A stretch of DNA of 64,000 nucleotides, taken from positions 3,720,001-3,784,000 of the forward strand of contig NZ_CP033219.1 in assembly GCF_004006175.1 (NCBI RefSeq). Reading direction: 5' to 3'. This DNA is from Parasedimentitalea marina. Its GTDB lineage: Bacteria; Pseudomonadota; Alphaproteobacteria; Rhodobacterales; Rhodobacteraceae. The stretch's first letter is position 1. Every line of letters starts with the position of its first letter. The position numbers and the translations under genes were made by a program. The notes below the pieces were generated by a model. It saw nothing but the letters and a program-made list of their open reading frames with translations. It searched no databases and had not been told where the DNA came from. Positions 1-64,000 of the stretch are shown here, one piece after another.

Positions 1-2097
1 ACCGGCCATTGCCAGAGGCACAGCAATCACATTGTACAATGTGGCGAGTTGGAAATTCTCGCGAATGCGTTTGGTGGCACGCCGGGCAACGTCACAGGCC
101 TCGGCAATGGGCGTAAGATCCTGACCCAACAGCACAATATCTGACGCAACGCGCGCTGCGTCCAGCGCCGAGGCAGGCGAAATTGAAACATGCGCAGCAG
201 CCAATGCAGCGGTGTCATTCAAGCCGTCACCAACCATCAGCACCTTACAGCCCTGATCTGACAAGGCTTTGATCTTTTCAACCTTATCTTCGGGTAGCGC
301 CTCGGCCAGCCAATCCGTAAGGCCAAGCCGAGAGGCCATCGCCTCAACGGCGCCGCTGGAGTCTCCCGACAGCAGGAATACTTGTTTGCCAGCGGTCAAC
401 AGCGCCTGCACCGCATCGGCAGCGCCGGGGCGCAACGCGTCGGTGAATTGAAACCCCCGAGCTAAGCCATCGCCAGTGTCCAGCCAGGCCGTGGTGCAGG
501 CACTTGCGGGTGCACCCACCCAGCCTGCACGGCCCAAACGCACCGGAACGCCAAGATACAGCGCTTCGGTACCAAAACCAGGGACCTCGCGTATGTCCGT
601 GACTTTTGTCGGGGAAAATCCAGCGTCGCGTGCGGCCTGCGCCAGGCTGCGCGACAGTGGATGGGCCGAAGCCTCGGCCAGTGCCAGCGCCAGCTCCAGA
701 TCTGCCTGAGGGAAATCTGCCAGGTTGGTCAGCTGCGGCGTACCCGCGGTCAGGGTTCCCGTTTTGTCAAAAACCACGGTATCCACCTGCGCCAACCGTT
801 CCAGCGCAGTGGCATGTTTGATCAGCATCCCCTTGCGAAACAACCGCCCCGAGGCTGCTGTTGTCACCGCCGGCACAGCAAGCCCCAGCGCGCAGGGACA
901 GGTAATGATCAACACAGCTGCGGCGACATTCAACGCCATGCGCAGATCCCACGTATACAGATACCATCCGGCAAAACTAAGCGCCGACAGGATATGCACC
1001 CCCGGCGCATAGAGTTTCGCAGCATTGTCAGCCAGCGAGGTATACTTTGAGCGACCCGACTCAGCTATGGCGACCAGATCGCCCATCCGGTGTAGCGAAG
1101 TGTCCTTTCCCACGGCTGTGGCACGCAGGGTCAAGGGACCCGTCAAATTGACCTCTCCGGCGGAAATCACAGTGCCCGGCTCGGCAAACACTGGCAGTGT
1201 TTCACCGGTCAGTAATGAACGGTCAAGCTCGGACTGACCCGACACCACCTCGCCATCGACTGGCATACGACCACCGGGGCGCACCAGGATCAGATCGCCA
1301 ATGCACAGCGTGCCCACGGCCACTTCCTGTTCACCTCCGTCACGCATCAAGGTGGCGCGGGGAACCTCTAACGCGGCGAGTTCTTCGGCTGCGGAACGTG
1401 CAACCGCACGGGTGCGAAAATCCAGATACCGCCCGGCCAGCAGAAAAAAGGTCAGTGTCAGCGCCGCATCAAAGTAGGCGTGCTCCCCAGAGAGCGAGGT
1501 TTCCCACAGCGACGTAATCAGAGCCAGCACCAGCGCCAGCACAATGGGCACATCCATATTCAGCCGCCGCACCCGCAACGCTGTCCAGGCCTGTTGGAAA
1601 AATGGCTGGGCGGAAAAGGCGATCGTTGGCACGGCAATTGCCGCTGAAATCCAATGAAACATGTCCCGCGTCGCATCCGAGGCTCCGGCCCAGACCGACA
1701 CCGACAACAACATTACGTTCATCGAGGCAAACCCGGCGACAGCAAGACGCATCAACAGGTCGCGCCCCGCCTTATCGCTTTGGGTGGCTGACAACACCGC
1801 CAGATCAAGTTCGTGGGCCTCAAATCCCAGTTTAGTCAATACCGGGATCAAATCGGCGGCCTGTAGCTCCGGGTCTGCCTCGATCAGGGCCCGTTTCAGG
1901 GTTAGGTTCACCCGCGCAGAGATCACACCAGGGACCGCATTCAGCCCATGCTCCACCGTAGAAATACAGGCCTGACAATGGATGCCAGGCAGCGACAGCG
2001 CGAGACGCCCCCCTTCGGGGGCAAGTTCAACTGCATCACGCGGCACAGCCAGACAACCGGGACAGGCTGCCAGAGACGGATTTGGATGAGCGGTCAT
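1..2097 (-). CDS. ccoI: CcoI/FixI copper-transporting P-type ATPase (3' end cut off)
   Basis: The frame is open for 699 codons from an ATG at 2097 to the window edge, so only the C-terminus is missing. In order it shows a Cys-containing N-terminus (ACPGC), an HMA-like copper site (HCQAC), membrane segments, the TGE actuator loop, the CPC copper-transfer motif in a helix (ITCPCALG), the DKTGT phosphorylation site, the SAHPLS nucleotide-binding HP motif and GDGLND. These are the marks of a P1B copper ATPase. It is last in a ccoG-ccoH-ccoI run with 6 bp to ccoH. This context identifies the exporter-like FixI/CcoI type that supplies copper for cbb3 oxidase maturation rather than a general CopA. 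Confidence 0.93.
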   Translation of the reverse strand, partial: MTAHPNPSLAACPGCLAVPRDAVELAPEGGRLALSLPGIHCQACISTVEHGLNAVPGVISARVNLTLKRALIEADPELQAADLIPVLTKLGFEAHELDLAVLSATQSDKAGRDLLMRLAVAGFASMNVMLLSVSVWAGASDATRDMFHWISAAIAVPTIAFSAQPFFQQAWTALRVRRLNMDVPIVLALVLALITSLWETSLSGEHAYFDAALTLTFFLLAGRYLDFRTRAVARSAAEELAALEVPRATLMRDGGEQEVAVGTLCIGDLILVRPGGRMPVDGEVVSGQSELDRSLLTGETLPVFAEPGTVISAGEVNLTGPLTLRATAVGKDTSLHRMGDLVAIAESGRSKYTSLADNAAKLYAPGVHILSALSFAGWYLYTWDLRMALNVAAAVLIITCPCALGLAVPAVTTAASGRLFRKGMLIKHATALERLAQVDTVVFDKTGTLTAGTPQLTNLADFPQADLELALALAEASAHPLSRSLAQAARDAGFSPTKVTDIREVPGFGTEALYLGVPVRLGRAGWVGAPASACTTAWLDTGDGLARGFQFTDALRPGAADAVQALLTAGKQVFLLSGDSSGAVEAMASRLGLTDWLAEALPEDKVEKIKALSDQGCKVLMVGDGLNDTAALAAAHVSISPASALDAARVASDIVLLGQDLTPIAEACDVARRATKRIRENFQLATLYNVIAVPLAMAG

Positions 2098-2103
2098 GCG
2101 TGA

Positions 2104-2574
2104 TCAGCCTCTCACGTGCAAGATAACCCGTTGGCTGAACTCGGTGCCATTCTTGGCCCGCGCCACCATACGAATGTTCCAGTTCCCGGCCCCCAGTTGT
2201 GCCGGGGCGACATAGGCCTTGCCGTCAAACTGAAAGTCAGGGATTTGATCATCATTGACATGTGTCGCCCGGCCCAGCGTGGCGGTCAGCTTGGCCACCT
2301 CCACCGGATTGCCGTCAACATCGGTGATCGCCAGCTTGACCTGATCGTCGCTGGCCGTGGCATAAACAGACCAGCCCAGCGCCACCTGCGCATTACGGCG
2401 CAGATCAAATTCCTGACTGGCGACATATGAGTTGTTCACCTCTAACCCAGGAAAGGTTCTGACGGCGTTCACGGCCAGGGTGATATTGACCCCAATGATC
2501 ACTGCAAAGGCACCACCAAACACCATCAGCGCATGGCGACCGGTAAATTCCCGTTGCGGTTTTTGAGACGTCAT
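2104..2574 (-). CDS. ccoH: CcoH/FixH cbb3 oxidase assembly protein
   Basis: This is a 156-residue protein with one N-terminal membrane segment (about residues 15-35) followed by a FixH-like periplasmic domain rich in beta strands. A tryptophan-containing stretch (GWSVYA) and the closing GNWNIRMVARAKNG fit the FixH family. FixH/CcoH is needed for stable assembly of cbb3 cytochrome oxidase, but its exact biochemical step is not settled. It lies 3 bp after ccoG and 6 bp before ccoI, so the three are almost certainly one transcript. Its position supports the call as much as the sequence does. Confidence 0.9.
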   Translation of the reverse strand: MTSQKPQREFTGRHALMVFGGAFAVIIGVNITLAVNAVRTFPGLEVNNSYVASQEFDLRRNAQVALGWSVYATASDDQVKLAITDVDGNPVEVAKLTATLGRATHVNDDQIPDFQFDGKAYVAPAQLGAGNWNIRMVARAKNGTEFSQRVILHVRG

Positions 2575-2577
2575 CGC

Positions 2578-4017
2578 TCAGTTCCCCTTGCCGGTAAAGG
2601 TTGTGTCTTTGTAGGCTCGCTCACCATCGGCGTCATCTTCGACCCAGATCCTAAACGGTGTCGCGTCTTGGGTCGAGGGGGCCGAACCCTTAGGACTGAT
2701 CACATAGACCCGCTGCAAATGCGCGACGTTGGCGTCTACCGAAACTGTGGTCTTCTCCGCCCCCTCAATCTCCATGCGCAGTGCCGGATCACCGGTGACA
2801 GAAAGCTGAAACTGGCGTTGCTCGCCATGTTTGTTCCGCAACCGCACGTCGTAGGTATTGCGGATAGAGCCATCAGACAGCGTAACAAATGTAGGATTGC
2901 GGACCGGTGCAACGGTCAGCTCTATGTCGGCGCGAATGAACAGGGCAAAGACCAGTCCAACCCCCACAAGGGTCCACATGGCTGTATACATAATGGTTCT
3001 AGGCCGCAGAATATGCTTCCAGATGTTGCGGGCAGGCTGGCCTGCTCGTCCATCCGTTTCATCGCTGACCGCCATATAGTCGATCAAGCCGCGCGGCTTG
3101 CCAATCTTGGCCATCACATCATCGCAGGCATCGATGCAAAGCGCGCAGGTGATGCACTCCATTTGCTGACCGTCGCGGATGTCGATACCCACCGGACAGA
3201 CATTGACGCAGGCCATACAGTCGATGCAATCGCCCTGCGGGGCCTCTGCCACCTCAGGCTTTGCCTTCCGCAGCTTGCCGCGCGGTTCACCGCGCCATTC
3301 GCGGTAACCCACAACCAGCGTGTCCTCATCCATCATTGCCGCCTGAATACGAGGCCAGGGGCAGGCGTAGATACAGATTTGCTCGCGCGCAAATCCGCCA
3401 AAGAAGAACGTCGTGGCGGTCAAGACGGCCATGGTGGTATAGGCGACTGGATGCGCGTTCCCGGTGATCAGGTCGACCAACAGGGTCGGCGCATCGGCAA
3501 AATAAAACACCCAGGCACCGCCGGTTGCCAGACCAATCAACAGCCAAACAGTCCACTTGGTGGCGCGAAGCCGCACTTTGCGCAGGTCCAGTTTCTTTTG
3601 GTGGTGCAGCCGCAACCGGGCATTCCGGTCCCCTTCGATCCAGCGCTCAACCAGGATATACAGGTCGGTCCAAACCGTCTGCGGGCAGGCATAGCCGCAC
3701 CAGACCCGCCCCAAGGCCGAGGTGAACAGGAACAGCCCCAGCCCGGCCATGATCAACAGGCCAGCAACAAAATAGAACTCATGCGGCCAGATCTCGATCC
3801 AGAAAAAGTAAAAGCGCCGGTTGGCCAGATCCAATAAGACGGCTTGATCCGGCAGGCTTGGCCCGCGGTCCCAACGAATCCAGGGGACCAGATAGTAAAT
3901 TCCCAATGTCACAGCCATTATGACCCACTTGAGGTTCCGGAATTTTCCTGACACTTTTTTCGGGAAAACTGGTTCTCTGGAGGCATAGAGACTAGGGGCT
4001 GGATTGGAATCGCTCAC
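2578..4017 (-). CDS. ccoG: CcoG/FixG/RdxA membrane iron-sulfur protein
   Basis: This 479-residue protein has about five membrane segments. Cysteine motifs include CGYACPQTVW and CIYACPWPR in the membrane part, and two ferredoxin-like clusters, CIDCMACVNVCP and CITCALCIDACD, near residues 260-300. The C-terminal third is an Ig-like periplasmic domain. The family acts as a cupric reductase/electron-transfer factor in cbb3 oxidase copper-centre assembly. It is the first gene of ccoGHI and has a perfect FNR box centred 67 bp upstream of its ATG, so oxygen-limited induction by FnrL is expected. Confidence 0.94.
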   Translation of the reverse strand: MSDSNPAPSLYASREPVFPKKVSGKFRNLKWVIMAVTLGIYYLVPWIRWDRGPSLPDQAVLLDLANRRFYFFWIEIWPHEFYFVAGLLIMAGLGLFLFTSALGRVWCGYACPQTVWTDLYILVERWIEGDRNARLRLHHQKKLDLRKVRLRATKWTVWLLIGLATGGAWVFYFADAPTLLVDLITGNAHPVAYTTMAVLTATTFFFGGFAREQICIYACPWPRIQAAMMDEDTLVVGYREWRGEPRGKLRKAKPEVAEAPQGDCIDCMACVNVCPVGIDIRDGQQMECITCALCIDACDDVMAKIGKPRGLIDYMAVSDETDGRAGQPARNIWKHILRPRTIMYTAMWTLVGVGLVFALFIRADIELTVAPVRNPTFVTLSDGSIRNTYDVRLRNKHGEQRQFQLSVTGDPALRMEIEGAEKTTVSVDANVAHLQRVYVISPKGSAPSTQDATPFRIWVEDDADGERAYKDTTFTGKGN

Positions 4018-4077
4018 GGACTCTCTCCGAATGGTGGCATTGGTTCAATCTTCTCTCAGAAGACCAACAGGTCAACT

Positions 4078-4091
4078 TTGATATGGATCAA
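4078..4091. promoter_or_regulatory. FNR box upstream of ccoG
   Basis: TTGATATGGATCAA matches the FNR consensus TTGAT-N4-ATCAA in all ten defined bases. A class II arrangement would place the ccoG start site near 4043, but I see only a weak -10 there. Confidence 0.88.
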
Positions 4092-4139
4092 AAGCGCATC
4101 GGCAAAACATGTTTATAATCCACATTGTTGCATCCTACA

Positions 4140-5003
4140 TTATTGTCGGCGTAGCCATTGAACAAACTGTCGCGCTGCAGGACGTAAGACACCGGGCCGC
4201 GTAACGATGTGATAACCACGGGTGTCAGTCTCGCAGAACAATTCGACAAGACGTCCGGATTTCAGATCGTCTTCGACAAAGTGGCGCACCATCACCACCA
4301 CACCTTGCCCGGCCCGCACCCCATCCAGCACTAGGTTTCCCGGCACCTGTACACGGCTTGCCACTTTGGAAGACTGCACCCCATAAGACGCAAGCCAATT
4401 AGAAACTTCGGTCCTGCCCAGCTCTTCCAACCAAGGATAATTCACCAATTCCGCTGGGGTGATTTTCCCTTTTGTCTTTAGCAGCCCAGGTGCTGCAACG
4501 ATGACAATCGGCGACGCAAGCAACATTTCGACCTCAAGCCCGGGCCAGTCCCCTTGGCCATACCGAATGGCCACATCAATTCCACCGGGCTTCAGGGTCA
4601 CCAGAGTGGGCGATGGGTCCAGCATCAGATTAATCTCCGGATGCAATGCACGAAACCCCGGCAGACGCGGCATCAACCAAGACGCCGCAAAAGACGAAGT
4701 GCAGGATATATGCAGGGGGCGGTCGGCATCGGCGCCTTTCAAATCCTGAACCGCGGCCCCTATAGCGCCAAACCCCAGATCCAAAGCACGGGCCAACTGG
4801 TCGCCCTCGGCGGTCAGGGACAGGGCACGCCCTGAGCGATCCAACAGCGATATGCCCAGATGGGTCTCTAACCCACGAAGATGCTGGCTTATAGCCGCAT
4901 GGCTTACATTAAGCGCCGCGCCGGCAAGCGTGACATTTCCAGTCTGAGAAAAGGCAGCAAAGGCCCTGAGTGATGCCAATGGAGGAAGGTCACGCCAATT
5001 CAT
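4140..5003 (-). CDS. LysR-family transcriptional regulator, GcvA-like
   Basis: This is a 287-residue LysR protein. The N-terminal winged helix (about residues 8-67) carries the usual motif of an Ala-rich recognition helix followed by ISQHLRGLETHLG. A periplasmic-binding-like effector domain follows (about 95-287). The opening LPPLASLRAFAAF is typical of the GcvA/AmpR-type branch. No target is evident. It is divergently transcribed from the small gene at 5104, only 100 bp away, so that gene is the obvious candidate target. It separates the ccoGHI and ccoNOQP blocks and is not a known part of cbb3 assembly. Confidence 0.88.
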   Translation of the reverse strand: MNWRDLPPLASLRAFAAFSQTGNVTLAGAALNVSHAAISQHLRGLETHLGISLLDRSGRALSLTAEGDQLARALDLGFGAIGAAVQDLKGADADRPLHISCTSSFAASWLMPRLPGFRALHPEINLMLDPSPTLVTLKPGGIDVAIRYGQGDWPGLEVEMLLASPIVIVAAPGLLKTKGKITPAELVNYPWLEELGRTEVSNWLASYGVQSSKVASRVQVPGNLVLDGVRAGQGVVVMVRHFVEDDLKSGRLVELFCETDTRGYHIVTRPGVLRPAARQFVQWLRRQ

Positions 5004-5103
5004 ATGTAATCACACCTTACACAACAACATCCATATTGAGTCGCATTTTGCGTCCTGATTGGCAACAGTGATCCCAGAACCAACCGCATCGGAGGATATT
5101 TAG

Positions 5104-5289
5104 ATGCTCACAATCTACGCAAACGCCTTCAGGACTGCTACTCGCATGGGGCCAACCAACACTGTCGACGCAGCCGCCGTGGACAAACCGTCAAAGTCCC
5201 GCTGGCTGCCAAGTGGCCATTGGTGGGTGCAACAGGATCAGGGCACTTCGCGGTCCGATCACCAGTATGGCTACAAGGCCCGTCAATAG
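5104..5289 (+). CDS. small unknown protein, 61 aa, divergent from LysR gene
   Basis: I do not recognise this family. The case for a real gene is a good ribosome-binding site (GGAGG, seven bases before the ATG), a start placed just downstream of a divergent LysR promoter region, and an ordinary soluble composition. The C-terminal half is rich in Trp, Gln, His and Tyr (SGHWWVQQDQG), and there is no signal peptide or membrane segment. The motif-like SGHWW is the best handle for a homology search. It may be the target of the neighbouring LysR regulator; that is inference from the divergent layout only. Confidence 0.5.
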   Translation: MLTIYANAFRTATRMGPTNTVDAAAVDKPSKSRWLPSGHWWVQQDQGTSRSDHQYGYKARQ

Positions 5290-5321
5290 TCAGCGTTCTT
5301 TAGCTTGACTATGGGATTGGT

Positions 5322-5376
5322 AAAAAAGCGTCGGCGTTCCAGGAAACGCGCGAACAGATCGGAACACCGACGCTTT
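5322..5376 (-). terminator. intrinsic terminator of the candidate sRNA
   Basis: Arms 5325-5340 and 5361-5376 pair with a single mismatch, and the minus strand continues into TTTTTT. On the plus strand the stem is followed by TTTGCCCC, so it may also weakly stop transcription from the small gene ending at 5289. Confidence 0.75.
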
Positions 5377-5464
5377 GCCCCACTCCACCTGCATATATGC
5401 ACACGAAGGGGAATTTCCGGCACTCATCACTCCGCTATCAGTTTGCGAACCGTTGGGTGCCACT
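5322..5464 (-). ncRNA. candidate FnrL-activated small RNA (~143 nt)
   Basis: Three signals line up on the minus strand in otherwise empty DNA. A perfect FNR box lies at 5499-5512. A -10-like TTTAAG at 5476-5471 implies a start at 5464, which puts the box at exactly -41.5, the class II activator position. A strong intrinsic terminator follows, made of a 16-bp near-perfect stem (5361-5376 with 5325-5340) and six Ts (5327-5322). No convincing protein is encoded: a 45-codon frame from 5427 runs through the terminator. The parts are seen; the RNA itself is inferred. Confidence 0.55.
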
Positions 5465-5498
5465 AGACGTCTTAAACCATCAAATGGTCACACCCTGT

Positions 5499-5512
5499 TT
5501 GATCCCGATCAA
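5499..5512. promoter_or_regulatory. FNR box in the ccoP / small-gene intergenic region
   Basis: TTGATCCCGATCAA matches all ten conserved FNR positions. It lies downstream of the ccoP terminator and of the small gene at 5104, so neither adjacent gene can be its target. On the minus strand a TTTAAG -10 lies 22 bp beyond it. The plus strand shows no -10 at that spacing. Confidence 0.85.
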
Positions 5513-5592
5513 CATCCGGTCAGAAATTACACCCAAGACGCGGATTTCCCCATATTGACGCATGCCGGATCTGAACGGGGCACAGGGGTGAA

Positions 5593-5622
5593 ACGCAAAA
5601 CGCAGCACCCTAAGGCGCTGCG
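5593..5622 (-). terminator. intrinsic terminator after ccoP
   Basis: Arms 5601-5609 and 5614-5622 form a GC-rich hairpin with a four-base loop and one mismatch. The minus strand then reads TTTTGCGTTT. It closes the ccoNOQP transcript 48 bp after the ccoP stop codon. Confidence 0.8.
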
Positions 5623-5669
5623 CTTCTTGGGTGCCCGGCACAGCCGGACGCCCAAATCAAAGGCAGTGT

Positions 5670-6548
5670 TTACTCGCCGCCGCCCAATTGGTGGACATAA
5701 GCGGTAACTGCACGGATCTGCCATTCGGTCAGGCGCGTGTTCCAGGCTGGCATCACGCCATAGCGGGAGTTGTTGACCGTATCCGACAGTGCTTCGTAGT
5801 CACCTCCATACAGCCAGATCGCATCCGCCAAATTCGGCGCACCCTGCTCACGGTCGCCTGTGCCGTCTTCGGCATGGCACGATGAACAGTTATCTTCAAA
5901 GACAACTGCGCCCTCCGCCACTTTAGAGGCATCCTGCGCGTCGCCGGACAGTGACATGACAAAGTTCACGACCTGATCGATTTCTTCCTTTTCCAACAGC
6001 TCGTCGCGACCAAAAGCCGGCATCTCAGAATAGCGGGCATCATCGCTGTCTTCGTTGCGAATACCGTGGGTAATGGTGGTGTGGATTGCCTCCATGTCAC
6101 CGCCCCACAGCCAATCGTCGTCCAGCAGGTTCGGATAGCCCGAGCCCATCCGGATACCATCGGCACCCGAGCCGTGGCACTGGGCGCACCAGGTGGCGAA
6201 CACCGCTTTGCCTGCCGAAGAGGCATAGGTGTTCAGCTCTGCATCACCCGAAATTGCTGTCAGATCAACCGAGGCCAGCTTGGCATTGATGGCGGCGTTG
6301 CCCTCTTCCACTGCGGCGATTTCATTTGCCACATCGGCGCGGGTTGACCAGCCAAGCACACCTGTCGTTGCCTGATTGATCATCGGCCAGGCTGGATAGG
6401 CGATGGTATAGCCGATGCCCCAGATGATGGTCAGATAGAGCGACCACAACCACCAGCGTGGCATCGGGTTGTCAAACTCTTCGATCCCGTCCCAGACGTG
6501 ACCGGTGGTGTTAGGATCGCCCTCAAACTTCTTCGATTTTTTGGTCAT
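5670..6548 (-). CDS. ccoP: cbb3 cytochrome oxidase diheme subunit III (CcoP)
   Basis: This 292-residue protein has an N-terminal membrane anchor (about 31-55) and two periplasmic cytochrome c domains. The heme motifs are CAQCH (C121-H125) and CSSCH (C221-H225). Likely axial methionines lie in SEMPAFG (about 176) and GVMPAW (about 271). CcoP takes electrons from soluble or membrane cytochromes c and passes them to CcoO. Its ATG overlaps the ccoQ stop by four bases, so the two are translationally coupled. The length and domain order are normal for the family. Confidence 0.97.
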
Positions 6549-6757
6549 GTCCTCGCCTCCTTGGATGCGGCGGGTTGGTCGGCGCCCCTATCGGGCGCAG
6601 GTGCGTCAACGTGGCGAAACGGAATGTCGGCTACGTCTTGATAGATTTTGGTACTGCCGGGGCGAAACGCCCAGATGATGACAACGACAAAAACCACAAA
6701 CAGGAACAACAACATCCAGCTGTCGGCGAATTCCCTAAGGAGAGTATAGATATCCAT
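6545..6757 (-). CDS. ccoQ: cbb3 cytochrome oxidase small subunit IV (CcoQ)
   Basis: This 70-residue protein has one strongly hydrophobic helix (about residues 13-31) followed by the family's [13 protein letters not shown] segment and a polar tail. It stabilises the assembled cbb3 oxidase complex, particularly under oxygen. It sits between ccoO and ccoP as expected. The family is short and variable, so the call rests on the helix-plus-RPGS pattern and on operon position. Confidence 0.93.
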
Positions 6758-6768
6758 CTGTCCCCCCC

Positions 6769-7497
6769 CTAGCGGCTTGCGTCAGGCGTGAAGGTCGAGA
6801 AATCAACCAGCGTGCCCAACATCTGCAAATAAGCCACCAGCGCATCCATTTCGGTCAGTTCCGCCTGACCGTCAAAATTGCGCACGCTGACCTTGTCGCC
6901 GTAGCGTTCCAGCAAACCATCATAGTCGCTGTCGGGATCTGCCTGAGCCTTAAAGTCGGCCTGAGCACTGGCGATCATCTCGTCCGAGTAAGGCACACCT
7001 ACCATGGCGTTTGTCGCGATAAGCTCGGCCACGTATTTGCCATCGATCACTGTATCCTCAAGAAAACTGTACTTGGGCATGACAGATTCCGGCACCACCG
7101 ACTGCGGATCGCGCAGGTGGTCAACGTGCCAGTCATCCGAATAGCGACCACCAACCCGCGCCAGATCAGGACCCGTCCGTTTGGATCCCCACTGGTGTGG
7201 GTGGTCGTATTTAGACTCGGCCGCCAGCGAGTAGTGACCATAGCGTTCCACTTCGTCGCGCATAGGGCGGATCATCTGACTGTGGCAGGTGTAACACCCT
7301 TCGCGAACGTAGATATCCCGACCCGTTAGTTCCAGCGGAGTGTAGGGGCGCATGCCGTCTACATCTTCGATGGTGTTTTCCAGCCAGAACAGCGGCGCGA
7401 TTTGCACCAGACCGCCGATGGACACGACCAGCAGGCTGCAAACCAGCAGTAGGGTCGCGTTGGTCTCGAGGACCTTGTGTTTGTCGAGAAATGACAT
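6769..7497 (-). CDS. ccoO: cbb3 cytochrome oxidase monoheme subunit II (CcoO)
   Basis: This 242-residue protein has an N-terminal membrane helix and one heme c site, [11 protein letters not shown] near residues 68-78. Downstream it carries the conserved [20 protein letters not shown] segment, which holds the likely axial Met. It relays electrons from CcoP to the heme b site of CcoN. It follows ccoN by 14 bp and precedes ccoQ by 11 bp. The length is normal and nothing is unusual. Confidence 0.97.
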
Positions 7498-7511
7498 TGT
7501 TTCAGTCCTCC

Positions 7512-9122
7512 TTATTCAGCTGGAACCGCGACGGTCAGGCTGGCCTCTTTGGCCGGTGCCCGACGAACGGTCATCCAAAGGTTGTAACACATGACGATCG
7601 CACCCGAGAGGAACAGAAGCCCACCAAAACCACGCACGATGTTCATGGGCTGTTTGGCCGCGACAGTGTCTGCAAATGAGTTCACCAGGAAGCCATTGGC
7701 ATCTACTTCACGCCACATCAGGCCTTCCATGATACCGGTGACCCACATCGACGCCGCGTAGAGAACGATACCGATGGTGGCGAGCCAGAAGTGGTAGGAG
7801 ACCAGCTTCAACGAGTACAGACGCTCCCGCTTCCACAGCACTGGCACCAGATAATACAGCGCCCCAAAGGTGATCATGCCGTTCCAACCAAGCGCACCAG
7901 AATGCACGTGGCCAATGGTCCAGTCAGTGTAGTGGCTCAGCGCGTTGACGGCGCGGATCGACATCATCGGGCCCTCAAAGGTCGACATGCCGTAAAAGCC
8001 AAGCGAGATCACCATCATCCGGATCACCGGATCGGTCCGCAACTTGTCCCAGGCCCCGGACAGGGTCATCAACCCGTTGATCATGCCACCCCAGGACGGC
8101 ATCCACAAAACAATCGAGAACACCATACCAAGGGTCGTCGCCCAGTCAGGCAGCGCGGTATAATGCAGGTGGTGCGGGCCAGCCCAGATATACAGAAAGA
8201 TCAGCGCCCAGAAGTGGATGATTGACAACTTATAGCTGAACACCGGACGTTCGGCCTGTTTGGGAATGAAATAGTACATCATGCCCAGGAAACCGGCGGT
8301 CAGGAAGAAGCCAACGGCGTTGTGGCCGTACCACCATTGCACCATGGCATCCTGCACACCTGAAAACACCTGAACCGATTTGGAGCCCCAGATCGACACC
8401 GGGATCGACAGATTGTTGATCACATGCAGCATCGCGACAGTAATGATAAAGGCCAGGTAGAACCAGTTGGCGACATAAATGTGCGGCTCTTTGCGTTTGA
8501 TCAACGTTCCCAGGAAGACCGCCAGATATGCCAGCCAGACAACGGTCAGCCAGATATCCACGTGCCATTCCGGCTCGGCATATTCTTTAGATTGGGTGGA
8601 GCCCAGCAAATAACCAGTGGCCGCCAGCACGATGAACAGCTGATAGCCCCAGAACACAAACCAGGCCAGATTGCCGCCCCACAGACGCGCAGCGCAGGTC
8701 CGCTGAACCACATAAAACGATGTCGCAATCAAGGCATTGCCACCAAAGGCGAAGATCACCGCCGACGTGTGCAACGGTCTCAGACGGCCAAAATTGGCAT
8801 ATCCTTCGGCCCAATCAAAGTTCAATACAGGAAAGGCGAGCTGAAACGCGATGAACACCCCAGCCAGGAAACCGACAACCCCCCAAAGGGCAGTGGCGAT
8901 CACACCAGCGCGCACAACGCTGTCAAAATATTCATTTTCCACCGACCCAACCGCGACTTGCGGCTCGTCAGTGTTACGAAGAACGTGGATAAACAGCCCG
9001 GCTGCAACAACCATAATTATGATTGCATGCACCATATAAGCTACATCCCGCGCATAATTGGTCGCAAGCATCGCAAAAAGCACAACCAGACCAAGCGCTA
9101 TAAGCTTGATATAATTAGACAT
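7512..9122 (-). CDS. ccoN: cbb3 cytochrome oxidase catalytic subunit I (CcoN)
   Basis: This 536-residue protein has about 12-14 membrane helices. It is the heme-copper oxidase core that reduces oxygen to water with high affinity and pumps protons. Seen motifs include the heme b histidine in [15 protein letters not shown], the copper-site stretch [27 protein letters not shown], and [13 protein letters not shown]. It is the first gene of ccoNOQP. An FNR box centred at 9222 lies about 100 bp upstream, between ccoN and the divergent usp gene, consistent with micro-oxic induction by FnrL. Confidence 0.98.
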
Positions 9123-9215
9123 ACTATGTCCCTTTATCTTGCCCCGCGCGATTCTTTTGCCGCGCCAGACGGATTTAGACTGACCGCTTGATGCAAAATG
9201 AAAGGGCGCCGTGCT

Positions 9216-9229
9216 TTGATCTGCATCAA
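9216..9229. promoter_or_regulatory. FNR box between ccoN and the Usp gene
   Basis: TTGATCTGCATCAA is a perfect FNR site. Its centre is 101 bp from the ccoN ATG and 96 bp from the usp ATG, so one dimer could serve both divergent promoters. The -10 sequences at the class II distance are weak on both sides, so I cannot say which gene it favours. Confidence 0.88.
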
Positions 9230-9318
9230 GACATACAATGATGATCTATGTGTAGCTCTCCTCAGAAAGCAATTCGTACGACCACATTTCGGTCACTTGC
9301 ACTGCACATGAGGTAGAA

Positions 9319-10158
9319 ATGTCCTATAAATCGTTGCTTACAGTCCTGACGTCGTCCAAGACCGCAAAAGCCCCGTTAACGCAACTCACAGCTCTGGCCG
9401 ATCACTTTGGCGGCCACGCCGAGGCCCTATGCCTGGGCGTCGACCGCACTCAGACCGGATATTATTATGCGGGCGCCAACGCGATGGTGCTGCAGGAATC
9501 CCTGGCCCGTGCCAAAGAAGAAGCCTCCAACGTTCAAAGCCACGCCGAGTCAGAGTTGGGAAAATCCGGGGTCACCTGGTCGGCCGAATCGGGCGTGGCC
9601 CAAATTGCCGATCTCGGCCGCCATGTGGCACAACGCGCACGGTTCTCGGATCTGGTTGTTTTGGGCAAACCCTATGGCCGAGACCGTGACGTCGAAGCCG
9701 AGCCCATCGTCGAGGCCGCCTTGTTTGAGGGTCACGCGCCAGTGCTTGTGGTGCCCGATAAGGCCGATGTCGTAGCGCAGCCAAAGACGGTTATGGTGGC
9801 CTGGAATGAAAGCGTTGAAGCCTTGACCGCGATCCGCAAGGCTTTGCCGTTCCTAACCAAAGCAGAGCTGGTGCGGGTGGTGGTGATTGATCCCCCCCAG
9901 CACGGACCGGAACGGTCTGATCCGGGGGGAATGCTCAGCCAGATGCTGGCACGGCACGGGGCTGCTTGCGAGATTGACGTGCTCAGCAAATCCATGAGCC
10001 GGGTGTCCGACATCCTGAACCGCCATGCCGTCGACACCGGATCAGACATGATTGTAATGGGCGCCTATGGCCATTCACGGTTCCGCGAAGCCATTCTGGG
10101 CGGCGCCACACGCAATATGTTGGAACAGGCCATGGTGCCGGTTTTCATGGCTCACTGA
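9319..10158 (+). CDS. universal stress protein, two Usp domains
   Basis: This 279-residue protein is built from two Usp folds. The C-terminal domain ends with GAYGHSRFREAILGGATRNML, the ATP-binding G-2x-G-9x-G-(S/T) pattern. The N-terminal domain lacks a clear copy, so probably only the second half binds nucleotide. A ribosome site (GAGGTAG) sits just before the ATG. Its place beside ccoN and fnrL with an FNR box between suggests induction under low oxygen. No specific biochemical function can be given. Confidence 0.9.
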   Translation: MSYKSLLTVLTSSKTAKAPLTQLTALADHFGGHAEALCLGVDRTQTGYYYAGANAMVLQESLARAKEEASNVQSHAESELGKSGVTWSAESGVAQIADLGRHVAQRARFSDLVVLGKPYGRDRDVEAEPIVEAALFEGHAPVLVVPDKADVVAQPKTVMVAWNESVEALTAIRKALPFLTKAELVRVVVIDPPQHGPERSDPGGMLSQMLARHGAACEIDVLSKSMSRVSDILNRHAVDTGSDMIVMGAYGHSRFREAILGGATRNMLEQAMVPVFMAH

Positions 10159-10166
10159 CGTCCGGT

Positions 10167-10195
10167 GTAGGGTGCGTGCTTGCACGCACCGCTAC
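10167..10195. repeat. GTAGGGTGCGTG palindrome, copy 1
   Basis: An imperfect palindrome (GTAGGGTGCGTG..CACGCACCGCTAC) sits between the convergent ends of the Usp gene and fnrL. A closely related copy lies at 19920-19947, also between convergent genes. It could act as a two-way terminator, though neither side has a clear T run. Confidence 0.7.
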
Positions 10196-10208
10196 CCGGG
10201 AAAGTTCT

Positions 10209-10949
10209 CTAAACCAGATAACCACCATCACTGTCGTCGCCCGCTTCTTCCAGCAGGCGCCCCATATTGGGCACAGTAATATGACGTTTCCCCGTCAGAA
10301 CGATCACACCATCGCGCTTTAGCGCAGACATTTGACGACTGACGGTTTCCAGGGTCAGTCCCAGATAATCGGCCATCGCCTCACGCGTCAGGGGCAGATC
10401 AAACACCACATTCTCACCAATGCTATTTGGCGTTAGCGAGGCCCCACGGCGCACAATAATTGATAGCAAACTGGCAATTTTCTCACGCGCCGTTTTGCGG
10501 CCCAGCACCAGCATCCATTCGCGCGCCGCGTCCAGCTCGTCCAGGGTCATTTCCAGCAACCGTTGCGCAATATGCGGGGTGCGCTCCATCAATTCCTCGA
10601 AAGGTTTCTTGCGAAAACAACACATCACAACATCTGTGGTCGCAACCACGTTATACGCCGCGCCATCACGTCCCGGGCGACCTACAAAATCGCTCGGCAA
10701 CAACAGGCCAACCATCTGGGTTCGCCCGTCCTCCATTGTCTGCGTCAAGGTCGCAACGCCAGACACCACTGAGCTGACAAAACTCATTATGTCGCCGGAC
10801 CAAATCACGGTCTGACCCGCCTCATAGGTACGGTAATATTTGATGGCATCCAGCTCCACCAATTCGTCGGCATTGCAACGTGCACAAACGGCGCGATGAC
10901 GGATCGGGCAATTGTCGCAGTTGGATGAGGATATAGTCGGGGTATTCAT
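10209..10949 (-). CDS. fnrL: FnrL oxygen-sensing Crp/Fnr regulator
   Basis: The 246-residue protein starts at the ATG at 10949; an upstream TTG in frame has no better ribosome site. Four cysteines near the N-terminus (C11, C14, C22, C25) and C110 or C111 in the sensor domain can hold an oxygen-labile 4Fe-4S cluster. The recognition helix is LTLETVSRQMSALKRDGVI, with the E-xx-SR residues that read TTGAT half-sites. FnrL activates micro-oxic genes when oxygen falls. An FNR box lies 12 bp before its own ATG, which fits autoregulation. The gene is divergent from hemN. Confidence 0.95.
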   Translation of the reverse strand: MNTPTISSSNCDNCPIRHRAVCARCNADELVELDAIKYYRTYEAGQTVIWSGDIMSFVSSVVSGVATLTQTMEDGRTQMVGLLLPSDFVGRPGRDGAAYNVVATTDVVMCCFRKKPFEELMERTPHIAQRLLEMTLDELDAAREWMLVLGRKTAREKIASLLSIIVRRGASLTPNSIGENVVFDLPLTREAMADYLGLTLETVSRQMSALKRDGVIVLTGKRHITVPNMGRLLEEAGDDSDGGYLV

Positions 10950-10961
10950 CAGTCGTCCCAA

Positions 10962-10975
10962 TTGATCTGGGTCAA
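10962..10975. promoter_or_regulatory. FNR box between fnrL and hemN
   Basis: TTGATCTGGGTCAA has one mismatch to the FNR consensus. Its centre is 42.5 bp before the hemN ATG, with TACATT at 10999-11004 as a candidate -10. On the other side it nearly touches the fnrL start codon, a position suited to repression. Confidence 0.82.
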
Positions 10976-11010
10976 AGTTAGTCCTGTTAGACTTCGTCTA
11001 CATTACGCAA

Positions 11011-12369
11011 ATGAAACAGCAATCACAATTGGCCAAGCTCGGTTTATTCGATGCCAAAGTGCCGCGTTACACCAGTTACCCGACCGCACCGCAATTCCGC
11101 AACGACGTTGATCCGGAACGCTTTTCTGCTTGGGTTTCAGAGATTAAGCCAAACAGCTCTATCTCCTTATACATTCACGTGCCGTTCTGCCGCAGGCTGT
11201 GTTGGTTTTGCGCCTGTCGCACCCAGGGCACCCAAAGCGATTCTCCAGTTCGCGCCTATCTTGAGGTTCTGAAGGCTGAAATCGCGATGCTGGGACGTAT
11301 TCTGCCCGAAGGCGTCACCCTGTCACGCCTGCACTGGGGTGGCGGCACCCCCACCCTGCTGGCGCCCGACATGATGACCGATCTGGCCGGCGCCATTGCG
11401 GAAATTGCGCCTTTCGCACCAAATGCCGAATTCTCGGTTGAGATTGATCCCAACGAGATCGACGCGCCGCGTCTGGATGCGCTGGCTGCCGCCGGCATGA
11501 ACCGCGCCTCCGTCGGGGTGCAGGATTTTGACCCCGAAATTCAACAGGCCATTGGGCGCATTCAAAGTTATGACGAGACCCGCGACGCCATCGACATGAT
11601 CCGTGCGCGCGGCATCCACAGCCTGAACGCCGATATTCTGTATGGGTTGCCGCATCAAACCCAGGCCCGGATGACGGAAAGCGTCCAAAAACTACTGTCC
11701 CTTAACCCCGACCGGGTGGCTTTGTATGGCTATGCACATGTGCCTTGGGTCGCCAAGCGGCAACAGTTGATCCCCTCGGATGCTTTGCCAACACCAGAAG
11801 AGCGGTTGGAGTTGTATGAAACGGCCCGCAAGCTGTTCCTGTGGGATAAATATGCTGAAATCGGCATCGACCACTTTGCCACCCAGTCAGACGGTTTGAC
11901 CGCAGCCGCTAACAGTGGCCAGCTTAAGCGCAATTTCCAGGGCTATACCGATGATCAGTCCGACGTCTTGATCGGCCTTGGTGCCTCGTCGATCTCGCGG
12001 TTTCCGCAGGGCTATGCCCAGAACGCATCTGCGACCTCGGTCCATACCAAGGCGATCCGCGAAGGATCTTTCTCGACCGCCCGCGGCCATACCTTTCAGG
12101 GAGAGGACAAACTGCGTGCCCGGCTGATCGAGGCGCTGATGTGTGACTTCCGGATCAAGTCGACCCAAATCATGGCTGACTTCGATATCTCGTCTGCGGC
12201 GCTGCAACAGATGTTCGCAGCAGTGGCCCAGCAATTTCCCGAGGCGCTGCAAATCCTGCCCGATGGGCTGTATATTCCTGAGCAGTACCGGCCACTGACG
12301 CGGATGATTGCCCGCGGATTTGATGCCTATGACAAGGTCAGTACCGCCAAGCATTCCTCGGCAATTTGA
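11011..12369 (+). CDS. hemN: oxygen-independent coproporphyrinogen III oxidase HemN
   Basis: This 452-residue radical-SAM enzyme decarboxylates coproporphyrinogen III to protoporphyrinogen IX without oxygen. The cluster motif is C60-x3-C64-x2-C67-x-C69, in which the fourth cysteine separates true HemN from the heme-chaperone HemW relatives. LHWGGGTP is the SAM-binding glycine stretch, and the N-terminal KVPRYTSYPTAPQF is the HemN-specific substrate region. An FNR box precedes it. There is no ribosome site, and the predicted start of transcription falls on the ATG, so the mRNA may be leaderless. Confidence 0.96.
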   Translation: MKQQSQLAKLGLFDAKVPRYTSYPTAPQFRNDVDPERFSAWVSEIKPNSSISLYIHVPFCRRLCWFCACRTQGTQSDSPVRAYLEVLKAEIAMLGRILPEGVTLSRLHWGGGTPTLLAPDMMTDLAGAIAEIAPFAPNAEFSVEIDPNEIDAPRLDALAAAGMNRASVGVQDFDPEIQQAIGRIQSYDETRDAIDMIRARGIHSLNADILYGLPHQTQARMTESVQKLLSLNPDRVALYGYAHVPWVAKRQQLIPSDALPTPEERLELYETARKLFLWDKYAEIGIDHFATQSDGLTAAANSGQLKRNFQGYTDDQSDVLIGLGASSISRFPQGYAQNASATSVHTKAIREGSFSTARGHTFQGEDKLRARLIEALMCDFRIKSTQIMADFDISSAALQQMFAAVAQQFPEALQILPDGLYIPEQYRPLTRMIARGFDAYDKVSTAKHSSAI

Positions 12370-12398
12370 TAAGGGACCTTTCGGTTCGCACCACATAG

Positions 12399-12422
12399 GC
12401 CCGGCGTCGCCGCCGGGCTTTT
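12399..12422 (+). terminator. intrinsic terminator after hemN
   Basis: GCCCGGCG-TCGC-CGCCGGGC followed by TTTT is a perfect 8-bp GC stem. It overlaps the yejF stop codon, so it also marks the convergent end of the yej operon. Confidence 0.88.
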
Positions 12423-14001
12423 ATCTGGCAGCCGCCAACAACGTGCGTGTGTATTCATGCCGCGGATTGACAAAGATGTCCTCGGCAGCCCCCGTCTCGA
12501 CGATATCGCCCTGCTTCATCACCACCACTTTGTGCGACATCGCCCGCACCACGTTCAGATCGTGAGAGATAAACAGATAGGCTAGCCCATAGCGACGTTG
12601 CAAATCTCGTAGCAAATCAACGATCTGTACCTGCACCGTCATATCCAGCGCCGAAGTCGGCTCATCCAGAACAACCAGTTTGGGGCGCAACACCATAGCA
12701 CGAGCGATTGCAATACGTTGGCGCTGACCACCCGAAAATTCATGCGGATAACGGTCCATCGCGACAGGGTCCAAGCCCACTTCGGTCATCACTTCAGCCA
12801 CCAGATCACGCGGGTCGCGGTCCGGATCGATCTTGTGGATCGCCACGCCCTCGGCGATGATCTGAGCACAGGTCATCCGGGGAGACAGAGAGCCAAACGG
12901 ATCCTGAAACACAATCTGCATATCCTTGCGCAGCTGTCGCAGGTCCTTGGTCGAGTATTTGCGCAGGTCGTCCCCGTGAAAGTTCACCCCTCCCTCCGAA
13001 GCGATCAAACGCATCACCGCCAGCGCCATTGTGGTCTTGCCCGATCCGCTTTCGCCGACAATGCCCAACGTCTCGCCGGCGCGCACGGCAATCGACGAGG
13101 GATTGACCGCCTTGATGTGGCCAACAGTCCGCTTCAACAAACCACGTTGGATTGGGAACCAAACTTTTAGCTCGTCGGTTCGGATCAATTCCTGCGCATT
13201 TTCGGGCACTGGGTCGGGATGGCCGGTCGGTTCAGCCGCCAGTAGCATCTGCGTATAAGGATGCTGCGGGTTATCGAAAATTTCAGCGGTGGGACCGGCT
13301 TCGACGATCTCGCCGTCTTTCATCACGCAGACCTTGTCGGCGATGCGGCGCACGATGTTCAGATCATGGGTAATGAACAACAGCCCCATACCTTCACTTG
13401 CCTTCAAGTCGGCCAGCAGGTCCAGGATTTGCGCCTGAATGGTCACATCCAATGCGGTTGTCGGCTCATCCGCGATCAGGACATCGGGTTTGTTGGCCAA
13501 CGCCATGGCGATCATGATGCGCTGTCGCTGACCGCCGGACAATTGGTGCGGATAAGCGCCCAACCGGTCCTCGGCATCGCGGATACCAACCTTCGCCAAA
13601 AGCTCCAGGATTCGCGCCCGCGCAGCCGCACCAGCCAGTCCCTGATGCAGGGCCAGCGATTCCGCCAGCTGCTTTTCGATGGTGTGTAACGGGTTCAGCG
13701 AGGTCATCGGCTCTTGGAAGATAAAGCTGATATCGTTGCCCCGCACATCCATCAGCTGTTTTGCATCAGCGCCAATCATTTCCTGACCGTCGTATAAAAC
13801 TGAACCTTCCACGATCGCGCTGTCGCCCAGCAAAGACACAGTGGACAGTGCGGTCACTGATTTGCCAGAACCGCTCTCACCCACCAGGGCGACGGTTTCG
13901 CCGCGATCTACGGTGAAGGACACACCCTTCACCGCCATTGATGTCTTACCGTCCTGCCGAAAAGAAACACGCAGGTCGTTCACTTGTAAAAGCGCGCTCA
14001 T
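12421..14001 (-). CDS. yejF: YejF-type ABC transporter, fused double ATPase
   Basis: This 526-residue protein holds two full ABC ATPase domains. Walker A is GESGSGKS near residue 40 and GESGSGKT near 310. The signature motifs are LSGGQRQR and FSGGQRQR, and the Walker B motifs are LIADEPTTALD and VVLDEPTSALD. A fused pair of ATPases is the YejF/DppDF arrangement that powers peptide importers. It closes a yejA-B-E-F order, and its ATG overlaps the yejE stop by four bases. The importer takes up short peptides; in enteric bacteria it also takes up microcin C. Confidence 0.93.
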   Translation of the reverse strand: MSALLQVNDLRVSFRQDGKTSMAVKGVSFTVDRGETVALVGESGSGKSVTALSTVSLLGDSAIVEGSVLYDGQEMIGADAKQLMDVRGNDISFIFQEPMTSLNPLHTIEKQLAESLALHQGLAGAAARARILELLAKVGIRDAEDRLGAYPHQLSGGQRQRIMIAMALANKPDVLIADEPTTALDVTIQAQILDLLADLKASEGMGLLFITHDLNIVRRIADKVCVMKDGEIVEAGPTAEIFDNPQHPYTQMLLAAEPTGHPDPVPENAQELIRTDELKVWFPIQRGLLKRTVGHIKAVNPSSIAVRAGETLGIVGESGSGKTTMALAVMRLIASEGGVNFHGDDLRKYSTKDLRQLRKDMQIVFQDPFGSLSPRMTCAQIIAEGVAIHKIDPDRDPRDLVAEVMTEVGLDPVAMDRYPHEFSGGQRQRIAIARAMVLRPKLVVLDEPTSALDMTVQVQIVDLLRDLQRRYGLAYLFISHDLNVVRAMSHKVVVMKQGDIVETGAAEDIFVNPRHEYTRTLLAAAR

Positions 14002-15104
14002 GAGAAGGTCTTTCGGGGATCAAATGCATCTCGTACGCCTTCAAAGATGAAGACCAGAAGCGATAGCATGATGGCAAAGGTGGTAAATGCGGTGAAGGCC
14101 AGCCAGGGGGCTTCGAGGTTCTGTTTCGCCTGCAACGTCAGCTCACCCAGCGACGGAGCCGAGGCCGGCAGTCCAAATCCCAGGAAATCCAGGCCGGCCA
14201 GTGAGCCAATCGTTCCTGTGATGATGAACGGCATAAAGGTCAGCGTCGCTACCATGGCATTGGGTAACATGTGACGGAACATGATGGTCAGGTTGCCCAC
14301 CCCCAGCGCCTTGGCCGCGCGGACATATTCCAAATTGCGGGCTCGCAGGAATTCGGCACGTACCACGCCCACCAGCCCCATCCACCCGAACAGGATCATC
14401 AACCCGACCAGCAGCCAGAAGCTACGGCCAAGAATGGCAAACAGAATAATGATAACATAGAGCTGTGGCGTTCCAGACCAGATTTCGATGATTCGCTGGA
14501 ACACCAGATCCGTCCAGCCACCAAAGTATCCCTGTATGGCACCAGCTATTATACCAATCACGCTGGATATGCCGGTAACGATCAAGGTGAAGACAATAGA
14601 CAGCCGGAACCCATGGATCACCCGCGCCAATACATCGCGTTTGGTGTCATCGGTACCCAACCAGTTTTGCGCATTGGGTGGCAGAGGGGCAGCGCCAGGA
14701 CGATCAACAGTTGTATTATAGGAGTACGGAATGAGCGGCCACAGGGTCCAGCCCTTGTCGAAACCTTCAGCCTGATAACTTCCTGCCGCTATCTGTTCGA
14801 TGATGCCCTCAGGGTCGTCAAAACAGTCCTCAATACCACCGGAAACGATCAGACATTCGACCTCGGGATCGCGATAAATCGCCTCAGTCTGGAAATCGCC
14901 GCCAAAGGCCGTTTCGGGGTAGAATTTAAACACCGGTGCAAAAATCTCGCCCCGGTAGCTCACCAGGATCGGTTTTTCATTGGCGATGAATTCGGCAAAC
15001 AGCGTCAAACCAAACAGGACCGAAAAGATGACCAATGACCAGAATGCGCGCGTGTTGCGGCGGAAGTTGCGCCAGCGGCGTTGGTTAAGCGGAGACATAG
15101 CCAT
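13998..15104 (-). CDS. yejE: YejE-type peptide ABC transporter permease
   Basis: This 368-residue inner-membrane permease has an N-terminal RRWRNFRRNTRAFWSL stretch before its first membrane helix. A long periplasmic insert follows, then the binding-protein-dependent permease domain (EYVRAAKALGVGN coupling helix near residue 260). The family is the OppC-like half of the heterodimeric pore. A GGAGGGAT ribosome site precedes the ATG, which is 3 bp after the yejB stop. The long insert around residues 50-150 is typical of YejE compared with DppC. Confidence 0.93.
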   Translation of the reverse strand: MAMSPLNQRRWRNFRRNTRAFWSLVIFSVLFGLTLFAEFIANEKPILVSYRGEIFAPVFKFYPETAFGGDFQTEAIYRDPEVECLIVSGGIEDCFDDPEGIIEQIAAGSYQAEGFDKGWTLWPLIPYSYNTTVDRPGAAPLPPNAQNWLGTDDTKRDVLARVIHGFRLSIVFTLIVTGISSVIGIIAGAIQGYFGGWTDLVFQRIIEIWSGTPQLYVIIILFAILGRSFWLLVGLMILFGWMGLVGVVRAEFLRARNLEYVRAAKALGVGNLTIMFRHMLPNAMVATLTFMPFIITGTIGSLAGLDFLGFGLPASAPSLGELTLQAKQNLEAPWLAFTAFTTFAIMLSLLVFIFEGVRDAFDPRKTFS

Positions 15105-15107
15105 CTG

Positions 15108-16193
15108 TTATCCCTCCCGCTTTTCAAAGTCGATGCGCGGATCAACCAGCACATACATCAGATCGGAAATGATCCCCACAACCAGCCCCAGAATCCCAAA
15201 GACAAACAGGGTTCCAAAGATCACTGGATAATCCCGCGCCACGGCGGCCTCAAACCCCAGACGCCCCAGGCCATCCAGCGAGAATATGGTTTCGATAATG
15301 ATCGACCCGCCAAAGAACACGCTGACGAATACCGCGGGAAAACCAGCGATCACAATCAGCATCGCATTGCGGAACACATGGCCATACAACACCTTGCTTT
15401 CGCTCAGCCCTTTGGCCCGTGCGGTGATCACATATTGTTTCTTGATCTCATCCAGGAACGAGTTTTTGGTTAGCAGAGTCAGGGTCGCAAAGGCCGCCGT
15501 TGATGACGCCGCCACTGGCAGGGCAATGTGCCAAGCGTAATCCACGATTTTGCCATAGGTACTCAAGCTTTCCCAATTGTCAGAGGTCAGTCCGCGTAGC
15601 GGGAAGATCTGCCAGTATGACCCACCGGCAAACAGCACCAGCAGAACAATCGCAAACAAGAAACCGGGAATGGAGTAGGCCGCGATGATCGCGGCGCTGG
15701 TCCATGTGTCAAACCGGCTGCCATCATGGATGGCTTTGCGAATACCCAGAGGGATCGACACCAGATAGGCAATCAGCGTTGACCAGAGCCCCAGCGAAAT
15801 CGACACCGGCATTTTCTCCAGCACCAGATCCAACACGCTGATCTTGCGGAAATAGCTCTCGCCGAAATCCAATCTGGCGTAGTTCCCCAGCATGATAAAG
15901 AACCGCTGCAACGGCGGTTTATCCAGGCCGAACTGCTCTTCCAGCTCTTTGATGAACTCATCCGGCAACCCACGTGCCCCGGCATAGCTGTCGGTCGAAC
16001 TATCGCGCATAGTCTCGACGTCTGAGCCACCGCCGGCAAAGCCTTCGAAGACATCGCCGCCACCCTGCATTTCGGCAATGATCTGTTCCACGGGGCCGCC
16101 GGGGACAAATTGCACCAGGGCAAAGTTGATCACCATAATGCCCAACAAGGTGGGGATGATCAGCAAGAAACGGCGAAGAATATAGGCGGCCAT
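15108..16193 (-). CDS. yejB: YejB-type peptide ABC transporter permease
   Basis: This is a 361-residue OppB-like permease. It opens with the typical [21 protein letters not shown] membrane start, and [10 protein letters not shown] follows. The coupling region reads [27 protein letters not shown]. An insert with Gly- and Asp-rich sequence (about residues 45-75) is usual for YejB. It pairs with YejE to form the membrane channel and sits 9 bp after yejA. Confidence 0.93.
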
Positions 16194-16202
16194 GACGCGC
16201 GC

Positions 16203-18116
16203 CTACCGCAACGCGCCAGAGGAGACCAGCGCAGCGGCACGTCCCTCGTCGATCCACCACAGGTCGTCAAAACCCAGCGCATAGGGCGGCAAGTTTTCCG
16301 GGAACTTATACATATCCCAATAGGCCACCCAGTATTTGCCCAGATACCAGGTTGGCACCATGATCCGTTTAGACAGCAATACCCGGTCCAGTGCCCGCAC
16401 ATTGGCTTGCAGCTCGTCAGTGGTAGTGGCGCCAACGATATTATCGATCAGCGGTTCAATGTCTGGTCCATGCACGCCGGTTGGATTAAATAGTGAATAG
16501 GACGCTTCTTCTTCGCCATACATCTGGTACAGCCCGGTCGAGGGCTGCAATGAGCTGCGATACCCGTGCCGCATCATGTCAAAATCGCGGTCACGGCGCC
16601 GCGCGGTGAATTGGGCATTGTCGATCCGGTTATAGCGGGCGTCGATGCCCATGATCACCAGATTATCGACATAGGGCTGAATAATCCGGTCCAGCGTCGG
16701 CTGATCCGACAGAAACTCTATGCTTAGCGTTTCCCCATTGGCATTGCGACGGATGCCATCATCGCCAACGGGCCAGCCAGCGGCATCCAACAGTTTCATC
16801 GCCTTACGCAGATTGCGGCGATCATTCTGGCGTTTCGCACTGGACTCATGCGCGGTGATGGCTTCGGTGGTCAGGACGTTGGGATCCAGCGCATCTCCGA
16901 GAGATTGCAACACTTCCAGCTCACGCCCCTCGGGGAGGCCCGTCGCTTGCATGTCAGTGCCCTGCCAGAAGGAATGACGTTGCTGAAACAGCCCATATTG
17001 CAGGCTTTCATTGGTCCATTCAAAATTGAATCCCAACTGCAGTGCCGTGCGCACCCGAATGTCCTGAAATTGTGGTCGATCCAGATTGAACACAAAGCCG
17101 CTGGCGCCGGGTGGGTTCCCGTCAAAGAAGTCGCCCTTTATGACATTGCCCGCCTGCAACGCAGGAAAATCATAGGCTGTGGCCCAGTTTTTTGAATTAT
17201 TTTCCTGACGCAAAGTGAACGCCCCAGACTTAAAACCCTCCATCGCGGCGACGGAATCGGTGAAATATTCAATGCGGATACTGTCATAGTTGTGACGGCC
17301 AATGTTGACGTTGATATTTTCGCCCCAGTAGTCCGGATTACGCTTATAAACCACACGCCGATTGATGTCATAGCTGTCCAGCATATAGGGACCAGATCCG
17401 ATACCTGGATCCAATCGTGGCTCGTCCAACCGGCGGTTTTCCGGATCAGCCTCGAACCAGGCTTTGGAAAATACTGGTGTGCCGCCTACTTGGTTGATCA
17501 TGCCCCGACGCGGAAAGTCAGGCGAAAAATAAAATTTGACCCGATGTGGACCCAGTGCTTCAGCCTTGGGGATGCGTTTGCGCACTGCTTCGGCGTAAGA
17601 TTTAAGCCCCTGATCCAACAACAGGTTATGAGAGAATACCACGTCGTCAGCTGTCACCGGCGACCCATCAGAAAAGACCGCCTCGGGGCGCATGTTGAAG
17701 ATGACCCAGTCCTGACTTTCGGGATATTCAAGACTTTCTGCGATCAGCCCATAGGCCGATCCTGGTTCGTCATAGGAATCTGTTAGCAGGGATTCAAAAT
17801 GATCAGTCGAACGCAGCGCACCGCGACCCTTGCGGGTGTAGGGGTTAAAACTGTCAAATGTCCCCTGCGCCCCATATGACAGCTCGCCGCCGCGCGGTGC
17901 ATCGGGGTTAACATAGTCAAAATGGTCAAACCCGGCTGGGTATTTTAGATCACCAAACTCAGAAAATCCGTGACTGGTGATGATCTTTTCTTCAGCGCGC
18001 GCCAAGGTGGCAAACCCCAACGCCAGTATCAGCCCCATTGCCAGAACACCTAAGGCGTGTAGACCAATTTTGCGATCAATCACGCGGCTATCTGCGACGT
18101 TACGGGGTCTACTCAT
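16203..18116 (-). CDS. yejA: YejA-type periplasmic peptide-binding protein
   Basis: This SBP family 5 protein is about 637 residues. The ATG at 18116 is preferred to an in-frame GTG at 18143 because AAGGAT sits at the right distance before it. A Sec signal peptide ends at FATLARAEE. The early GFSEFGDLKYPAGFDHFDYVNP and GTFDSFNPY segments are characteristic of extracellular solute-binding proteins of the YejA group. It captures peptides for the YejBEF pump and is the first gene of the operon. Confidence 0.93.
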   Translation of the reverse strand: MSRPRNVADSRVIDRKIGLHALGVLAMGLILALGFATLARAEEKIITSHGFSEFGDLKYPAGFDHFDYVNPDAPRGGELSYGAQGTFDSFNPYTRKGRGALRSTDHFESLLTDSYDEPGSAYGLIAESLEYPESQDWVIFNMRPEAVFSDGSPVTADDVVFSHNLLLDQGLKSYAEAVRKRIPKAEALGPHRVKFYFSPDFPRRGMINQVGGTPVFSKAWFEADPENRRLDEPRLDPGIGSGPYMLDSYDINRRVVYKRNPDYWGENINVNIGRHNYDSIRIEYFTDSVAAMEGFKSGAFTLRQENNSKNWATAYDFPALQAGNVIKGDFFDGNPPGASGFVFNLDRPQFQDIRVRTALQLGFNFEWTNESLQYGLFQQRHSFWQGTDMQATGLPEGRELEVLQSLGDALDPNVLTTEAITAHESSAKRQNDRRNLRKAMKLLDAAGWPVGDDGIRRNANGETLSIEFLSDQPTLDRIIQPYVDNLVIMGIDARYNRIDNAQFTARRRDRDFDMMRHGYRSSLQPSTGLYQMYGEEEASYSLFNPTGVHGPDIEPLIDNIVGATTTDELQANVRALDRVLLSKRIMVPTWYLGKYWVAYWDMYKFPENLPPYALGFDDLWWIDEGRAAALVSSGALR

Positions 18117-18143
18117 TTGCCAATCCTTCCATGCCTGACTCAC

Positions 18144-18394
18144 ATTCGGTCAGTTGTGCGTCTCCAAGCTAATGGCCCAGAGTAGTAACATTCAAGTTGA
18201 GATATCGTGATTTTCGCGCGCATTGGTGGCATTTACACATTCAATGCCCCTTTCGGCGGACAAAATTGAATAGCGCCAAAACGTAATTCGGGCACTGCGC
18301 AACACATGATAGCATGGCAACAGAGTTATTCAAACAAAGCGTCCAAATCAGTGGCGATTTTGCGCGGGCAGCTCAACTTATGGCACAACAACGA
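18144..18394. other. yejA upstream region, no gene seen
   Basis: About 250 bases between yejA and the cycM terminator hold no coding frame or clear repeat that I can support. The yejA promoter should lie at its left end. Confidence 0.5.
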
Positions 18395-18424
18395 AAAAGG
18401 CCGCTGCACTGGCAGCGGCCTTTT
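18395..18424 (-). terminator. intrinsic terminator after cycM
   Basis: AAAAGGCCGCTGC-ACT-..GCAGCGGCCTTTT forms a 13-bp stem with U tracts on both strands. It lies 20 bp beyond the cycM stop, and the minus strand extends to TTTTTCG. Confidence 0.88.
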
Positions 18425-18444
18425 CAACTCTCAACCCGTTCGGA

Positions 18445-18951
18445 TCAATCGTCCAGGCTATCCAGATAAGCGATCAGGTTGACCCGGTCGCTTTGCTTCT
18501 TCAGACCCGGAAAGGTCATTGTAGTGCCGGCAACCATACTCTTCGGCTTGGTGAGGAATTCATCCAAGCGCTCAGCTGTCCAATCGCCACCTAAGTTGGA
18601 CATCCCGTCCGAATAGCCACCGAATTCGGCAGCCGCGCCAACCGCACGGCCTACGACGCCGTACAGATACGGACCATTGCTGTTTCTGCCGTCTTCCACT
18701 TTGTGGCAGTTCGAACATTTCTTGAAGACTTTGGCCCCTTTTTCAACGTCAGCTGCGGCCATCAACTCTTCAAAGTTAACTTCAGCTACTTCTTCCTGCC
18801 CTTCGGCCTCTTCCACTTCGATCACATAAGAAGCCTCACCATGAGTCTCCGTGTGATAAATTCCTTCAGCTGCCCATTTGCCCAAAAGGAGAACCAGCAA
18901 CGTACCGCACAATGCTGCGGCCGCTTTGGTAATGGTCATCGTGTCAAACAT
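18445..18951 (-). CDS. cycM: membrane-anchored cytochrome c (CycM/c552/cy type)
   Basis: This 168-residue protein has one N-terminal membrane helix (about residues 9-28), an acidic Glu-rich linker (about 42-62), and a class I cytochrome c domain. The heme site is CSNCH near residue 80. The sixth ligand Met is in TMTFPGL. Such proteins carry electrons from the bc1 complex to terminal oxidases without leaving the membrane. In this window it could feed the cbb3 oxidase or an aa3 oxidase encoded elsewhere. It is divergent from pheA. Confidence 0.9.
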   Translation of the reverse strand: MFDTMTITKAAAALCGTLLVLLLGKWAAEGIYHTETHGEASYVIEVEEAEGQEEVAEVNFEELMAAADVEKGAKVFKKCSNCHKVEDGRNSNGPYLYGVVGRAVGAAAEFGGYSDGMSNLGGDWTAERLDEFLTKPKSMVAGTTMTFPGLKKQSDRVNLIAYLDSLDD

Positions 18952-19070
18952 GATCGCGCATCCATTTCATATAACTGAAGCGGTGTCTAAGGCTTCCCCT
19001 GCCAACTGGCAAGGTATAGACAGTGCGGTGAAATGCCCATTATTAGATATTTTGCACGGAAATCACACAA

Positions 19071-19904
19071 ATGACCGGGAAAATTGCCATCCAGGGAGAG
19101 CTTGGCTCTTACAGTCACGAGGCCTGCCGCAATGCGCGACCGGGATTAGAGGTCCTGCCCTGCCGCACCTTTGAAGACGCCATCGATGCGGTGCGCAGCG
19201 GCACTGCGCAACAAGCAATGTTACCGGTTGAAAACTCGACTTATGGTCGGGTCGCCGACATCCATCGATTGCTGCCGCACAGTGGCCTGCATATCGTAGA
19301 CGAGGCCTTTGTGAGGGTTCACATCAACCTGTTGGCGGTCCCTGGCGCGACACTGGCCGACATCCAGGAAGCCCATTCTCATCTGGTGCTGTTGCCGCAA
19401 TGTGCGACATTTTTACGCGAGCACCAAATTCGCGGTCGGGTCAGCCCCGACAACGCCCGTGCCGCCCGTGAGGTTGCCGAACGTGCCGATATCCAGCATG
19501 CCGCCCTGGCCAGTGAATTGGCCGGCGAAATCTATGGTTTGAATGTCCTGGCGCGCCATATCGAGGACGAGGGAAACAACACCACTCGTTTTGTGATTAT
19601 GTCCCCCGAACTCAACACCACGCGACGCGGCGCACACGGCATGATCACCAGTTTTGTGTTCCAGGTCCGCAACATTCCCGCAGCCCTGTACAAGGCGATG
19701 GGTGGCTTTGCGACCAATGGGGTCAACATGACCAAACTGGAAAGCTATATGGTTGACGGTTCATTCACAGCGACACAGTTTTACGCCGACATCGATGGCC
19801 ATCCAGACGATGCAAATGTCAAACTCGCCCTGGACGAGCTCGCCTATTTCACAACCAACATTGAAATTCTCGGCGTCTTTCCCGCCGATAATGGCAGGTT
19901 CTGA
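19071..19904 (+). CDS. pheA: prephenate dehydratase
   Basis: This 277-residue monofunctional enzyme converts prephenate to phenylpyruvate for phenylalanine synthesis. The catalytic part begins GELGSYSHEAC and contains the NNTTRFVIM motif near residue 165, with the TRF catalytic residues. A C-terminal ACT regulatory domain follows (about 190-275) and carries LESYMVDG, the position of the phenylalanine-binding ESRP motif. There is no chorismate mutase domain, which is the usual alphaproteobacterial arrangement. No attenuator is visible. Confidence 0.95.
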   Translation: MTGKIAIQGELGSYSHEACRNARPGLEVLPCRTFEDAIDAVRSGTAQQAMLPVENSTYGRVADIHRLLPHSGLHIVDEAFVRVHINLLAVPGATLADIQEAHSHLVLLPQCATFLREHQIRGRVSPDNARAAREVAERADIQHAALASELAGEIYGLNVLARHIEDEGNNTTRFVIMSPELNTTRRGAHGMITSFVFQVRNIPAALYKAMGGFATNGVNMTKLESYMVDGSFTATQFYADIDGHPDDANVKLALDELAYFTTNIEILGVFPADNGRF

Positions 19905-19919
19905 TCTTCCGCTGATATT

Positions 19920-19947
19920 GTAGGGTGCGTGTAAGCACGCTCCCTAC
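19920..19947. repeat. GTAGGGTGCGTG palindrome, copy 2
   Basis: GTAGGGTGCGTG-TAAG-CACGCTCCCTAC pairs along 12 bp with one mismatch. It resembles the copy at 10167 and again lies between two convergent genes (pheA and the SRPBCC gene). Confidence 0.7.
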
Positions 19948-19953
19948 AGGCAT

Positions 19954-20421
19954 TCAGACCATCCGGCCCAGCCGCTCTTCTGTCGATTTGGCAAAATCGG
20001 CAACCCGGATTTTAAATCGTTTGTTCAGCTTACTCTTGGCCAGTTTCAAGGACTGAACCAACAGCCGCCCCGACAAGGTTTTTGGGGTTAGGTCCAGCGA
20101 GACCACCAACCGGGTACGTCGCGGTGACAACGCCATCAACTCGACTTTCATATCGCCCTCGATGCCACCACCATCAGCTGAAAGGCTCAGACCGGTCACC
20201 GGCTCGAATTCAGCTAAAACCAGATGAATATCACGAGACTTGCCGCGAAAAGAAAACTGCACATCCCATGCCAGGCCACTGGCAGGGGCCGCAACATCCC
20301 CCATTCTGTTCACTTCAATGCCACGACGGATGGCCGAGCGTTCAAAGCTCTCGAATTCACTCAGTACAGCGAAAACCTCGGCAATTGGGGCTTCAATATC
20401 TTCTTTGCTAACAAACTTCAT
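19954..20421 (-). CDS. SRPBCC-fold (START-like) protein
   Basis: This 155-residue protein opens MKFVSKEDIEAPIAEVFAVLSEFESFERSA, the classic strand-helix-helix start of the START/Bet v1 (SRPBCC) fold, which encloses a hydrophobic ligand pocket. The C-terminal helix is basic (KLAKSKLNKRFKIRVADFAK). There is no signal peptide. The ligand cannot be deduced, and it sits alone between pheA and nudC. A GGGGAC ribosome site lies just upstream. Confidence 0.8.
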   Translation of the reverse strand: MKFVSKEDIEAPIAEVFAVLSEFESFERSAIRRGIEVNRMGDVAAPASGLAWDVQFSFRGKSRDIHLVLAEFEPVTGLSLSADGGGIEGDMKVELMALSPRRTRLVVSLDLTPKTLSGRLLVQSLKLAKSKLNKRFKIRVADFAKSTEERLGRMV

Positions 20422-20480
20422 TTTGTCCCCATTACGCGCTTATCCACACCGACCTATTGGATGCACCGCCATTACTCTCT

Positions 20481-21464
20481 TCAATCTAGCGTATCTGCAA
20501 GCCAGTTTTGCAACAAGAAATGCGCAATTGCACCTTTCCGAGCCGGCTTGATGCTAGGATGTTCGCCAGCAAACACTGTCATCATGTCTGCGCGGCTGAC
20601 CCATAGTGCGTCTTCAATCTCGGTGTGGTCAATGGCCAGCTCACGTCCCAAGGCGACCCCGGCGCAGCCAAACATCAGCGACATTGGGAAAGGCCAGGGC
20701 TGGCTTGACAGGTAGGTCACCGCACCAACTTTCACACCTGCCTCTTCCAGCACTTCCCGGCGCACTGCAGCTTCCAGCGTTTCACCGGGTTCGACAAATC
20801 CAGCCAGCAGCGAGTACATACCTTCGGGCCATCCTGGCGACCGCCCCATAAGAACTGAATCACCATGGGTGATCAGCATGATCACCACCGGATCGGTGCG
20901 TGGAAAATGAGAAGTATTGCAGGCGCCGCAATTGCGCTGCCAACCGGCCTGAGCGACCTGGCTGGGCTGACCACAGCGGGCACAAAACTGATGACTTTTG
21001 TGCCAGGACAGCACGGCATTGGCAGTCGCCGCCAGTTCCGCCTCCAGTGGCGTCAGAAAGGCCATCATCCTGCGTAGCTCGGTGAACACATGGCCGGCAG
21101 GCAAATTCGGGTGCTGTTGTTCGCTGGCATCCGCAAAACTGGCCAACATTGCCTGATCCAGCGCATCCGGCTGCCAGGTGCTGATGTCACAGGCAAACTG
21201 CGGCGCGCCAGTTGGGGCCAGGCCCAGAAAAATGGCGCTATCCCGTCGTGTATCCGCCAGCGGGTGATCCGTTGTGATCATCACCAATCGGTCCGGAGAC
21301 GATCCGCGGCCGCTGCGCTCAGACAGTGGCTTGCCTTGCCAGATCAACAAAACCGAGGCCTTTGGGTCCGCCCAGGCCGCAGCCAGAGCCTCTGCATCGC
21401 CACGTAGATGCGCAGCCCGGTCCAGACCGCCGCCGCCAAAGGTTACCTGTTCTGCTCGCTTCAC
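20481..21464 (-). CDS. nudC: NADH pyrophosphatase / decapping Nudix hydrolase NudC
   Basis: About 327 residues from a GTG at 21464, chosen because AAGGAG lies six bases before it; the longer upstream frame has no such site. It has an N-terminal NUDIX-like domain, a four-cysteine zinc ribbon (FCARCGQP and NCGACN), and the Nudix box GFVEPGETLEAAVRREVLEE with all GX5EX7REUXEE residues. An SQPWPFP stretch after the box is the NADH-pyrophosphatase marker. The enzyme cleaves NAD(H) to NMN(H) plus AMP and can remove NAD caps from RNA. Confidence 0.93.
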   Translation of the reverse strand: MKRAEQVTFGGGGLDRAAHLRGDAEALAAAWADPKASVLLIWQGKPLSERSGRGSSPDRLVMITTDHPLADTRRDSAIFLGLAPTGAPQFACDISTWQPDALDQAMLASFADASEQQHPNLPAGHVFTELRRMMAFLTPLEAELAATANAVLSWHKSHQFCARCGQPSQVAQAGWQRNCGACNTSHFPRTDPVVIMLITHGDSVLMGRSPGWPEGMYSLLAGFVEPGETLEAAVRREVLEEAGVKVGAVTYLSSQPWPFPMSLMFGCAGVALGRELAIDHTEIEDALWVSRADMMTVFAGEHPSIKPARKGAIAHFLLQNWLADTLD

Positions 21465-21741
21465 AATACGCTCCTTGCTTTCCGACAAAGTTTTCCGGCA
21501 AAATTCCGTGACATACAGCCTTGAGTTTACCGACTGGAAACACATCACTTGCATTTTTTGCAAGCAACTATTGCTACCGCACCTTGCAGGATGGCTTTTG
21601 GACTGCCACACATACAGCACAGAATACAAGTGTTTGACCCAGGGGCTGCCTCATGGTCTTTTTGGTTAAAGATGTATTTAAAATGTGACTGGGCAGACTC
21701 TCCAATCATTGTTTTCATCACAGCAAAGAAAACCGCGGCCA

Positions 21742-23640
21742 ATGTGCGGACATGACAGGACAGGCGTCAGGCGCATCGAACACAGCACGTTGCCAAATTC
21801 CGAACGATCCGATCCGCTACACCAGGCCAACCTGCGTGTTCTGGCGACGACTGACCTGCATATGAACCTCTTGGGCTATGATTATTACGGCGACCGGACG
21901 GACCCCAGCATTGGCCTGTCACGTACTGCAACGCTGATTGCAAAAGCCCGTGTCGAGGCAATGCGTTTCGGGGCCGCCACGCTGCTGGTCGACAATGGCG
22001 ATGCTGTGCAAGGCGCGCCCTTGGGTGATCAGCTTGATGCTTCGGCGGTCCACCCCTTAATGCGGGCCTTTCACGTCCTGAAATACGATGCCATTGGCTT
22101 GGGGAACCATGATTTTAACTTTGGTCTCAAGTCGCTTGAGCACATTCTGAGAGACGCCCCATGCCCCGTCATATGCTCAAACATGACGTCGGTGGCGCCT
22201 GAAACCCAACTTCCCTTCGTTGCCTCTACAATTCTGGAACGCCCAATTCCGGCGCACCCCGAAACGCCCGCTGTCCGGATTGGCCTGCTGTCTGTGCTAC
22301 CAGAGCAAACCCTGCAATGGGATGCCCATCAACTAAAAGGCCGGGTCAAAGTTGAAAACATGGTGCAGGCCGCGCGCAGGACAAGCGCCGCCCTGCGTGC
22401 GGGTGGCTGCGACGTGATTATTGCTCTTGCCCATACTGGTATTGGGCATGCAACAGACTCGGAAGACTCAGAAAACGCATTGCAGCGCTTGGCTCTTATC
22501 GGTGACATCGACGCCCTGATCGGTGGTCATACGCATCTGCAGTTACCTGACCCTTCCAATCCCTTTTCCAAACCAGTGGTGATGCCCGGTGCATTTGGTT
22601 CACACCTTGGAGTGATTGATTTGCGACTGGTTCACGGTCCTGACGGCTGGACGGTAGACGGTTGGGACTGCAGTTTGCGCGCCATATCGCAGCGCACCAA
22701 AACCGGTAAGTTAAGACCGCAGGTCACCGAGGACGTCGCCCTGGTTCACGCACTCGCAAAGGACCACGCGGCCACTCTGAGCCGGACCAACGAACCGATT
22801 GGCCATTGCTCGCAGTCATTGCATTCCTTTTTCACGTTTATTGCCCCCGATCGATCGCTCACTTTAGTCGCCAGCGCGCAGGCGGCGGCGTTGCGACCGA
22901 TGCTGGAGGGGACCCCGGAAAGCGAATTGCCGCTTCTTTCCGCTGTGTCGCCCTGCAAATTCGGAGCCCGCACAGGCCCCACCTATTACACTGATGTCGC
23001 CGCCGGCCCGCTGTGCCGTCGCCATGTCGCAGACTTGCATGTTTTTCCGAATCTTCTGAATGCCGTTACCCTTTCGGGTGCAATGGTGCTCAACTGGTTG
23101 GAAATGTCGGCGGGCCTGTTCCATCAGATTGCTTCCGGCTCTTGTGGAACTGAGCTGGTCAATCGTGACAGGGTTGGCCACAATTTTGATGTCATGTACG
23201 GGTTGGAATATGAAATTGACCTGTCCGTGCCTGCCCGCTTTCATGCTTCAGGAAATTTGGCAGATGGACAGACCCGCCGCATCCGCAATCCCCGCTGGAA
23301 TGGGCAACAGATTGACCCCGACCAGCAGTTTGTCGTCGCAGTCAATAGCCACCGGGCTGTCGGTGGCGGCAATTTCACAATGGTGCCGCAAGCCAGACAT
23401 CTCTCCCTGCCGATCCGATCAATACAGGATATTATCTACGACTATCTGAACGGCACTCTTGCAGCGGACCCTTTGGCAGCGGCGCCACCGCCTTGGCGGC
23501 TGGCAAGTCAGCCGGGGGCTCAGGTCCTTGCCTATACTGGCCCCGCGGCACGGCCTTACCTGGACGAGCTGTCGCATCTGAACCTCGCCGCGCCCAAAGT
23601 CACCTCTGATGGCTTCCTGCTGCTACAAATTCCGTTGTAA
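21742..23640 (+). CDS. metallophosphoesterase of the 5'-/3'-nucleotidase (CpdB) family
   Basis: About 632 residues if it starts at the ATG at 21742; the start is uncertain because no ribosome site stands out and a GTG at 21685 is also in frame. The two-metal core motifs are present: TTDLHMN, DNGDAVQG, GNHDFN, AHTGIGH and GGHTHLQ. The C-terminal half matches the nucleotidase substrate domain. Relatives hydrolyse 2',3'-cyclic nucleotides and 3'-AMP in the periplasm. I see no signal peptide at any possible start, which is odd for the family. Confidence 0.82.
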   Translation: MCGHDRTGVRRIEHSTLPNSERSDPLHQANLRVLATTDLHMNLLGYDYYGDRTDPSIGLSRTATLIAKARVEAMRFGAATLLVDNGDAVQGAPLGDQLDASAVHPLMRAFHVLKYDAIGLGNHDFNFGLKSLEHILRDAPCPVICSNMTSVAPETQLPFVASTILERPIPAHPETPAVRIGLLSVLPEQTLQWDAHQLKGRVKVENMVQAARRTSAALRAGGCDVIIALAHTGIGHATDSEDSENALQRLALIGDIDALIGGHTHLQLPDPSNPFSKPVVMPGAFGSHLGVIDLRLVHGPDGWTVDGWDCSLRAISQRTKTGKLRPQVTEDVALVHALAKDHAATLSRTNEPIGHCSQSLHSFFTFIAPDRSLTLVASAQAAALRPMLEGTPESELPLLSAVSPCKFGARTGPTYYTDVAAGPLCRRHVADLHVFPNLLNAVTLSGAMVLNWLEMSAGLFHQIASGSCGTELVNRDRVGHNFDVMYGLEYEIDLSVPARFHASGNLADGQTRRIRNPRWNGQQIDPDQQFVVAVNSHRAVGGGNFTMVPQARHLSLPIRSIQDIIYDYLNGTLAADPLAAAPPPWRLASQPGAQVLAYTGPAARPYLDELSHLNLAAPKVTSDGFLLLQIPL

Positions 23641-23693
23641 CTCTGCGCTGGCACGGCTTGTCTTTCATCCCGTAGCCGCCTATATCGGGATTC

Positions 23694-23787
23694 GAGAGGT
23701 TGGCGCGGGCAAGCGCCTCGCCAACCTGGTCAGATCCGGAAGGAAGCAGCCACAACGAGCCCCGCTTGGGTCGATGTCCAGCCTCTC
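23694..23787 (+). ncRNA. ffs: signal recognition particle RNA (4.5S type)
   Basis: The core GGTCAGATCCGGAAGGAAGCAGCC, described here by its parts, runs over about 23727-23752. It contains the GGAA tetraloop and the AGCAGCC internal-loop strand bound by Ffh. The outer ends GAGAGG and CCTCTC pair to close a rod of 94 nt. This is the small bacterial SRP RNA that guides inner-membrane proteins with Ffh and FtsY. The ends are set by the closing helix and may be off by a few bases. Confidence 0.93.
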
Positions 23788-24000
23788 ACCTTATTCGAAG
23801 CCTGCGCCGCAGGCCCACACCCTATCGGAGCATTGCTCCCACAGCCTGACCGGAGGGCCTGATGATTGTAGCAGTACCGACCCTTCAGGCAGCGCTCTCC
23901 TGATCTGGCCCACGGCCAACTCCCTGCCTGAACACCCCTCCTGTTGTGATGCGCGCCTGCCATCGCATAGGCCTTTGTACGTTCAATTACAGGCAGAGCC
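23788..24000 (+). other. ffs-rsgA spacer with small hairpins
   Basis: This stretch of 213 bases has no gene. It begins with a hairpin GCCTGCG-C-CGCAGGC at 23800-23814, then GGAGCATTGCTCC, which may help 3' end formation of ffs. No clear T tract follows. The rsgA promoter should be at its right end. Confidence 0.5.
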
Positions 24001-25026
24001 ATGACGCTTACCTATTCAGACCTTGGATGGTCTAACTTTTTTCAATCTCAACAAGACGCTGATGCCGATCTTACGCCCTATCGCATTTCAGCCGTGCACC
24101 GGGACAAGCTAACCGGCCTGTCACCCGACGGTGAAATCCAACTGCTGCCGGATCGGTTGACCGGCGAATTTGCCGTTGGTGACTGGGTCCTGGCCAACGC
24201 CGCAGACCAAGTCTGCGAGCGTCTGGAGCGCCAGACCGAACTAAGCCGCCGCGCCGCCGGAACTGACGCCCGCGAACAACTGATCGCGGCGAATGTCGAT
24301 GTGTTGTTCATCACCACCTCATGCAACGCCGATTTCAATCTGGCCCGACTGGAGCGCTATCTGGCACTGGCGCACCAGTCAGGTTGTTATCCGGTGGTGG
24401 TGCTAACCAAGGCCGATGTCTGCGAGGATGCCAGCGTGTATCGCAAGCAGGCAGAATCTTTGGCGGCTTCGCTGACCGTGCTGACTTTGGATGCCAAGAA
24501 CCCAGACGACGTCACCCAGCTATTGGCCTGGGTCAAACCCAGTCAAACGGCAACTTTGGTGGGATCATCCGGCGTTGGCAAAACAACCCTGACCAATGGA
24601 TTGACTGGCAGCAAGGACGCTGTGCGCGACATTCGTGAAGACGACTCTAAGGGCCGTCACACCACCACCGCGCGCTACCTGCGCCGCATGGTCAACGGTG
24701 GCTGGCTCATCGACACCCCCGGCATGCGCGCCCTGCGCATCAAGGATGCCGACGAAGGCGTCGAGGAAGTCTTCTCTGACTTGATGGAAATCGCCCAAGG
24801 TTGCCGGTTCAACGACTGCTCCCACAGTGGCGAGCCGGGCTGCGCGGTCACGGCTGCCGTAAAGGAGGGTACGCTTGAACTCGCCCGTGTCGAACGTTGG
24901 CAGAAACTACACCGCGATGAAGAGCGAAACACCGAAACCCTTGTGCAGTCACGCCGACGCGACAAGGGGTTCGGCAAAATGATCAAGTCGATGAAGCGCG
25001 ACCATAAGGGACGCAAAGGTTACTAA
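24001..25026 (+). CDS. rsgA: ribosome small subunit GTPase RsgA
   Basis: This 341-residue circularly permuted GTPase has an OB-fold N-terminus (about 30-90). The G4 motif TKAD (136-139) comes before the G1 P-loop GSSGVGKTTL (188-197), followed by DTPGMR (G3). The zinc site CRFNDCSHSGEPGC lies near 272-285, and the basic tail is RRRDKGFGKMIKSMKRDHKGRK. It binds the late 30S subunit and helps mature the decoding centre. It follows the SRP RNA gene and is convergent with the hydrolase gene. Confidence 0.95.
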   Translation: MTLTYSDLGWSNFFQSQQDADADLTPYRISAVHRDKLTGLSPDGEIQLLPDRLTGEFAVGDWVLANAADQVCERLERQTELSRRAAGTDAREQLIAANVDVLFITTSCNADFNLARLERYLALAHQSGCYPVVVLTKADVCEDASVYRKQAESLAASLTVLTLDAKNPDDVTQLLAWVKPSQTATLVGSSGVGKTTLTNGLTGSKDAVRDIREDDSKGRHTTTARYLRRMVNGGWLIDTPGMRALRIKDADEGVEEVFSDLMEIAQGCRFNDCSHSGEPGCAVTAAVKEGTLELARVERWQKLHRDEERNTETLVQSRRRDKGFGKMIKSMKRDHKGRKGY

Positions 25027-25038
25027 GCTGCCACTCGG

Positions 25039-25956
25039 TTAGGCCACGGAAGCCATACAAAGGCTGGTGCCCTGGACATCCTCGGGCACCAGTGTCGGCC
25101 ACAGGGCGGCATTGCTGCGTGCAAAAGCCCCCATGTGGCCAATTTTCTTCAATCCATAATCCTGCGGCGTCAGTTCAGTTCTGGTTTGTTCCACATCGCC
25201 ATAGACCTCTCCAAGGCGCCAGACGCAGGCAGGGGGAATCATTTCGTCGTCACTCATCCCAAACAAATCCACCGGCACATCCCAACTCTGCCAGTCCGGC
25301 AACGGCAAGCCAGCCCCAACCTCAGGCAGATAGCTCCCCGGCGTGGTGCACCACTTGCGCCATTGCCAGTAAACGCCGGCCGGCAAGTCGGCCCCAAATC
25401 CCAGTGCACGTCCGGGCAAATACCCCATCAGCTTGACCGCCAATGGTACATGTCCGAACCAAAAGCCTAAAGCCAAAGCACGGTATGGCCATGGGTGATC
25501 GTTGTGATGCACCAGCCCGCCTGCCACCACGATCATTCGGGAAATATCCTCAATCCCGTCCTGTAGTGGCATCAGCATCGCCCCAAGCGAGTGTCCAATC
25601 ACCCACAAAGGAGCTTCAGGATAATGTCGCCGCATTTCATCGCGCGCGGCGGGCTGTTCCACCATTGTCCAGCGCGCCATAGTGGCGTCGGATTGGCGCA
25701 ACGGCCGCTGCGCTGAGGCACCAAAATCGCTGTAATCATAGGTCAAACAGGCCATGCCGCGCTCGGCTGCCAGCCAACGGGCAAAATGGCGGTAAAAGCT
25801 TTGCGGCACCGCAGTTGCACCATTCAGGACCACCACCGCACGTGGAGTGCCTTTGGGACGGTAGAGATGCCCAGTCAACGCCACTCCTGCAGCGTCAAAC
25901 TGTACTTTATCGACCCTAACAAAGGCATCTGGGTCGAAATTTTCGAAATCTAGCAT
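25039..25956 (-). CDS. alpha/beta hydrolase under TetR control
   Basis: About 305 residues. The ATG at 25956 follows AGGAGG at ideal distance; a much longer upstream frame would run across the operators and is rejected. The serine nucleophile elbow is GHSLGAM near residue 123, preceded by a VVLNGATAVPQSFYRHFARWLA oxyanion region. The C-terminal histidine is probably in KKIGHMGAF. The substrate is unknown. The promoter region holds two TetR operators shared with the divergent regulator gene, so ligand-induced expression is likely. Confidence 0.85.
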   Translation of the reverse strand: MLDFENFDPDAFVRVDKVQFDAAGVALTGHLYRPKGTPRAVVVLNGATAVPQSFYRHFARWLAAERGMACLTYDYSDFGASAQRPLRQSDATMARWTMVEQPAARDEMRRHYPEAPLWVIGHSLGAMLMPLQDGIEDISRMIVVAGGLVHHNDHPWPYRALALGFWFGHVPLAVKLMGYLPGRALGFGADLPAGVYWQWRKWCTTPGSYLPEVGAGLPLPDWQSWDVPVDLFGMSDDEMIPPACVWRLGEVYGDVEQTRTELTPQDYGLKKIGHMGAFARSNAALWPTLVPEDVQGTSLCMASVA

Positions 25957-25968
25957 GCAAAATCCTCC

Positions 25969-25984
25969 TAGACCAATCGGTCCA
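25969..25984. promoter_or_regulatory. TetR operator, site 1
   Basis: TAGACCAATCGGTCCA is a near-perfect palindrome only 12 bp upstream of the hydrolase ATG. It partly overlaps the ribosome-binding region. It matches site 2 in 13 of 16 positions when compared directly. Confidence 0.8.
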
Positions 25985-25995
25985 CACGACATATC

Positions 25996-26011
25996 TGGAC
26001 CAATTGGTCTA
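25996..26011. promoter_or_regulatory. TetR operator, site 2
   Basis: TGGACCAATTGGTCTA is centred 27 bp from site 1 and 27 bp before the regulator's ATG. Its core GACCAATTGGTC is an exact 12-bp palindrome. The GACC..GGTC core with TAGA/TCTA flanks resembles the boxes bound by the LmrA/YxaF group of TetR proteins. Confidence 0.82.
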
Positions 26012-26030
26012 GGTATGTCAAGCTGCCTAA

Positions 26031-26666
26031 ATGACTGACGCAACATCCCCCTCCAAGACCCCCAAACCACGACCAACCAAGGATCGTTTGATCCGCGCAG
26101 CCGCGCATCTGTTTGGCAATCACGGGTATCATGGGGTTGGCCTGGCCGAGATCCTGACCAAGGCGCAGGCCCCCAAAGGATCGATGTATCATCACTTTCC
26201 CAATGGAAAATCCGACTTGGCGATGGCCTCCGCGACCTGGGCATCGGACCAGATCCTGCTGTTGATTGCTGCCTCGTTCGAACCTTCGGAGAATTTCACC
26301 GAAGGCGCCACCACCCTGTGCCACAAACTGGCTGACCTGTTTGAGATCACCGGAAAATGGTGCGGCTGCCCGATCTCCTCCACCCTGTTCGAAGGCCCGG
26401 ACAACGCTGAATTCCACCGTCACGCTGCACATCTTTTTGAGGGTTGGATTACCGAAGTGGACGATCATGCACAGCGTCTCGGGATGGCCAAAGACAAATC
26501 CGCGCTGGCTGCACAGAATTTCTACATCCTGCTGCAAGGCAGTTGGCAACTGGCGCGGGTGCGACGTGATTCGGATGTGATCCGCGCCCTGCCCGCCCTG
26601 CTGCACTACAAACCTACAAAGTCAGACAGATCCTGTGGCGACCTCAACGCTCCCTCGGGCACCTGA
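26031..26666 (+). CDS. TetR-family repressor, LmrA/YxaF-like
   Basis: This 211-residue protein has an N-terminal helix-turn-helix. The PKGSMYHHFPNGKSDL segment after the recognition helix is characteristic of the LmrA/YxaF branch. The C-terminal ligand domain contains a CGCPIS segment (about residues 118-123) typical of that branch. Divergent from the hydrolase gene, it should repress both genes through the paired palindromes between them. Its stop codon lies in the first unit of a 25-bp tandem repeat. The ligand is unknown. Confidence 0.9.
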   Translation: MTDATSPSKTPKPRPTKDRLIRAAAHLFGNHGYHGVGLAEILTKAQAPKGSMYHHFPNGKSDLAMASATWASDQILLLIAASFEPSENFTEGATTLCHKLADLFEITGKWCGCPISSTLFEGPDNAEFHRHAAHLFEGWITEVDDHAQRLGMAKDKSALAAQNFYILLQGSWQLARVRRDSDVIRALPALLHYKPTKSDRSCGDLNAPSGT

Positions 26667-26736
26667 CGGCGCGGGTTAATCGTGTACCTGACGGCACTGG
26701 TTAATTATGCGCCTGACGGCGCGGGCCATAGGCCCA
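26662..26736. repeat. 25-bp tandem repeat, three units
   Basis: Units begin at 26662, 26687 and 26712, each opening CCTGACGGC and continuing GCGGGTTAAT or a variant (CACTGGTTAAT, GCGGGCCATA). The first unit contains the TetR stop codon, and the third encodes the C-terminus of the convergent phosphatase. Confidence 0.85.
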
Positions 26737-27231
26737 TTGCATCTGCTCTGGTGTCTCGACTGCACAGGGTCGAACTGCGCGCAGCCGTGCCAGGGCCACC
26801 GCTGGCTTTTCGCCGCATTCGATCATCAGCCTCAACACCACCATGCCCGAACGACCACAGCCACCACGACAATGCACCAACACCCGTCCGCCCCCCACCA
26901 AAGCTTTGCGGGCCATATGGCTAACCGGTGGCCATTTTGCCAAAACTTCGGGCGGTGGTGGGCTGAAGTCGGGCACAGGCAGATGAACCCAGCGACTGGC
27001 CAGACTTTGAATATCCGTGCCCAGCGTTGCCCCGCCAACAGCCACCTGCTCGGCCTCTGTGGTCATCGAAATAACCAGACCCGGCTGCCAATCATGGATA
27101 TGATCCAGGTCACCGCGATAATTGCCACCTGCCCCTGGAAGTGGGCAGAGTGCCAAAATGCCATCCGCCACCGACAGTGCGTGGATCACCAACGCACCCT
27201 CTTTTTGCCCAACCGATTCAGATTGCATCAT
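26701..27231 (-). CDS. protein tyrosine/dual-specificity phosphatase-like protein
   Basis: This 176-residue protein carries the P-loop HCRGGCGRSG (C121 nucleophile, R127), the CX5R signature of cysteine phosphatases. A general-acid Asp is plausible in LPVPDFSPP about 32 residues earlier, the typical spacing. GGGAGAG precedes the ATG. The physiological substrate is unknown; small enzymes of this type act on phosphotyrosine, phosphoinositides or nucleotides. The last residues (QAHN) come from the third unit of the tandem repeat. Confidence 0.85.
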   Translation of the reverse strand: MMQSESVGQKEGALVIHALSVADGILALCPLPGAGGNYRGDLDHIHDWQPGLVISMTTEAEQVAVGGATLGTDIQSLASRWVHLPVPDFSPPPPEVLAKWPPVSHMARKALVGGGRVLVHCRGGCGRSGMVVLRLMIECGEKPAVALARLRAVRPCAVETPEQMQWAYGPRRQAHN

Positions 27232-27496
27232 CTCTCCCTACTGGTCTGTGCTGTTGCCCTTGCCGTACCCATTTTTAAAACCAGTTCGCCCGACTGTAGC
27301 GTCGAGAGAGGCTTGCGTAAAAATAATTTATGAGGCTGCACTATCATTCCCGGCCTGCGCCCATGGAAAAATGACGCCAGTGTCGCCTAAACACGACAAC
27401 CAAGTCGCTACACCTTGGCAACAGCAGTGGACGAAACGGGTCAGCTTGAATACCCTGCGCAAAACCAGAATGTCCCCGAATCCGGCACGAGTACAC

Positions 27497-29293
27497 ATGA
27501 GCGACACACCCACCGACGCAGGCACCGAAACCGGATCCAACCCATACCAGGTTCTGGCCCGCAAATATCGCCCCGAAACCTTTGCCGATCTGGTCGGCCA
27601 GGACGCCATGGTGCGAACACTGAAGAACGCCTTTGCGGCAGATCGCATTGCCCAGGCCTTTATCATGACCGGCATTCGCGGCACTGGTAAAACCACCACC
27701 GCGCGGGTCATCGCCAAGGGGATGAACTGCATCGGCCCGGATGGCACCGGCACCCCGACGACCGAGCCTTGCGGTGAATGTGAACACTGCGTTGCCATCA
27801 TGGAAGGCCGCCATGTCGATGTGATGGAGATGGATGCGGCCAGCCGGACAGGCGTCGGTGACATCCGCGAGATCATCGATTCCGTGGCCTATCGCGCCGC
27901 TTCAGCCCGCTATAAGATTTATATCATCGATGAGGTCCACATGCTGTCGACCAGTGCGTTCAACGCGCTGTTGAAGACACTGGAGGAACCGCCAGCGCAT
28001 GTGAAATTCATCTTTGCCACCACCGAGATCCGCAAGGTGCCGGTGACGGTCCTGTCACGCTGTCAGCGGTTTGACCTGCGCCGGATCGAACCCGAGGTGA
28101 TGATTGCACTGATCAGCAAGATTGCTAGCGCCGAGGGCGCGCAGATATCTGATGATGCGCTGGCGCTGATCACCCGCGCCGCCGAAGGCTCGGCCCGCGA
28201 TGCGACCTCACTGCTGGATCAGGCGATTTCCCACGGCGCCGGTGAAACCAGCGCCGATCAGGTGCGCGCCATGCTGGGACTGGCCGATCGTGGGCGGGTG
28301 CTGGACCTGATTGACATGATCCTGCGCGGCGATGCTGCCGCTGCACTGACCGAGTTGAGTGCGCAATACGCCGAAGGTGCAGATCCGCTGGCCGTGCTGC
28401 GGGATCTGGCCGAGATCACCCATTGGGTGTCAGTTGTAAAAATCACTCCGGATGCCGCCGAAGACCCCACCATTTCGCCCGACGAACGTGCGCGGGGCAG
28501 TCAGATGGCCCAAGCCCTGCCGATGCGGGTGCTGACCCGGATGTGGCAGATGCTTTTGAAAGCACTGGAAGAAGTCTCGGCTGCACCAAATGCCATGATG
28601 GCGGCTGAAATGGCGGTGATCCGGCTAACCCATGTCGCCGACCTGCCCAGCCCCGAAGAGCTGATCCGCAAGTTGCAGGACATGCCAACCCCGCCCCCGG
28701 CAACCCCGCCATCTGGTCCCAGTGGCGGCATGGCACTCGGTGGCGGCGCCCCCACCGGCAGCACCTATACCAACGCGCAGTCTGGCGCCGGCAGCCCGGT
28801 TGCGTCTGGGGGCAACGGCACAACGCTGGCCCTCGCCACCCAAGCCGATTCGGCGCTGGCCCGGTATCCCAGCTTTGAACATGTGGTCGAATTAATCCGC
28901 ACCCAGCGCGACGTAAAACTGCTGGTCGAGGTGGAAACCGGCGTGCGACTGGTATCCTATCAGCCGGGCCGGATCGAGTTCACCCCATCAGAGAGTGCCC
29001 CTGCCAATCTAGCCGCACGGCTGGGGACCGGGTTGCAGAACTGGACGGGCAGTCGCTGGACGGTGACAATTGTCTCGGATGGAGACGCGCAGACCATCGC
29101 GGAAAAGAACGACGCCGCCGAAAACGCCCTGCGCGCCAAGGCAACAGCACACCCTTTGGTGCAGGCCGTTTTGGAAAAATTCCCTAAGGCTAAGATCACC
29201 CGCATCCGAACTGCTGAGGAACTGCAGGCTGAGATAGCCGCTGATGCATTGCCTGAGGTCGAGGATGAATGGGACCCCTTCGAGGACGGCTGA
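27497..29293 (+). CDS. dnaX: DNA polymerase III subunit gamma/tau
   Basis: About 598 residues from the ATG at 27497. The frame is open further upstream, but the family begins close to NPYQVLARKYRP. It has the clamp-loader AAA+ module with P-loop GIRGTGKT (59-66), zinc site C78/C92/C95/C98, Walker B DEVHML and sensor SRCQRFDLRR. A Pro/Gly-rich linker (about 395-445) is followed by a tau C-terminal domain that binds the polymerase. I see no classic A-AAA-AAG slippery site, so a shorter gamma form by frameshifting is not predicted. ybaB and recR follow after an insertion of three genes. Confidence 0.95.
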   Translation: MSDTPTDAGTETGSNPYQVLARKYRPETFADLVGQDAMVRTLKNAFAADRIAQAFIMTGIRGTGKTTTARVIAKGMNCIGPDGTGTPTTEPCGECEHCVAIMEGRHVDVMEMDAASRTGVGDIREIIDSVAYRAASARYKIYIIDEVHMLSTSAFNALLKTLEEPPAHVKFIFATTEIRKVPVTVLSRCQRFDLRRIEPEVMIALISKIASAEGAQISDDALALITRAAEGSARDATSLLDQAISHGAGETSADQVRAMLGLADRGRVLDLIDMILRGDAAAALTELSAQYAEGADPLAVLRDLAEITHWVSVVKITPDAAEDPTISPDERARGSQMAQALPMRVLTRMWQMLLKALEEVSAAPNAMMAAEMAVIRLTHVADLPSPEELIRKLQDMPTPPPATPPSGPSGGMALGGGAPTGSTYTNAQSGAGSPVASGGNGTTLALATQADSALARYPSFEHVVELIRTQRDVKLLVEVETGVRLVSYQPGRIEFTPSESAPANLAARLGTGLQNWTGSRWTVTIVSDGDAQTIAEKNDAAENALRAKATAHPLVQAVLEKFPKAKITRIRTAEELQAEIAADALPEVEDEWDPFEDG

Positions 29294-29320
29294 CGTGCAG
29301 CCGCCCCACCTGGAGAGGTG

Positions 29321-29866
29321 TCAGGTGACGACATCATCCGTTTTCACCACCTTTGCATAACCCATTGCCAGCGGAGCCATAAAGGCAGCGTGCACCTGCA
29401 CAGCGTTCAACTCGACGCCATCAAAACCCATTTCTTTGGCCCCACAGGCGTCCTCGACCACGGTGACTTGAAACCCGAAATCTGCCGCAGCCCGCGCCGT
29501 GGCATCGATGCACATCTGGCTCATCGCGCCGCAGATGGTGACCGCCTCTATCTTGGCCTCTCGCAGAATGTCCAACAACCCGGTGTCGTGAAAACTGTTG
29601 GCACGTGCCTTGGTCAACACCGGCTCGCCAGCCTTTGGTGCCACCGAAACATGGATCTCAGCACCTGCCGTTCCGGGTCGGAAAAACGGCGCCTCAGATG
29701 AGGCGTTTTCGTGCCGGATATGAACCACAACGAGGCCCTTTTCACGGGCATCAGTCAGCAGGTCAGCGGCGTTGGTTGAAACGCGTTCCATCTGGTGTAA
29801 CGGCCAATCACCGCCGTCGAAATAATCGTTCTGGATATCCACCAGGATCAGGGCTGTCTTGGGCAT
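29321..29866 (-). CDS. isochorismatase-family cysteine hydrolase
   Basis: This 181-residue protein has the catalytic triad pattern of the family: D10 in ALILVDIQNDY, a Lys in VLTKARANSF, and Cys in CGAMSQMCIDAT (the second Cys is the nucleophile). Relatives cleave amides such as nicotinamide, N-carbamoyl compounds or biuret. The exact substrate is not readable. It is divergent, 68 bp away, from a GlxA-type regulator, a common pairing, so that regulator probably controls it. Confidence 0.88.
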   Translation of the reverse strand: MPKTALILVDIQNDYFDGGDWPLHQMERVSTNAADLLTDAREKGLVVVHIRHENASSEAPFFRPGTAGAEIHVSVAPKAGEPVLTKARANSFHDTGLLDILREAKIEAVTICGAMSQMCIDATARAAADFGFQVTVVEDACGAKEMGFDGVELNAVQVHAAFMAPLAMGYAKVVKTDDVVT

Positions 29867-29934
29867 CGTAGTCTCCTAAATGTTGATACATGCCCGTTTC
29901 TGGCGCGGCTTGACCCAATAGGCGATTGGCGCAT

Positions 29935-30888
29935 ATGACAATATATATGCAGATCACGCCAAAACCCACTATTGCCCTTATTGATTATCCCGGCGTCCAG
30001 CGTTCGGCCCTGTGGGGGTTGGCGGATATGTTCGCCCTGCTGCCCAGATTACAAGACCAGGGGTCTGGCCCCGACATACGCATTATCAGCCCAACCGCCC
30101 CAGACACCCGCCCCTGCGACGCCTTTGTCTTTCCGCCTTCGATTGATGGCAGCCTGGGCACCGAGGCTCCGCAGCTGCTGGACTGGGCCGTCACCCAACA
30201 TCACGCCGGTGCATTGGCCTGTTCTGTTTGTGCCGGGGCCTTTTGGTTGGGCCATGCCGACCTGCTGACCGGGCGCCCAGCCACCACCCATTGGGCCCTC
30301 GAAGAGCCTTTTCGGGCAGCCTTTCCCAAGGTTGATCTGCGGCCCGAACATATTCTGATCGATGACCACGACGTCATCACCGCCGGGGGATTGATGGCCT
30401 GGCTGGATCTGGGGCTGCATTTGACCGGGCGCTGGTACGGCGGTGATGCCGTCTCTCGGCTGGCCCGGCATCTGCTGATCGACCCCGCCGGGCGCGAACA
30501 GCGGCATTACTCCAGCTTTCGTCCCAACCGCAGCCATGGCGACGTGCAGATCCTGACAGTGCAGCGCCATATGGAACAACAGGTTCAGGACCAAATGCAG
30601 GCCGAGCAGTTGGCAAAGCTCGCGGCCATGTCCCTGCGCACCTTCATACGTCGCTTTCAATCGGCCACCGGCTATCCCCCCGCCACCTATTTGCAGGCCC
30701 TGCGAATCGAAAAAGCACGGGCAGCCCTGGAACGTGGCGGCGATAGCGTCAGCGAAATCGCCTGGAGTGTCGGGTATCAGGATCTTTCGGCGTTTTCCCG
30801 AGTGTTCAAATCCCGCACAGGACTAAGTCCCGGCACCTACCGACGCCGGTTCCATATCCGTGCAGCTCAGCGATCCATGGCCGATTGA
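29935..30888 (+). CDS. GlxA-family AraC regulator with DJ-1/PfpI domain
   Basis: About 317 residues. The start is uncertain between the ATGs at 29935 and 29947, as neither has a ribosome site. The N-terminal DJ-1/PfpI-like domain (about 10-190) contains the elbow SVCAGAFWLG. The C-terminal AraC part (about 215-310) has two helix-turn-helices (LAKLAAMSLRTFIRRF and VSEIAWSVGYQDLSAFSRVFK). It probably senses a small metabolite and activates the divergent cysteine hydrolase gene. Confidence 0.88.
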   Translation: MTIYMQITPKPTIALIDYPGVQRSALWGLADMFALLPRLQDQGSGPDIRIISPTAPDTRPCDAFVFPPSIDGSLGTEAPQLLDWAVTQHHAGALACSVCAGAFWLGHADLLTGRPATTHWALEEPFRAAFPKVDLRPEHILIDDHDVITAGGLMAWLDLGLHLTGRWYGGDAVSRLARHLLIDPAGREQRHYSSFRPNRSHGDVQILTVQRHMEQQVQDQMQAEQLAKLAAMSLRTFIRRFQSATGYPPATYLQALRIEKARAALERGGDSVSEIAWSVGYQDLSAFSRVFKSRTGLSPGTYRRRFHIRAAQRSMAD

Positions 30889-30962
30889 GCCCCCCTTTCC
30901 CCTTGTATGGTTGGCACCGCGACCGTATTTAGCAGGCAAAACCATCCTATAGGAGAGATCCA

Positions 30963-31307
30963 ATGCTCAAAGGCCTCGGCGGTCTTGGCGATATGGCCAA
31001 GATGATGAAATCGGCACAGGACCTGCAAACCAAAATGACCCAGATGCAGGACGACTTGCACAATGTCATGGTCACCGGCGAGTCTGGTGCTGGCCTGGTG
31101 AAAGCAACCGCCAGCGCCAAAGGCGAGTTGAAGGCGCTGGATATCGATCCGTCGATCTTCAACGGTGACGACAAAGAAGTGGTCGAGGACCTGATCCTGG
31201 CAGCCGTCAAGGACGCCCAGACCAAAGCAGCCGATAAGGCACAGGAAGAAATGGCGCGCCTGACCGAAAGCATGGGCCTGCCCAAGGACGTCAAGCTGCC
31301 GTTCTAA
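30963..31307 (+). CDS. ybaB: YbaB/EbfC nucleoid-associated protein
   Basis: This 114-residue protein has the family's MLKGLGGLGDMAKMMKSAQ start, a long first helix and a central sheet (ESGAGLVKATASAKGELK). It forms dimers that bind DNA without strong sequence preference. AGGAGAG precedes the ATG. The usual dnaX-ybaB-recR order is preserved, but dnaX is separated by the hydrolase/GlxA pair, and a TraB-family gene sits between ybaB and recR. Confidence 0.95.
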   Translation: MLKGLGGLGDMAKMMKSAQDLQTKMTQMQDDLHNVMVTGESGAGLVKATASAKGELKALDIDPSIFNGDDKEVVEDLILAAVKDAQTKAADKAQEEMARLTESMGLPKDVKLPF

Positions 31308-31311
31308 GGGT

Positions 31312-32388
31312 ATGTACGTTTTGAAACCCCTAGTGTTCGCCCTGTCACTCCTGGTGCCCGCCGCAGTGCAGGCCCAGGCTTGGGCGACACGCGAGGCCTG
31401 CACGGTTACCTCGGCCACGATTGACCCGCAGGTCCTGCCTGATGCGTTACTTGCCAGCCTTCGGGCTGAGGCCGTCAAAATGCCCAATCCAAACGGCAGA
31501 TTTTGGCGGATTCAATCACCAGAAGGTGCGGTCTCACATCTGTGGGGCACAATGCATTCAAATGATCCGCTGGTGCTGGATCTCCCACTAATTCTGCAAC
31601 AGCGGATCGCGGGCGCCCGGATCGTAGCGCTGGAATTCGACCCTGTGTTCGCGTCTCGCCAATCGGTTCGGGATCATCAGGAAAAAGACCTGTTCCGCCC
31701 AAATAACAGTACCTACAGTTTTGATAACTCGGGACTGGACCCGCTGATTATCGATTGGATTCGCACCCGGCTTGATGGATTGGGCTGGGGGCGCGAGGCC
31801 GCTGATTATCTGACGTTACCGGTCATCGTCGAAAACTTGTTGTCTGACCCCTGTGACGATTTTGCTGCCGGCGTGGTTCCTGATCAGGATAGCCTGATCC
31901 AAACCTTTGGCATGATTGGTGGCGCCCGCATTCTGGGTCTCGAGCCTCCAAATGCGCTGACAGATTTTCTGACTGAGCCGCAAAATCAAGACACGACCCT
32001 GTCCATTCTGGCAGTCTACGGCGCCTATCTAGACCCGCTGACAACCGCCGCCTCCCGGGCGACAAGCTTTGCGCTGTATCTGCAGGGTGATTTGGCGCTA
32101 GAGCGTCAATGGGAGAGGTCCACCCTGACCCGGATCTATGGCGAAGAACTGGCTGATCTGCATTTGCAAAGAGCCGATGATTACTTACTGACCCAACGCA
32201 ACAAGACCTTCCTGCAGACCGCCCAACCCGTGTTGCAAGAGGGCGGCGTGTTCATGGCCATTGGCTCATTCCATTTGCCGGGTGAACAGGGCATGATCGA
32301 ACTCCTGCGCCAGGCGGGTTATACCGTCACTCGCATCCCTCTGCCCGGTGAAGTTCCGGATGCCCCTGACGAAGTGAAGCTGGAATGA
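31312..32388 (+). CDS. secreted TraB/GumN-family protein
   Basis: This 358-residue protein has an N-terminal Sec signal ([23 protein letters not shown]). Both family motifs are present: [11 protein letters not shown] near residue 76 and the C-terminal [17 protein letters not shown] with GSFH. The family (Tiki/TraB/GumN) includes metal-dependent proteases, but bacterial roles are mostly unknown. Its start lies 4 bp after the ybaB stop, and its stop overlaps the recR ATG (ATGA), so it is co-transcribed with recombination genes without a clear functional tie. Confidence 0.85.
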
Positions 32389-32981
32389 GCAATTCTACCG
32401 ACGACATCGAAATCCTGATTGACCTGATGGCCAAACTGCCCGGCCTTGGCCCGCGCTCAGCCCGGCGTGCGGTGCTACACCTGATCCGCAAGCGCGCATT
32501 ACTGCTGACGCCGCTGGCCGATTCGATGAGCCAGGTCGCAATCAGTGCCCGCGAATGTCTGAACTGCGGCAATGTCGGCACCTCTGAAATCTGCGATATC
32601 TGTCAGGACGAGTCCCGCGCCAATGGCGAACTCTGCGTGGTCGAAGATGTCGGTGATCTGTGGGCGATGGAACGCGCCGCTGTATTCAAAGGTCGTTACC
32701 ACGTGCTGGGCGGCACCCTGTCCGCGCTTGATGCCATTGGCCCCGACGAGCTGCGCATCCCGCGTCTGGTCGACCGGGTCACAGCCGAGGCCGTTAACGA
32801 GGTCATTTTGGCGTTGAATGTCACCATCGACGGCCAGACCACCTCGCATTACATCGCCGATTTGCTACAGGATCAGGTCAAACTGACCACGCTGGCACAG
32901 GGTGTGCCAATCGGCGGCGAGCTGGATTATCTGGATGACGGCACCATCACCGCCGCGCTGCGCGCCCGCAAAGAGATTTGA
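32385..32981 (+). CDS. recR: recombination mediator RecR
   Basis: This 198-residue protein has the N-terminal helix-hairpin-helix [14 protein letters not shown]. The zinc finger is C58-x2-C61-x8-C70-x2-C73, followed by a Toprim domain ([13 protein letters not shown]) and the C-terminal [17 protein letters not shown] that closes the ring. RecR works with RecO and RecF to load RecA on gapped DNA. It overlaps the upstream TraB-family gene by four bases and is followed by a strong terminator. Confidence 0.96.
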
Positions 32982-33034
32982 GCCAAACAAAAGCCGCACA
33001 GATTGCTTGCAACTATAGTCAGCAGAAAATGAAA

Positions 33035-33059
33035 AACCCGGCACTTGGCCGGGTTTTTT
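33035..33059. terminator. two-way terminator between recR and trcR
   Basis: AACCCGGC-ACTTG-GCCGGGTT forms an 8-bp stem, followed by TTTTTT on the plus strand and by a T-rich stretch on the minus strand. It serves the convergent recR and trcR genes. Confidence 0.9.
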
Positions 33060-33077
33060 GTACTTTTTGAGAAGGGA

Positions 33078-33854
33078 TCAACCGCGCGGATCGTCGCTGT
33101 TGTCATCCTCGTCTTCATCTTCGTCGCCACCACCAGCTGGCAGGTTGAAGAAGCTGTCGGCATCAACCGGCGCCTCTCTGCTCGGCTCTTCATCATGACC
33201 ACCACCCAGCGTAAAGGTCTCCAGACCCTCCATGCCGCTTGGGATCTTCGGCTCGGTGTCCATCTCCAGCGACTGTTCGGTGCTGACCAGCTTGCGACGT
33301 TCGTCATCGCTCATCACGCCACCTTCAGCAGCTTTCTTGGCAGCCGCTTTTTGCACGGCCTGGTCCAGCTCGGACTGTTTACACAGGCCCAGCGCAACCG
33401 GATCGATCGGCTGAATGTTGGCGATGTTCCAGTGTGTCCGCTCGCGGATCGCCTGGATTGTCGGCTTGGTTGTACCCACCAATTTCGAAATCTGGCTGTC
33501 TGCCAATTCGGGGTGGAACTTGACCAACCAATAGATCGATGCCGGACGGTCCTGACGCTTGGACAGCGGCGTATAGCGTGGGCCACGGCGCTTTTCTTCA
33601 CCCGCAGCGGCGGCATAGAACTTTAACTTCAGCTTGTGCAACGGGCTTGCCTCAGCTGCGGTGATCTCTTCCTGAGACAGCTGATTGTTGGCGACCGGGT
33701 CAAACCCCTTGACGCCCTGGGCCACGTCGCCATCAGCGATGCCCTGTACTTCCAGCTCGTGCAGATCAACAAAGTCCGCAATCTGTTTAAAGCTGATGGT
33801 GGTATTGTCCACCAGCCACACAGCGGTTGCTTTGGCCATCAACGGTTTTGCCAT
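33078..33854 (-). CDS. trcR: DUF1013 cell-cycle regulator TrcR
   Basis: This 258-residue alphaproteobacterial protein of the DUF1013 family opens MAKPLMAKATAVWLVDNTTISFKQIADFVDLHELEV, a helix-turn-helix-like start. It then has LVKFHPELADSQISKLVGTTKPTIQ, a second helix-turn-helix. The C-terminus is acidic and low in complexity (EDEDEDDNSDD). The family is reported as a conserved, transcription-linked cell-cycle factor in this class. GGAGATGAG precedes the ATG. It stands alone as a monocistron. Confidence 0.9.
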   Translation of the reverse strand: MAKPLMAKATAVWLVDNTTISFKQIADFVDLHELEVQGIADGDVAQGVKGFDPVANNQLSQEEITAAEASPLHKLKLKFYAAAAGEEKRRGPRYTPLSKRQDRPASIYWLVKFHPELADSQISKLVGTTKPTIQAIRERTHWNIANIQPIDPVALGLCKQSELDQAVQKAAAKKAAEGGVMSDDERRKLVSTEQSLEMDTEPKIPSGMEGLETFTLGGGHDEEPSREAPVDADSFFNLPAGGGDEDEDEDDNSDDPRG

Positions 33855-33985
33855 GTGCTCATCTCCATTTACAACACATCTTCCCCGCCGCCTGAAATAG
33901 GCTGCCCCGCCTTAGGGGTCTGGTTTCCATTGTCGGGGAATTTGAACTCTATATAGTCGCGATATTTCAATTTGGGAAGAGCCGA

Positions 33986-34633
33986 ATGCGCAGCATGATT
34001 TTGACGGTTGGATTTGCCCTTTGGGCCATGGGAATTGGGGCCGCCAGCGCCGAAGGTGAAAAAGCCGGAGTGTTCGACTATTACGTCCTGGCGCTCAGCT
34101 GGTCCCCCAACTGGTGCGCGCTCGAAGGGGACGCGCGCGATTCTGATCAATGCGACGCACGCCACGACTACGGCTGGACCCTGCACGGGCTATGGCCCCA
34201 ATTCCACCGCGGCTGGCCAACCTACTGCCGCACCTCAGTCGCGCCCCCCACCCGCCGGATGAGCGCCGAGATGACCGACATCATGGGCAGCCCCGGTCTG
34301 GCCTGGCACCAGTGGAAAAAACACGGCACCTGTGCGGGCCTGCAGGCGCAAAGCTACTATGACCTGATGCGCGTGGCCTACAACATGGTGGAACGCCCTG
34401 CCATTTTTCGGAAACTGGACAAAGACGTCACCCTGCCTGCCTCATTGATCGAAGAGGCCTTTTTGAAAGCCAACCCAGATCTGGAGAAAGACATGCTGAC
34501 CGTGACCTGCCGTGACGGATATATTCAAGAGGCCAGGATCTGCCTGTCACGCGACCTGACCCCAGTGCCCTGCGGCCGCGATGTCATCCGCGACTGCAGT
34601 TTGAACAACGCCCGCTTCACGCCGGTGCGGTGA
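33986..34633 (+). CDS. secreted ribonuclease T2
   Basis: This 215-residue protein has a signal peptide (cleaved near ASA-EGEK). Both active-site segments of the T2 family are present: WTLHGLWPQ with H67, and WHQWKKHGTC with H108 and H113. Six or more cysteines in the mature part suggest disulfides. It degrades RNA outside the cytoplasm via 2',3'-cyclic phosphates. No partner gene is adjacent, and the role may be scavenging nucleotides. Confidence 0.92.
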   Translation: MRSMILTVGFALWAMGIGAASAEGEKAGVFDYYVLALSWSPNWCALEGDARDSDQCDARHDYGWTLHGLWPQFHRGWPTYCRTSVAPPTRRMSAEMTDIMGSPGLAWHQWKKHGTCAGLQAQSYYDLMRVAYNMVERPAIFRKLDKDVTLPASLIEEAFLKANPDLEKDMLTVTCRDGYIQEARICLSRDLTPVPCGRDVIRDCSLNNARFTPVR

Positions 34634-34825
34634 CCGAAGGCGTTGCGCAGGGTCATCTAGGGCCAGTGTATGCGCGCACATTGCAGAAATTGATATGTCA
34701 CGTTCACGGCACTTCAAAGGAAAGCTGCACCCTTTGCGCTATTGTCAACTCAAGTGCCGCGCCCAGTGACGACCCTGAAACTGCCCGACGGCACCGCTGC
34801 CATGGATAGTGAAAGGAGCCCGCTT

Positions 34826-35683
34826 ATGGCTAAATCAATTGGCAACCCGCTCAGCTGGCTGTTTCAGCACGCTGAAACGACCAGCTACCACATCTCAGCC
34901 TCGGTCGACCAAATGGGCAGCGACATGGCCCGTGACCTGCCAAAGGTGCGACGGCTGGAACTGTCGGATTTGAAATATGCACTTAAGGCTGGCGCCGAGG
35001 ATTTTACCAGCTGCCGCAGCGACGCGATGTTTCTGGTGCTGTTCTATCCATTGATCGGGATCATGATGGTGGTCATGGGATTTTCGATGAACCTGCTGCC
35101 CTTACTGGTGCCGGTCATTATGGGCTTTGCCCTGATCGGCCCGCTTGCCGCTGTTGGCCTATATGAAATGTCCCGCCAACGCGAAGCTGGACATGATCCA
35201 AAATGGGGAGATGCCCTTGAAGTAATCCGCGCACCGTCCTTTGGCGCCATGCTGATGCTTGGTGTCTACCTTGCTGCGCTGTTCTTTGCCTGGTTGATCT
35301 GCGCCAACGCTGTCTACGCCTGGACCCTCGGCCCCGAAGCCCCGACCTCTCTTACTGTGTTTGTCATGGACACATTCACAACACCTGCGGGATGGAGCAT
35401 GATCATTGTAGGCACTGGCCTCGGGGCTCTCTTTGCACTGGCGGCACTGGCCATCAGCATTGTGTCTTTCCCACTGCTTCTGGATCGCAACGTTGGCCTA
35501 CCGGTCGCGGTCATCACTTCGGTTCGCGTGCTGCGTGCCAGTCCGGTTGTCGCATTGGTCTGGGGCGGATTGATCGGCGCCAGCCTGTTCATCGCCTCAA
35601 TTCCGTTCCTGTTGGGTTTGGTCGTGGTGGTGCCCATTTTTGGCCATGCCACCTGGCACCTGTACCGCCGCGCGGTTGAATAA
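34826..35683 (+). CDS. DUF2189 membrane protein
   Basis: About 285 residues from the ATG at 34826, which follows GAAAGGAGCC; the longer frame from 34742 lacks a ribosome site. About six membrane helices occupy residues 70-280 after a soluble N-terminus ending VRRLELSDLKYALKAG.EDF, the typical DUF2189 entry motif. The family is uncharacterised and common in Rhodobacterales. A hairpin terminator follows. No operon partner is present. Confidence 0.88.
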   Translation: MAKSIGNPLSWLFQHAETTSYHISASVDQMGSDMARDLPKVRRLELSDLKYALKAGAEDFTSCRSDAMFLVLFYPLIGIMMVVMGFSMNLLPLLVPVIMGFALIGPLAAVGLYEMSRQREAGHDPKWGDALEVIRAPSFGAMLMLGVYLAALFFAWLICANAVYAWTLGPEAPTSLTVFVMDTFTTPAGWSMIIVGTGLGALFALAALAISIVSFPLLLDRNVGLPVAVITSVRVLRASPVVALVWGGLIGASLFIASIPFLLGLVVVVPIFGHATWHLYRRAVE

Positions 35684-35699
35684 CCTGCCGGAAACACCA

Positions 35700-35727
35700 G
35701 CTATGGCCCCATCACGGTGGCCATAGC
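35700..35727. terminator. hairpin between DUF2189 and QOR genes
   Basis: GCTATGGCC..GGCCATAGC pairs over 9 bp between convergent genes. The plus strand continues CGTCTGTTTTCTTT, a modest U tract. Confidence 0.7.
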
Positions 35728-35739
35728 CGTCTGTTTTCT

Positions 35740-36726
35740 TTAGCCCGCCACCTTCAGCACAATCTTGCCGATATGGCCTGAGCTTTCCATGCGGGCATGG
35801 GCCGCCGCGGCATCCGCCAGCGCAAACTCGCTATCCATCACCGGCGCCACCTGCCCCGACTCGAGCAGCGGCCAAACCACTTCAAACAGCTCGTCCGCGA
35901 TGCGGGCCTTGGCCAAATCACTTTGTGGCCGCAACGTCGAACCGGTCACTGTCAGCCGCCGCATCATGATCTGAGCAAAGTTCAACTCGACCTTGGGTCC
36001 GGACAGAAAGGCGATCTGCACCAGGCGGCCGTCATCTGCCAGCGATTTGATATTACGGGGAATATAATCACCACCCACCATATCAAGGATCAGGTTCGCG
36101 CCCCCCTGCCCGCGCAAGACATCGACAAAGTCCTCGTCCCGGTAGTTGATCACCCGCTCCGCTCCCAGGTCCAGACAGGCCTGACACTTCTCATCCGATC
36201 CCGCTGTGGCAAAAACCCGCGCGCCCAGCACACTGGCCAACTGAATTGCAGTCGTGCCAATGCCACTGGATCCCCCATGCACAAGAAACCGCTCGCCAGC
36301 CTGCAACCCACCGCGACCGAACACATTCGACCAAACGGTAAAGAACGTTTCAGGCAGGCAGGCCGCCTGCTTCAGATCCATCCCTTTGGGAATAGGCAGA
36401 CAATGCGCCGCCGGGGTCGCCACATAGTCGGCATAGCCACCGCCGGGCAGCAATCCACAGACCAGATCCCCCTGCACAAGGTCACTCACACCCGCCCCAA
36501 CAGCCACCACTTCACCCGAGGCCTCCAGCCCCGGCAGATCGCTGGCTCCAGGTGGCGGTGCATAGGCCCCTGCCCGTTGCAAAGCATCCGGCCTGTTGAC
36601 CCCCGCATAGGCCACCTTGATCACCACCTGACCATGGCCCGGCACCGGAATTGGCCGCTCCGTCAGCTGCAAAACATCTGGTCCACCTGGGGTGGATATC
36701 TCAACAGCACGCATCATTTCACTCAT
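35740..36726 (-). CDS. NAD(P)H:quinone oxidoreductase, PIG3-like MDR family
   Basis: About 328 residues from the ATG at 36726, which has AAGGAAAGGATC just upstream. It is a zinc-free medium-chain reductase: no catalytic zinc cysteines are seen at the usual positions. NADPH binding is shown by HGGSSGIGTTAIQLA (about 145-160). PGLEASGEVVAVG and the GVNRPDALQRAG stretch place it in the PIG3/QOR group. It reduces quinones or enals with NADPH; the natural substrate is unknown. It is convergent with DUF2189. Confidence 0.88.
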   Translation of the reverse strand: MSEMMRAVEISTPGGPDVLQLTERPIPVPGHGQVVIKVAYAGVNRPDALQRAGAYAPPPGASDLPGLEASGEVVAVGAGVSDLVQGDLVCGLLPGGGYADYVATPAAHCLPIPKGMDLKQAACLPETFFTVWSNVFGRGGLQAGERFLVHGGSSGIGTTAIQLASVLGARVFATAGSDEKCQACLDLGAERVINYRDEDFVDVLRGQGGANLILDMVGGDYIPRNIKSLADDGRLVQIAFLSGPKVELNFAQIMMRRLTVTGSTLRPQSDLAKARIADELFEVVWPLLESGQVAPVMDSEFALADAAAAHARMESSGHIGKIVLKVAG

Positions 36727-36826
36727 CAGGGATCCTTTCCTTTGCCCTATGCCTAGCATCACAGCGCGGACCTGCAAACGCTGATCCTCTAGCGACAAAT
36801 CGCTTGGTCAACGGCCATGCGCAACC

Positions 36827-36888
36827 GCGCCGCGCCTGCGCGGCGCTCGGCCCAACGGGAGAAGGGCATGGAGATGCCCGACGACGGG
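36827..36888. repeat. cluster of three hairpins between QOR and COQ9 genes
   Basis: Three stems follow one another: GCGCCGCGC-CT-GCGCGGCGC (36827-36846, perfect), GGGCAT-GGAG-ATGCCC (36864-36879) and CCCG-ACGA-CGGG (36877-36888, sharing bases with the second). There is no T run. It looks like a REP-type intergenic element or a structured 3' region of the COQ9 transcript. Confidence 0.6.
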
Positions 36889-36926
36889 CGGGAGCTCCGG
36901 TCAGTTAAATTAGAATAAGCCCATGA

Positions 36927-37628
36927 TTAACGGCGTGGGGTCAAGGATCCCGGCAGATCTACGGCGGCTTTAGGCGGTTTGACTTGATCGGCCAGCCAAT
37001 TCGGTCCGGCCAAAAACGGTTTTAACAACGGATTCGCCTGAACCCGCGCCTTCAATTTTTCGAACTGCATGACATTGTCGATGCGACGGTCCAAAAAGTC
37101 CCAGCTGGACTGGTGCTCTGGGCTGTCATCCCCCAGCCAATACAGCACTGTTGCCGTGTAAACCGCAGATAACGAGGCCCGCTTGGTGTACCAGTTGATG
37201 TCATCCGACCCGTCGCCCAGCGCCGTCCAGATCGCGTCAACCGTCCCCCAAATCGCCCGCGCGCCGTCGCCGGCATATTGCGGCAGCGTCAGCATTGTGG
37301 TGCCACGCCGCACGGCCTCTTTGTCATCCACTGCTTCCAGCCGGAACCGGATGGCGCTGGCAATCTTGTCGCGAAACCGCAACCCTGTCAGATCCTCGGA
37401 CAGCAGACGTTGCACCATCAGTGCATCCCCCCGCGCATGATAGGCAAGGGCCAAATCCACCGCGCCGCGCGGACAGATCGCCTGCGCCAAAACGACATCT
37501 ACGGCCACATCCTGACAGGCCGCGCGAAATGTTGCCTCGGTCCAGCCGTCAAACGGCACATGCAACAACGCGGCGTCTAACAGTGCGCCCTTGGTGGCGT
37601 CCTGCGCCTCTTCGTGCCCGGTCTTCAT
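36927..37628 (-). CDS. COQ9-family ubiquinone biosynthesis protein
   Basis: About 233 residues from the ATG at 37628, behind GGGGAGATGCAGG. It has a TetR-like all-helical fold with ALLDAALLHVPFDGWTEATFRAACQDV at the start and WYTKRASLSAVYTATVLYWLGDDS centrally, the most conserved COQ9 block. COQ9 proteins bind lipid and assist COQ7 in ubiquinone synthesis. Its neighbour is divergent rpsU, a usual order in this group. Confidence 0.92.
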   Translation of the reverse strand: MKTGHEEAQDATKGALLDAALLHVPFDGWTEATFRAACQDVAVDVVLAQAICPRGAVDLALAYHARGDALMVQRLLSEDLTGLRFRDKIASAIRFRLEAVDDKEAVRRGTTMLTLPQYAGDGARAIWGTVDAIWTALGDGSDDINWYTKRASLSAVYTATVLYWLGDDSPEHQSSWDFLDRRIDNVMQFEKLKARVQANPLLKPFLAGPNWLADQVKPPKAAVDLPGSLTPRR

Positions 37629-37676
37629 CCTGCATCTCCCCGCTTGCGCTGCACACACCACGCCTGGCTCCAGTAC

Positions 37677-37705
37677 TAGACAAATTGAGCCCGCTTTGCT
37701 ATAGC
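37677..37705 (+). promoter_or_regulatory. sigma-70 type promoter of rpsU
   Basis: TAGACA (37677-37682) and TATAGC (37700-37705) are separated by 17 bp. The predicted start is near 37712, giving a leader of about 46 nt. Confidence 0.6.
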
Positions 37706-37757
37706 GCCCGTTCCTGCAAATCCTTGCAACTCAACTTAGAAAGGTGGTGAAAACCAC

Positions 37758-37964
37758 ATGCAGGTTAGTGTTCGCGACAACAATGTCGATCAGGCGCTTC
37801 GTGCCCTGAAGAAAAAGCTGCAGCGTGAAGGCGTATTTCGTGAAATGAAGCTCAAGCAACATTTCGAGAAACCGTCCGAGAAACACGCACGCGAGAAAGC
37901 TGAAGCGATTCGCCGCGCCCGTAAATTGGCACGTAAGAAAGCACAGCGCGAAGGGATGCTCTAA
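37758..37964 (+). CDS. rpsU: 30S ribosomal protein S21
   Basis: This 68-residue basic protein has the exact S21 layout: [25 protein letters not shown] followed by [17 protein letters not shown] and an Arg/Lys-rich helix. S21 binds near the anti-Shine-Dalgarno end of 16S rRNA and aids initiation. It has its own promoter and a hairpin terminator and is not linked to dnaG or rpoD here. Confidence 0.97.
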
Positions 37965-38040
37965 GCAACCCGTCCAGCTTTGGACTGCACTTATTAGTGG
38001 GTCATTTCCGGGCAACCGGCAGTCACCTACGCAGACGTTT

Positions 38041-38079
38041 AAACGACCCCCGAGGCCCCGGCCGCGGGGGTTTGTCGTT
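38041..38079 (+). terminator. large hairpin terminator after rpsU
   Basis: AAACGAC..GTCGTTT forms the outer arms and CCCCG..CGGGG the inner arms, 76 bp after the rpsU stop. The U tract is short. Confidence 0.65.
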
Positions 38080-38200
38080 TCCTCTCAAGGCTTTTTTGAG
38101 TAACGGGCCCCAGTGCGCATATTTCATTCTAACGTTCAGCCCGCATGATACTTTGCGCCCCAAATGACAATCGGCAGGTTTTTGTAAGTACACGCATTGG

Positions 38201-38229
38201 TTGTGTACAATCTTCTGAAATTCTACTAT
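38201..38229 (+). promoter_or_regulatory. candidate promoter of the C-rich sRNA
   Basis: TTGTGT (38201-38206) and TACTAT (38224-38229) have an ideal 17-bp spacer. The -10 matches TATAAT at five of six bases. The predicted start is about 38235-38237, immediately before the first stem-loop of the candidate RNA. Confidence 0.55.
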
Positions 38230-38234
38230 AGTGG

Positions 38235-38394
38235 ATGCATAAGCAGGGCATGGCCTCCCCCGCCTACGACTGCTTGGGGTAGATGACACCTTTAGCTTGT
38301 CACCCCATTTCCCGAAGCGGACAAACAACCTATGTTTACTCCCCCCCCTCTTGGTTTTTTCATCAAGGTAACAACCGCTTCGGGAACCTTTTTC
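38235..38394 (+). ncRNA. candidate small RNA with two C-rich loops (~160 nt)
   Basis: Three stem-loops follow the promoter. Hairpin 1 closes with AAGCAG/CTGCTT (38241-38246 with 38270-38275) and an inner GGC/GCC, leaving CCTCCCCC in the loop. Hairpin 2 pairs GGGG/CCCC and TGACA/TGTCA (38276-38306). Hairpin 3 is a perfect 12-bp stem (38309-38320 with 38375-38386) followed by CCTTTTTCG. Its 54-nt loop contains a run of eight Cs. Unpaired CCTCC-type runs can pair with Shine-Dalgarno sequences, a known mode of several alphaproteobacterial sRNAs. The RNA itself is inferred. Confidence 0.55.
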
Positions 38395-38576
38395 GATTCC
38401 GTAGAAACGCAATGCATTCAATTCATGTGCTGCTGCGTCGCACCTTAGACTCCACGAACCTGGCTATGGGCCCATACGCTTTCATCTGGCAAAGCGACTT
38501 GATTTGGGCATGATAGTGTCAGGTACCTATAAAGATTTCCAATTCCCGCCCCGACCGACAAAAGGAGACAAGAAGA
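38395..38576. other. leader region of the caspase-like gene
   Basis: These 182 bases hold no coding frame that I can support. The caspase-like gene's AGGAGAC ribosome site is at its end. No clear -35/-10 pair was found, so read-through from the sRNA promoter is possible. Confidence 0.4.
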
Positions 38577-39824
38577 ATGCTTCACCGGCTCTTATTGATC
38601 CTCATGGGCCTGGTCTGGGCCAGTACCGCGCTGTCTGGCGACCGCATCGCTCTCGTCATTGGAAATTCCGAATATATCAACGAACAGATCAACGATCTGC
38701 CGAATTCAGCTCAAGATGCAAAAGACATTGCCCAAACATTGCGGTCCGTGGGATTCCGCGTGACGTCTGGAACTGACCTGACCAGAGCCGAGATTCTGAT
38801 GCTGGTACAGCAGGTGCAAAAATCACTGAAACCAGAGGATGTTGCACTCTTCTATTTCGCCGGGCATGCAATCCAACTGGGGTCCGAGAATTTCCTGATC
38901 CCCGTGGATGCCTACGGGACGGACGAAGCCACGATCCGGCAGCGGTCGGTTAAACTTCAAACGGTACTCGCTGAAATGGAAAGCAGGGCTGACCGGAATA
39001 TTGTCATCCTGGATGCCTGCCGCAACAATCCGTTCGACCTCCCAAATACTGGCCGAGCAATCGGGAGTGTCGCGCGGGGCTTGGCAAAGATTGATGCTGG
39101 GGTCGGCTCGTTCATTGCCTTTTCAACACAGCCGGGCAATGTCGCACTGGACGGCAGTGGCCGGAACAGCCCCTTTACAAAGGCCCTCCTAAGACACTTA
39201 CCCGCACAGAGTGATGACCTACACGAGGTCATGCGAAAGGTGCGGCGCGACGTTGTTCAACAGACCAATGGCACGCAGGTTCCCTGGGAAAACTCATCTC
39301 TCATAGAACGGATCTATATCGCGGGCAGCGCCGCGCGCGTGGACATTCCGCAATCGATACCAACCCCCTTGCCACCGGTCGAAACGGATGGTTTCACCCA
39401 TCAGGTTGCAGGACTGGACCCCAATGGTGACGGGTTTCTGGCCCTGCGAAGCGGCACCGCCGCCGCCGCAACACGCTTGATGAAAATGCCCGAGGGCACG
39501 CGTCTTAAGGTCTTGGGACAGGACGGCGTTTGGTTCAATGTCCGAACTCAAACAGGCGCACAGGGATGGGCCCACTCAAACTGGATCCGCTTCACTGGTG
39601 TCAGAAGCCCGCAACCCCAGGAAACCTGTAACAGTCTCTGGCTGCAGAGAAATGCCATTTTCGCCCGCAACGGCTATTGTTTTCAAAGCCCACGCGGGCG
39701 ACAGGCCTTCTCGAACCAGGGTTGCAGGATTGGAGTAACCGCCGGTCAAATCCCCTTGTCCACGTCAGAACGCCAAGAGGTCCAGCGCCTGACGGCAAGA
39801 GAACGCACGTTACAATGTCGGTAG
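38577..39824 (+). CDS. secreted caspase-like (C14) protein with SH3 and YARHG domains
   Basis: This 415-residue protein has a signal peptide (cleavage near residue 20). The caspase-fold domain (about 22-250) has the catalytic dyad H97 in YFAGHAIQ and C148 in ILDACRNNPF. An SH3-like domain (about 290-345, GFLALRSGTAA..GWAHSNWI) and a C-terminal YARHG-type module (about 348-385, RNAIFARNGYCFQ) follow. Bacterial members cleave after basic residues or act in stress responses; this one should act in the periplasm. AGGAGAC lies seven bases before the ATG. Confidence 0.88.
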   Translation: MLHRLLLILMGLVWASTALSGDRIALVIGNSEYINEQINDLPNSAQDAKDIAQTLRSVGFRVTSGTDLTRAEILMLVQQVQKSLKPEDVALFYFAGHAIQLGSENFLIPVDAYGTDEATIRQRSVKLQTVLAEMESRADRNIVILDACRNNPFDLPNTGRAIGSVARGLAKIDAGVGSFIAFSTQPGNVALDGSGRNSPFTKALLRHLPAQSDDLHEVMRKVRRDVVQQTNGTQVPWENSSLIERIYIAGSAARVDIPQSIPTPLPPVETDGFTHQVAGLDPNGDGFLALRSGTAAAATRLMKMPEGTRLKVLGQDGVWFNVRTQTGAQGWAHSNWIRFTGVRSPQPQETCNSLWLQRNAIFARNGYCFQSPRGRQAFSNQGCRIGVTAGQIPLSTSERQEVQRLTARERTLQCR

Positions 39825-39904
39825 ATCACGTCGCCGGGGCATCACTGACAAAACCACAGCTTTAACCGGTGTAGGCTGTGTTCCCCACGCACCTTTGCGA
39901 CGTT

Positions 39905-40822
39905 TCAATAGACTTTCGGCACATATAACTCGTCCGGCAGAACCTGGCGTTCATACTCGGGATTATATTCCCGATCCGGCAGGCTGACCCTCTCGGTAGA
40001 GACATCAAGGTAAGGAATTTGCGACAAAAGGTGCTCGATACAATTCAATCGCTCGCGTTTTTTGTCGTTGCCTTCAACAACATACCACGGAGCTTCGGGA
40101 ATGTTGGTCCGTGCCAGCATATCCTCTTTGGCTTCGGTATATTTCTCCCAGCGAACCCGGCTCTCCAGATCCATCGGTGACAGTTTCCACTGCTTCATCG
40201 GATCATGGATCCGCATCATAAACCGCAATTGCTGTTCTTCGTCGGTGATCGAAAACCAGTATTTCAGCACGATGGTGTTTGACCGTACCAGCATCCGTTC
40301 AAATTCAGGAACATCCTTAAAGAACGTTTCAACCTGATCCTCATCGGCAAACTCCATCACCCGCTCGACACCGGCCCTGTTGTACCACGAACGGTCAAAC
40401 AGCACGATTTCACCGCCTGACGGCAGATAGGGCACATAACGTTGAAAATACCACTGGCTTTGCTCCCGGCGGCTGGGGGCAGGCAAGGCCACAACCCGCG
40501 CCACCCGAGGGTTCAGCCGTTGGGTGATCCGCTTGATCACACCGCCCTTGCCCGCAGCGTCCCGGCCTTCCATGATCACCAGCACTTTAGCGCCCGTTTC
40601 GACCACCCAGTCCTGAAGCTTGATCAATTCAGCCTGCAGCCGCAGCAGATTGCGAAAATACACCTGCCGGTCCAGCATCTCGGGGTGTTGGGCGCGATAG
40701 ATCTTGCGCAACTCCATCGACAGCATTGGTTCAGCGGATTCGACCTCTATCCCCTCGTCCAGCATGTCCTGCAGTTCATCTTCCAGCCAGGCCATGGTTG
40801 TGCTGTCATCTTCGCGGGTCAC
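39905..40822 (-). CDS. ppk2: polyphosphate kinase 2
   Basis: About 305 residues from a GTG at 40822, chosen because AGGAGG lies six bases upstream; an in-frame ATG at 40870 has no such site. Walker A is EGRDAAGKGG and the lid/Walker B region is FDRSWYNRAGVERVM. MKQWKLSPMDLESRVRW and the closing YNPEYERQVLPDELYVP are typical of class I PPK2. The enzyme uses polyphosphate to phosphorylate nucleoside diphosphates. No ppk1 or ppx is nearby. Confidence 0.93.
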   Translation of the reverse strand: MTREDDSTTMAWLEDELQDMLDEGIEVESAEPMLSMELRKIYRAQHPEMLDRQVYFRNLLRLQAELIKLQDWVVETGAKVLVIMEGRDAAGKGGVIKRITQRLNPRVARVVALPAPSRREQSQWYFQRYVPYLPSGGEIVLFDRSWYNRAGVERVMEFADEDQVETFFKDVPEFERMLVRSNTIVLKYWFSITDEEQQLRFMMRIHDPMKQWKLSPMDLESRVRWEKYTEAKEDMLARTNIPEAPWYVVEGNDKKRERLNCIEHLLSQIPYLDVSTERVSLPDREYNPEYERQVLPDELYVPKVY

Positions 40823-41000
40823 AAGAGGCCTCCTATGGGCAATGTCAGCTGCCTTAATATCTGGCAGCACCGGCTGTAAGTTATTCGTCTAGGGAAACCG
40901 GAAAACGCCCAAGATTCAACCCGAAAGCATCCTTTCGCTGCTATTGATTCGGGATTTCATATAACCGCACCTCTCCTCAGCAGCTTTCCCTGCCCAACAG

Positions 41001-42587
41001 CTAGCGGGCGGCCCTCAGGATCATATCCGCCGCTTTTTCTGCAATCATGATCGTGGGCGCATTGGTGTTGCCACTGGTGATTGTCGGCATCACGCTGGCA
41101 TCGACCACCCGCAGACCAGACACCCCACGCAACCGCAGCTCAGGATCAAGTGGGGCCGTGTCGTCCGGTCCCATATGCACCGTGCAGGTTGGGTGGAAAA
41201 TAGTGGTGCCAACATCCCCTGCCGCCTTGACCAGATCCGCTTCGTCATCTGATACGATACCGGGCTTCATCTCTTCGGGCGCATAGCGCTGCATCGGACC
41301 TTGCCTGATGATCTGGCGCGCCTGCCGTATTGCCGCTACCGCCACCTGCTTGTCACCCTCGGTGGACAGATAATTGGGTGCAATCCGTGGCGCGACCGCC
41401 GCGTCGGGCGAGGTGATCTGCACCGTTCCCCGGCTTTCAGGCCGCAAGTTGCAGATACTGGCGGTCAGCCCCGGAAAATCATGCAGCGGCTTGCCAAAGG
41501 CCTCCAGCGTCAGGGGCTGCACGTGATACTCTAGGTCGGGCGTTTCCAGACCAGGCCGCGACCGGGAAAACGCCCCCAGCTGACTGGGTGCCATCGACAT
41601 CGGCCCGGATCGTTTCACCGCATATTCCAGACCAATTTTGGCCTTGCCCCACATTGAATTCGCCAGCGTATTCAATGTTTTTGCCCCGGTCAGCCGCCAG
41701 GCGCAACGCAGTTGCAGGTGATCTTGCAGATTGCTGCCAATCGCCGGGATATCGCGCTGCACTGCAATGCCGTGCTGTTGCAACAGTTCAGCAGGTCCCA
41801 GCCCCGACAGTTGCAGAATCTGTGGCGAGTTGATTGCGCCTGCCGACAGGATCACTTCGCCTTTGGCGCGCGCGACCTTAACCTGGCCACCCTGTTCATA
41901 CTCGACGCCAACCGCGCACCCGTCTTCGATCAAAACCCGCCGCGTATGCGCCTGCGTCTCAACCTTCAAGTTTTCTCCCGTGGTGGTGCGCAGGAATGCC
42001 TTGGCCGTGTTCATACGCCAGCCGCCGCGCTGATTGACCCGGAAATAGCCGACACCCTCATTATTGCCGGTGTTGAAATCCGTGACATGCGGCAAGCCCC
42101 AGGCCTGCGCCGCCTGCGACCAGTGATCCAGTACGTCCCAATGCAATCGCTGATTTTCGACCCGCCATTCACCGCCCGCCCCGTGCATTTCAGATGGGCC
42201 TTCGACGTAATCTTCGGATTTCTTGAAATAAGGCAGCACATCGTCCCAGCCCCAGCCCGGATTGCCGCGTTGACGCCAACCGTCATAATCCGCGGCCTGC
42301 CCGCGCAGATACAGCATCCCATTGATCGACGAGCAGCCCCCCAAAACCTTACCCCGAGGATAGATCAAGGACCGCCCGTTCAGCCCCGGCTCCTCAGCCG
42401 TGTGATACATCCAGTCAGTGCGCGGATTGCCGATGCAATACAGATAGCCCATCGGGATATGCACCCAGTGGTAATTATCCTTGCCACCGGCCTCTAGCAA
42501 CAACACCCGGTGCCCGGCCTCACTCAGCCGTTTGGCCAAGACACAGCCTGCGCTACCTGCGCCTACGATAATATAATCCCAACCCAT
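41001..42587 (-). CDS. GMC-family FAD oxidoreductase (choline dehydrogenase-like)
   Basis: About 528 residues from the ATG at 42587. The FAD-binding dinucleotide motif is IIVGAGSAGCVLAKRL at the start, with LLLEAGG later. GMC signatures are GGCSSINGMLYLRG and GAINSPQILQLSGLGP. The active-site His pair lies in HPTCTVHMG, followed by VVDASVMP and the SGNTNAPT end. It oxidises an alcohol; choline is only one possibility, since no betaine genes are adjacent. Many paralogues of this type occur in this group. Confidence 0.9.
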   Translation of the reverse strand: MGWDYIIVGAGSAGCVLAKRLSEAGHRVLLLEAGGKDNYHWVHIPMGYLYCIGNPRTDWMYHTAEEPGLNGRSLIYPRGKVLGGCSSINGMLYLRGQAADYDGWRQRGNPGWGWDDVLPYFKKSEDYVEGPSEMHGAGGEWRVENQRLHWDVLDHWSQAAQAWGLPHVTDFNTGNNEGVGYFRVNQRGGWRMNTAKAFLRTTTGENLKVETQAHTRRVLIEDGCAVGVEYEQGGQVKVARAKGEVILSAGAINSPQILQLSGLGPAELLQQHGIAVQRDIPAIGSNLQDHLQLRCAWRLTGAKTLNTLANSMWGKAKIGLEYAVKRSGPMSMAPSQLGAFSRSRPGLETPDLEYHVQPLTLEAFGKPLHDFPGLTASICNLRPESRGTVQITSPDAAVAPRIAPNYLSTEGDKQVAVAAIRQARQIIRQGPMQRYAPEEMKPGIVSDDEADLVKAAGDVGTTIFHPTCTVHMGPDDTAPLDPELRLRGVSGLRVVDASVMPTITSGNTNAPTIMIAEKAADMILRAAR

Positions 42588-42687
42588 GCCGGTCCCCGCT
42601 CTTTTGCGGCATCTGAGCATATATGTTGAACAGATTACAGGGCGATATAGCCCCACAACACTGCGTAACGCGCGCCAGACTGCGCCG

Positions 42688-43146
42688 TCAGACTGGCAGT
42701 GCGGTCGTCTTGAAAACAGTTCTCAATGCAAACGAGCTTTGCATCTGCGCCACACCGGGCAACCGCGCCAGATGCTGCCGGTGAATACGGGCGAAATCAT
42801 CGGTGTTCTCTGACACCACCTTCAGCAGGTAATCCGCCGTACCGGCCATCAAATGACACTCCAGCACATCCGGAATTCGCGCCACTGCCTTTTCAAACGC
42901 ATCCAGCACCTCATCTGCCTGCCCGGACAGGGTGATTTCGACAAACACCGTGCTTGGCACCTGCATTTTGCGGGCATCCAACAGGGCCACGTAGTTGCGA
43001 ATATAGCCGTCGCTCTCTAGACGTTGCACCCTACGGTGGCAGGCCGAAGCAGACAGGTTCACCAATTCGCTAAGGTCAGAATTGGAAATTCGTCCCTGTT
43101 TTTGCAACACCGTAAGGATGCGACGATCTATTTGATCTAGAGACAT
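42688..43146 (-). CDS. Lrp/AsnC-family regulator
   Basis: This 152-residue protein has the N-terminal helix-turn-helix RISNSDLSELVNLSASACHRRVQRLE and a C-terminal RAM/ACT-like effector domain ending with GVAQMQSSFALRTVFK. It is divergent from alanine dehydrogenase, an arrangement known for alanine- or leucine-responsive activators such as AldR. The shared 136-bp intergenic region contains a 15-bp near-palindrome, a likely binding site. Confidence 0.93.
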   Translation of the reverse strand: MSLDQIDRRILTVLQKQGRISNSDLSELVNLSASACHRRVQRLESDGYIRNYVALLDARKMQVPSTVFVEITLSGQADEVLDAFEKAVARIPDVLECHLMAGTADYLLKVVSENTDDFARIHRQHLARLPGVAQMQSSFALRTVFKTTALPV

Positions 43147-43182
43147 TTTGACGAAGATCCTTGCTGAGTTTATGCCTTATAG

Positions 43183-43197
43183 TCGAAGATTCTTCGA
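43183..43197. promoter_or_regulatory. candidate Lrp-type operator
   Basis: TCGAAGATTCTTCGA is an inverted repeat of seven bases around one central base. It lies 36 bp before the lrp-type gene and 85 bp before ald. A half-site-like ACGAAGAT occurs at 43151. Confidence 0.6.
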
Positions 43198-43282
43198 ATC
43201 ATAGGTTTTTATTTTGCTCAAAAAACAAGCAAACACCAGCTTTTCGCCTATATCCTCTCCTTAAAGTTTTGGAGGAAAAACT

Positions 43283-44401
43283 ATGAAAATCGGCTGCCCC
43301 ACAGAGATTAAACCACAGGAATTCCGCGTTGGCATGACGCCAGACGCCGCACGCGAAGCTGTCAATCAGGGCCATCAGGTATTGATCCAGCACGGGGCTG
43401 GCATGGGGTCGGGGTTTACAGACGAAGATTACACCAGTGCCGGCGCGCATATCATTGCCACCGCCAGTGAAATCTTTGCCACAGCCGACATGATCGTCAA
43501 GGTCAAGGAACCCCAGGCCGGTGAACGCAAGATGCTGCGCGAGGGCCAGTTGCTGTTCACATACCTGCACCTGGCACCGGACCCCGAGCAGACCCACGAT
43601 CTGCTGGAATCGGGCTGCACCGCCATTGCATATGAAACCGTCACCGATGATCGCGGTGGCTTGCCGCTGCTGTCGCCGATGTCCGAAGTTGCGGGCCGCT
43701 TGGCGCCGCAGGTTGGTGCCTGGACGTTGCAAAAGGCCAACGGCGGTCGCGGTGTCCTGATGGGTGGCGTACCCGGCGTTGCACCGGCCCGTGTGGTGGT
43801 TATCGGCGGCGGCGTTGTCGGCACTCATGCGGCCAAGGTCGCGGCAGGCATGGGCGCGGATGTGACCGTGCTGGATCGCTCGCTCAACCGCCTGAAATAT
43901 CTGGACGATGTGTTCGGTCGTGACTTTAAGAACCAGTATTCCACCGCTGGTGCCACCCTGGATCTGGTGCGTCAGGCCGACTTGGTTATTGGGGCCGTGC
44001 TGATCCCCGGCGCCGCCGCGCCAAAACTGATCACCCGCGCGCAACTGTCCGAGATGAAGCCCGGTGCAGCCATCGTTGACGTTGCCATTGACCAGGGCGG
44101 CTGCTTTGAGACATCGAAGGCCACCACCCATGGTGATCCGATCTACGACGTGGATGGCATCATGCACTACTGTGTCGCCAACATGCCCGGCGCCGTAGCC
44201 CGCACCTCGACCATCGCATTGGGCAATGCTACGATGCCCTTCATGCTGGCGCTGGCCAGCAAGGGCTGGCGTCAGGCCTGCATAGATGATCCGCACCTGC
44301 TGAACGGGTTGAATGTCCACGCCGGCCAGTTGACCTATTACGCTGTGGGCAAGGCCTTGGGAATGGACGTTGTTTCACCCAGCGTTGCGGTCAAACAGTA
44401 A
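43283..44401 (+). CDS. ald: alanine dehydrogenase
   Basis: This 372-residue enzyme converts L-alanine to pyruvate and ammonia with NAD. It begins MKIGCPTEIKPQEFRVGMTP, with the conserved VKVKEPQAGE stretch containing the catalytic Lys. YLHLAPD and MSEVAGRLAPQVGA follow, then the nucleotide motif VVVIGGGVVGTHAA. VDVAIDQGGCFETSKATTH is a family hallmark. TTTTGGAGGAAAAACT gives a strong ribosome site. Control by the divergent Lrp-type protein is likely. Confidence 0.97.
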   Translation: MKIGCPTEIKPQEFRVGMTPDAAREAVNQGHQVLIQHGAGMGSGFTDEDYTSAGAHIIATASEIFATADMIVKVKEPQAGERKMLREGQLLFTYLHLAPDPEQTHDLLESGCTAIAYETVTDDRGGLPLLSPMSEVAGRLAPQVGAWTLQKANGGRGVLMGGVPGVAPARVVVIGGGVVGTHAAKVAAGMGADVTVLDRSLNRLKYLDDVFGRDFKNQYSTAGATLDLVRQADLVIGAVLIPGAAAPKLITRAQLSEMKPGAAIVDVAIDQGGCFETSKATTHGDPIYDVDGIMHYCVANMPGAVARTSTIALGNATMPFMLALASKGWRQACIDDPHLLNGLNVHAGQLTYYAVGKALGMDVVSPSVAVKQ

Positions 44402-44545
44402 AAAGAACCCGGTCCGGGCCCGCGTCATTGATGGGTCCGGATCGCCTTGCGCAAGTAAGAAAAACTGATCTTTTCCAAGAAAAGTCTGCACTTTGCGGGC
44501 ATTTTTGCGTTAGAACGCCTCAAATTGGAAAATGGAGAGAATTTG

Positions 44546-45352
44546 ATGGAACAAATTGTTGAACAGGGATTTGCCTATTGGCCAGTGGCCCTGAACGGCA
44601 TCAAGGCCCTGGCGGTTTTGGTACTTGGTTGGATAGCTGCTGGCATGGTCGGCCGGACAATTCGCAAACGCGTCAATGCCACCCCGGAAATTGATCCTAC
44701 ACTGGGGAATTTTGTCGCCAGCATAATCCGCTGGGCCCTGATCCTTGTTGTTCTGGTCGCGGTTTTGGGCATCTTCGGGATCCAGGCCACCAGCCTGGTC
44801 GCCATGATGGGCGCCGCCACGCTGGCCATTGGTCTGGCACTTCAGGGCACGCTCAGCGATTTGGCTGCCGGATTTATGCTTGTGTTGTTCCGCCCCTACA
44901 AACTGGGCCAATACGTTGACATTGGCGGCACCTCTGGCACGGTCAAAGATCTGAACCTGTTCATCACCGAGCTTGTCACCCCCGACAATGTTCAGATCAT
45001 CGTGCCCAACGGTCAGGCCTGGGGCGCAGTGATCACCAACTTCTCGCACCACGAGACCCGCCGCGTCGATCTGGTATTTGGTATCGACTATGGGGATGAT
45101 GCCAACAAAGCCAAGGACATCATTTTGCAACTGGCCAACGCCGACACCCGCGTTTTGAAAGATCCCGAGCCTTGGGTTCGGGTGACCAACTTGGGCGACA
45201 GTTCGGTCGATCTGACAACACGGATCTGGTGCAACGCCGCGGATTACTGGGAGCTGAAATTTGCTATGACCCAAGCGGTTAAAGAAGCCTTTGACACCAA
45301 TGGCATTTCAATTCCCTATCCGCACCAGGTGGAAATCAAACGCGAGGCATAA
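44546..45352 (+). CDS. small-conductance mechanosensitive channel (MscS family)
   Basis: About 268 residues from the ATG at 44546, which has GGAGAG upstream. Three membrane helices lie in residues 15-115. The third (MMGAATLAIGLALQGTLSDLAAGFMLVLFRPYKLG) is the Gly/Ala-packed pore helix of MscS. A beta domain (DNVQIIVPNGQAWG..ITNFSHHETRRVDLVFGIDYGDD) and a cytoplasmic C-terminal domain follow. It opens to release solutes during sudden osmotic downshock. The length is close to the E. coli MscS minimum. A strong terminator follows. Confidence 0.95.
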   Translation: MEQIVEQGFAYWPVALNGIKALAVLVLGWIAAGMVGRTIRKRVNATPEIDPTLGNFVASIIRWALILVVLVAVLGIFGIQATSLVAMMGAATLAIGLALQGTLSDLAAGFMLVLFRPYKLGQYVDIGGTSGTVKDLNLFITELVTPDNVQIIVPNGQAWGAVITNFSHHETRRVDLVFGIDYGDDANKAKDIILQLANADTRVLKDPEPWVRVTNLGDSSVDLTTRIWCNAADYWELKFAMTQAVKEAFDTNGISIPYPHQVEIKREA

Positions 45353-45374
45353 CCAACCCTCTCGAAATAAATCC

Positions 45375-45408
45375 GGTGCCCTGCCATTGGCGGGGCGCCA
45401 TACTTTTT
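45375..45408 (+). terminator. intrinsic terminator after the MscS gene
   Basis: An 11-bp stem (45375-45385 with 45389-45399, two G-U pairs) is followed after ATAC by TTTTT. Confidence 0.85.
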
Positions 45409-45486
45409 GGGCAATCCACCAGCAAAAAGGTAGAGCATCAAGCTATGGCCATTTCAGCGGCCCCGATTGCTCCGCTACTGTTGGTA

Positions 45487-45936
45487 TTATTGGACAGGAA
45501 GCTCGCCGAACTCTACCTGAGTTCCGGTCTCGTCCGTAAAGGACCATTGTGCCACCAGAAACTGGTAGCTCCGGGTTTCCCAACCAGACATATCGCGCAG
45601 GAAATGTGGTCGCCACGATCCCTCAACACGGACCGGAAACCGGATGCTGTCGATATTGATCTGTGTTTGATTTCTCCGCGCCATACGGACAGACGTCGAG
45701 AAGACCCGCTCCAAACACAATTCAAGCGGCGCAGTTTCCGTCGCCCGGCGACCCGCAAAAATGACATCAACTTGGGTTTCACTCTGGAAAAAACCCTTAA
45801 TCACCAAATCACCACGACTGGAACGGGCTTTATGTGGCACCAGTTCCATATCAAACTGCACAACACCTTTTTTGTATAGACCAGTGTCTTCTTTGGCTGG
45901 GGTAATTGCAGAAACTGGGGCGCGGCGGTTTTGCAT
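45487..45936 (-). CDS. hypothetical protein, 149 aa
   Basis: I do not recognise this family. The frame has protein-like composition, with alternating hydrophobic residues that suggest beta strands (GDLVIKGFFQSETQVDVIFAG; PLELCLERVFSTSV). It has conserved-looking aromatic motifs such as DMSGWETRSYQFLVAQWSFTDE. There is no signal peptide or membrane helix. It stands alone on the minus strand between the MscS terminator and the GNAT gene. No clear ribosome site precedes the ATG at 45936, so the start is tentative. Confidence 0.55.
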   Translation of the reverse strand: MQNRRAPVSAITPAKEDTGLYKKGVVQFDMELVPHKARSSRGDLVIKGFFQSETQVDVIFAGRRATETAPLELCLERVFSTSVRMARRNQTQINIDSIRFPVRVEGSWRPHFLRDMSGWETRSYQFLVAQWSFTDETGTQVEFGELPVQ

Positions 45937-46023
45937 AATGAATACGGCTCTGTGTTTGGTGAAACCTGTGTCACTGGATGTGGCACAGATATTAGTACAG
46001 AGCTCAGAATATCCGTATCCCAG

Positions 46024-46587
46024 TTAACGAACGGTTGCCCCCGGCGTAAAAACAGGATCAACAATTCCCCCAGGACGCCGCATTACCAACGTTGGCTGCT
46101 CCATAAACAACGCCTCTCCGCTGACTTTGTACCCTACCTTGGTGGCAACACGCTGTGAAACGGTGTGCTTTGGATCAAATATGCAAACTGTTTCACGCCA
46201 GTCTGTCTCTTCATCTGCCCATTGGTGCATGCGCTGCACCGCCTCGCTGGCATATCCCTGCCCATGTGCGGCGGACGACAATACCCAACCGGCCTCGGGC
46301 ACGCCACCCAGGCTAGGCGTGATATCACGTTGGTAATCCGCAAATCCCACCTCGCCCAGAAACTGGCCATCCCCGCGCGACTCGACCACCCAATAGCCAA
46401 ATCCCAAAGCCTGCCAATGGCCAATATAACGCAGCAAACGTCCCCAGGAATCAGAGCGTGACGATGGCGTTCCCGAGATGTGGCGTACCACCTCAGGGTC
46501 CGCCCACATCGCGGTCACGTCGTCAAAATCCTGCACCCGGTGCGGGCGCAGGATCAAACGGTCTGTTTTCAGAACCGGAGGGATCAT
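46024..46587 (-). CDS. GNAT N-acetyltransferase, RimJ/RimL-like
   Basis: This 187-residue protein has the RimJ/RimL opening LKTDRLILRPHRVQDFDDV and the acetyl-CoA site WVLSSAAHGQGYASEAVQ, whose core GQGYASEA is the Q/R-x-x-G-x-A pattern. The acceptor is unknown. Its ATG overlaps the stop of the YtoQ-family gene by four bases, so the two are coupled. The family's length and motif order are intact. Confidence 0.9.
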   Translation of the reverse strand: MIPPVLKTDRLILRPHRVQDFDDVTAMWADPEVVRHISGTPSSRSDSWGRLLRYIGHWQALGFGYWVVESRGDGQFLGEVGFADYQRDITPSLGGVPEAGWVLSSAAHGQGYASEAVQRMHQWADEETDWRETVCIFDPKHTVSQRVATKVGYKVSGEALFMEQPTLVMRRPGGIVDPVFTPGATVR

Positions 46588-47033
46588 CCCGGCAGATCGC
46601 CGTTCAGAACATAACGCAGTATTTCAACCACCTGCGACGGCTCCTCGGCCACAGCCAAGGCGGCGGCATCGACTTCTTTCAGCGGATGCTGATGCTCGGG
46701 GCCGTGCAACACGATCAACGACTTGCCAAGCGCCGCCGCAAAGCCGGCATCAAAAGCGGCGTTCCACTGCTTATACTTGTCACCAAAACGCACCACCACG
46801 ACATCTGCATCCGTAATGCCCTTACGGGTGCGGATTGCATTCACCATCGCGCCCTTGTGGTCATGCCAGTATTTATCGCTCTCGGCGCCCAGAATGCGCA
46901 CGCCGCAATCGTCACTGGATTCGTGATGGGTTATCGGGCTGTTGAACGACACATCCAAAGACGCAGCGCCCTGCGTGATCTGTTCGCGCCAGTCGGTGTG
47001 GATCTCTCCCGAAAGATAAACCTTCAAAGTCAT
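46584..47033 (-). CDS. YtoQ-family protein
   Basis: This 149-residue protein matches the YtoQ family: it starts LKVYLSGEIHTDWRE, has a central SPITHHESSDDCGVRILG and GPEHQHPLKEVDAAALAVAE near the end. The fold is probably nucleoside-deoxyribosyltransferase-like, judged from SGEIHTDWR and from DADVVVVRFGDKYKQWNAAFDAG. The function is not established. It is translationally coupled to the downstream GNAT gene. Confidence 0.88.
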   Translation of the reverse strand: MTLKVYLSGEIHTDWREQITQGAASLDVSFNSPITHHESSDDCGVRILGAESDKYWHDHKGAMVNAIRTRKGITDADVVVVRFGDKYKQWNAAFDAGFAAALGKSLIVLHGPEHQHPLKEVDAAALAVAEEPSQVVEILRYVLNGDLPG

Positions 47034-47288
47034 TTGTTTAACCCTTTATTTTATCAGGCTGGTCGGCCGCTGCTCGCAGGACCGTATCCTTGCTGTCGGC
47101 ACCCGGCCGGAAATCTGTGAACTGCGCGCCACCTGAACAACGTGGGATCAAGTGACGCAACAGATCACAGTATCCACCAGCCCGGACAATTCGTCCACCA
47201 CGTCCGGTCACGTAACAGATACCGGATTTGGTAGATAATCAGGTTGGTCGTTCGGGGTCTGGGGGCTTTGATTCAGCGTACCAAAAGA
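47034..47288. other. intergenic region between YtoQ and pheT
   Basis: About 255 bases without a credible coding frame or RNA gene. The promoter of the YtoQ-GNAT pair should lie near its left end. Confidence 0.5.
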
Positions 47289-47317
47289 AAAACGCGCCCC
47301 AAACAGGAGCGCGTTTT
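47289..47317 (-). terminator. intrinsic terminator after pheT
   Basis: AAAACGCGC..GCGCGTTTT, a 9-bp stem with an 11-base loop, then TTTTTCTTTT on the minus strand, 23 bp after the pheT stop. Confidence 0.88.
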
Positions 47318-47339
47318 CAGAATATTACTGTGTCGCCAA

Positions 47340-49736
47340 TCAACCGCGCAGCGTGCCGCCGGTAGCTTTGGTCACCTTGGCAACGATCTTATCGCTGACC
47401 GCCTCGATGTCCTTTTCCTTCAGCGTTTTATCCATCGGCTGCAGGCGCACGGTAATGGCCAGGGATTTCTTACCCTCCCCCAGCGAACCACCAATGAATT
47501 CGTCAAAGATGCGCACATCCGCGATCAGCGCCTTGTCAGCACCGCTTGCCGCGTTGACCAGCGCCAGCGCTTCGACGCTGTCATCCACCACAAAGGCAAA
47601 GTCACGCTCGACCGCCTGCAAGTCGCTCTGCTTCAACGCACCACGTGAAGCACCGGATTTGCGCGGCATCGGAATCTCGTCGGGCCAGATGGAGAACGCC
47701 ATCGCAGCGCCCTTGATGCCCATCTCTGACAGCACTTTTGGATGCAACTCGCCAAAGACACCCATGACCTTTTTCGGTCCCAGACAGATCTTGCCGTGAC
47801 GCCCCGGATGCCACCAGCCCTGCGCGCCGCGCAGAACCTGCACCTTGGCAGGCGCGCCGATCGCAGCCAGCACCGCCTCGATATCAGCTTTGGCGTCGAA
47901 CACATCCACAGACCGCGATGCGCCGTGCACGTCCTTGGGACCATTGCGCCCCACCAGCAGACCGGTAATCAGATTGTGCTGCTCACCCGGCTCTCCGCCG
48001 TGGAACGCAGGACCAACCTCGAACAAGGCCAGGTCCATATAGCCACGCGCCTGATTGCGCGCCGCCGCCTGCAACAGACCCGGCAGCAGCGCCGGGCGCA
48101 AGTGCGACATCTCGGATGAGATTGGATTGGCCAGCATGGTGGCATCGGTGCCACCGCCAAACAGCGCCGCCGACGGTTGGTCAATAAAGGTGTAGCTAAC
48201 GACCTCGTTATAGCCCAGCGCAGCACAGGTCCGGCGCGCCATCTGCTGGCGACGCTGCTGCGGCGTCATCACCGGCTTGGGAATACCGTCGGTCAGCCGC
48301 TTCAACGGCTTGCCCTGCAATTTGGTCAGCGAGGCAATTCGGGCGACTTCTTCGACCAGATCCGCCTCTCCCTGAACGTCGGGACGCCAGCTGGGGACAT
48401 GGGCCTGATTGCCTTCAAGGCGAAAGCCCAGATGGGTCAATGTCTGGCGTTGCTCGGCCTCGGGGATATCCATCCCGACCAGCGACTGAACCCGTGCGGC
48501 GTCCAGCTTATAGGCACGAGCATGGTTCGGCACCTGCCCGGCAATCACCACCTCCGAAGCCTCACCACCGCAGAGATCCAGGATCATCTGTGTCGCCAGT
48601 TCCAGCCCCTCGAGGGTGAATTCAGGGTCGACGCCACGCTCAAACCGATAGCGCGCATCCGAGTTGATCTTCAGCGCCCGCCCGGCTAGGGCAATCTGGA
48701 TATGATCCCAGAACGCGCTTTCCAGGAACACATCAACGGTGTCCTCGGTACAGCCGGTGTCCAGGCCCCCCATGATACCGGCGATGCTTTCGGGACCTTT
48801 GTCATCAGAAATCACCATCTGACCAGGGACCAGCGTGTATTCCTTGTCGTCCAGCGCCATCAGCACTTCGCCACCCTTGGCGCGGTGCACCCGCAGGTCA
48901 CCCTGCACCTTGGCTGCGTCAAACACATGCAGCGGACGGTTCTGGTCGTAGGTAAAGAAGTTGGTGATATCCACCAGCTTGGAAATCGGACGCAACCCAA
49001 TTGCAGTCAGACGATCCTGCAGCCATTGCGGGCTGGGGCCATTCTGCACACCTTTGATCAACCGACCAGTGAACAGCGGACAACCGTCCAGCGTATCTTC
49101 GTCGATTCCCACATTGATCGGGCTGGCAAAGCTGCCCTCGACCGGAGTGAAATCCTGTGTCTTCAGCTTTCCCAAACCACGGGCGGCCAAATCACGGGCG
49201 ATACCGTAAACGCCCAGCGCATCCGGGCGGTTCGGCGTAATCGCGATCTCGATCACCGTATCCACCTTGGAGGGGTCATTTTTGGCCAGCCAGTCGATGA
49301 ACTTGTCACCCACTTCGCCCGAGGGCAGCTCGATGATGCCGTCGTGCTCTTCCGACAGCTCCAGCTCACGCTCGGACGCCATCATGCCATAGCTTTCGAC
49401 ACCACGGATTTTACCAACGCCGATGGTGATATCCAGACCCGGAATATACATGCCCGGCTTGCAGACCACCACGGTAATGCCTTCACGGGCATTGGGCGCG
49501 CCACAGATGATCTGCATCTCGCCCTCATCGGTATCGACCTTACAGACCCGCAGCTTGTCAGCATCGGGATGTTTCTCGGCGTGTTTGACATAGCCCAGGG
49601 TGAAATCCTTGAGCCGTTCGCCTGGGTTGCTGATCTCTTCGACTTCCAGACCCAGATCGGTCAGAGTCTCGGCGATTTCGTCCACTGATGCGTCAGTGTC
49701 GAGGTGATCTTTCAGCCAGGAAAGAGTGAATTTCAT
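47340..49736 (-). CDS. pheT: phenylalanine-tRNA ligase beta subunit
   Basis: This 798-residue protein is full length for bacterial PheT. It has the N-terminal tRNA-binding EMAP domain (about 40-150, with CGAPNAREG), B3/B4 editing domain, B5 domain, inactive synthetase-like core and C-terminal anticodon-binding FDX-ACB domain ending SDKIVAKVTKATGGTLRG. With PheS it forms the heterotetramer that charges tRNA-Phe. It is in line with pheS but separated from it by 1148 bp containing another gene and two structured repeats, so it needs its own promoter. Confidence 0.97.
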   Translation of the reverse strand: MKFTLSWLKDHLDTDASVDEIAETLTDLGLEVEEISNPGERLKDFTLGYVKHAEKHPDADKLRVCKVDTDEGEMQIICGAPNAREGITVVVCKPGMYIPGLDITIGVGKIRGVESYGMMASERELELSEEHDGIIELPSGEVGDKFIDWLAKNDPSKVDTVIEIAITPNRPDALGVYGIARDLAARGLGKLKTQDFTPVEGSFASPINVGIDEDTLDGCPLFTGRLIKGVQNGPSPQWLQDRLTAIGLRPISKLVDITNFFTYDQNRPLHVFDAAKVQGDLRVHRAKGGEVLMALDDKEYTLVPGQMVISDDKGPESIAGIMGGLDTGCTEDTVDVFLESAFWDHIQIALAGRALKINSDARYRFERGVDPEFTLEGLELATQMILDLCGGEASEVVIAGQVPNHARAYKLDAARVQSLVGMDIPEAEQRQTLTHLGFRLEGNQAHVPSWRPDVQGEADLVEEVARIASLTKLQGKPLKRLTDGIPKPVMTPQQRRQQMARRTCAALGYNEVVSYTFIDQPSAALFGGGTDATMLANPISSEMSHLRPALLPGLLQAAARNQARGYMDLALFEVGPAFHGGEPGEQHNLITGLLVGRNGPKDVHGASRSVDVFDAKADIEAVLAAIGAPAKVQVLRGAQGWWHPGRHGKICLGPKKVMGVFGELHPKVLSEMGIKGAAMAFSIWPDEIPMPRKSGASRGALKQSDLQAVERDFAFVVDDSVEALALVNAASGADKALIADVRIFDEFIGGSLGEGKKSLAITVRLQPMDKTLKEKDIEAVSDKIVAKVTKATGGTLRG

Positions 49737-49874
49737 CGGTCAAGGATCCCTTGGCAAGCCATACGTGTTACCCGCAGGCAATGGCAAAGATTGGCCCGGG
49801 GTGCAAGACTTGGTCGCGGTACGGGGCAAGGATAGCGGGGAGTGCGGCTTAAAAGCTCATCCAACTAACGATAA

Positions 49875-50012
49875 GGGCAGCGCCTGACCCTGGGTGGGTG
49901 CAAAGCGCCCTCTCGTTGGGAGTGAGATCCGTCTTGGAAATGATCCGGGGGGTCATTTCAGGTTCGAACAGGCGGAGCCTTATTCGGGCGCTGCCCGGTC
50001 TGGCGACCGGGC
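49875..50012. repeat. structured repeat, copy A (138 bp)
   Basis: The ends GGGCAGCGCC and GGCGCTGCCC are exact complements. Inside lies GAAATGA..TCATTTC, and the element ends with the hairpin GCCCGGT-N6-ACCGGGC. It shares GCGCCTGACC-TGGG-GGTGCAAAGCGCC and the terminal hairpin with copy B, but the interiors differ. Confidence 0.75.
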
Positions 50013-50031
50013 ATACTACTATGACTTAGTG

Positions 50032-50610
50032 TTACAAGGCGGCCGCACAAAACTGCTCTATCAACGGATACGCGAATGCTGCAAAAAAAGTTACTACGCT
50101 TACCGCAAAAGACTTTGAGGCCCAAACATGCCACTTTTGCAGTTTCCCCAATTCATTTTCTATGTATGAACACCAGTCCTCCTCTGATTTATCAATCAGC
50201 TCACCCGAGGACACTATTTTCAGTTGAGACATGGACAGTGAATATAGCCCGACACTTAATACAAGGCAGGACAATCCAAATTGAATAAAGCCCGGCGAAA
50301 TGGAAAAGAAACTCAAACCATTGGTTTCCGGCTTGTCCGCAAGATTTGAAATTAGGCTCAATGCGCCCAAGCCGCCACCAAGCAGAGAAATCAAGGAAGC
50401 ATTTCTTGCTGACCGTTTTTGAAGTCCGTTTACCAAATGTAAGAGACGATCAACCCGGTTTTTACGCCATGGGCGCTGTTGAACATCATCCTGTCCACAG
50501 AGTGGACAAAAAGGAGTATAGTCGTCCGCCCCGTCGCAAAATCCGCCGTGTAAGTCGCAAAAATAGCGACCCCTGCAATAATCGGGATAACCATGATCAT
50601 GGACCGTCAT
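50032..50610 (-). CDS. unknown protein: Cys-rich head plus three membrane helices
   Basis: This 192-residue protein belongs to no family that I recognise. The N-terminus has Cys12, 18, 25, 35 and 38 plus several His, with CPLCGQD as a zinc-ribbon half. Three hydrophobic segments follow (about 70-90, 107-127, 166-184), with a charged stretch between the second and third (ELIDKSEEDWCSYIENELGK). The layout recalls 2-3TM effector proteins of defence systems, but no motif proves that. It is more AT-rich than its neighbours and lies between pheS and pheT, bracketed by two repeat copies, which suggests recent gain. Confidence 0.65.
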   Translation of the reverse strand: MTVHDHGYPDYCRGRYFCDLHGGFCDGADDYTPFCPLCGQDDVQQRPWRKNRVDRLLHLVNGLQKRSARNASLISLLGGGLGALSLISNLADKPETNGLSFFSISPGFIQFGLSCLVLSVGLYSLSMSQLKIVSSGELIDKSEEDWCSYIENELGKLQKWHVWASKSFAVSVVTFFAAFAYPLIEQFCAAAL

Positions 50611-50693
50611 TCACTAAACTCCTCAAATCAAATACATTTCTGAAGAGAGCGGTACATCGAATGCAGAGTAGACGCAATCGCACCTAATGCTGA

Positions 50694-50799
50694 GGGCCGC
50701 GCCTGACCTTGGGGAGGTGCAAAGCGCCTTCTCCGTTTTGCCGGAGGCAAACCTCTGGTTTGACGGGAAGGTCAGGCGCAGCCCGGTGTGCCACCGGGC
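50694..50799. repeat. structured repeat, copy B (106 bp)
   Basis: The ends GGGC-C-GCGCCTGACC and GGTCAGGCGC-A-GCCC pair over 14 bp with single-base interruptions. Internal hairpins are CTCCG..CGGAG and AAACC..GGTTT. The final GCCCGGT-N5-ACCGGGC matches copy A. It has the same orientation as copy A. Confidence 0.75.
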
Positions 50800-50821
50800 G
50801 AAACAGAACCAGTAACATGAA

Positions 50822-50852
50822 ACGCAAAACGCCCGCCTTTTACAGACGGGCG
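50822..50852 (-). terminator. intrinsic terminator after pheS
   Basis: CGCCCGTC..GGCGGGCG, an 8-bp stem with one G-U pair, then TTTTGCGTTT on the minus strand, 32 bp after the pheS stop. It implies that pheS and pheT are not simply one transcript. Confidence 0.85.
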
Positions 50853-50884
50853 CGAGGCGGGGCTGATGCCCAAAAACGTATGAG

Positions 50885-51958
50885 TTAGCGGCTCAAACCA
50901 CCGTGCAAACTAGGCATGTCCAGACACTGGAAGCCGTAGTGGCGCAGCCAGCGCAGGTCGCTGTCAAAGAACGCACGCAGATCGGGGATACCGTATTTCA
51001 GCATCGCCAGACGGTCGATGCCGATGCCGAACGCAAAGCCCTGATAGACATCCGGGTCGATACCACCGGCGGCGATCACCTTGGGGTGCACCATGCCGGA
51101 GCCCAGGATCTCCATCCAGTCGTCGCCTTCGCCGATTTTCAGCGTGCCGTCTTTCCAGCTGCAGCGAATATCCACCTCTGCCGATGGCTCGGTGAAGGGG
51201 AAATGCGACGCGCGGAAGCGCAGCTCGACGTCGTCGACCTCAAAGAACGACTTCACAAATTCCTCAAGCGTCCATTTCAGGTTCGCCATCGAAATGTCGG
51301 TGTCCAGCGCCAGACCTTCGACCTGGTGGAACATCGGCGTGTGGGTCTGGTCATAGTCGGCGCGATACACGCCACCCGGACAGATGATACGCAGCGGCGC
51401 GCCCATCTTCTCCATCGAGCGGATCTGTACGGGGCTGGTATGGGTCCGCAGCACGTGCGGTGGGCGGTCGTCACCCTCGGCACGGTGCATATAAAACGTG
51501 TCCATTTCGGCCCGTGCGGGGTGGTGGCCGGGGATGTTCAGCGCGTCAAAATTATACCAGTCGGTATCAATGCGCGGCCCTTCGGCAACGGAAAAACCCA
51601 GCTCGGCAAAGATCGCCGTCAGCTCTTCCTGGGCCTGACTAACCGGGTGCAACGTGCCCACGCGACGGGCGCGGGTTGGCAGGGTGACATCCAGCCACTC
51701 GGTGCGCAGACGTTCGTCCAGCGCGGCATCGGCCAGACCTGCTTTTTTGGCTGCCAGCGCCGAGTTGATCTCGTTCTTCAGCGCGTTCAGCGCCGGACCG
51801 GCCACTTGGCGCTCCTCGGGCGTCATCTTGCCCAGCTCACGCATCTTCAGCGCCACTTCGCCCTTTTTGCCCACGGCAGCGACCCGAATGGTCTCTAGCG
51901 CGTTCTCATCGGCGGCATCGGCAATTTGGCTTAGATATTTTGACTTAAGATCGTCCAT
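50885..51958 (-). CDS. pheS: phenylalanine-tRNA ligase alpha subunit
   Basis: This 357-residue protein has the N-terminal coiled-coil arm that grips tRNA (about 1-90), then a class II synthetase core. Motif 2 lies around [27 protein letters not shown] (given here by its ends) and motif 3 in [19 protein letters not shown]. It activates phenylalanine. The length is normal. A terminator directly follows, so it is uncoupled from pheT, unlike the contiguous pheST of many bacteria. Confidence 0.97.
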
Positions 51959-52147
51959 GACGGTCCCCTGAATTTCGCTTAGGCCCTGCTATCACAGCCG
52001 CCGGTGAAAGCAAGTATCCCGGAACGCTCTGTCTGGCACTGTGCCCGATATGCGCCCCCTGAGTGGTCAAGCGGCTTGCCCTTGCTGAGAAACACGGTCA
52101 GGTTGCGCCTATATGAACAGCCGACGATGCAGGCAGGAGGGCCATTC

Positions 52148-52750
52148 ATGACGCCGATCACAGATATCGAAACTTTGGAAACCCATTACAACGCCGCGGT
52201 TCCAGCCTCATTGACCAAGGTGGTACAGACAATGACGCCGCTGTATCGCCAATGGATCAGCGCCTCACGATTTACAGTCCTGTCTACAGTCGGCCCTGAA
52301 GGCACCGATGCCAGCCCGCGCGGTGACGATGGCCCGGTGGTCCATATCGCCGATGACCACACCCTGTGGCTGCCTGACTGGCGCGGTAATAACCGCATCG
52401 ACTGCCTGCGCAACATCGTGCGCGACAACCGGGTCAGCCTGATGTTTCTGGTGCCCGGCTGTAACAATGTGGTGCGTATCAATGGCACCGCCATCCTTAC
52501 AGCAGATCAACCCTGCCGCGCCCATTTTGAACGCAATAATATTCTGCCTGCCACTGTCACCGTGATCACCATCACTGAAATGTATTTCCAGTGCGCCAAG
52601 GCGATCTTGCGGTCCAAACTGTGGAATGGCGAAGACGAAAGCGATCAGGTGCCATCGGCCGGACAGTTCATCAAGGAACAAAAATCCGATTTTGAGGCTG
52701 CGGCCTATGACAGTGGCTATGCAGAATACGCCAAACCCCGCATGTGGTAG
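52148..52750 (+). CDS. pyridoxamine 5'-phosphate oxidase-like FMN-binding protein
   Basis: About 200 residues from the ATG at 52148 behind GGAGGG. It has a split-barrel flavin fold: FTVLSTVGPEGTDASPRGD and LWLPDWRGNNRIDCLRNI (residues about 77-94) carry the FMN-contacting Arg/Asn. It resembles the F420/FMN-dependent MSMEG_1061-type branch rather than true PdxH, since the PLP-specific C-terminus is absent. The substrate is unknown, and it has no operon partner. Confidence 0.85.
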   Translation: MTPITDIETLETHYNAAVPASLTKVVQTMTPLYRQWISASRFTVLSTVGPEGTDASPRGDDGPVVHIADDHTLWLPDWRGNNRIDCLRNIVRDNRVSLMFLVPGCNNVVRINGTAILTADQPCRAHFERNNILPATVTVITITEMYFQCAKAILRSKLWNGEDESDQVPSAGQFIKEQKSDFEAAAYDSGYAEYAKPRMW

Positions 52751-52877
52751 AATTGGGAAGTAGCAGTCATGCGTATTCCCCTTCGCAAAAAAGCATTCGT
52801 GAAAAGGCTTTATGTGCATATCGACAAGGCCAGCGCGCCCAATATGCGATTTTTTCATAACTTCAGATGACCGGTCC

Positions 52878-52894
52878 AGTCCACCGTGGCGGTG
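52878..52894. other. hairpin near the Hint gene 3' end
   Basis: TCCACCG-TGG-CGGTGGA is a perfect 7-bp stem 21 bp beyond the Hint gene stop. No T run follows on either strand, so terminator function is doubtful. Confidence 0.4.
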
Positions 52895-52914
52895 GATCAT
52901 TATCAGCGGCTAAC

Positions 52915-54027
52915 TTACGCAACGAACGCTTCAAAAGTATCCGGCCCGGCCTGCTGCACCGGGACAACCCTGTCTTGGCCACAGGCAGGTGTCTGGGCTT
53001 GGCCGAACTTGACCAGTTGCTCGACCCCGGCCCTGCGCAACACGGGCGCTGCATGAGGCCCATAACCCTGCCCAGGGTTCGTGGCCAAGGTGGGCACCAG
53101 TGTTGTAATCTTCGCCTGCACCGACGCGGGGAAGCCACGCAGAATATACAGCCCGGGATAGAAACTCTCAACCGGCAGGCCCTCGGCAAATATCACGCGG
53201 TGACGGGCTAACATCAACGTATGATAGGTAATCTGTGCCTTGCCTTTCATTCGGCGCACACCGCCCATAGGCAATAGCCCCTTAGCCATGCCTAATACTT
53301 CGGCTACATCATATTGCTGTTCAACACCGTGGCCACCCAGCAAAATACGGTGCTGCGGAGAAACGACCAAGTCCCGCTCGGGCAGGCCCTGCCCCAGTGC
53401 CCCACATTTGATTTCAATAGGCCCATGATGAAGCGTCTTGGGACCAAGCCGGAGGGTGCGGCTGGTAACCCACAAGATCGGCTCGGGCGGCCCGCCTCGT
53501 ACGCACACCTTGTCACCGGGCATCAAGGTCTCAACGGCGCGCGGGCCCATTTTGGTTTCAATGAGCGTACCCGGCGCAAAACACGGGGGGGTAAACACAC
53601 CTTCGTCGCGCGCCTCGGTTATGAAATTGGTACCATCATAGGATTTGACAGAAAGCGTTCCATCATTGTTGATCGAAGGCACCGGATCACTCGTCAAACC
53701 TGCCGCCGGTCCTTCGGTTGCAAGTGTTGCCCCTCCTTCAAGCCCTATGAACTGCGTGACAACACCGTCATCGACCAACGCAACCGAATCCGTTTTGTAA
53801 ACTCCGCCGCTGCCAGGCATGTCCACGTCAGTAAGCACGTAAACATCATAGCCATTCATCGTAGCAACAGGGACGCCGAGAGAGGCCTGCCCTTCTACGG
53901 TGCCGAACTCATTGTACACGACCACCTGGATATTTGACACATCGGTGCCTGCCGCTACAACAATTTCGACAAAATCGTCGGCAGCAGCAGCCAAGTACCT
54001 GACCTCGGACAGAAAAACATCCATCAT
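52915..54027 (-). CDS. Hint-domain (Hint_2) protein
   Basis: This 370-residue protein has two parts. The N-terminal 145 residues are acidic, beta-rich and without a signal peptide. The Hint module (about 146-310) starts with Cys in CFAPGTLIETKMGPRAVE, has PGDKV and the SPQHRILLGG block, and ends near FYPGLYIL. Hint domains cut or splice at their first Cys, and the Roseobacter-type ones are thought to process the attached N-terminal region. No intein C-terminal Asn junction is obvious, so cleavage rather than splicing is the more likely reaction. Secretion by a type I route is possible. Confidence 0.85.
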   Translation of the reverse strand: MMDVFLSEVRYLAAAADDFVEIVVAAGTDVSNIQVVVYNEFGTVEGQASLGVPVATMNGYDVYVLTDVDMPGSGGVYKTDSVALVDDGVVTQFIGLEGGATLATEGPAAGLTSDPVPSINNDGTLSVKSYDGTNFITEARDEGVFTPPCFAPGTLIETKMGPRAVETLMPGDKVCVRGGPPEPILWVTSRTLRLGPKTLHHGPIEIKCGALGQGLPERDLVVSPQHRILLGGHGVEQQYDVAEVLGMAKGLLPMGGVRRMKGKAQITYHTLMLARHRVIFAEGLPVESFYPGLYILRGFPASVQAKITTLVPTLATNPGQGYGPHAAPVLRRAGVEQLVKFGQAQTPACGQDRVVPVQQAGPDTFEAFVA

Positions 54028-54325
54028 TGTCCGACCTGCCCTGACTGCGGCGCAACAAGACTACCCGCCCGTTCGGTCAGTTGGACATTTGGCCAAGTCT
54101 GTGGAGCGCGAGCCCAGAAATCATTCGTCATTTTACACCGATTGTATCGTCGTGTTATCCCACAGGCCCGGTCTTTCTTGACCCTTAAAAACGTATAGTA
54201 TTATCGTAATAATTGCACAAAACCCTGAATCACTGATTACCATTAACTATGACCGTTCTTGGTTCCAGCCTTCCCCGGACCGCTCATTCTTGCGGACCGC
54301 ATAGCAGCGAGTAAAATGTCATATC
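54028..54325. other. divergent intergenic region, nothing identified
   Basis: These 298 bases separate the Hint gene from the cyclase gene. I find no coding frame, repeat or terminator; promoters for both genes are expected here. Confidence 0.5.
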
Positions 54326-55240
54326 ATGTCTAAGAAAGTCACGCGTAAGCTCACGACTATTCTGGCCGCCGATGCTGCGGGCTTTAGCCGGGCAATGGAC
54401 GCCGACGAAGAGGGCACATATGCGGCCTTGCACGCTGCCCGTGATGTCTTTGGCAAGTTGATCACCCGCCATGGGGGCCGCATTGCAAACACCGCCGGCG
54501 ACGGGTTGATCGCCGACTTCCCCTCAACCGTCGAAGCCGCCCAATGCGCGATTGAGGTACAAAATGAGCTCGGCTCTCAAGAGAGCGAGTTGAAGTTTCG
54601 GATTGGCGTGCATTTGGGGGACGTGATCGTCGATGGAGAGGACCTGATCGGCGAGGGCGTGAACCTTGCCGCCAGATTGCAAAGCATGGCAGAACCCGGT
54701 GGCGTTTTGATCTCGCAGCAGGTCTACGATCAGGTGCACAGCAAACTGACAATCGGATTTGAGTATCTCGGCGAGAAACGTCCCCGTGATTTACCGGATG
54801 ACATCCCGATTTACCGCATCTCAATGTCCAGATCAGGCTCTGCGGGTCGCGTTTATCCCGAACCACTTTCACGGTTCTTCAAACCAACGTCTCAGAAACC
54901 CGCTAACAGCCCTACCCCGCCCCAGCCAACCTATCCACGCAGTGTGATGCTTGCCGCCCTGATAAGCGGCGCGCTTGTCCTTGTTAATCTGGTCAGCGGC
55001 GGTGGCATCTGGGCGCATTGGCCGATTCTGGCGGCCGCATCAATCGCTGCCTTTAGCATGGCCGACAATGTGATCCCACGCCAGATCAGCGCCCTTGTAC
55101 CCGCGCGCGCAGTGGTGACTATTGCCGCCCTCACATTGGTGAATATCTTTAGCTGGAGTGGTTATCTGTGGGTGCTGTGGCCGGCCGGTGCCTTGCTCAT
55201 CGTCGCAGTGACGCGCAAAATTCTGTCGCAACCCGAATAA
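54326..55240 (+). CDS. class III adenylate/guanylate cyclase with C-terminal membrane domain
   Basis: This 304-residue protein has a catalytic domain at residues 8-170: ILAADAAGFSRAMDADEEGT (metal Asp15), IANTAGDGLIADF (second metal Asp) and VNLAARLQSMAEPGGVLIS with the transition-state Asn and Arg. A proline-rich linker leads to two repeats of a two-helix unit (about 210-255 and 262-300), each carrying LVN and a W-P pair. It likely makes cAMP. The order (catalytic head, membrane tail) is the reverse of most cyclases. Confidence 0.88.
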   Translation: MSKKVTRKLTTILAADAAGFSRAMDADEEGTYAALHAARDVFGKLITRHGGRIANTAGDGLIADFPSTVEAAQCAIEVQNELGSQESELKFRIGVHLGDVIVDGEDLIGEGVNLAARLQSMAEPGGVLISQQVYDQVHSKLTIGFEYLGEKRPRDLPDDIPIYRISMSRSGSAGRVYPEPLSRFFKPTSQKPANSPTPPQPTYPRSVMLAALISGALVLVNLVSGGGIWAHWPILAAASIAAFSMADNVIPRQISALVPARAVVTIAALTLVNIFSWSGYLWVLWPAGALLIVAVTRKILSQPE

Positions 55241-55269
55241 CCGAGGCGTCGTTTATCGCCTCACCGCCG

Positions 55270-55305
55270 CAAAACGAAAAAGGCCGCCCCAGATGGAGCG
55301 GCCTT
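55270..55305 (-). terminator. intrinsic terminator after rplT
   Basis: AAGGCCGC..GCGGCCTT, an 8-bp stem, then TTTTTCGTTTT on the minus strand, 26 bp from the rplT stop. It is also at the end of the convergent cyclase gene. Confidence 0.88.
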
Positions 55306-55330
55306 AAATCTGTCAGTGTGCAGCGGTCGC

Positions 55331-55696
55331 TTAAGCGGCCAGAGCAGACTGTGCCTGGCGCACGATGGCACCAAATGCTTCGGGCTCGTGTACGGCCAGA
55401 TCAGCCAGAACCTTACGGTCAACTTCGATACCGGCCAGGTTCAGACCGTTGATGAAACGGCTGTATGTCAGGGCTTCGTCGTGGCTGCGAACAGCAGCGT
55501 TGATACGCTGGATCCACAGAGCGCGGAAATTCCGCTTACGATTCTTCCGGTCGCGAGTCGCGTACTGGTTGGCCTTGTCGACAGCCTGCGTAGCTACCTT
55601 GAAGACACTTTTACGACGGCCGTAGTAACCTTTGGCTGCCTTGACGATTTTGCGGTGACGGGCGTGGGTTTTAACACCACCTTTTACGCGGGACAT
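55331..55696 (-). CDS. rplT: 50S ribosomal protein L20
   Basis: This 121-residue basic protein has the L20 start [25 protein letters not shown] and the C-terminal domain with [26 protein letters not shown]20 binds 23S rRNA early in 50S assembly and represses its own operon in several bacteria. It is 14 bp after rpmI. infC is not adjacent, which is usual in this group. Confidence 0.97.
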
Positions 55697-55710
55697 ATTA
55701 CGTGCTCCTC

Positions 55711-55911
55711 TTAACGGTCGTAGGGCATGAAGCCCTTGATGATTTTCGCATCGGGGGCTGAGAGAGCGGTTGTGCCGCGCGCATTACGGATGAATTTCTT
55801 GGTGCGTTTGATCATGCCGTGCTGTTTACCAGCCTGGCTTGCGATCACTTTACCGGTCGCACTGACCTTAAAGCGCTTCTTAGCGCTCGATTTTGTCTTC
55901 ATTTTGGGCAT
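55711..55911 (-). CDS. rpmI: 50S ribosomal protein L35
   Basis: This 66-residue basic protein begins [22 protein letters not shown] and has the [20 protein letters not shown] segment that defines L35. It forms a two-gene operon with rplT. The ATG is preceded by AGGAGCC. Confidence 0.97.
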
Positions 55912-56026
55912 TTCCGGCTCCTATGGTTCGGGTTCGGTTTTCACACAACACGGCATGCCACTTCCGGCCGGTCGCGCGATAAGAACTGCCCTTTACGAAA
56001 GCACAGCCCTAAGGGCAAGATGATTC

Positions 56027-56248
56027 TTATAAATAACGTCCCAGAACCGAGAAAAACACATCCGGGATCTGATTCATCTGATAGCCACCGGGTTTGGCGG
56101 TCATCGCATAGAGCAACAACCCAAAGGCAATCAGGATGGTCAGCGCCGAAGCCCGAGGCGGTCTTCGGTCGCTCATCGCGGATAATAACGACGGGATAGA
56201 AAACCCGCCGATCACCAAGCCGAGTATCAGGGCTAAATCAGTATCCAT
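56027..56248 (-). CDS. small conserved-looking membrane protein, 73 aa
   Basis: This 73-residue protein has two membrane helices (about 5-24 and 35-52), linked by the basic SDRRPPRASA. The tail is MNQIPDVFFSVLGRYL. I do not recognise a named family. The reading frame follows pyk by 31 bp on the same strand and has a start with AGGTGAACC nearby, so it is probably co-transcribed with pyk. Such two-helix proteins beside pyk are plausible conserved Rhodobacteraceae hypotheticals, which a search could show. Confidence 0.75.
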   Translation of the reverse strand: MDTDLALILGLVIGGFSIPSLLSAMSDRRPPRASALTILIAFGLLLYAMTAKPGGYQMNQIPDVFFSVLGRYL

Positions 56249-56257
56249 AATGGTTCA

Positions 56258-56273
56258 CCTCATCAACATGAGG
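56258..56273 (-). other. hairpin between pyk and the small membrane gene
   Basis: CCTCAT-GTTG-ATGAGG is a perfect 6-bp stem seven bases after the pyk stop, near the ribosome site of the next gene. It may modulate translation or processing; there is no T run. Confidence 0.4.
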
Positions 56274-56279
56274 CTCAGC

Positions 56280-57725
56280 TTATTCCGGGTCGGTGCTATA
56301 AATCAAACGTTCATCGCAGGGGGCAACCCGCAGAATGTTCGTTGTACCGGGTACGTTGAATGGCACACCAGCCGTGATAACAATCTGATCCGTTTCCACC
56401 GCAAAACCACCGGCCCGTGCGGCCCGTGCGGCATTGACGACAGCGCCTTTGAACCGGTCAACTTCGGGTGTCATTACGCAGTTGCAGCCCCAGCTCAGCG
56501 CCAGACGGCGGGCTGTCCCCGGAACCGTGGTCATCGCCAGGATTGGCACACCTGGGCGTTCGCGCGCGGTCAACAGCGCCGTGGTGCCGCTCTGGGTGAA
56601 ACAACAGATCGCCTTGATATCGGTCTTTTCGGCAATCTCGCGGGCCGCAGCGACAATACCGTCGGCAATCGTGTGACCCTTGGCCTTGCGCGAGGCCGCG
56701 ATGATCTCGGCGTAGGTCGGATCCGCCTCTACTTCGACGGCAACATCGTTCATCGTTTGCACAGCTTCGTTTGGATAATCGCCAGCGGCAGATTCCGCGC
56801 TGAGCATGACCGCATCGGCCCCTTCATAGATCGCTGTCGCCACATCCGAAACCTCGGCACGGGTGGGCATCGGGCTTTCAATCATGCTTTCCAGCATCTG
56901 AGTGGCCACGATCACCGGCTTGGCGGCTGCACGGCATTTACGCACCAAACGCTTCTGGATCGGCGGCACTGCAGACACCGGCAGCTCCACTCCCAGATCA
57001 CCGCGGGCAACCATGATACCATCCGAGGCATCCAAGATCTCGGCAAATTTCTCAACGGCCGAAGGCTTTTCAATCTTGCTAAGGATCGCCGCACGGCCAT
57101 TGGCCAGCGCGCGGGCTTCGAACACATCCTTGGCACGCTGCACAAAGGACAGTGCCAGCCAGTCCACGCCCAGGTTACAGACGAATTCCAGATCCTTTAG
57201 ATCCTTTTCAGACAGTGCTGCCAGTGGCAGTTCAACATCCGGAACATTCACGCCTTTGCGGTTTGAAATCGTGCCGCCGATCTCAACCGTACACTCGGCG
57301 AAATCATCGCCACAGGCGTCAACAACCAAACGGATCTTACCATCATTGACCAACAGGTGCGCGCCAACTTCGAGGGCTTGGAAAATCTCGGGGTGAGGCA
57401 GGCAAACCCGGTCCACATCCCCTTCGGCTTTATCCAGATCCATGCGGAACTTGGCGCCAATTTCCAGCTCTTCCGAGCCATTGGCAAAGACGCCAACGCG
57501 CAGCTTTGGACCTTGCAGATCCGCCAGAATGCAAATTGGGCTGTCCAGTTCTTTCTCAACCCGCCGGATAATGCCATGCTTCACAGCAATCTCTTCGTGA
57601 CTGCCGTGTGACATATTCAGACGGAACACATCAGCCCCTGCTTCGTGCAGTGCCTTGATGGTCTCGTAGGTCTCCGATGCGGGCCCCAGGGTGGCTACAA
57701 TCTTTACATTGCGCTGGCGTCTCAT
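56280..57725 (-). CDS. pyk: pyruvate kinase
   Basis: This 481-residue enzyme makes pyruvate and ATP from phosphoenolpyruvate. The barrel contains RRQRNVKIVATLGPASETYETI at the start, the RLNMSHGSHEE substrate region, LSKIEKPSA with the catalytic Lys, and MVARGDLGVELPVSAVP. MLSAESAAGDYPNEAVQTM and a C-terminal allosteric-type domain end with VPFNVPGTTNILRV. The length is normal for type II enzymes. It is divergent from the N-formylglutamate amidohydrolase gene. Confidence 0.97.
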   Translation of the reverse strand: MRRQRNVKIVATLGPASETYETIKALHEAGADVFRLNMSHGSHEEIAVKHGIIRRVEKELDSPICILADLQGPKLRVGVFANGSEELEIGAKFRMDLDKAEGDVDRVCLPHPEIFQALEVGAHLLVNDGKIRLVVDACGDDFAECTVEIGGTISNRKGVNVPDVELPLAALSEKDLKDLEFVCNLGVDWLALSFVQRAKDVFEARALANGRAAILSKIEKPSAVEKFAEILDASDGIMVARGDLGVELPVSAVPPIQKRLVRKCRAAAKPVIVATQMLESMIESPMPTRAEVSDVATAIYEGADAVMLSAESAAGDYPNEAVQTMNDVAVEVEADPTYAEIIAASRKAKGHTIADGIVAAAREIAEKTDIKAICCFTQSGTTALLTARERPGVPILAMTTVPGTARRLALSWGCNCVMTPEVDRFKGAVVNAARAARAGGFAVETDQIVITAGVPFNVPGTTNILRVAPCDERLIYSTDPE

Positions 57726-57846
57726 AGGGGCGGCTCCTTCGGAGTTTCTAAGATGTTATCGCAAACAGTGCGTTCGGGAGCTTATTGCGCAATTTCACTT
57801 TTGCTGCAACTCCCCTATAGATGCGGCAAAAAGGGAAGACAGGCAA

Positions 57847-58584
57847 ATGACATATACACCCTATTTCATTCATGGTGAAGACCGCCCCTCTCGCTGGCTC
57901 ATCACCTGCGATCACGCCACCAATGTTGTGCCCCCTTTTGTCAATGGTGGCGATCTTGGCCTTCCACGTGAAGATATGGAACGCCACATCGCTTATGATG
58001 TCGGTGCCTACGAAGTGTCCAAGCATCTGGGTGAGATGCTGGATGCGCCGGTGATCGCCTCAAACTTTTCACGATTGGTGATTGATCCCAACCGGGGTGA
58101 CGACGACCCCACATTGCTGATGAAACTGTATGATGGCACCATTATCCCCGGCAACCGTCATGCCGACGCGGATCAACGGGAACACCGGCTACAGCACTGC
58201 TATCGCCCCTACCACGCCGCGCTGAAAGCGATGGCTGCACGCGACAACGTGGTGATCATTTCGATGCATTCTTTCACGCCCCAACTGCGCGGCCGCCCGC
58301 AACGTCCCTGGGAAATCGGCATCCTGTTCCCCAACGGCGAGCAGTTTTCGCCGCATGTGGTTGACCATCTAAAACCCCATACCCAGGCCCCTGTCGGCGT
58401 CAACGAGCCCTACATCGGCTATCTGCCGGGCGATGCAATCGACACCCATGCCTCGGCCCATGGTCGGCCCAACACCCTGGTCGAGCTGCGCAACGATCTG
58501 ATCGCGGATCGTCAGGGTCAGCTGATCTGGGCTGAACGATTGGCCCAGGCCCTCCCCCGTGCTTTGGCTGCATCAGGTCTTTGA
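57847..58584 (+). CDS. N-formylglutamate amidohydrolase
   Basis: About 245 residues from the ATG at 57847. The family (PF05013) hydrolyses N-formylglutamate to glutamate and formate, the last step of one histidine degradation route. Conserved segments are LITCDHATN near the start, ASNFSRLVIDPNRGDDD, ISMHSFTP and the C-terminal VELRNDLI. No hut genes are nearby, so histidine use is not implied by context, and N-formylated peptides are another possible substrate. Confidence 0.92.
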   Translation: MTYTPYFIHGEDRPSRWLITCDHATNVVPPFVNGGDLGLPREDMERHIAYDVGAYEVSKHLGEMLDAPVIASNFSRLVIDPNRGDDDPTLLMKLYDGTIIPGNRHADADQREHRLQHCYRPYHAALKAMAARDNVVIISMHSFTPQLRGRPQRPWEIGILFPNGEQFSPHVVDHLKPHTQAPVGVNEPYIGYLPGDAIDTHASAHGRPNTLVELRNDLIADRQGQLIWAERLAQALPRALAASGL

Positions 58585-58703
58585 TGCAGCATAACGGGGC
58601 GTCAACATGAGCATTTTCGTCCTCACAGCGTTGTGAAAACTACCTTCACTTCCCATATTTGTAATGAAGGAAATACTGGAAATATTCAAAAAGGAATGGC
58701 GCT

Positions 58704-58943
58704 ATGACCCTTGTTACTATGACCGCATTCTTCGGTTGGATGACTGTTCTGAACCTTGGCCTACTCATGGTCACCACCATTGCCCTACTGGCCGGCCGCG
58801 AGAAATTCGCGGCCCTCCACGCCAATATGCTGGGGATGGAATCCGCAGATGTGAAAAAGGCCTATTTCCACTACCTCGCCAATTTAAAAATCGTGACCCT
58901 CGTCTTTTGCATCACCCCTTACGTCGCCCTGAAACTGATGTAA
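58704..58943 (+). CDS. DUF6868 small membrane protein
   Basis: This 79-residue protein has two hydrophobic helices (about 5-28 and 58-77) and the pattern FFGWMTVLNLGLLMVTTIALL..MLGMESADVKKAYFHYLANLKI, which I recognise as the DUF6868 group. AAAGGAA is at a good distance from the ATG. The function is unknown. It lies between the formylglutamate and DUF1244 genes. Confidence 0.82.
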   Translation: MTLVTMTAFFGWMTVLNLGLLMVTTIALLAGREKFAALHANMLGMESADVKKAYFHYLANLKIVTLVFCITPYVALKLM

Positions 58944-59019
58944 TCCCGCCGCATTGTACGGCCTGTGTCCAGTTGCTACTTAGTCTGACAAACCTATCGA
59001 CCCTAAAAGGAGCGCATCA

Positions 59020-59334
59020 ATGGATTCGCAGACCGAGATCGAACTCCAGGCCGCCGCATTCCGCCGCCTGCAAAAACACCTGATGGAAGACCGCACCGAC
59101 GCGCAGAACATCGACATGATGAACCTGGCCGGCTTTTGCCGCAACTGCCTGTCACGCTGGTACCAGGAAGCCGCAAATGAGCGCGGCATCGACATGGACA
59201 AAACCCAGGCCCGCGAGATTTTCTATGGCATGACCATGGACGAGTGGAAGACTAATTTTCAAACCGACGCCAGCCCACAAAAACAAGCCGAGTTTGACGT
59301 CGCGTTCAAAGAAAACGTCGCCGACAAGGCCTGA
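59020..59334 (+). CDS. DUF1244 protein
   Basis: This 104-residue soluble protein of the DUF1244 family carries the conserved AAAFRRLQKHLMEDRTDAQNIDMMNLAGFCRNCLSRWY region (quoted by parts: RLQKHL, QNIDMMN, FCRNCLSRWY). The CRNC cysteines may bind a metal. AAAGGAGCG precedes the ATG. The family has a known crystal fold but no assigned function. It is a monocistron or is read with the DUF6868 gene. Confidence 0.92.
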   Translation: MDSQTEIELQAAAFRRLQKHLMEDRTDAQNIDMMNLAGFCRNCLSRWYQEAANERGIDMDKTQAREIFYGMTMDEWKTNFQTDASPQKQAEFDVAFKENVADKA

Positions 59335-59407
59335 TCGCCAAGCTGAACCACCTGCCCCCTGACCTCTGCCAATCGGTTGGCACAGCGGTCAGGGCGCGGA
59401 TTTCTCT

Positions 59408-60550
59408 TCAGATGTCCTGTTTTGAGATCGACCGGCTTAACACCACGATCAGTGCAGCCAAAACCGCCAATAACGTAAATGCCACCCGAACCGAGGTCGC
59501 CTCGGACAGGAACCCAATGATCGGCGGTCCCAGCAACAAGCCGCCATAGCCAAGGGTAGAGACCGCCGCGAGCGCCGTCCCCGGCGAGGTATGCGGATCG
59601 TTTGCAGCCCGGCTCAGGGCCAGCGGCATGATCATCGCATAGCCAATCCCCATCAGGAAAAAGCCCACCAGCGACATGCCGAAAGTGCCGAATCCAACGG
59701 CGCAGAGCACCCCAACAGTCGCGACCGATCCGGCCAGCCGCGCGGCCCCAACTGGCCCCAGTCGCAGGGTGATAGCGTCCCCCAACAGGCGCATCACCAC
59801 CATCGCAATGGAAAACACGGTATAGCCCAGCGCCGCCTGCGCCTCGGTTGCGCCAGAGGAATGCACCAGGAAAATAGCGCTCCAGTCCGCCATGCCGCCC
59901 TCGCCCAGCGACGCACAGAATGCGATGAAGCCAACCACAAACAATGGCCCTTTGGGCAGTCGAAAAACCGGACCCGCCGGACCCGTATCCTGAATATCCG
60001 AGATCCAGTTTCCCCTGGCGGCGAACAGGGTGATGGCGGCGATCCCTGCACCCGCAATGACAAAGTGAGGGGTTATGCCAACCCCGTAAGTCTCGGCCAC
60101 GAACCCGGACGCAGCCCCCAGGCCCGCGCCAAGGCTGAACATCGCATGAAAGGACGACATCATGGGTCGCCCGATATGCCGCTCTGCCTCGGCGGCCCAG
60201 ACGTTCATTGCCACATCCAGGCCGGCCTGAGTGGCCCCAAACAGAAACAGAGCAACACAAAACGTTAGATACGTGGGGGCGAAAGCGATCAGAAACAGGG
60301 TTCCGACATAGGCAAAAGCCATCCGCCGCGTGACTTTGGCAGCCCCGATTTTGTCCGACAATCGACCCGCGATGGGAAATGATGCAATCGCCCCGGCCGC
60401 CATCAGCAACAACAACCCACCCAGAACACCGGGGCTTAGGTCGAAACGGGTCGCCACCGCAGGAATGCGGGACGCCCAGATCCCAAACAATGCGCCATTC
60501 AGGATGAACATTGCGGAGACGACCCGCCAAAAAGTCCGGGTATCAGGCAT
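59408..60550 (-). CDS. MFS transporter, YbjJ-like
   Basis: About 380 residues with 12 predicted helices. ILNGALFGIWASRIPA and the cytoplasmic GRLSDKIGAAKVTRR loop between helices 2 and 3 are typical MFS features. LLGPPIIGFLSEATSVR is the matching segment in the second half. The YbjJ-type branch is mainly uncharacterised. The ATG at 60550 overlaps the end of the DeoR-type gene by eight bases, so the two are one transcript, and the regulator probably controls the exporter. Confidence 0.88.
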   Translation of the reverse strand: MPDTRTFWRVVSAMFILNGALFGIWASRIPAVATRFDLSPGVLGGLLLLMAAGAIASFPIAGRLSDKIGAAKVTRRMAFAYVGTLFLIAFAPTYLTFCVALFLFGATQAGLDVAMNVWAAEAERHIGRPMMSSFHAMFSLGAGLGAASGFVAETYGVGITPHFVIAGAGIAAITLFAARGNWISDIQDTGPAGPVFRLPKGPLFVVGFIAFCASLGEGGMADWSAIFLVHSSGATEAQAALGYTVFSIAMVVMRLLGDAITLRLGPVGAARLAGSVATVGVLCAVGFGTFGMSLVGFFLMGIGYAMIMPLALSRAANDPHTSPGTALAAVSTLGYGGLLLGPPIIGFLSEATSVRVAFTLLAVLAALIVVLSRSISKQDI

Positions 60551-61295
60551 GGATAACACTCACCCCTGCTGCCATCAGGTCAGCAACCTGATCCGTCTTG
60601 GCATCCGTGATCACCTGATCAATTTTTGCCAACCCAAGTGTATGATGCGGCGCTCGCCGGCCAATCTTGTCGCTGTCCGTCAGAACCACTGTCTGCCTTG
60701 CGGCACCATGCATAGCTTTTTTCAAATTGCTCTCACCAAAATCATCCGAGCTAAGCCCAAAGTCCACATCCAGCCCACAGGCTCCTAAAACCGCCACATC
60801 GGCTGATATCCCGGCCATCCGCTCCAGCGCAAAATCCCCGACGCTCACCCCGCCCGAAGCGCTGAGCGCTCCGCCCAGTAAAAAGACAGCACAACCATTT
60901 TCCTGACAGGCAATCGCAACCCATGGCGATGGCGTCACCACCAACCGTCCCTGTTGCAGCGGCAACCTGCGTGCCAGCGCCAGCACCGTTGTTCCACCAT
61001 CCAGGATCAATGTTGTCGCATCGGCCACCTGCTCTAATGCAGCCGAAATCAACGCCGGATGTGGTTCAGGCCCCTCAAGCCGCTTGTGCAAAGGAGAGAC
61101 AGACTGCGACACCGGAACAGCCCCACCCCGAACGCGGTGCGCTCTGCCCATCGCTTCGAGGCTCAGGATATCGCGGCGAATAGTGTCCACCGAAACAGCG
61201 AATTCCAGCGCCACTTCGGTTGCCACAATCTGCTGACCATCCTTAAGCCTTTGCTCAAGAACACGCTGTCGGGTATCGGGAATATTCAGATCCAT
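60543..61295 (-). CDS. DeoR/GlpR-family regulator
   Basis: This 250-residue protein from the ATG at 61295 has a DeoR-type helix-turn-helix at the start (TRQRVLEQRLKDGQQIVATEVALEFAVSVDTIRRDILSLEAMGRAHRVRGGAVP, quoted by parts: QRLKDGQ, VSVDTIRRD, RVRGGAVP). The sugar-phosphate isomerase-like sensor domain contains ILDGGTTVLALARRLP and LTDSDKIG. Such regulators respond to phosphorylated sugars. It is coupled to the MFS gene, but no sugar kinase is adjacent. Confidence 0.92.
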   Translation of the reverse strand: MDLNIPDTRQRVLEQRLKDGQQIVATEVALEFAVSVDTIRRDILSLEAMGRAHRVRGGAVPVSQSVSPLHKRLEGPEPHPALISAALEQVADATTLILDGGTTVLALARRLPLQQGRLVVTPSPWVAIACQENGCAVFLLGGALSASGGVSVGDFALERMAGISADVAVLGACGLDVDFGLSSDDFGESNLKKAMHGAARQTVVLTDSDKIGRRAPHHTLGLAKIDQVITDAKTDQVADLMAAGVSVIHA

Positions 61296-61440
61296 GCACA
61301 ATCCTGCAAAAAGTTGCAGAAAGCCGCATATCGGTATCCTCTCACCCGGTCAATAGGCGCTCACAAATTAATACTCACGGGATGACGACACTGCGCCAAC
61401 TGGTTGGAAAATCCCCTTATCAACGACCCCCAGACTCCGT

Positions 61441-62076
61441 TCAGAGAGACCCGGTTCGAGCGATCTCAAGCAACGAGGACAAGACAGCATCGGCCGCGAC
61501 CGAGGCAAGGATCATACCCATAACCCGGCTAACAATGGCAGCGCCTGAGTTGCCGATAACCCGAATGATTGGGTCAGCCAGAACCATGAACAGGCACGCG
61601 ACAGCCAAGACAGCCACCATAACCACACCAGTTATTGCCTGATCACCGACCCCGAATTGGGCGTTGTCCGTCAGCATGACAATGGCCAGCATCGCACCGG
61701 GAGAGGCCAGCGACGGCACTGCCAGTGGGAAAATTGCAGGGGATGGCGCAGAGTCTTGCGCCTGTTCTTCATCCTCGACAGATCGTCTGTCACTTGCGGG
61801 TTTGGAGTCGCCAAAAATCATTGTCAGGGCAAACAGGAACAATACGACCCCCCCTGCCACCTGGAACGACAGCAGGCTAATGCCCAATGCATCAATCAAG
61901 AGCTGACCAAACATCAGGAAGAACAACAGCACGGCAATACTGACCACGGTGGCCAGCAACGCCGTTTTGCGTCGATCCGGCGCCGCCATGCCTGCGGTTA
62001 CGGCAATAAAGACGGGAATGGTGCCAATCGGATCGATGACAACCCACAGGGTGATGAAACGTTCAAGTAAATCCAT
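61441..62076 (-). CDS. MarC-family membrane protein
   Basis: This 211-residue protein has six predicted helices. The opening FITLWVVIDPIGTIPVFIAVTAGM and FQVAGGVVLFLFALTMIFG, followed later by PLAVPSLASPGAMLAIVMLTDN, are the signature segments of the MarC family. The family was once linked to multiple antibiotic resistance, but no transport activity is settled. An insert of charged residues (SDRRSVEDEEQAQD) lies near residue 110. Confidence 0.92.
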   Translation of the reverse strand: MDLLERFITLWVVIDPIGTIPVFIAVTAGMAAPDRRKTALLATVVSIAVLLFFLMFGQLLIDALGISLLSFQVAGGVVLFLFALTMIFGDSKPASDRRSVEDEEQAQDSAPSPAIFPLAVPSLASPGAMLAIVMLTDNAQFGVGDQAITGVVMVAVLAVACLFMVLADPIIRVIGNSGAAIVSRVMGMILASVAADAVLSSLLEIARTGSL

Positions 62077-62154
62077 GGCCGCACAGAAGCACAGGCGTCA
62101 GCCTGATGCACGACTTAACAACCACCCCGCAACTTCACCCGCAAGATCCCGCCC

Positions 62155-62182
62155 ACAAAAAAGCCGCCCCAGTGGGGCGGCT
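62155..62182 (-). terminator. intrinsic terminator after dat
   Basis: AGCCGCCCC-ACT-GGGGCGGCT, a perfect 9-bp stem, then TTTTTTGTGGG on the minus strand, 25 bp after the aminotransferase stop. Confidence 0.92.
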
Positions 62183-62206
62183 CTAGAAAATCAATGTCCA
62201 GACTTA

Positions 62207-63067
62207 TCAGACCGCAGCTTTGCGGCTCTCGTCCAGATAGATCTCGCGCAGACGCTTGGCGATTGGCCCCGGAGTACCATCACCCAGTTGCACGCCGTCA
62301 ATCTCAACCACCGGCATCACAAAGGCACTCGCCGAGGTGGTAAAGGCCTCGTCCGCCTCCTTCGCCTCGTCAATGGTGAACAGACGCTCTTCGATCTTCA
62401 ACTGCGCCTCAGCCGCCATGCGCAGCACCGCCTTACGGGTGATACCATGCAAAATATCCGTCGACAGCGGACGGGTTACAATGGTGCCATCCTTGACGAA
62501 ATAGGCATTGTTGCTGGTGCCTTCGGTGACATGACCATCTTCGATCAACCAGGCGTCATCACAGCCGGCTTTCTTGGCCATCATCTTACCCATCGAGGGG
62601 TACAGCAACTGCACAGTCTTGATATCGCGGCGGCCCCATCGAATATCCTCGATCGAAATGATCTTTGCACCCTTCTTGGCGGCAGGGTTGTCCGCCAAAT
62701 TGGGCTTGTTCTGGGTGAACAACACGATTGTCGGCTTGGTATCCGCCGATGGGAACACAAAATCACGGTCGCCATCTGATCCACGGGTGATCTGCAGATA
62801 GACCAGACCCTCGACAATATCGTTGCGCTTTACCAGCTCGCGGTGGATCTCCAGCAGCTCATCCTTAGAGCAGGCCGCCTGCATCTCCAGCTCGTCCAGC
62901 GACCGCTGCAGGCGCACGGCGTGGCCTTCAAAATCAATCAGCTTGCCGTCCAGCACCGATGTCACCTCATAGACGCCATCCGCCATCAGGAAACCACGGT
63001 CAAAGATAGAGACCGTGGCCTCGGTTTCCGGCAGGTATACGCCGTTTACATATACGGTACGGGTCAT
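62207..63067 (-). CDS. dat: D-amino-acid aminotransferase (fold-type IV)
   Basis: This 286-residue PLP enzyme has the pyridoxal Lys K150 in GRRDIKTVQLL and the fold-type IV segments VSIFDRGFLMADGVYEV, LVYLQITRGSDGDRDF and VTEGTSNNAYFV. TKPTIVLFTQ and DWR-like changes place it with D-amino-acid rather than branched-chain transaminases. It interconverts D-amino acids and 2-oxo acids. It follows the epimerase gene by 10 bp. Confidence 0.88.
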   Translation of the reverse strand: MTRTVYVNGVYLPETEATVSIFDRGFLMADGVYEVTSVLDGKLIDFEGHAVRLQRSLDELEMQAACSKDELLEIHRELVKRNDIVEGLVYLQITRGSDGDRDFVFPSADTKPTIVLFTQNKPNLADNPAAKKGAKIISIEDIRWGRRDIKTVQLLYPSMGKMMAKKAGCDDAWLIEDGHVTEGTSNNAYFVKDGTIVTRPLSTDILHGITRKAVLRMAAEAQLKIEERLFTIDEAKEADEAFTTSASAFVMPVVEIDGVQLGDGTPGPIAKRLREIYLDESRKAAV

Positions 63068-63077
63068 GTACGTCTCC

Positions 63078-64000
63078 TTAGCCCCAGAGATCCGCTACCG
63101 GCGGGTGTACTCCGGAGACATCAAAAATCAATGGCTCGGCACGGTCTTCGGCCAACAGCAGCGGTCCGTCAAGATCTGTTACGGTGACACCCTGTGCCAC
63201 CAACGTCGCCGGAGCCATCGCCAGGGATGAGCCAACCATGCAACCGACCATCACCTGATACCCCTGCGCCAGTGCCTCATCGCGCAATTTCAGCGCCTCG
63301 GTCAAGCCGCCAGTCTTGTCCAGCTTGATGTTCACCACATCATATTTGCCCTTCAATTTGGGCAGACTTGCACGGTCATGGCAACTCTCGTCGGCGCAAA
63401 CAGGCACCGGGCGATCCATGCCAATCAAGGCCTCGTCTTCGCCAGCAGGCAGGGGTTGCTCTACCAATTCGACCCCCAGGCGCACCAGATGCGGCGCCAA
63501 CTCGGCATAGACTTCGGCCGACCAACCCTCATTGGCATCGATGATGATCGACGCCTCGGGCGCACCAGCGCGCACCGCTTCCAGCCGCGGCATATCATCC
63601 GGCGTTCCCAGCTTGATCTTCAGCAAAGGACGGAACGCATTCTCAGCCGCCTGCGCTTGCATTTTTTCTGGCGTATCCAGCGATAGGGTATAGGCGGTGA
63701 TCTCAGGTCCCGGCGCGGCCAGCCCGGCCAGCTCCCAAACCCGTTTCCCGGCCTGCTTGGCCTCCAGATCCCACAGTGCACAATCCACCGCATTGCGGGC
63801 CGCACCTGCCGGCAGCAGCGATTGCAGCTCGGCACGGGTGAATTCAGCAGGCAGGCCCTCGATTTCAGCGGTCACTGACTCCAGCGTTTCATCGTAACGC
63901 GCATAGGGCACACATTCGCCCCAGCCGGTCAGTCCACCCTGCTCAACCTTCACCGTCAGCACCTTGGCCTCGGTGCGCGAGCCACGTGAAATTGTGAAAA
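63078..64000 (-). CDS. enolase-superfamily epimerase, dipeptide epimerase/DgcA type (5' end cut off)
   Basis: The frame is open to the right edge of the window, so the start is missing; the upstream residues FTISRGSRTEA are the normal lead-in of the family. Motifs are LKIKLG (first catalytic Lys), IIDANEGW, ELVEQPLP, ADESCHD and DVVNIKLDKTGG (second catalytic Lys). Known relatives invert L-Ala-D/L-Glu dipeptides or N-acetyl-D-glutamate. Beside a D-amino-acid aminotransferase, a D-glutamate role is plausible. The missing part is probably under 20 residues. Confidence 0.88.
   Translation of the reverse strand, partial: FTISRGSRTEAKVLTVKVEQGGLTGWGECVPYARYDETLESVTAEIEGLPAEFTRAELQSLLPAGAARNAVDCALWDLEAKQAGKRVWELAGLAAPGPEITAYTLSLDTPEKMQAQAAENAFRPLLKIKLGTPDDMPRLEAVRAGAPEASIIIDANEGWSAEVYAELAPHLVRLGVELVEQPLPAGEDEALIGMDRPVPVCADESCHDRASLPKLKGKYDVVNIKLDKTGGLTEALKLRDEALAQGYQVMVGCMVGSSLAMAPATLVAQGVTVTDLDGPLLLAEDRAEPLIFDVSGVHPPVADLWG

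Follow-up and report, generated by a model that had tools for sequence, protein, structure and literature searches.

What does a perfect FNR box drive behind the last gene of the ccoNOQP operon in Parasedimentitalea marina? The box lies in the gap between ccoP and a LysR-type regulator gene, within a stretch of 64,000 nucleotides of contig NZ_CP033219.1 (3,720,001 to 3,784,000; genome G000) which was analysed as a whole and which we call the window. An earlier note, made from the letters alone, had described the box as pointing at neither neighbour and as driving a stand-alone small RNA gene, analogous in logic to E. coli FnrS and without prior description. The features of the locus are listed in Table 1. 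The gene at 2578-4017, which we take to be ccoG by recognition, was used as the ccoG query.

Table 1 Features of the predicted RNA unit and its neighbours (positions count from the first nucleotide of the window)
Feature	Position	Strand	Remarks
FNR box TTGATCCCGATCAA	5499-5512	-	Centre at -41.5 of the predicted start; 10/10 in 6/7 aligned genomes, 9/10 in the seventh
-10 element TTTAAG	5476-5471	-	Positions -12 to -7; TTTAAN in 6/7 aligned genomes
Predicted 143-nt FNR-dependent sRNA	5322-5464	-	Predicted from promoter geometry, terminator and folding z
Terminator hairpin with U6, HRC-8-4 instance	5322-5376	-	CM match; covariation in 116 sequences
20-nt loop GATCTGTTCGCGCGTTTCCT	5341-5360	-	Proposed pairing surface
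Loop core TGTTCGCGCGTTTCC	5356-5342	-	Exact in 114/295 genera
ccoNOQP	9122-5670	-	Upstream of the predicted sRNA
ccoP, final gene of ccoNOQP	5670-6548	-	Pfam FixP_N and Cytochrome_CBB3; upstream neighbour
61-aa small ORF	5104-5289	+	Convergent to the sRNA, divergent from hvrB; parts the hairpin from hvrB
LysR-type regulator at the hvrB position	4140-5003	-	Pfam HTH_1 and LysR_substrate
Separate FNR box of ccoG	4078-4091	-	Downstream of the hairpin
ccoG (rdxB)	2578-4017	-	GTG start; target candidate in other genera; leader without pairing site here

Three perfect FNR boxes were found in the window, at 5499-5512, at 4078-4091 (before ccoG) and at 9216-9229 (in the gap between ccoN and uspA), compared to a mean of 0.06 and a maximum of 1 in 100 dinucleotide shuffles. 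The centre of the first box lies between 5505 and 5506 and the TTTAAG occupies nucleotides 30-35 from this centre, which places the predicted +1 at 5464, at +42 from the box centre. The perfect box and the spacing of exactly -41.5 given in the earlier note were thereby borne out, by motif scan and by position count respectively. In the hairpin, 5376-5361 pair with 5340-5325 and six Ts follow at 5327-5322, with the outer stem pairs overlapping the T run. The 144-nt RNA 5464-5321 has a predicted fold of -63.5 kcal/mol (z = -4.25) and the hairpin by itself one of -28.8 kcal/mol (z = -4.59), and in neither case did any of 200 shuffles equal this. The strong terminator with six Ts which had been said to end a unit of about 143 nt at 5322 is upheld by these z values and by its being kept in the genus.

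A simple promoter and terminator scan of the window called neither a promoter nor a terminator at 5322-5512. The scan is blind to this unit because its definitions cover only pairs of sigma-70 hexamers and loop lengths of 3-8 nt, so that an activator-dependent promoter and a 20-nt loop are invisible to it. Our covariance model (CM) matched the window at 5316-5380 with 73.5 bits (E = 1.3e-13), the window sequence being one of those used for building the model. No Rfam family reached its gathering score in the sRNA region and none matched at E ≤ 1 in 5250-5550. At sequence level, the prediction of an FNR-controlled hairpin RNA at 5322-5464 is well supported.

When 61 genomes were searched at the DNA level, the sRNA region was present in 7/7 same-genus relatives and in 7/53 other genomes. 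Among the same-genus relatives the FNR box was complete (10/10) in six and 9/10 in one, the hairpin was present in all seven and the -10 element in six. In an alignment of seven genomes (the window and six relatives; G001, which has box, -10 and hairpin, was left out as a near-duplicate of G004) the hairpin was again found in all seven, and the -10 element read TTTAAN in six and TTGATT in G006. The body between promoter and hairpin was variable and contained indels. A drifting body with a kept box and hairpin is what one would expect if the hairpin is the functional part of a transcription unit. A lack of joint conservation of box and terminator in relatives, which the earlier note had named as refuting an sRNA, was not seen: both were present in 7/7 (box at least 9/10).

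We compared the hairpin to published RNA motifs. The main text of PMC8632094 describes a motif, HRC-8-4, with 160 representatives in Rhodobacterales only, which sits in the gap from ccoNOQP to ccoGHIS or ahead of hvrB and has a terminator stem with a conserved tip, and for which a role as riboswitch or as binding site of HvrB is guessed there. The window hairpin is almost certainly this motif, as identified by taxon, place and architecture as described in that text and not by consensus sequence. With regard to taxon, the covariance search across Rhodobacteraceae which the earlier note had suggested gave CM matches in 141/295 family genera under strict filters; among 289 genomes drawn from the whole class, the matches were 2 family members and 2 marginal hits outside the family (E = 0.005-0.007). 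With regard to place, the hairpin lies between ccoP and hvrB/ccoG, as it does in 108 genera, and with regard to architecture it has a terminator-like stem with a conserved tip. The claim of no prior description therefore fails for the hairpin and stands for the FNR promoter and the sRNA nature: the main text of PMC8632094 contains 0 occurrences of FNR, and its passages on the motif mention no own promoter, no two forms and no ccoG pairing. Among the papers searched only PMC8632094 names HRC-8-4, and no description of the hairpin as an sRNA or of its FNR promoter was found in the literature searched, which most subscription journals lie outside. Studies of small RNAs in Ruegeria pomeroyi and in Paracoccus denitrificans mention neither ccoP nor cbb3 in their main texts (the Ruegeria pomeroyi text also lacks ccoG and has one unrelated 'cytochrome'), and the accessible text of PMC3320616, PMC9549626 and PMC9409073, retrieved for ccoP or ccoNOQP together with sRNA, describes no such RNA.

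The 15-nt loop core was found exactly in 114 of the family genera and a reversed control pattern in 2. Nine loci without cco or LysR context, including L012, and one duplicate sequence (L005) were removed before alignment. Across 116 aligned sequences, 93% of stem cells were paired, versus 78.4% in shuffled alignments and at most 53.4% in slid controls, and 298 stem cells showed double changes versus 97.5 after shuffling. Double changes occurred in 12/13 stem pairs, a count which is weak as evidence because 32/500 shuffles reach it. It should be noted that the invariance of the loop is built in by construction, since the 116 sequences were picked for their loop; this does not apply to the stem covariation.

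The hairpin-bearing genera among the matches listed include Ruegeria, Phaeobacter, Leisingera, Shimia, Roseovarius, Thioclava and Paracoccus. We took the exact 17-mer matches seen in unrelated phyla to be chance hits; the one in Magnetovibrio lacked cco context. No CM match was found in 154/295 family genera; 70 of these 154 genomes were searched, of which 57 encode a FixP_N protein, and the 30 loci returned were read. In members matched by the CM only (32 genomes by subtraction, of which 17 were fetched) the second half of the loop varies and CTGTTCGC is its most stable part. This sequence also lies within 187 nt after ccoP in 10/30 CM-negative loci (in one of the ten, L388, it is by reading inside ccoG); its presence after ccoP in such loci indicates that the family is probably wider than 141 genera. 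Three hairpin copies were seen at a spacing of about 91 nt in G217 (L046), and, among the matches listed, two hairpin or core copies each in Pseudoruegeria aquimaris and two Rhodobacteraceae isolates (the group of L046, L138, L163 and L168).

The hairpin was found in two forms. Counting one genome per genus, it lies within 110 nt of the ccoP stop in 68/108 genera (attached form; seven same-genus loci and 2 of the 3 tandem L046 copies were left out of this count). In the detached form (40 genera) it has its own intergenic FNR box in 39/40, compared to 0.3% in letter-shuffled segments, which extends the joint conservation of box and terminator beyond the genus. The boxes are present at 34 of 35 hairpins farther from ccoP (L027, at 140 nt from ccoP, has none) and at 5/5 hairpins for which the locus shows no recognised gene upstream. 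This rule holds at ccoP distances up to 2.3 kb; in a Leisingera genome ccoP is 5.9 kb from a hairpin with its own FNR box, and Shimia thalassica has one attached copy and one own-box copy. The -10 element of own-box units occurs at a single spacing, with a mean TATAAT score of 2.9 at offset 23 (next best 2.08), and across the 39 genera, window included, the position that should be -11 holds A in 90% and the one that should be -7 holds T in 59%. Of the 39 units with an own promoter, 11 have a predicted leader of just 16-29 nt ahead of the stem, which leaves little room for other elements and makes the shortest predicted transcripts approximately the hairpin alone.

Attached hairpins had an own FNR box in 0/68 (40-200 nt upstream, coding sequence included), an absence which is partly geometric; a 9-of-10 rule over 320 nt gave two boxes, both inside ccoP. 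An FNR box was found within 250 nt of ccoN in 20/20 genera fetched, and as judged from this layout the attached hairpins are part of the FNR-driven ccoNOQP unit. At least 5 Ts in the 8 nt after the stem were found for 25/39 own-box hairpins and 33/69 others. On a CcoG tree with 83 labelled rows (FastTree, without support values or a shuffle test) the form switches 16 times or more. The stand-alone gene of the earlier note thus describes this genus, where the hairpin is detached with its own box, and does not describe the 68 genera with the attached form.

A complement of the loop was first seen at the start of ccoG while CM-negative loci were being read. We examined this site, GCGAACAG, in the ccoG leader (the translation-initiation region) of 118 genomes, comprising 93 with the exact core, 17 matched by the CM only and 8 CM-negative loci which had been picked for a recognisable loop and not for the site, although it was among them that the site was noticed. 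It was present in 17/118 genomes versus 0.13 in shuffled sequences (8-11 nt in 16), including 5/93 exact-core, 5/17 CM-only and 7/8 CM-negative loci. In control leaders, redundant loci included, it was absent: ccoN 0/44, ccoP 0/204, lysR 0/108, ccoO 0/166 and uspA 0/40; in fnrL leaders it was found in 1/4. Any contiguous complement of at least 8 nt occurred in 23/118 ccoG leaders versus 1.05 expected, and in several genomes a Shine-Dalgarno-like AGGA is part of the pairing site or directly adjoins it. Of the 19 CM-negative loci whose ccoG start could be read, the 7 with the loop all had the site (7/7) and the 12 without the loop all lacked it (0/12). A variant loop, CTGTTCGCAC, is matched by the leader sequence GTGCGAACAG in L387 and L271; the site does not track the loop variant in L376, L395 and L263.

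The start codon of ccoG was GTG or TTG in 89 and ATG in 29 of the 118 genomes, and GTG/TTG leaders often read CGGAG(C/T)GATTCC. The exact site is confined to ATG-start ccoG (17/29 versus 0/89 for GTG/TTG), with other complements of 8-9 nt in 6/89 of the GTG/TTG-start genes. Over all 118 genomes the duplex energy of loop and ccoG showed no overall excess (-15.32 versus -15.37 for mispaired combinations, mean z = -0.45). The site counts and the co-occurrence of loop and site give good support to a predicted antisense action of the loop in a subset of genera; the duplex energies over all genomes and the ccoG of the window count against it. In the window the ccoG gene has a GTG start and its leader lacks the pairing site, so that the RNA in this genus would need another target.

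We also searched for other targets. The ccoN leader was rejected, as it was no better than shuffles (mean z = -0.05, 20 genera). The generic loop has a 17-nt complement near the start of prkA in G005 and, with 1 mismatch, in G000; prkA was rejected as a general target because it was found in only 6/61 genera searched. The fnrL leader contains a complement of at least 8 nt in 4/26 versus 0.53 expected, a weak lead to fnrL as a possible target. Exact 11-mer complements of the loop in 8 same-genus genomes revealed no recurrent initiation-region target, in a survey which covered 28/28 matches of one pattern and 30/103 of the other.

How the conserved hairpin acts can be read in several ways. The guess published with HRC-8-4 would make it a cis-acting riboswitch embedded in a terminator, or a protein-binding attenuator, of downstream hvrB or ccoG, and the terminator-like stem, the conserved loop and the usual position of the hairpin ahead of a co-oriented ccoG or hvrB are all as this would have it. 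However, such an element should be seated in the leader of the gene which it controls, and in the window the next ORF after the hairpin is on the other strand, between the hairpin and hvrB. A similar ORF is found at this position in 31/44 hvrB-type loci (24/37 with one per genus; the 44 include 8 from this genus with the window, and likeness was judged by reading). In 54 genera ccoG is the first gene recognised after the hairpin, within 600 nt, and in 51/54 of them the gap between the two holds an FNR box, so that transcription of ccoG would begin downstream of the hairpin. In the shortest units only 16-29 nt lie ahead of the stem, and the 3-kb locus L012 (G016), with a hairpin scoring 70.5 bits and an FNR box 198 nt upstream, contains no cco gene match and neither ccoG nor hvrB; its hairpin lies between uspA and what we take, by reading, to be an ORF resembling a heavy-metal P-type ATPase. 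We consider control of this kind quite improbable. The two forms, the own boxes and the shortest units speak, as predictions from sequence, for an sRNA that acts in trans under FNR control, and against a riboswitch in a leader.

Pairing could also take place in cis. In all 17/17 site-bearing loci ccoG lies 98-485 nt downstream of the hairpin in the same orientation, so that on a read-through RNA from ccoNOQP into ccoG the loop might pair with and silence the ccoG ribosome-binding site 100-480 nt away, and only the mRNA from the ccoG promoter would be translated. This leaves unexplained the detached hairpins with their own FNR promoters, the loci in which hvrB or up to 2.3 kb lies between, and the window, which has no site, and it seems to us unlikely. 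Another reading sees an elaborate terminator or 3'-end stabiliser of the cco operon with no regulatory role, the detached promoters being remnants; it draws on the strong fold and on the location of the hairpin at the ccoNOQP 3' end in most genera. Yet termination needs no conserved loop, the detached copies have retained their box in 39/40 genera with the -10 at a fixed spacing, and the loop co-occurs with the ccoG-leader site, and we give this reading very little credence.

We compared the predicted sRNA to RNAs which respond to oxygen in other bacteria, as described in the parts of the sources available to us. FnrS of E. coli is a short RNA activated by FNR at low oxygen (PMC8139620), and the comparison drawn in the earlier note stands for the logic of a short FNR-activated RNA, given the predicted FNR-type promoter with its box at -41.5 and its -10 element. 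It does not stand for homology, as there is no Rfam match, the locus is different and here the terminator-hairpin loop would be the functional part. PcrZ of Rhodobacter sphaeroides is a low-oxygen sRNA of similar length (136 nt), PrrA-/FnrL-linked and processed to products of about 55 nt (PMC6238624, PMC8139620). The hairpin is not PcrZ, which differs in locus and sequence, and the PcrZ region (L253) gave no CM match up to E = 0.1. The same genome (G082, taken as R. sphaeroides, with a 100% PufX match) has a diverged hairpin of 32.7 bits in the gap between ccoP and rdxB (L252 2676-2744, minus strand; C4:2436675-2436743), and CrpK and MppG ChIP peaks are listed for rdxBHIS at this site (PMC4263372). 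DenR (sRNA-29) of Paracoccus denitrificans also acts on low-oxygen respiration in the same family; it was rejected as a counterpart, being described as antisense to Pden_0526, highest under aerobic conditions, and thus at another place and under other regulation (PMC6686037). By its description, the enteric NarS, an FNR/NarL-linked sRNA from the 3' end of the narK mRNA (PMC8139620), resembles the hairpin in its proposed role as an FNR-linked 3'-end sRNA.

Several other features of the locus are worthy of note. The small ORF at 5104-5289 had no Pfam match (window copy), and in many hvrB-type loci a small protein family with a pattern of about MLxIxAxSFxTATR...RWLPxGHWW is encoded divergently from hvrB. 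In the ccoN 5' region (window 9123-9190, minus strand; L403-L422) AAGGGAC precedes the start in 20/20 genera and GAATCG is found in 14/20, often between complementary arms, and this region is possibly a second RNA element. Directly before the fnrL start is an FNR-type box with 1 mismatch (10962-10975), a layout which by reading recurs in 29/30 fnrL loci and makes fnrL autoregulation likely. A bacterial small SRP RNA (Rfam RF00169) is found at 23693-23791 on the plus strand.

Taken together, we think it likely that the locus encodes a low-oxygen FNR-driven sRNA with an antisense terminator loop, which has ccoG as a target in some genera and another target here. Counting against this are the duplex energies without an overall excess, the family genera that lack a CM match in spite of a FixP_N protein, and the hairpins with fewer than 5 Ts in the 8 nt behind the stem. 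From the conservation, covariation, promoter geometry and FNR linkage of the hairpin, as read from the sequences, we infer its transcription and processing: the 5322-5464 RNA would arise under low oxygen from a class II promoter activated by FNR and would end at the intrinsic-terminator hairpin, the large and strongly conserved loop of which would be its working part. HRC-8-4 hairpins would nearly always be under FNR control. In most genera (attached form) they would close the ccoNOQP mRNA, which is FNR-activated and may release a stable 3' fragment; in the others, this genus among them (detached form), they would be separate units driven by an FNR promoter of their own. From the complementarity and co-occurrence of loop and site we infer pairing in vivo, the direction of its effect and a separate target in this genus. 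The loop would work by antisense pairing, in a subset of genera with the ribosome-binding region of ccoG, the first gene of the assembly operon ccoGHIS, where it would most simply repress ccoG translation and so balance the assembly factor against the oxidase. We see about equal grounds for and against the broader proposal that HRC-8-4 is a family-wide FNR-locked sRNA which was born as the 3' end of the cbb3 mRNA and repeatedly gained its own FNR promoter on separation from the operon, its exposed loop being the antisense seed which couples oxidase synthesis to translation of ccoGHIS and, in lineages like the present one, to other targets, with fnrL leaders as a weak lead.

The analysis turns a published motif without an assigned function into a testable regulator with a predicted promoter, an oxygen signal via FNR and a probable seed, which in some genera would also have a probable target. 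If true, the cbb3 oxidase of marine Roseobacter-type bacteria and of Paracoccus and Rhodobacter relatives would also be regulated at a post-transcriptional level, and one hairpin would have passed repeatedly between the 3' end of an mRNA and a stand-alone sRNA.
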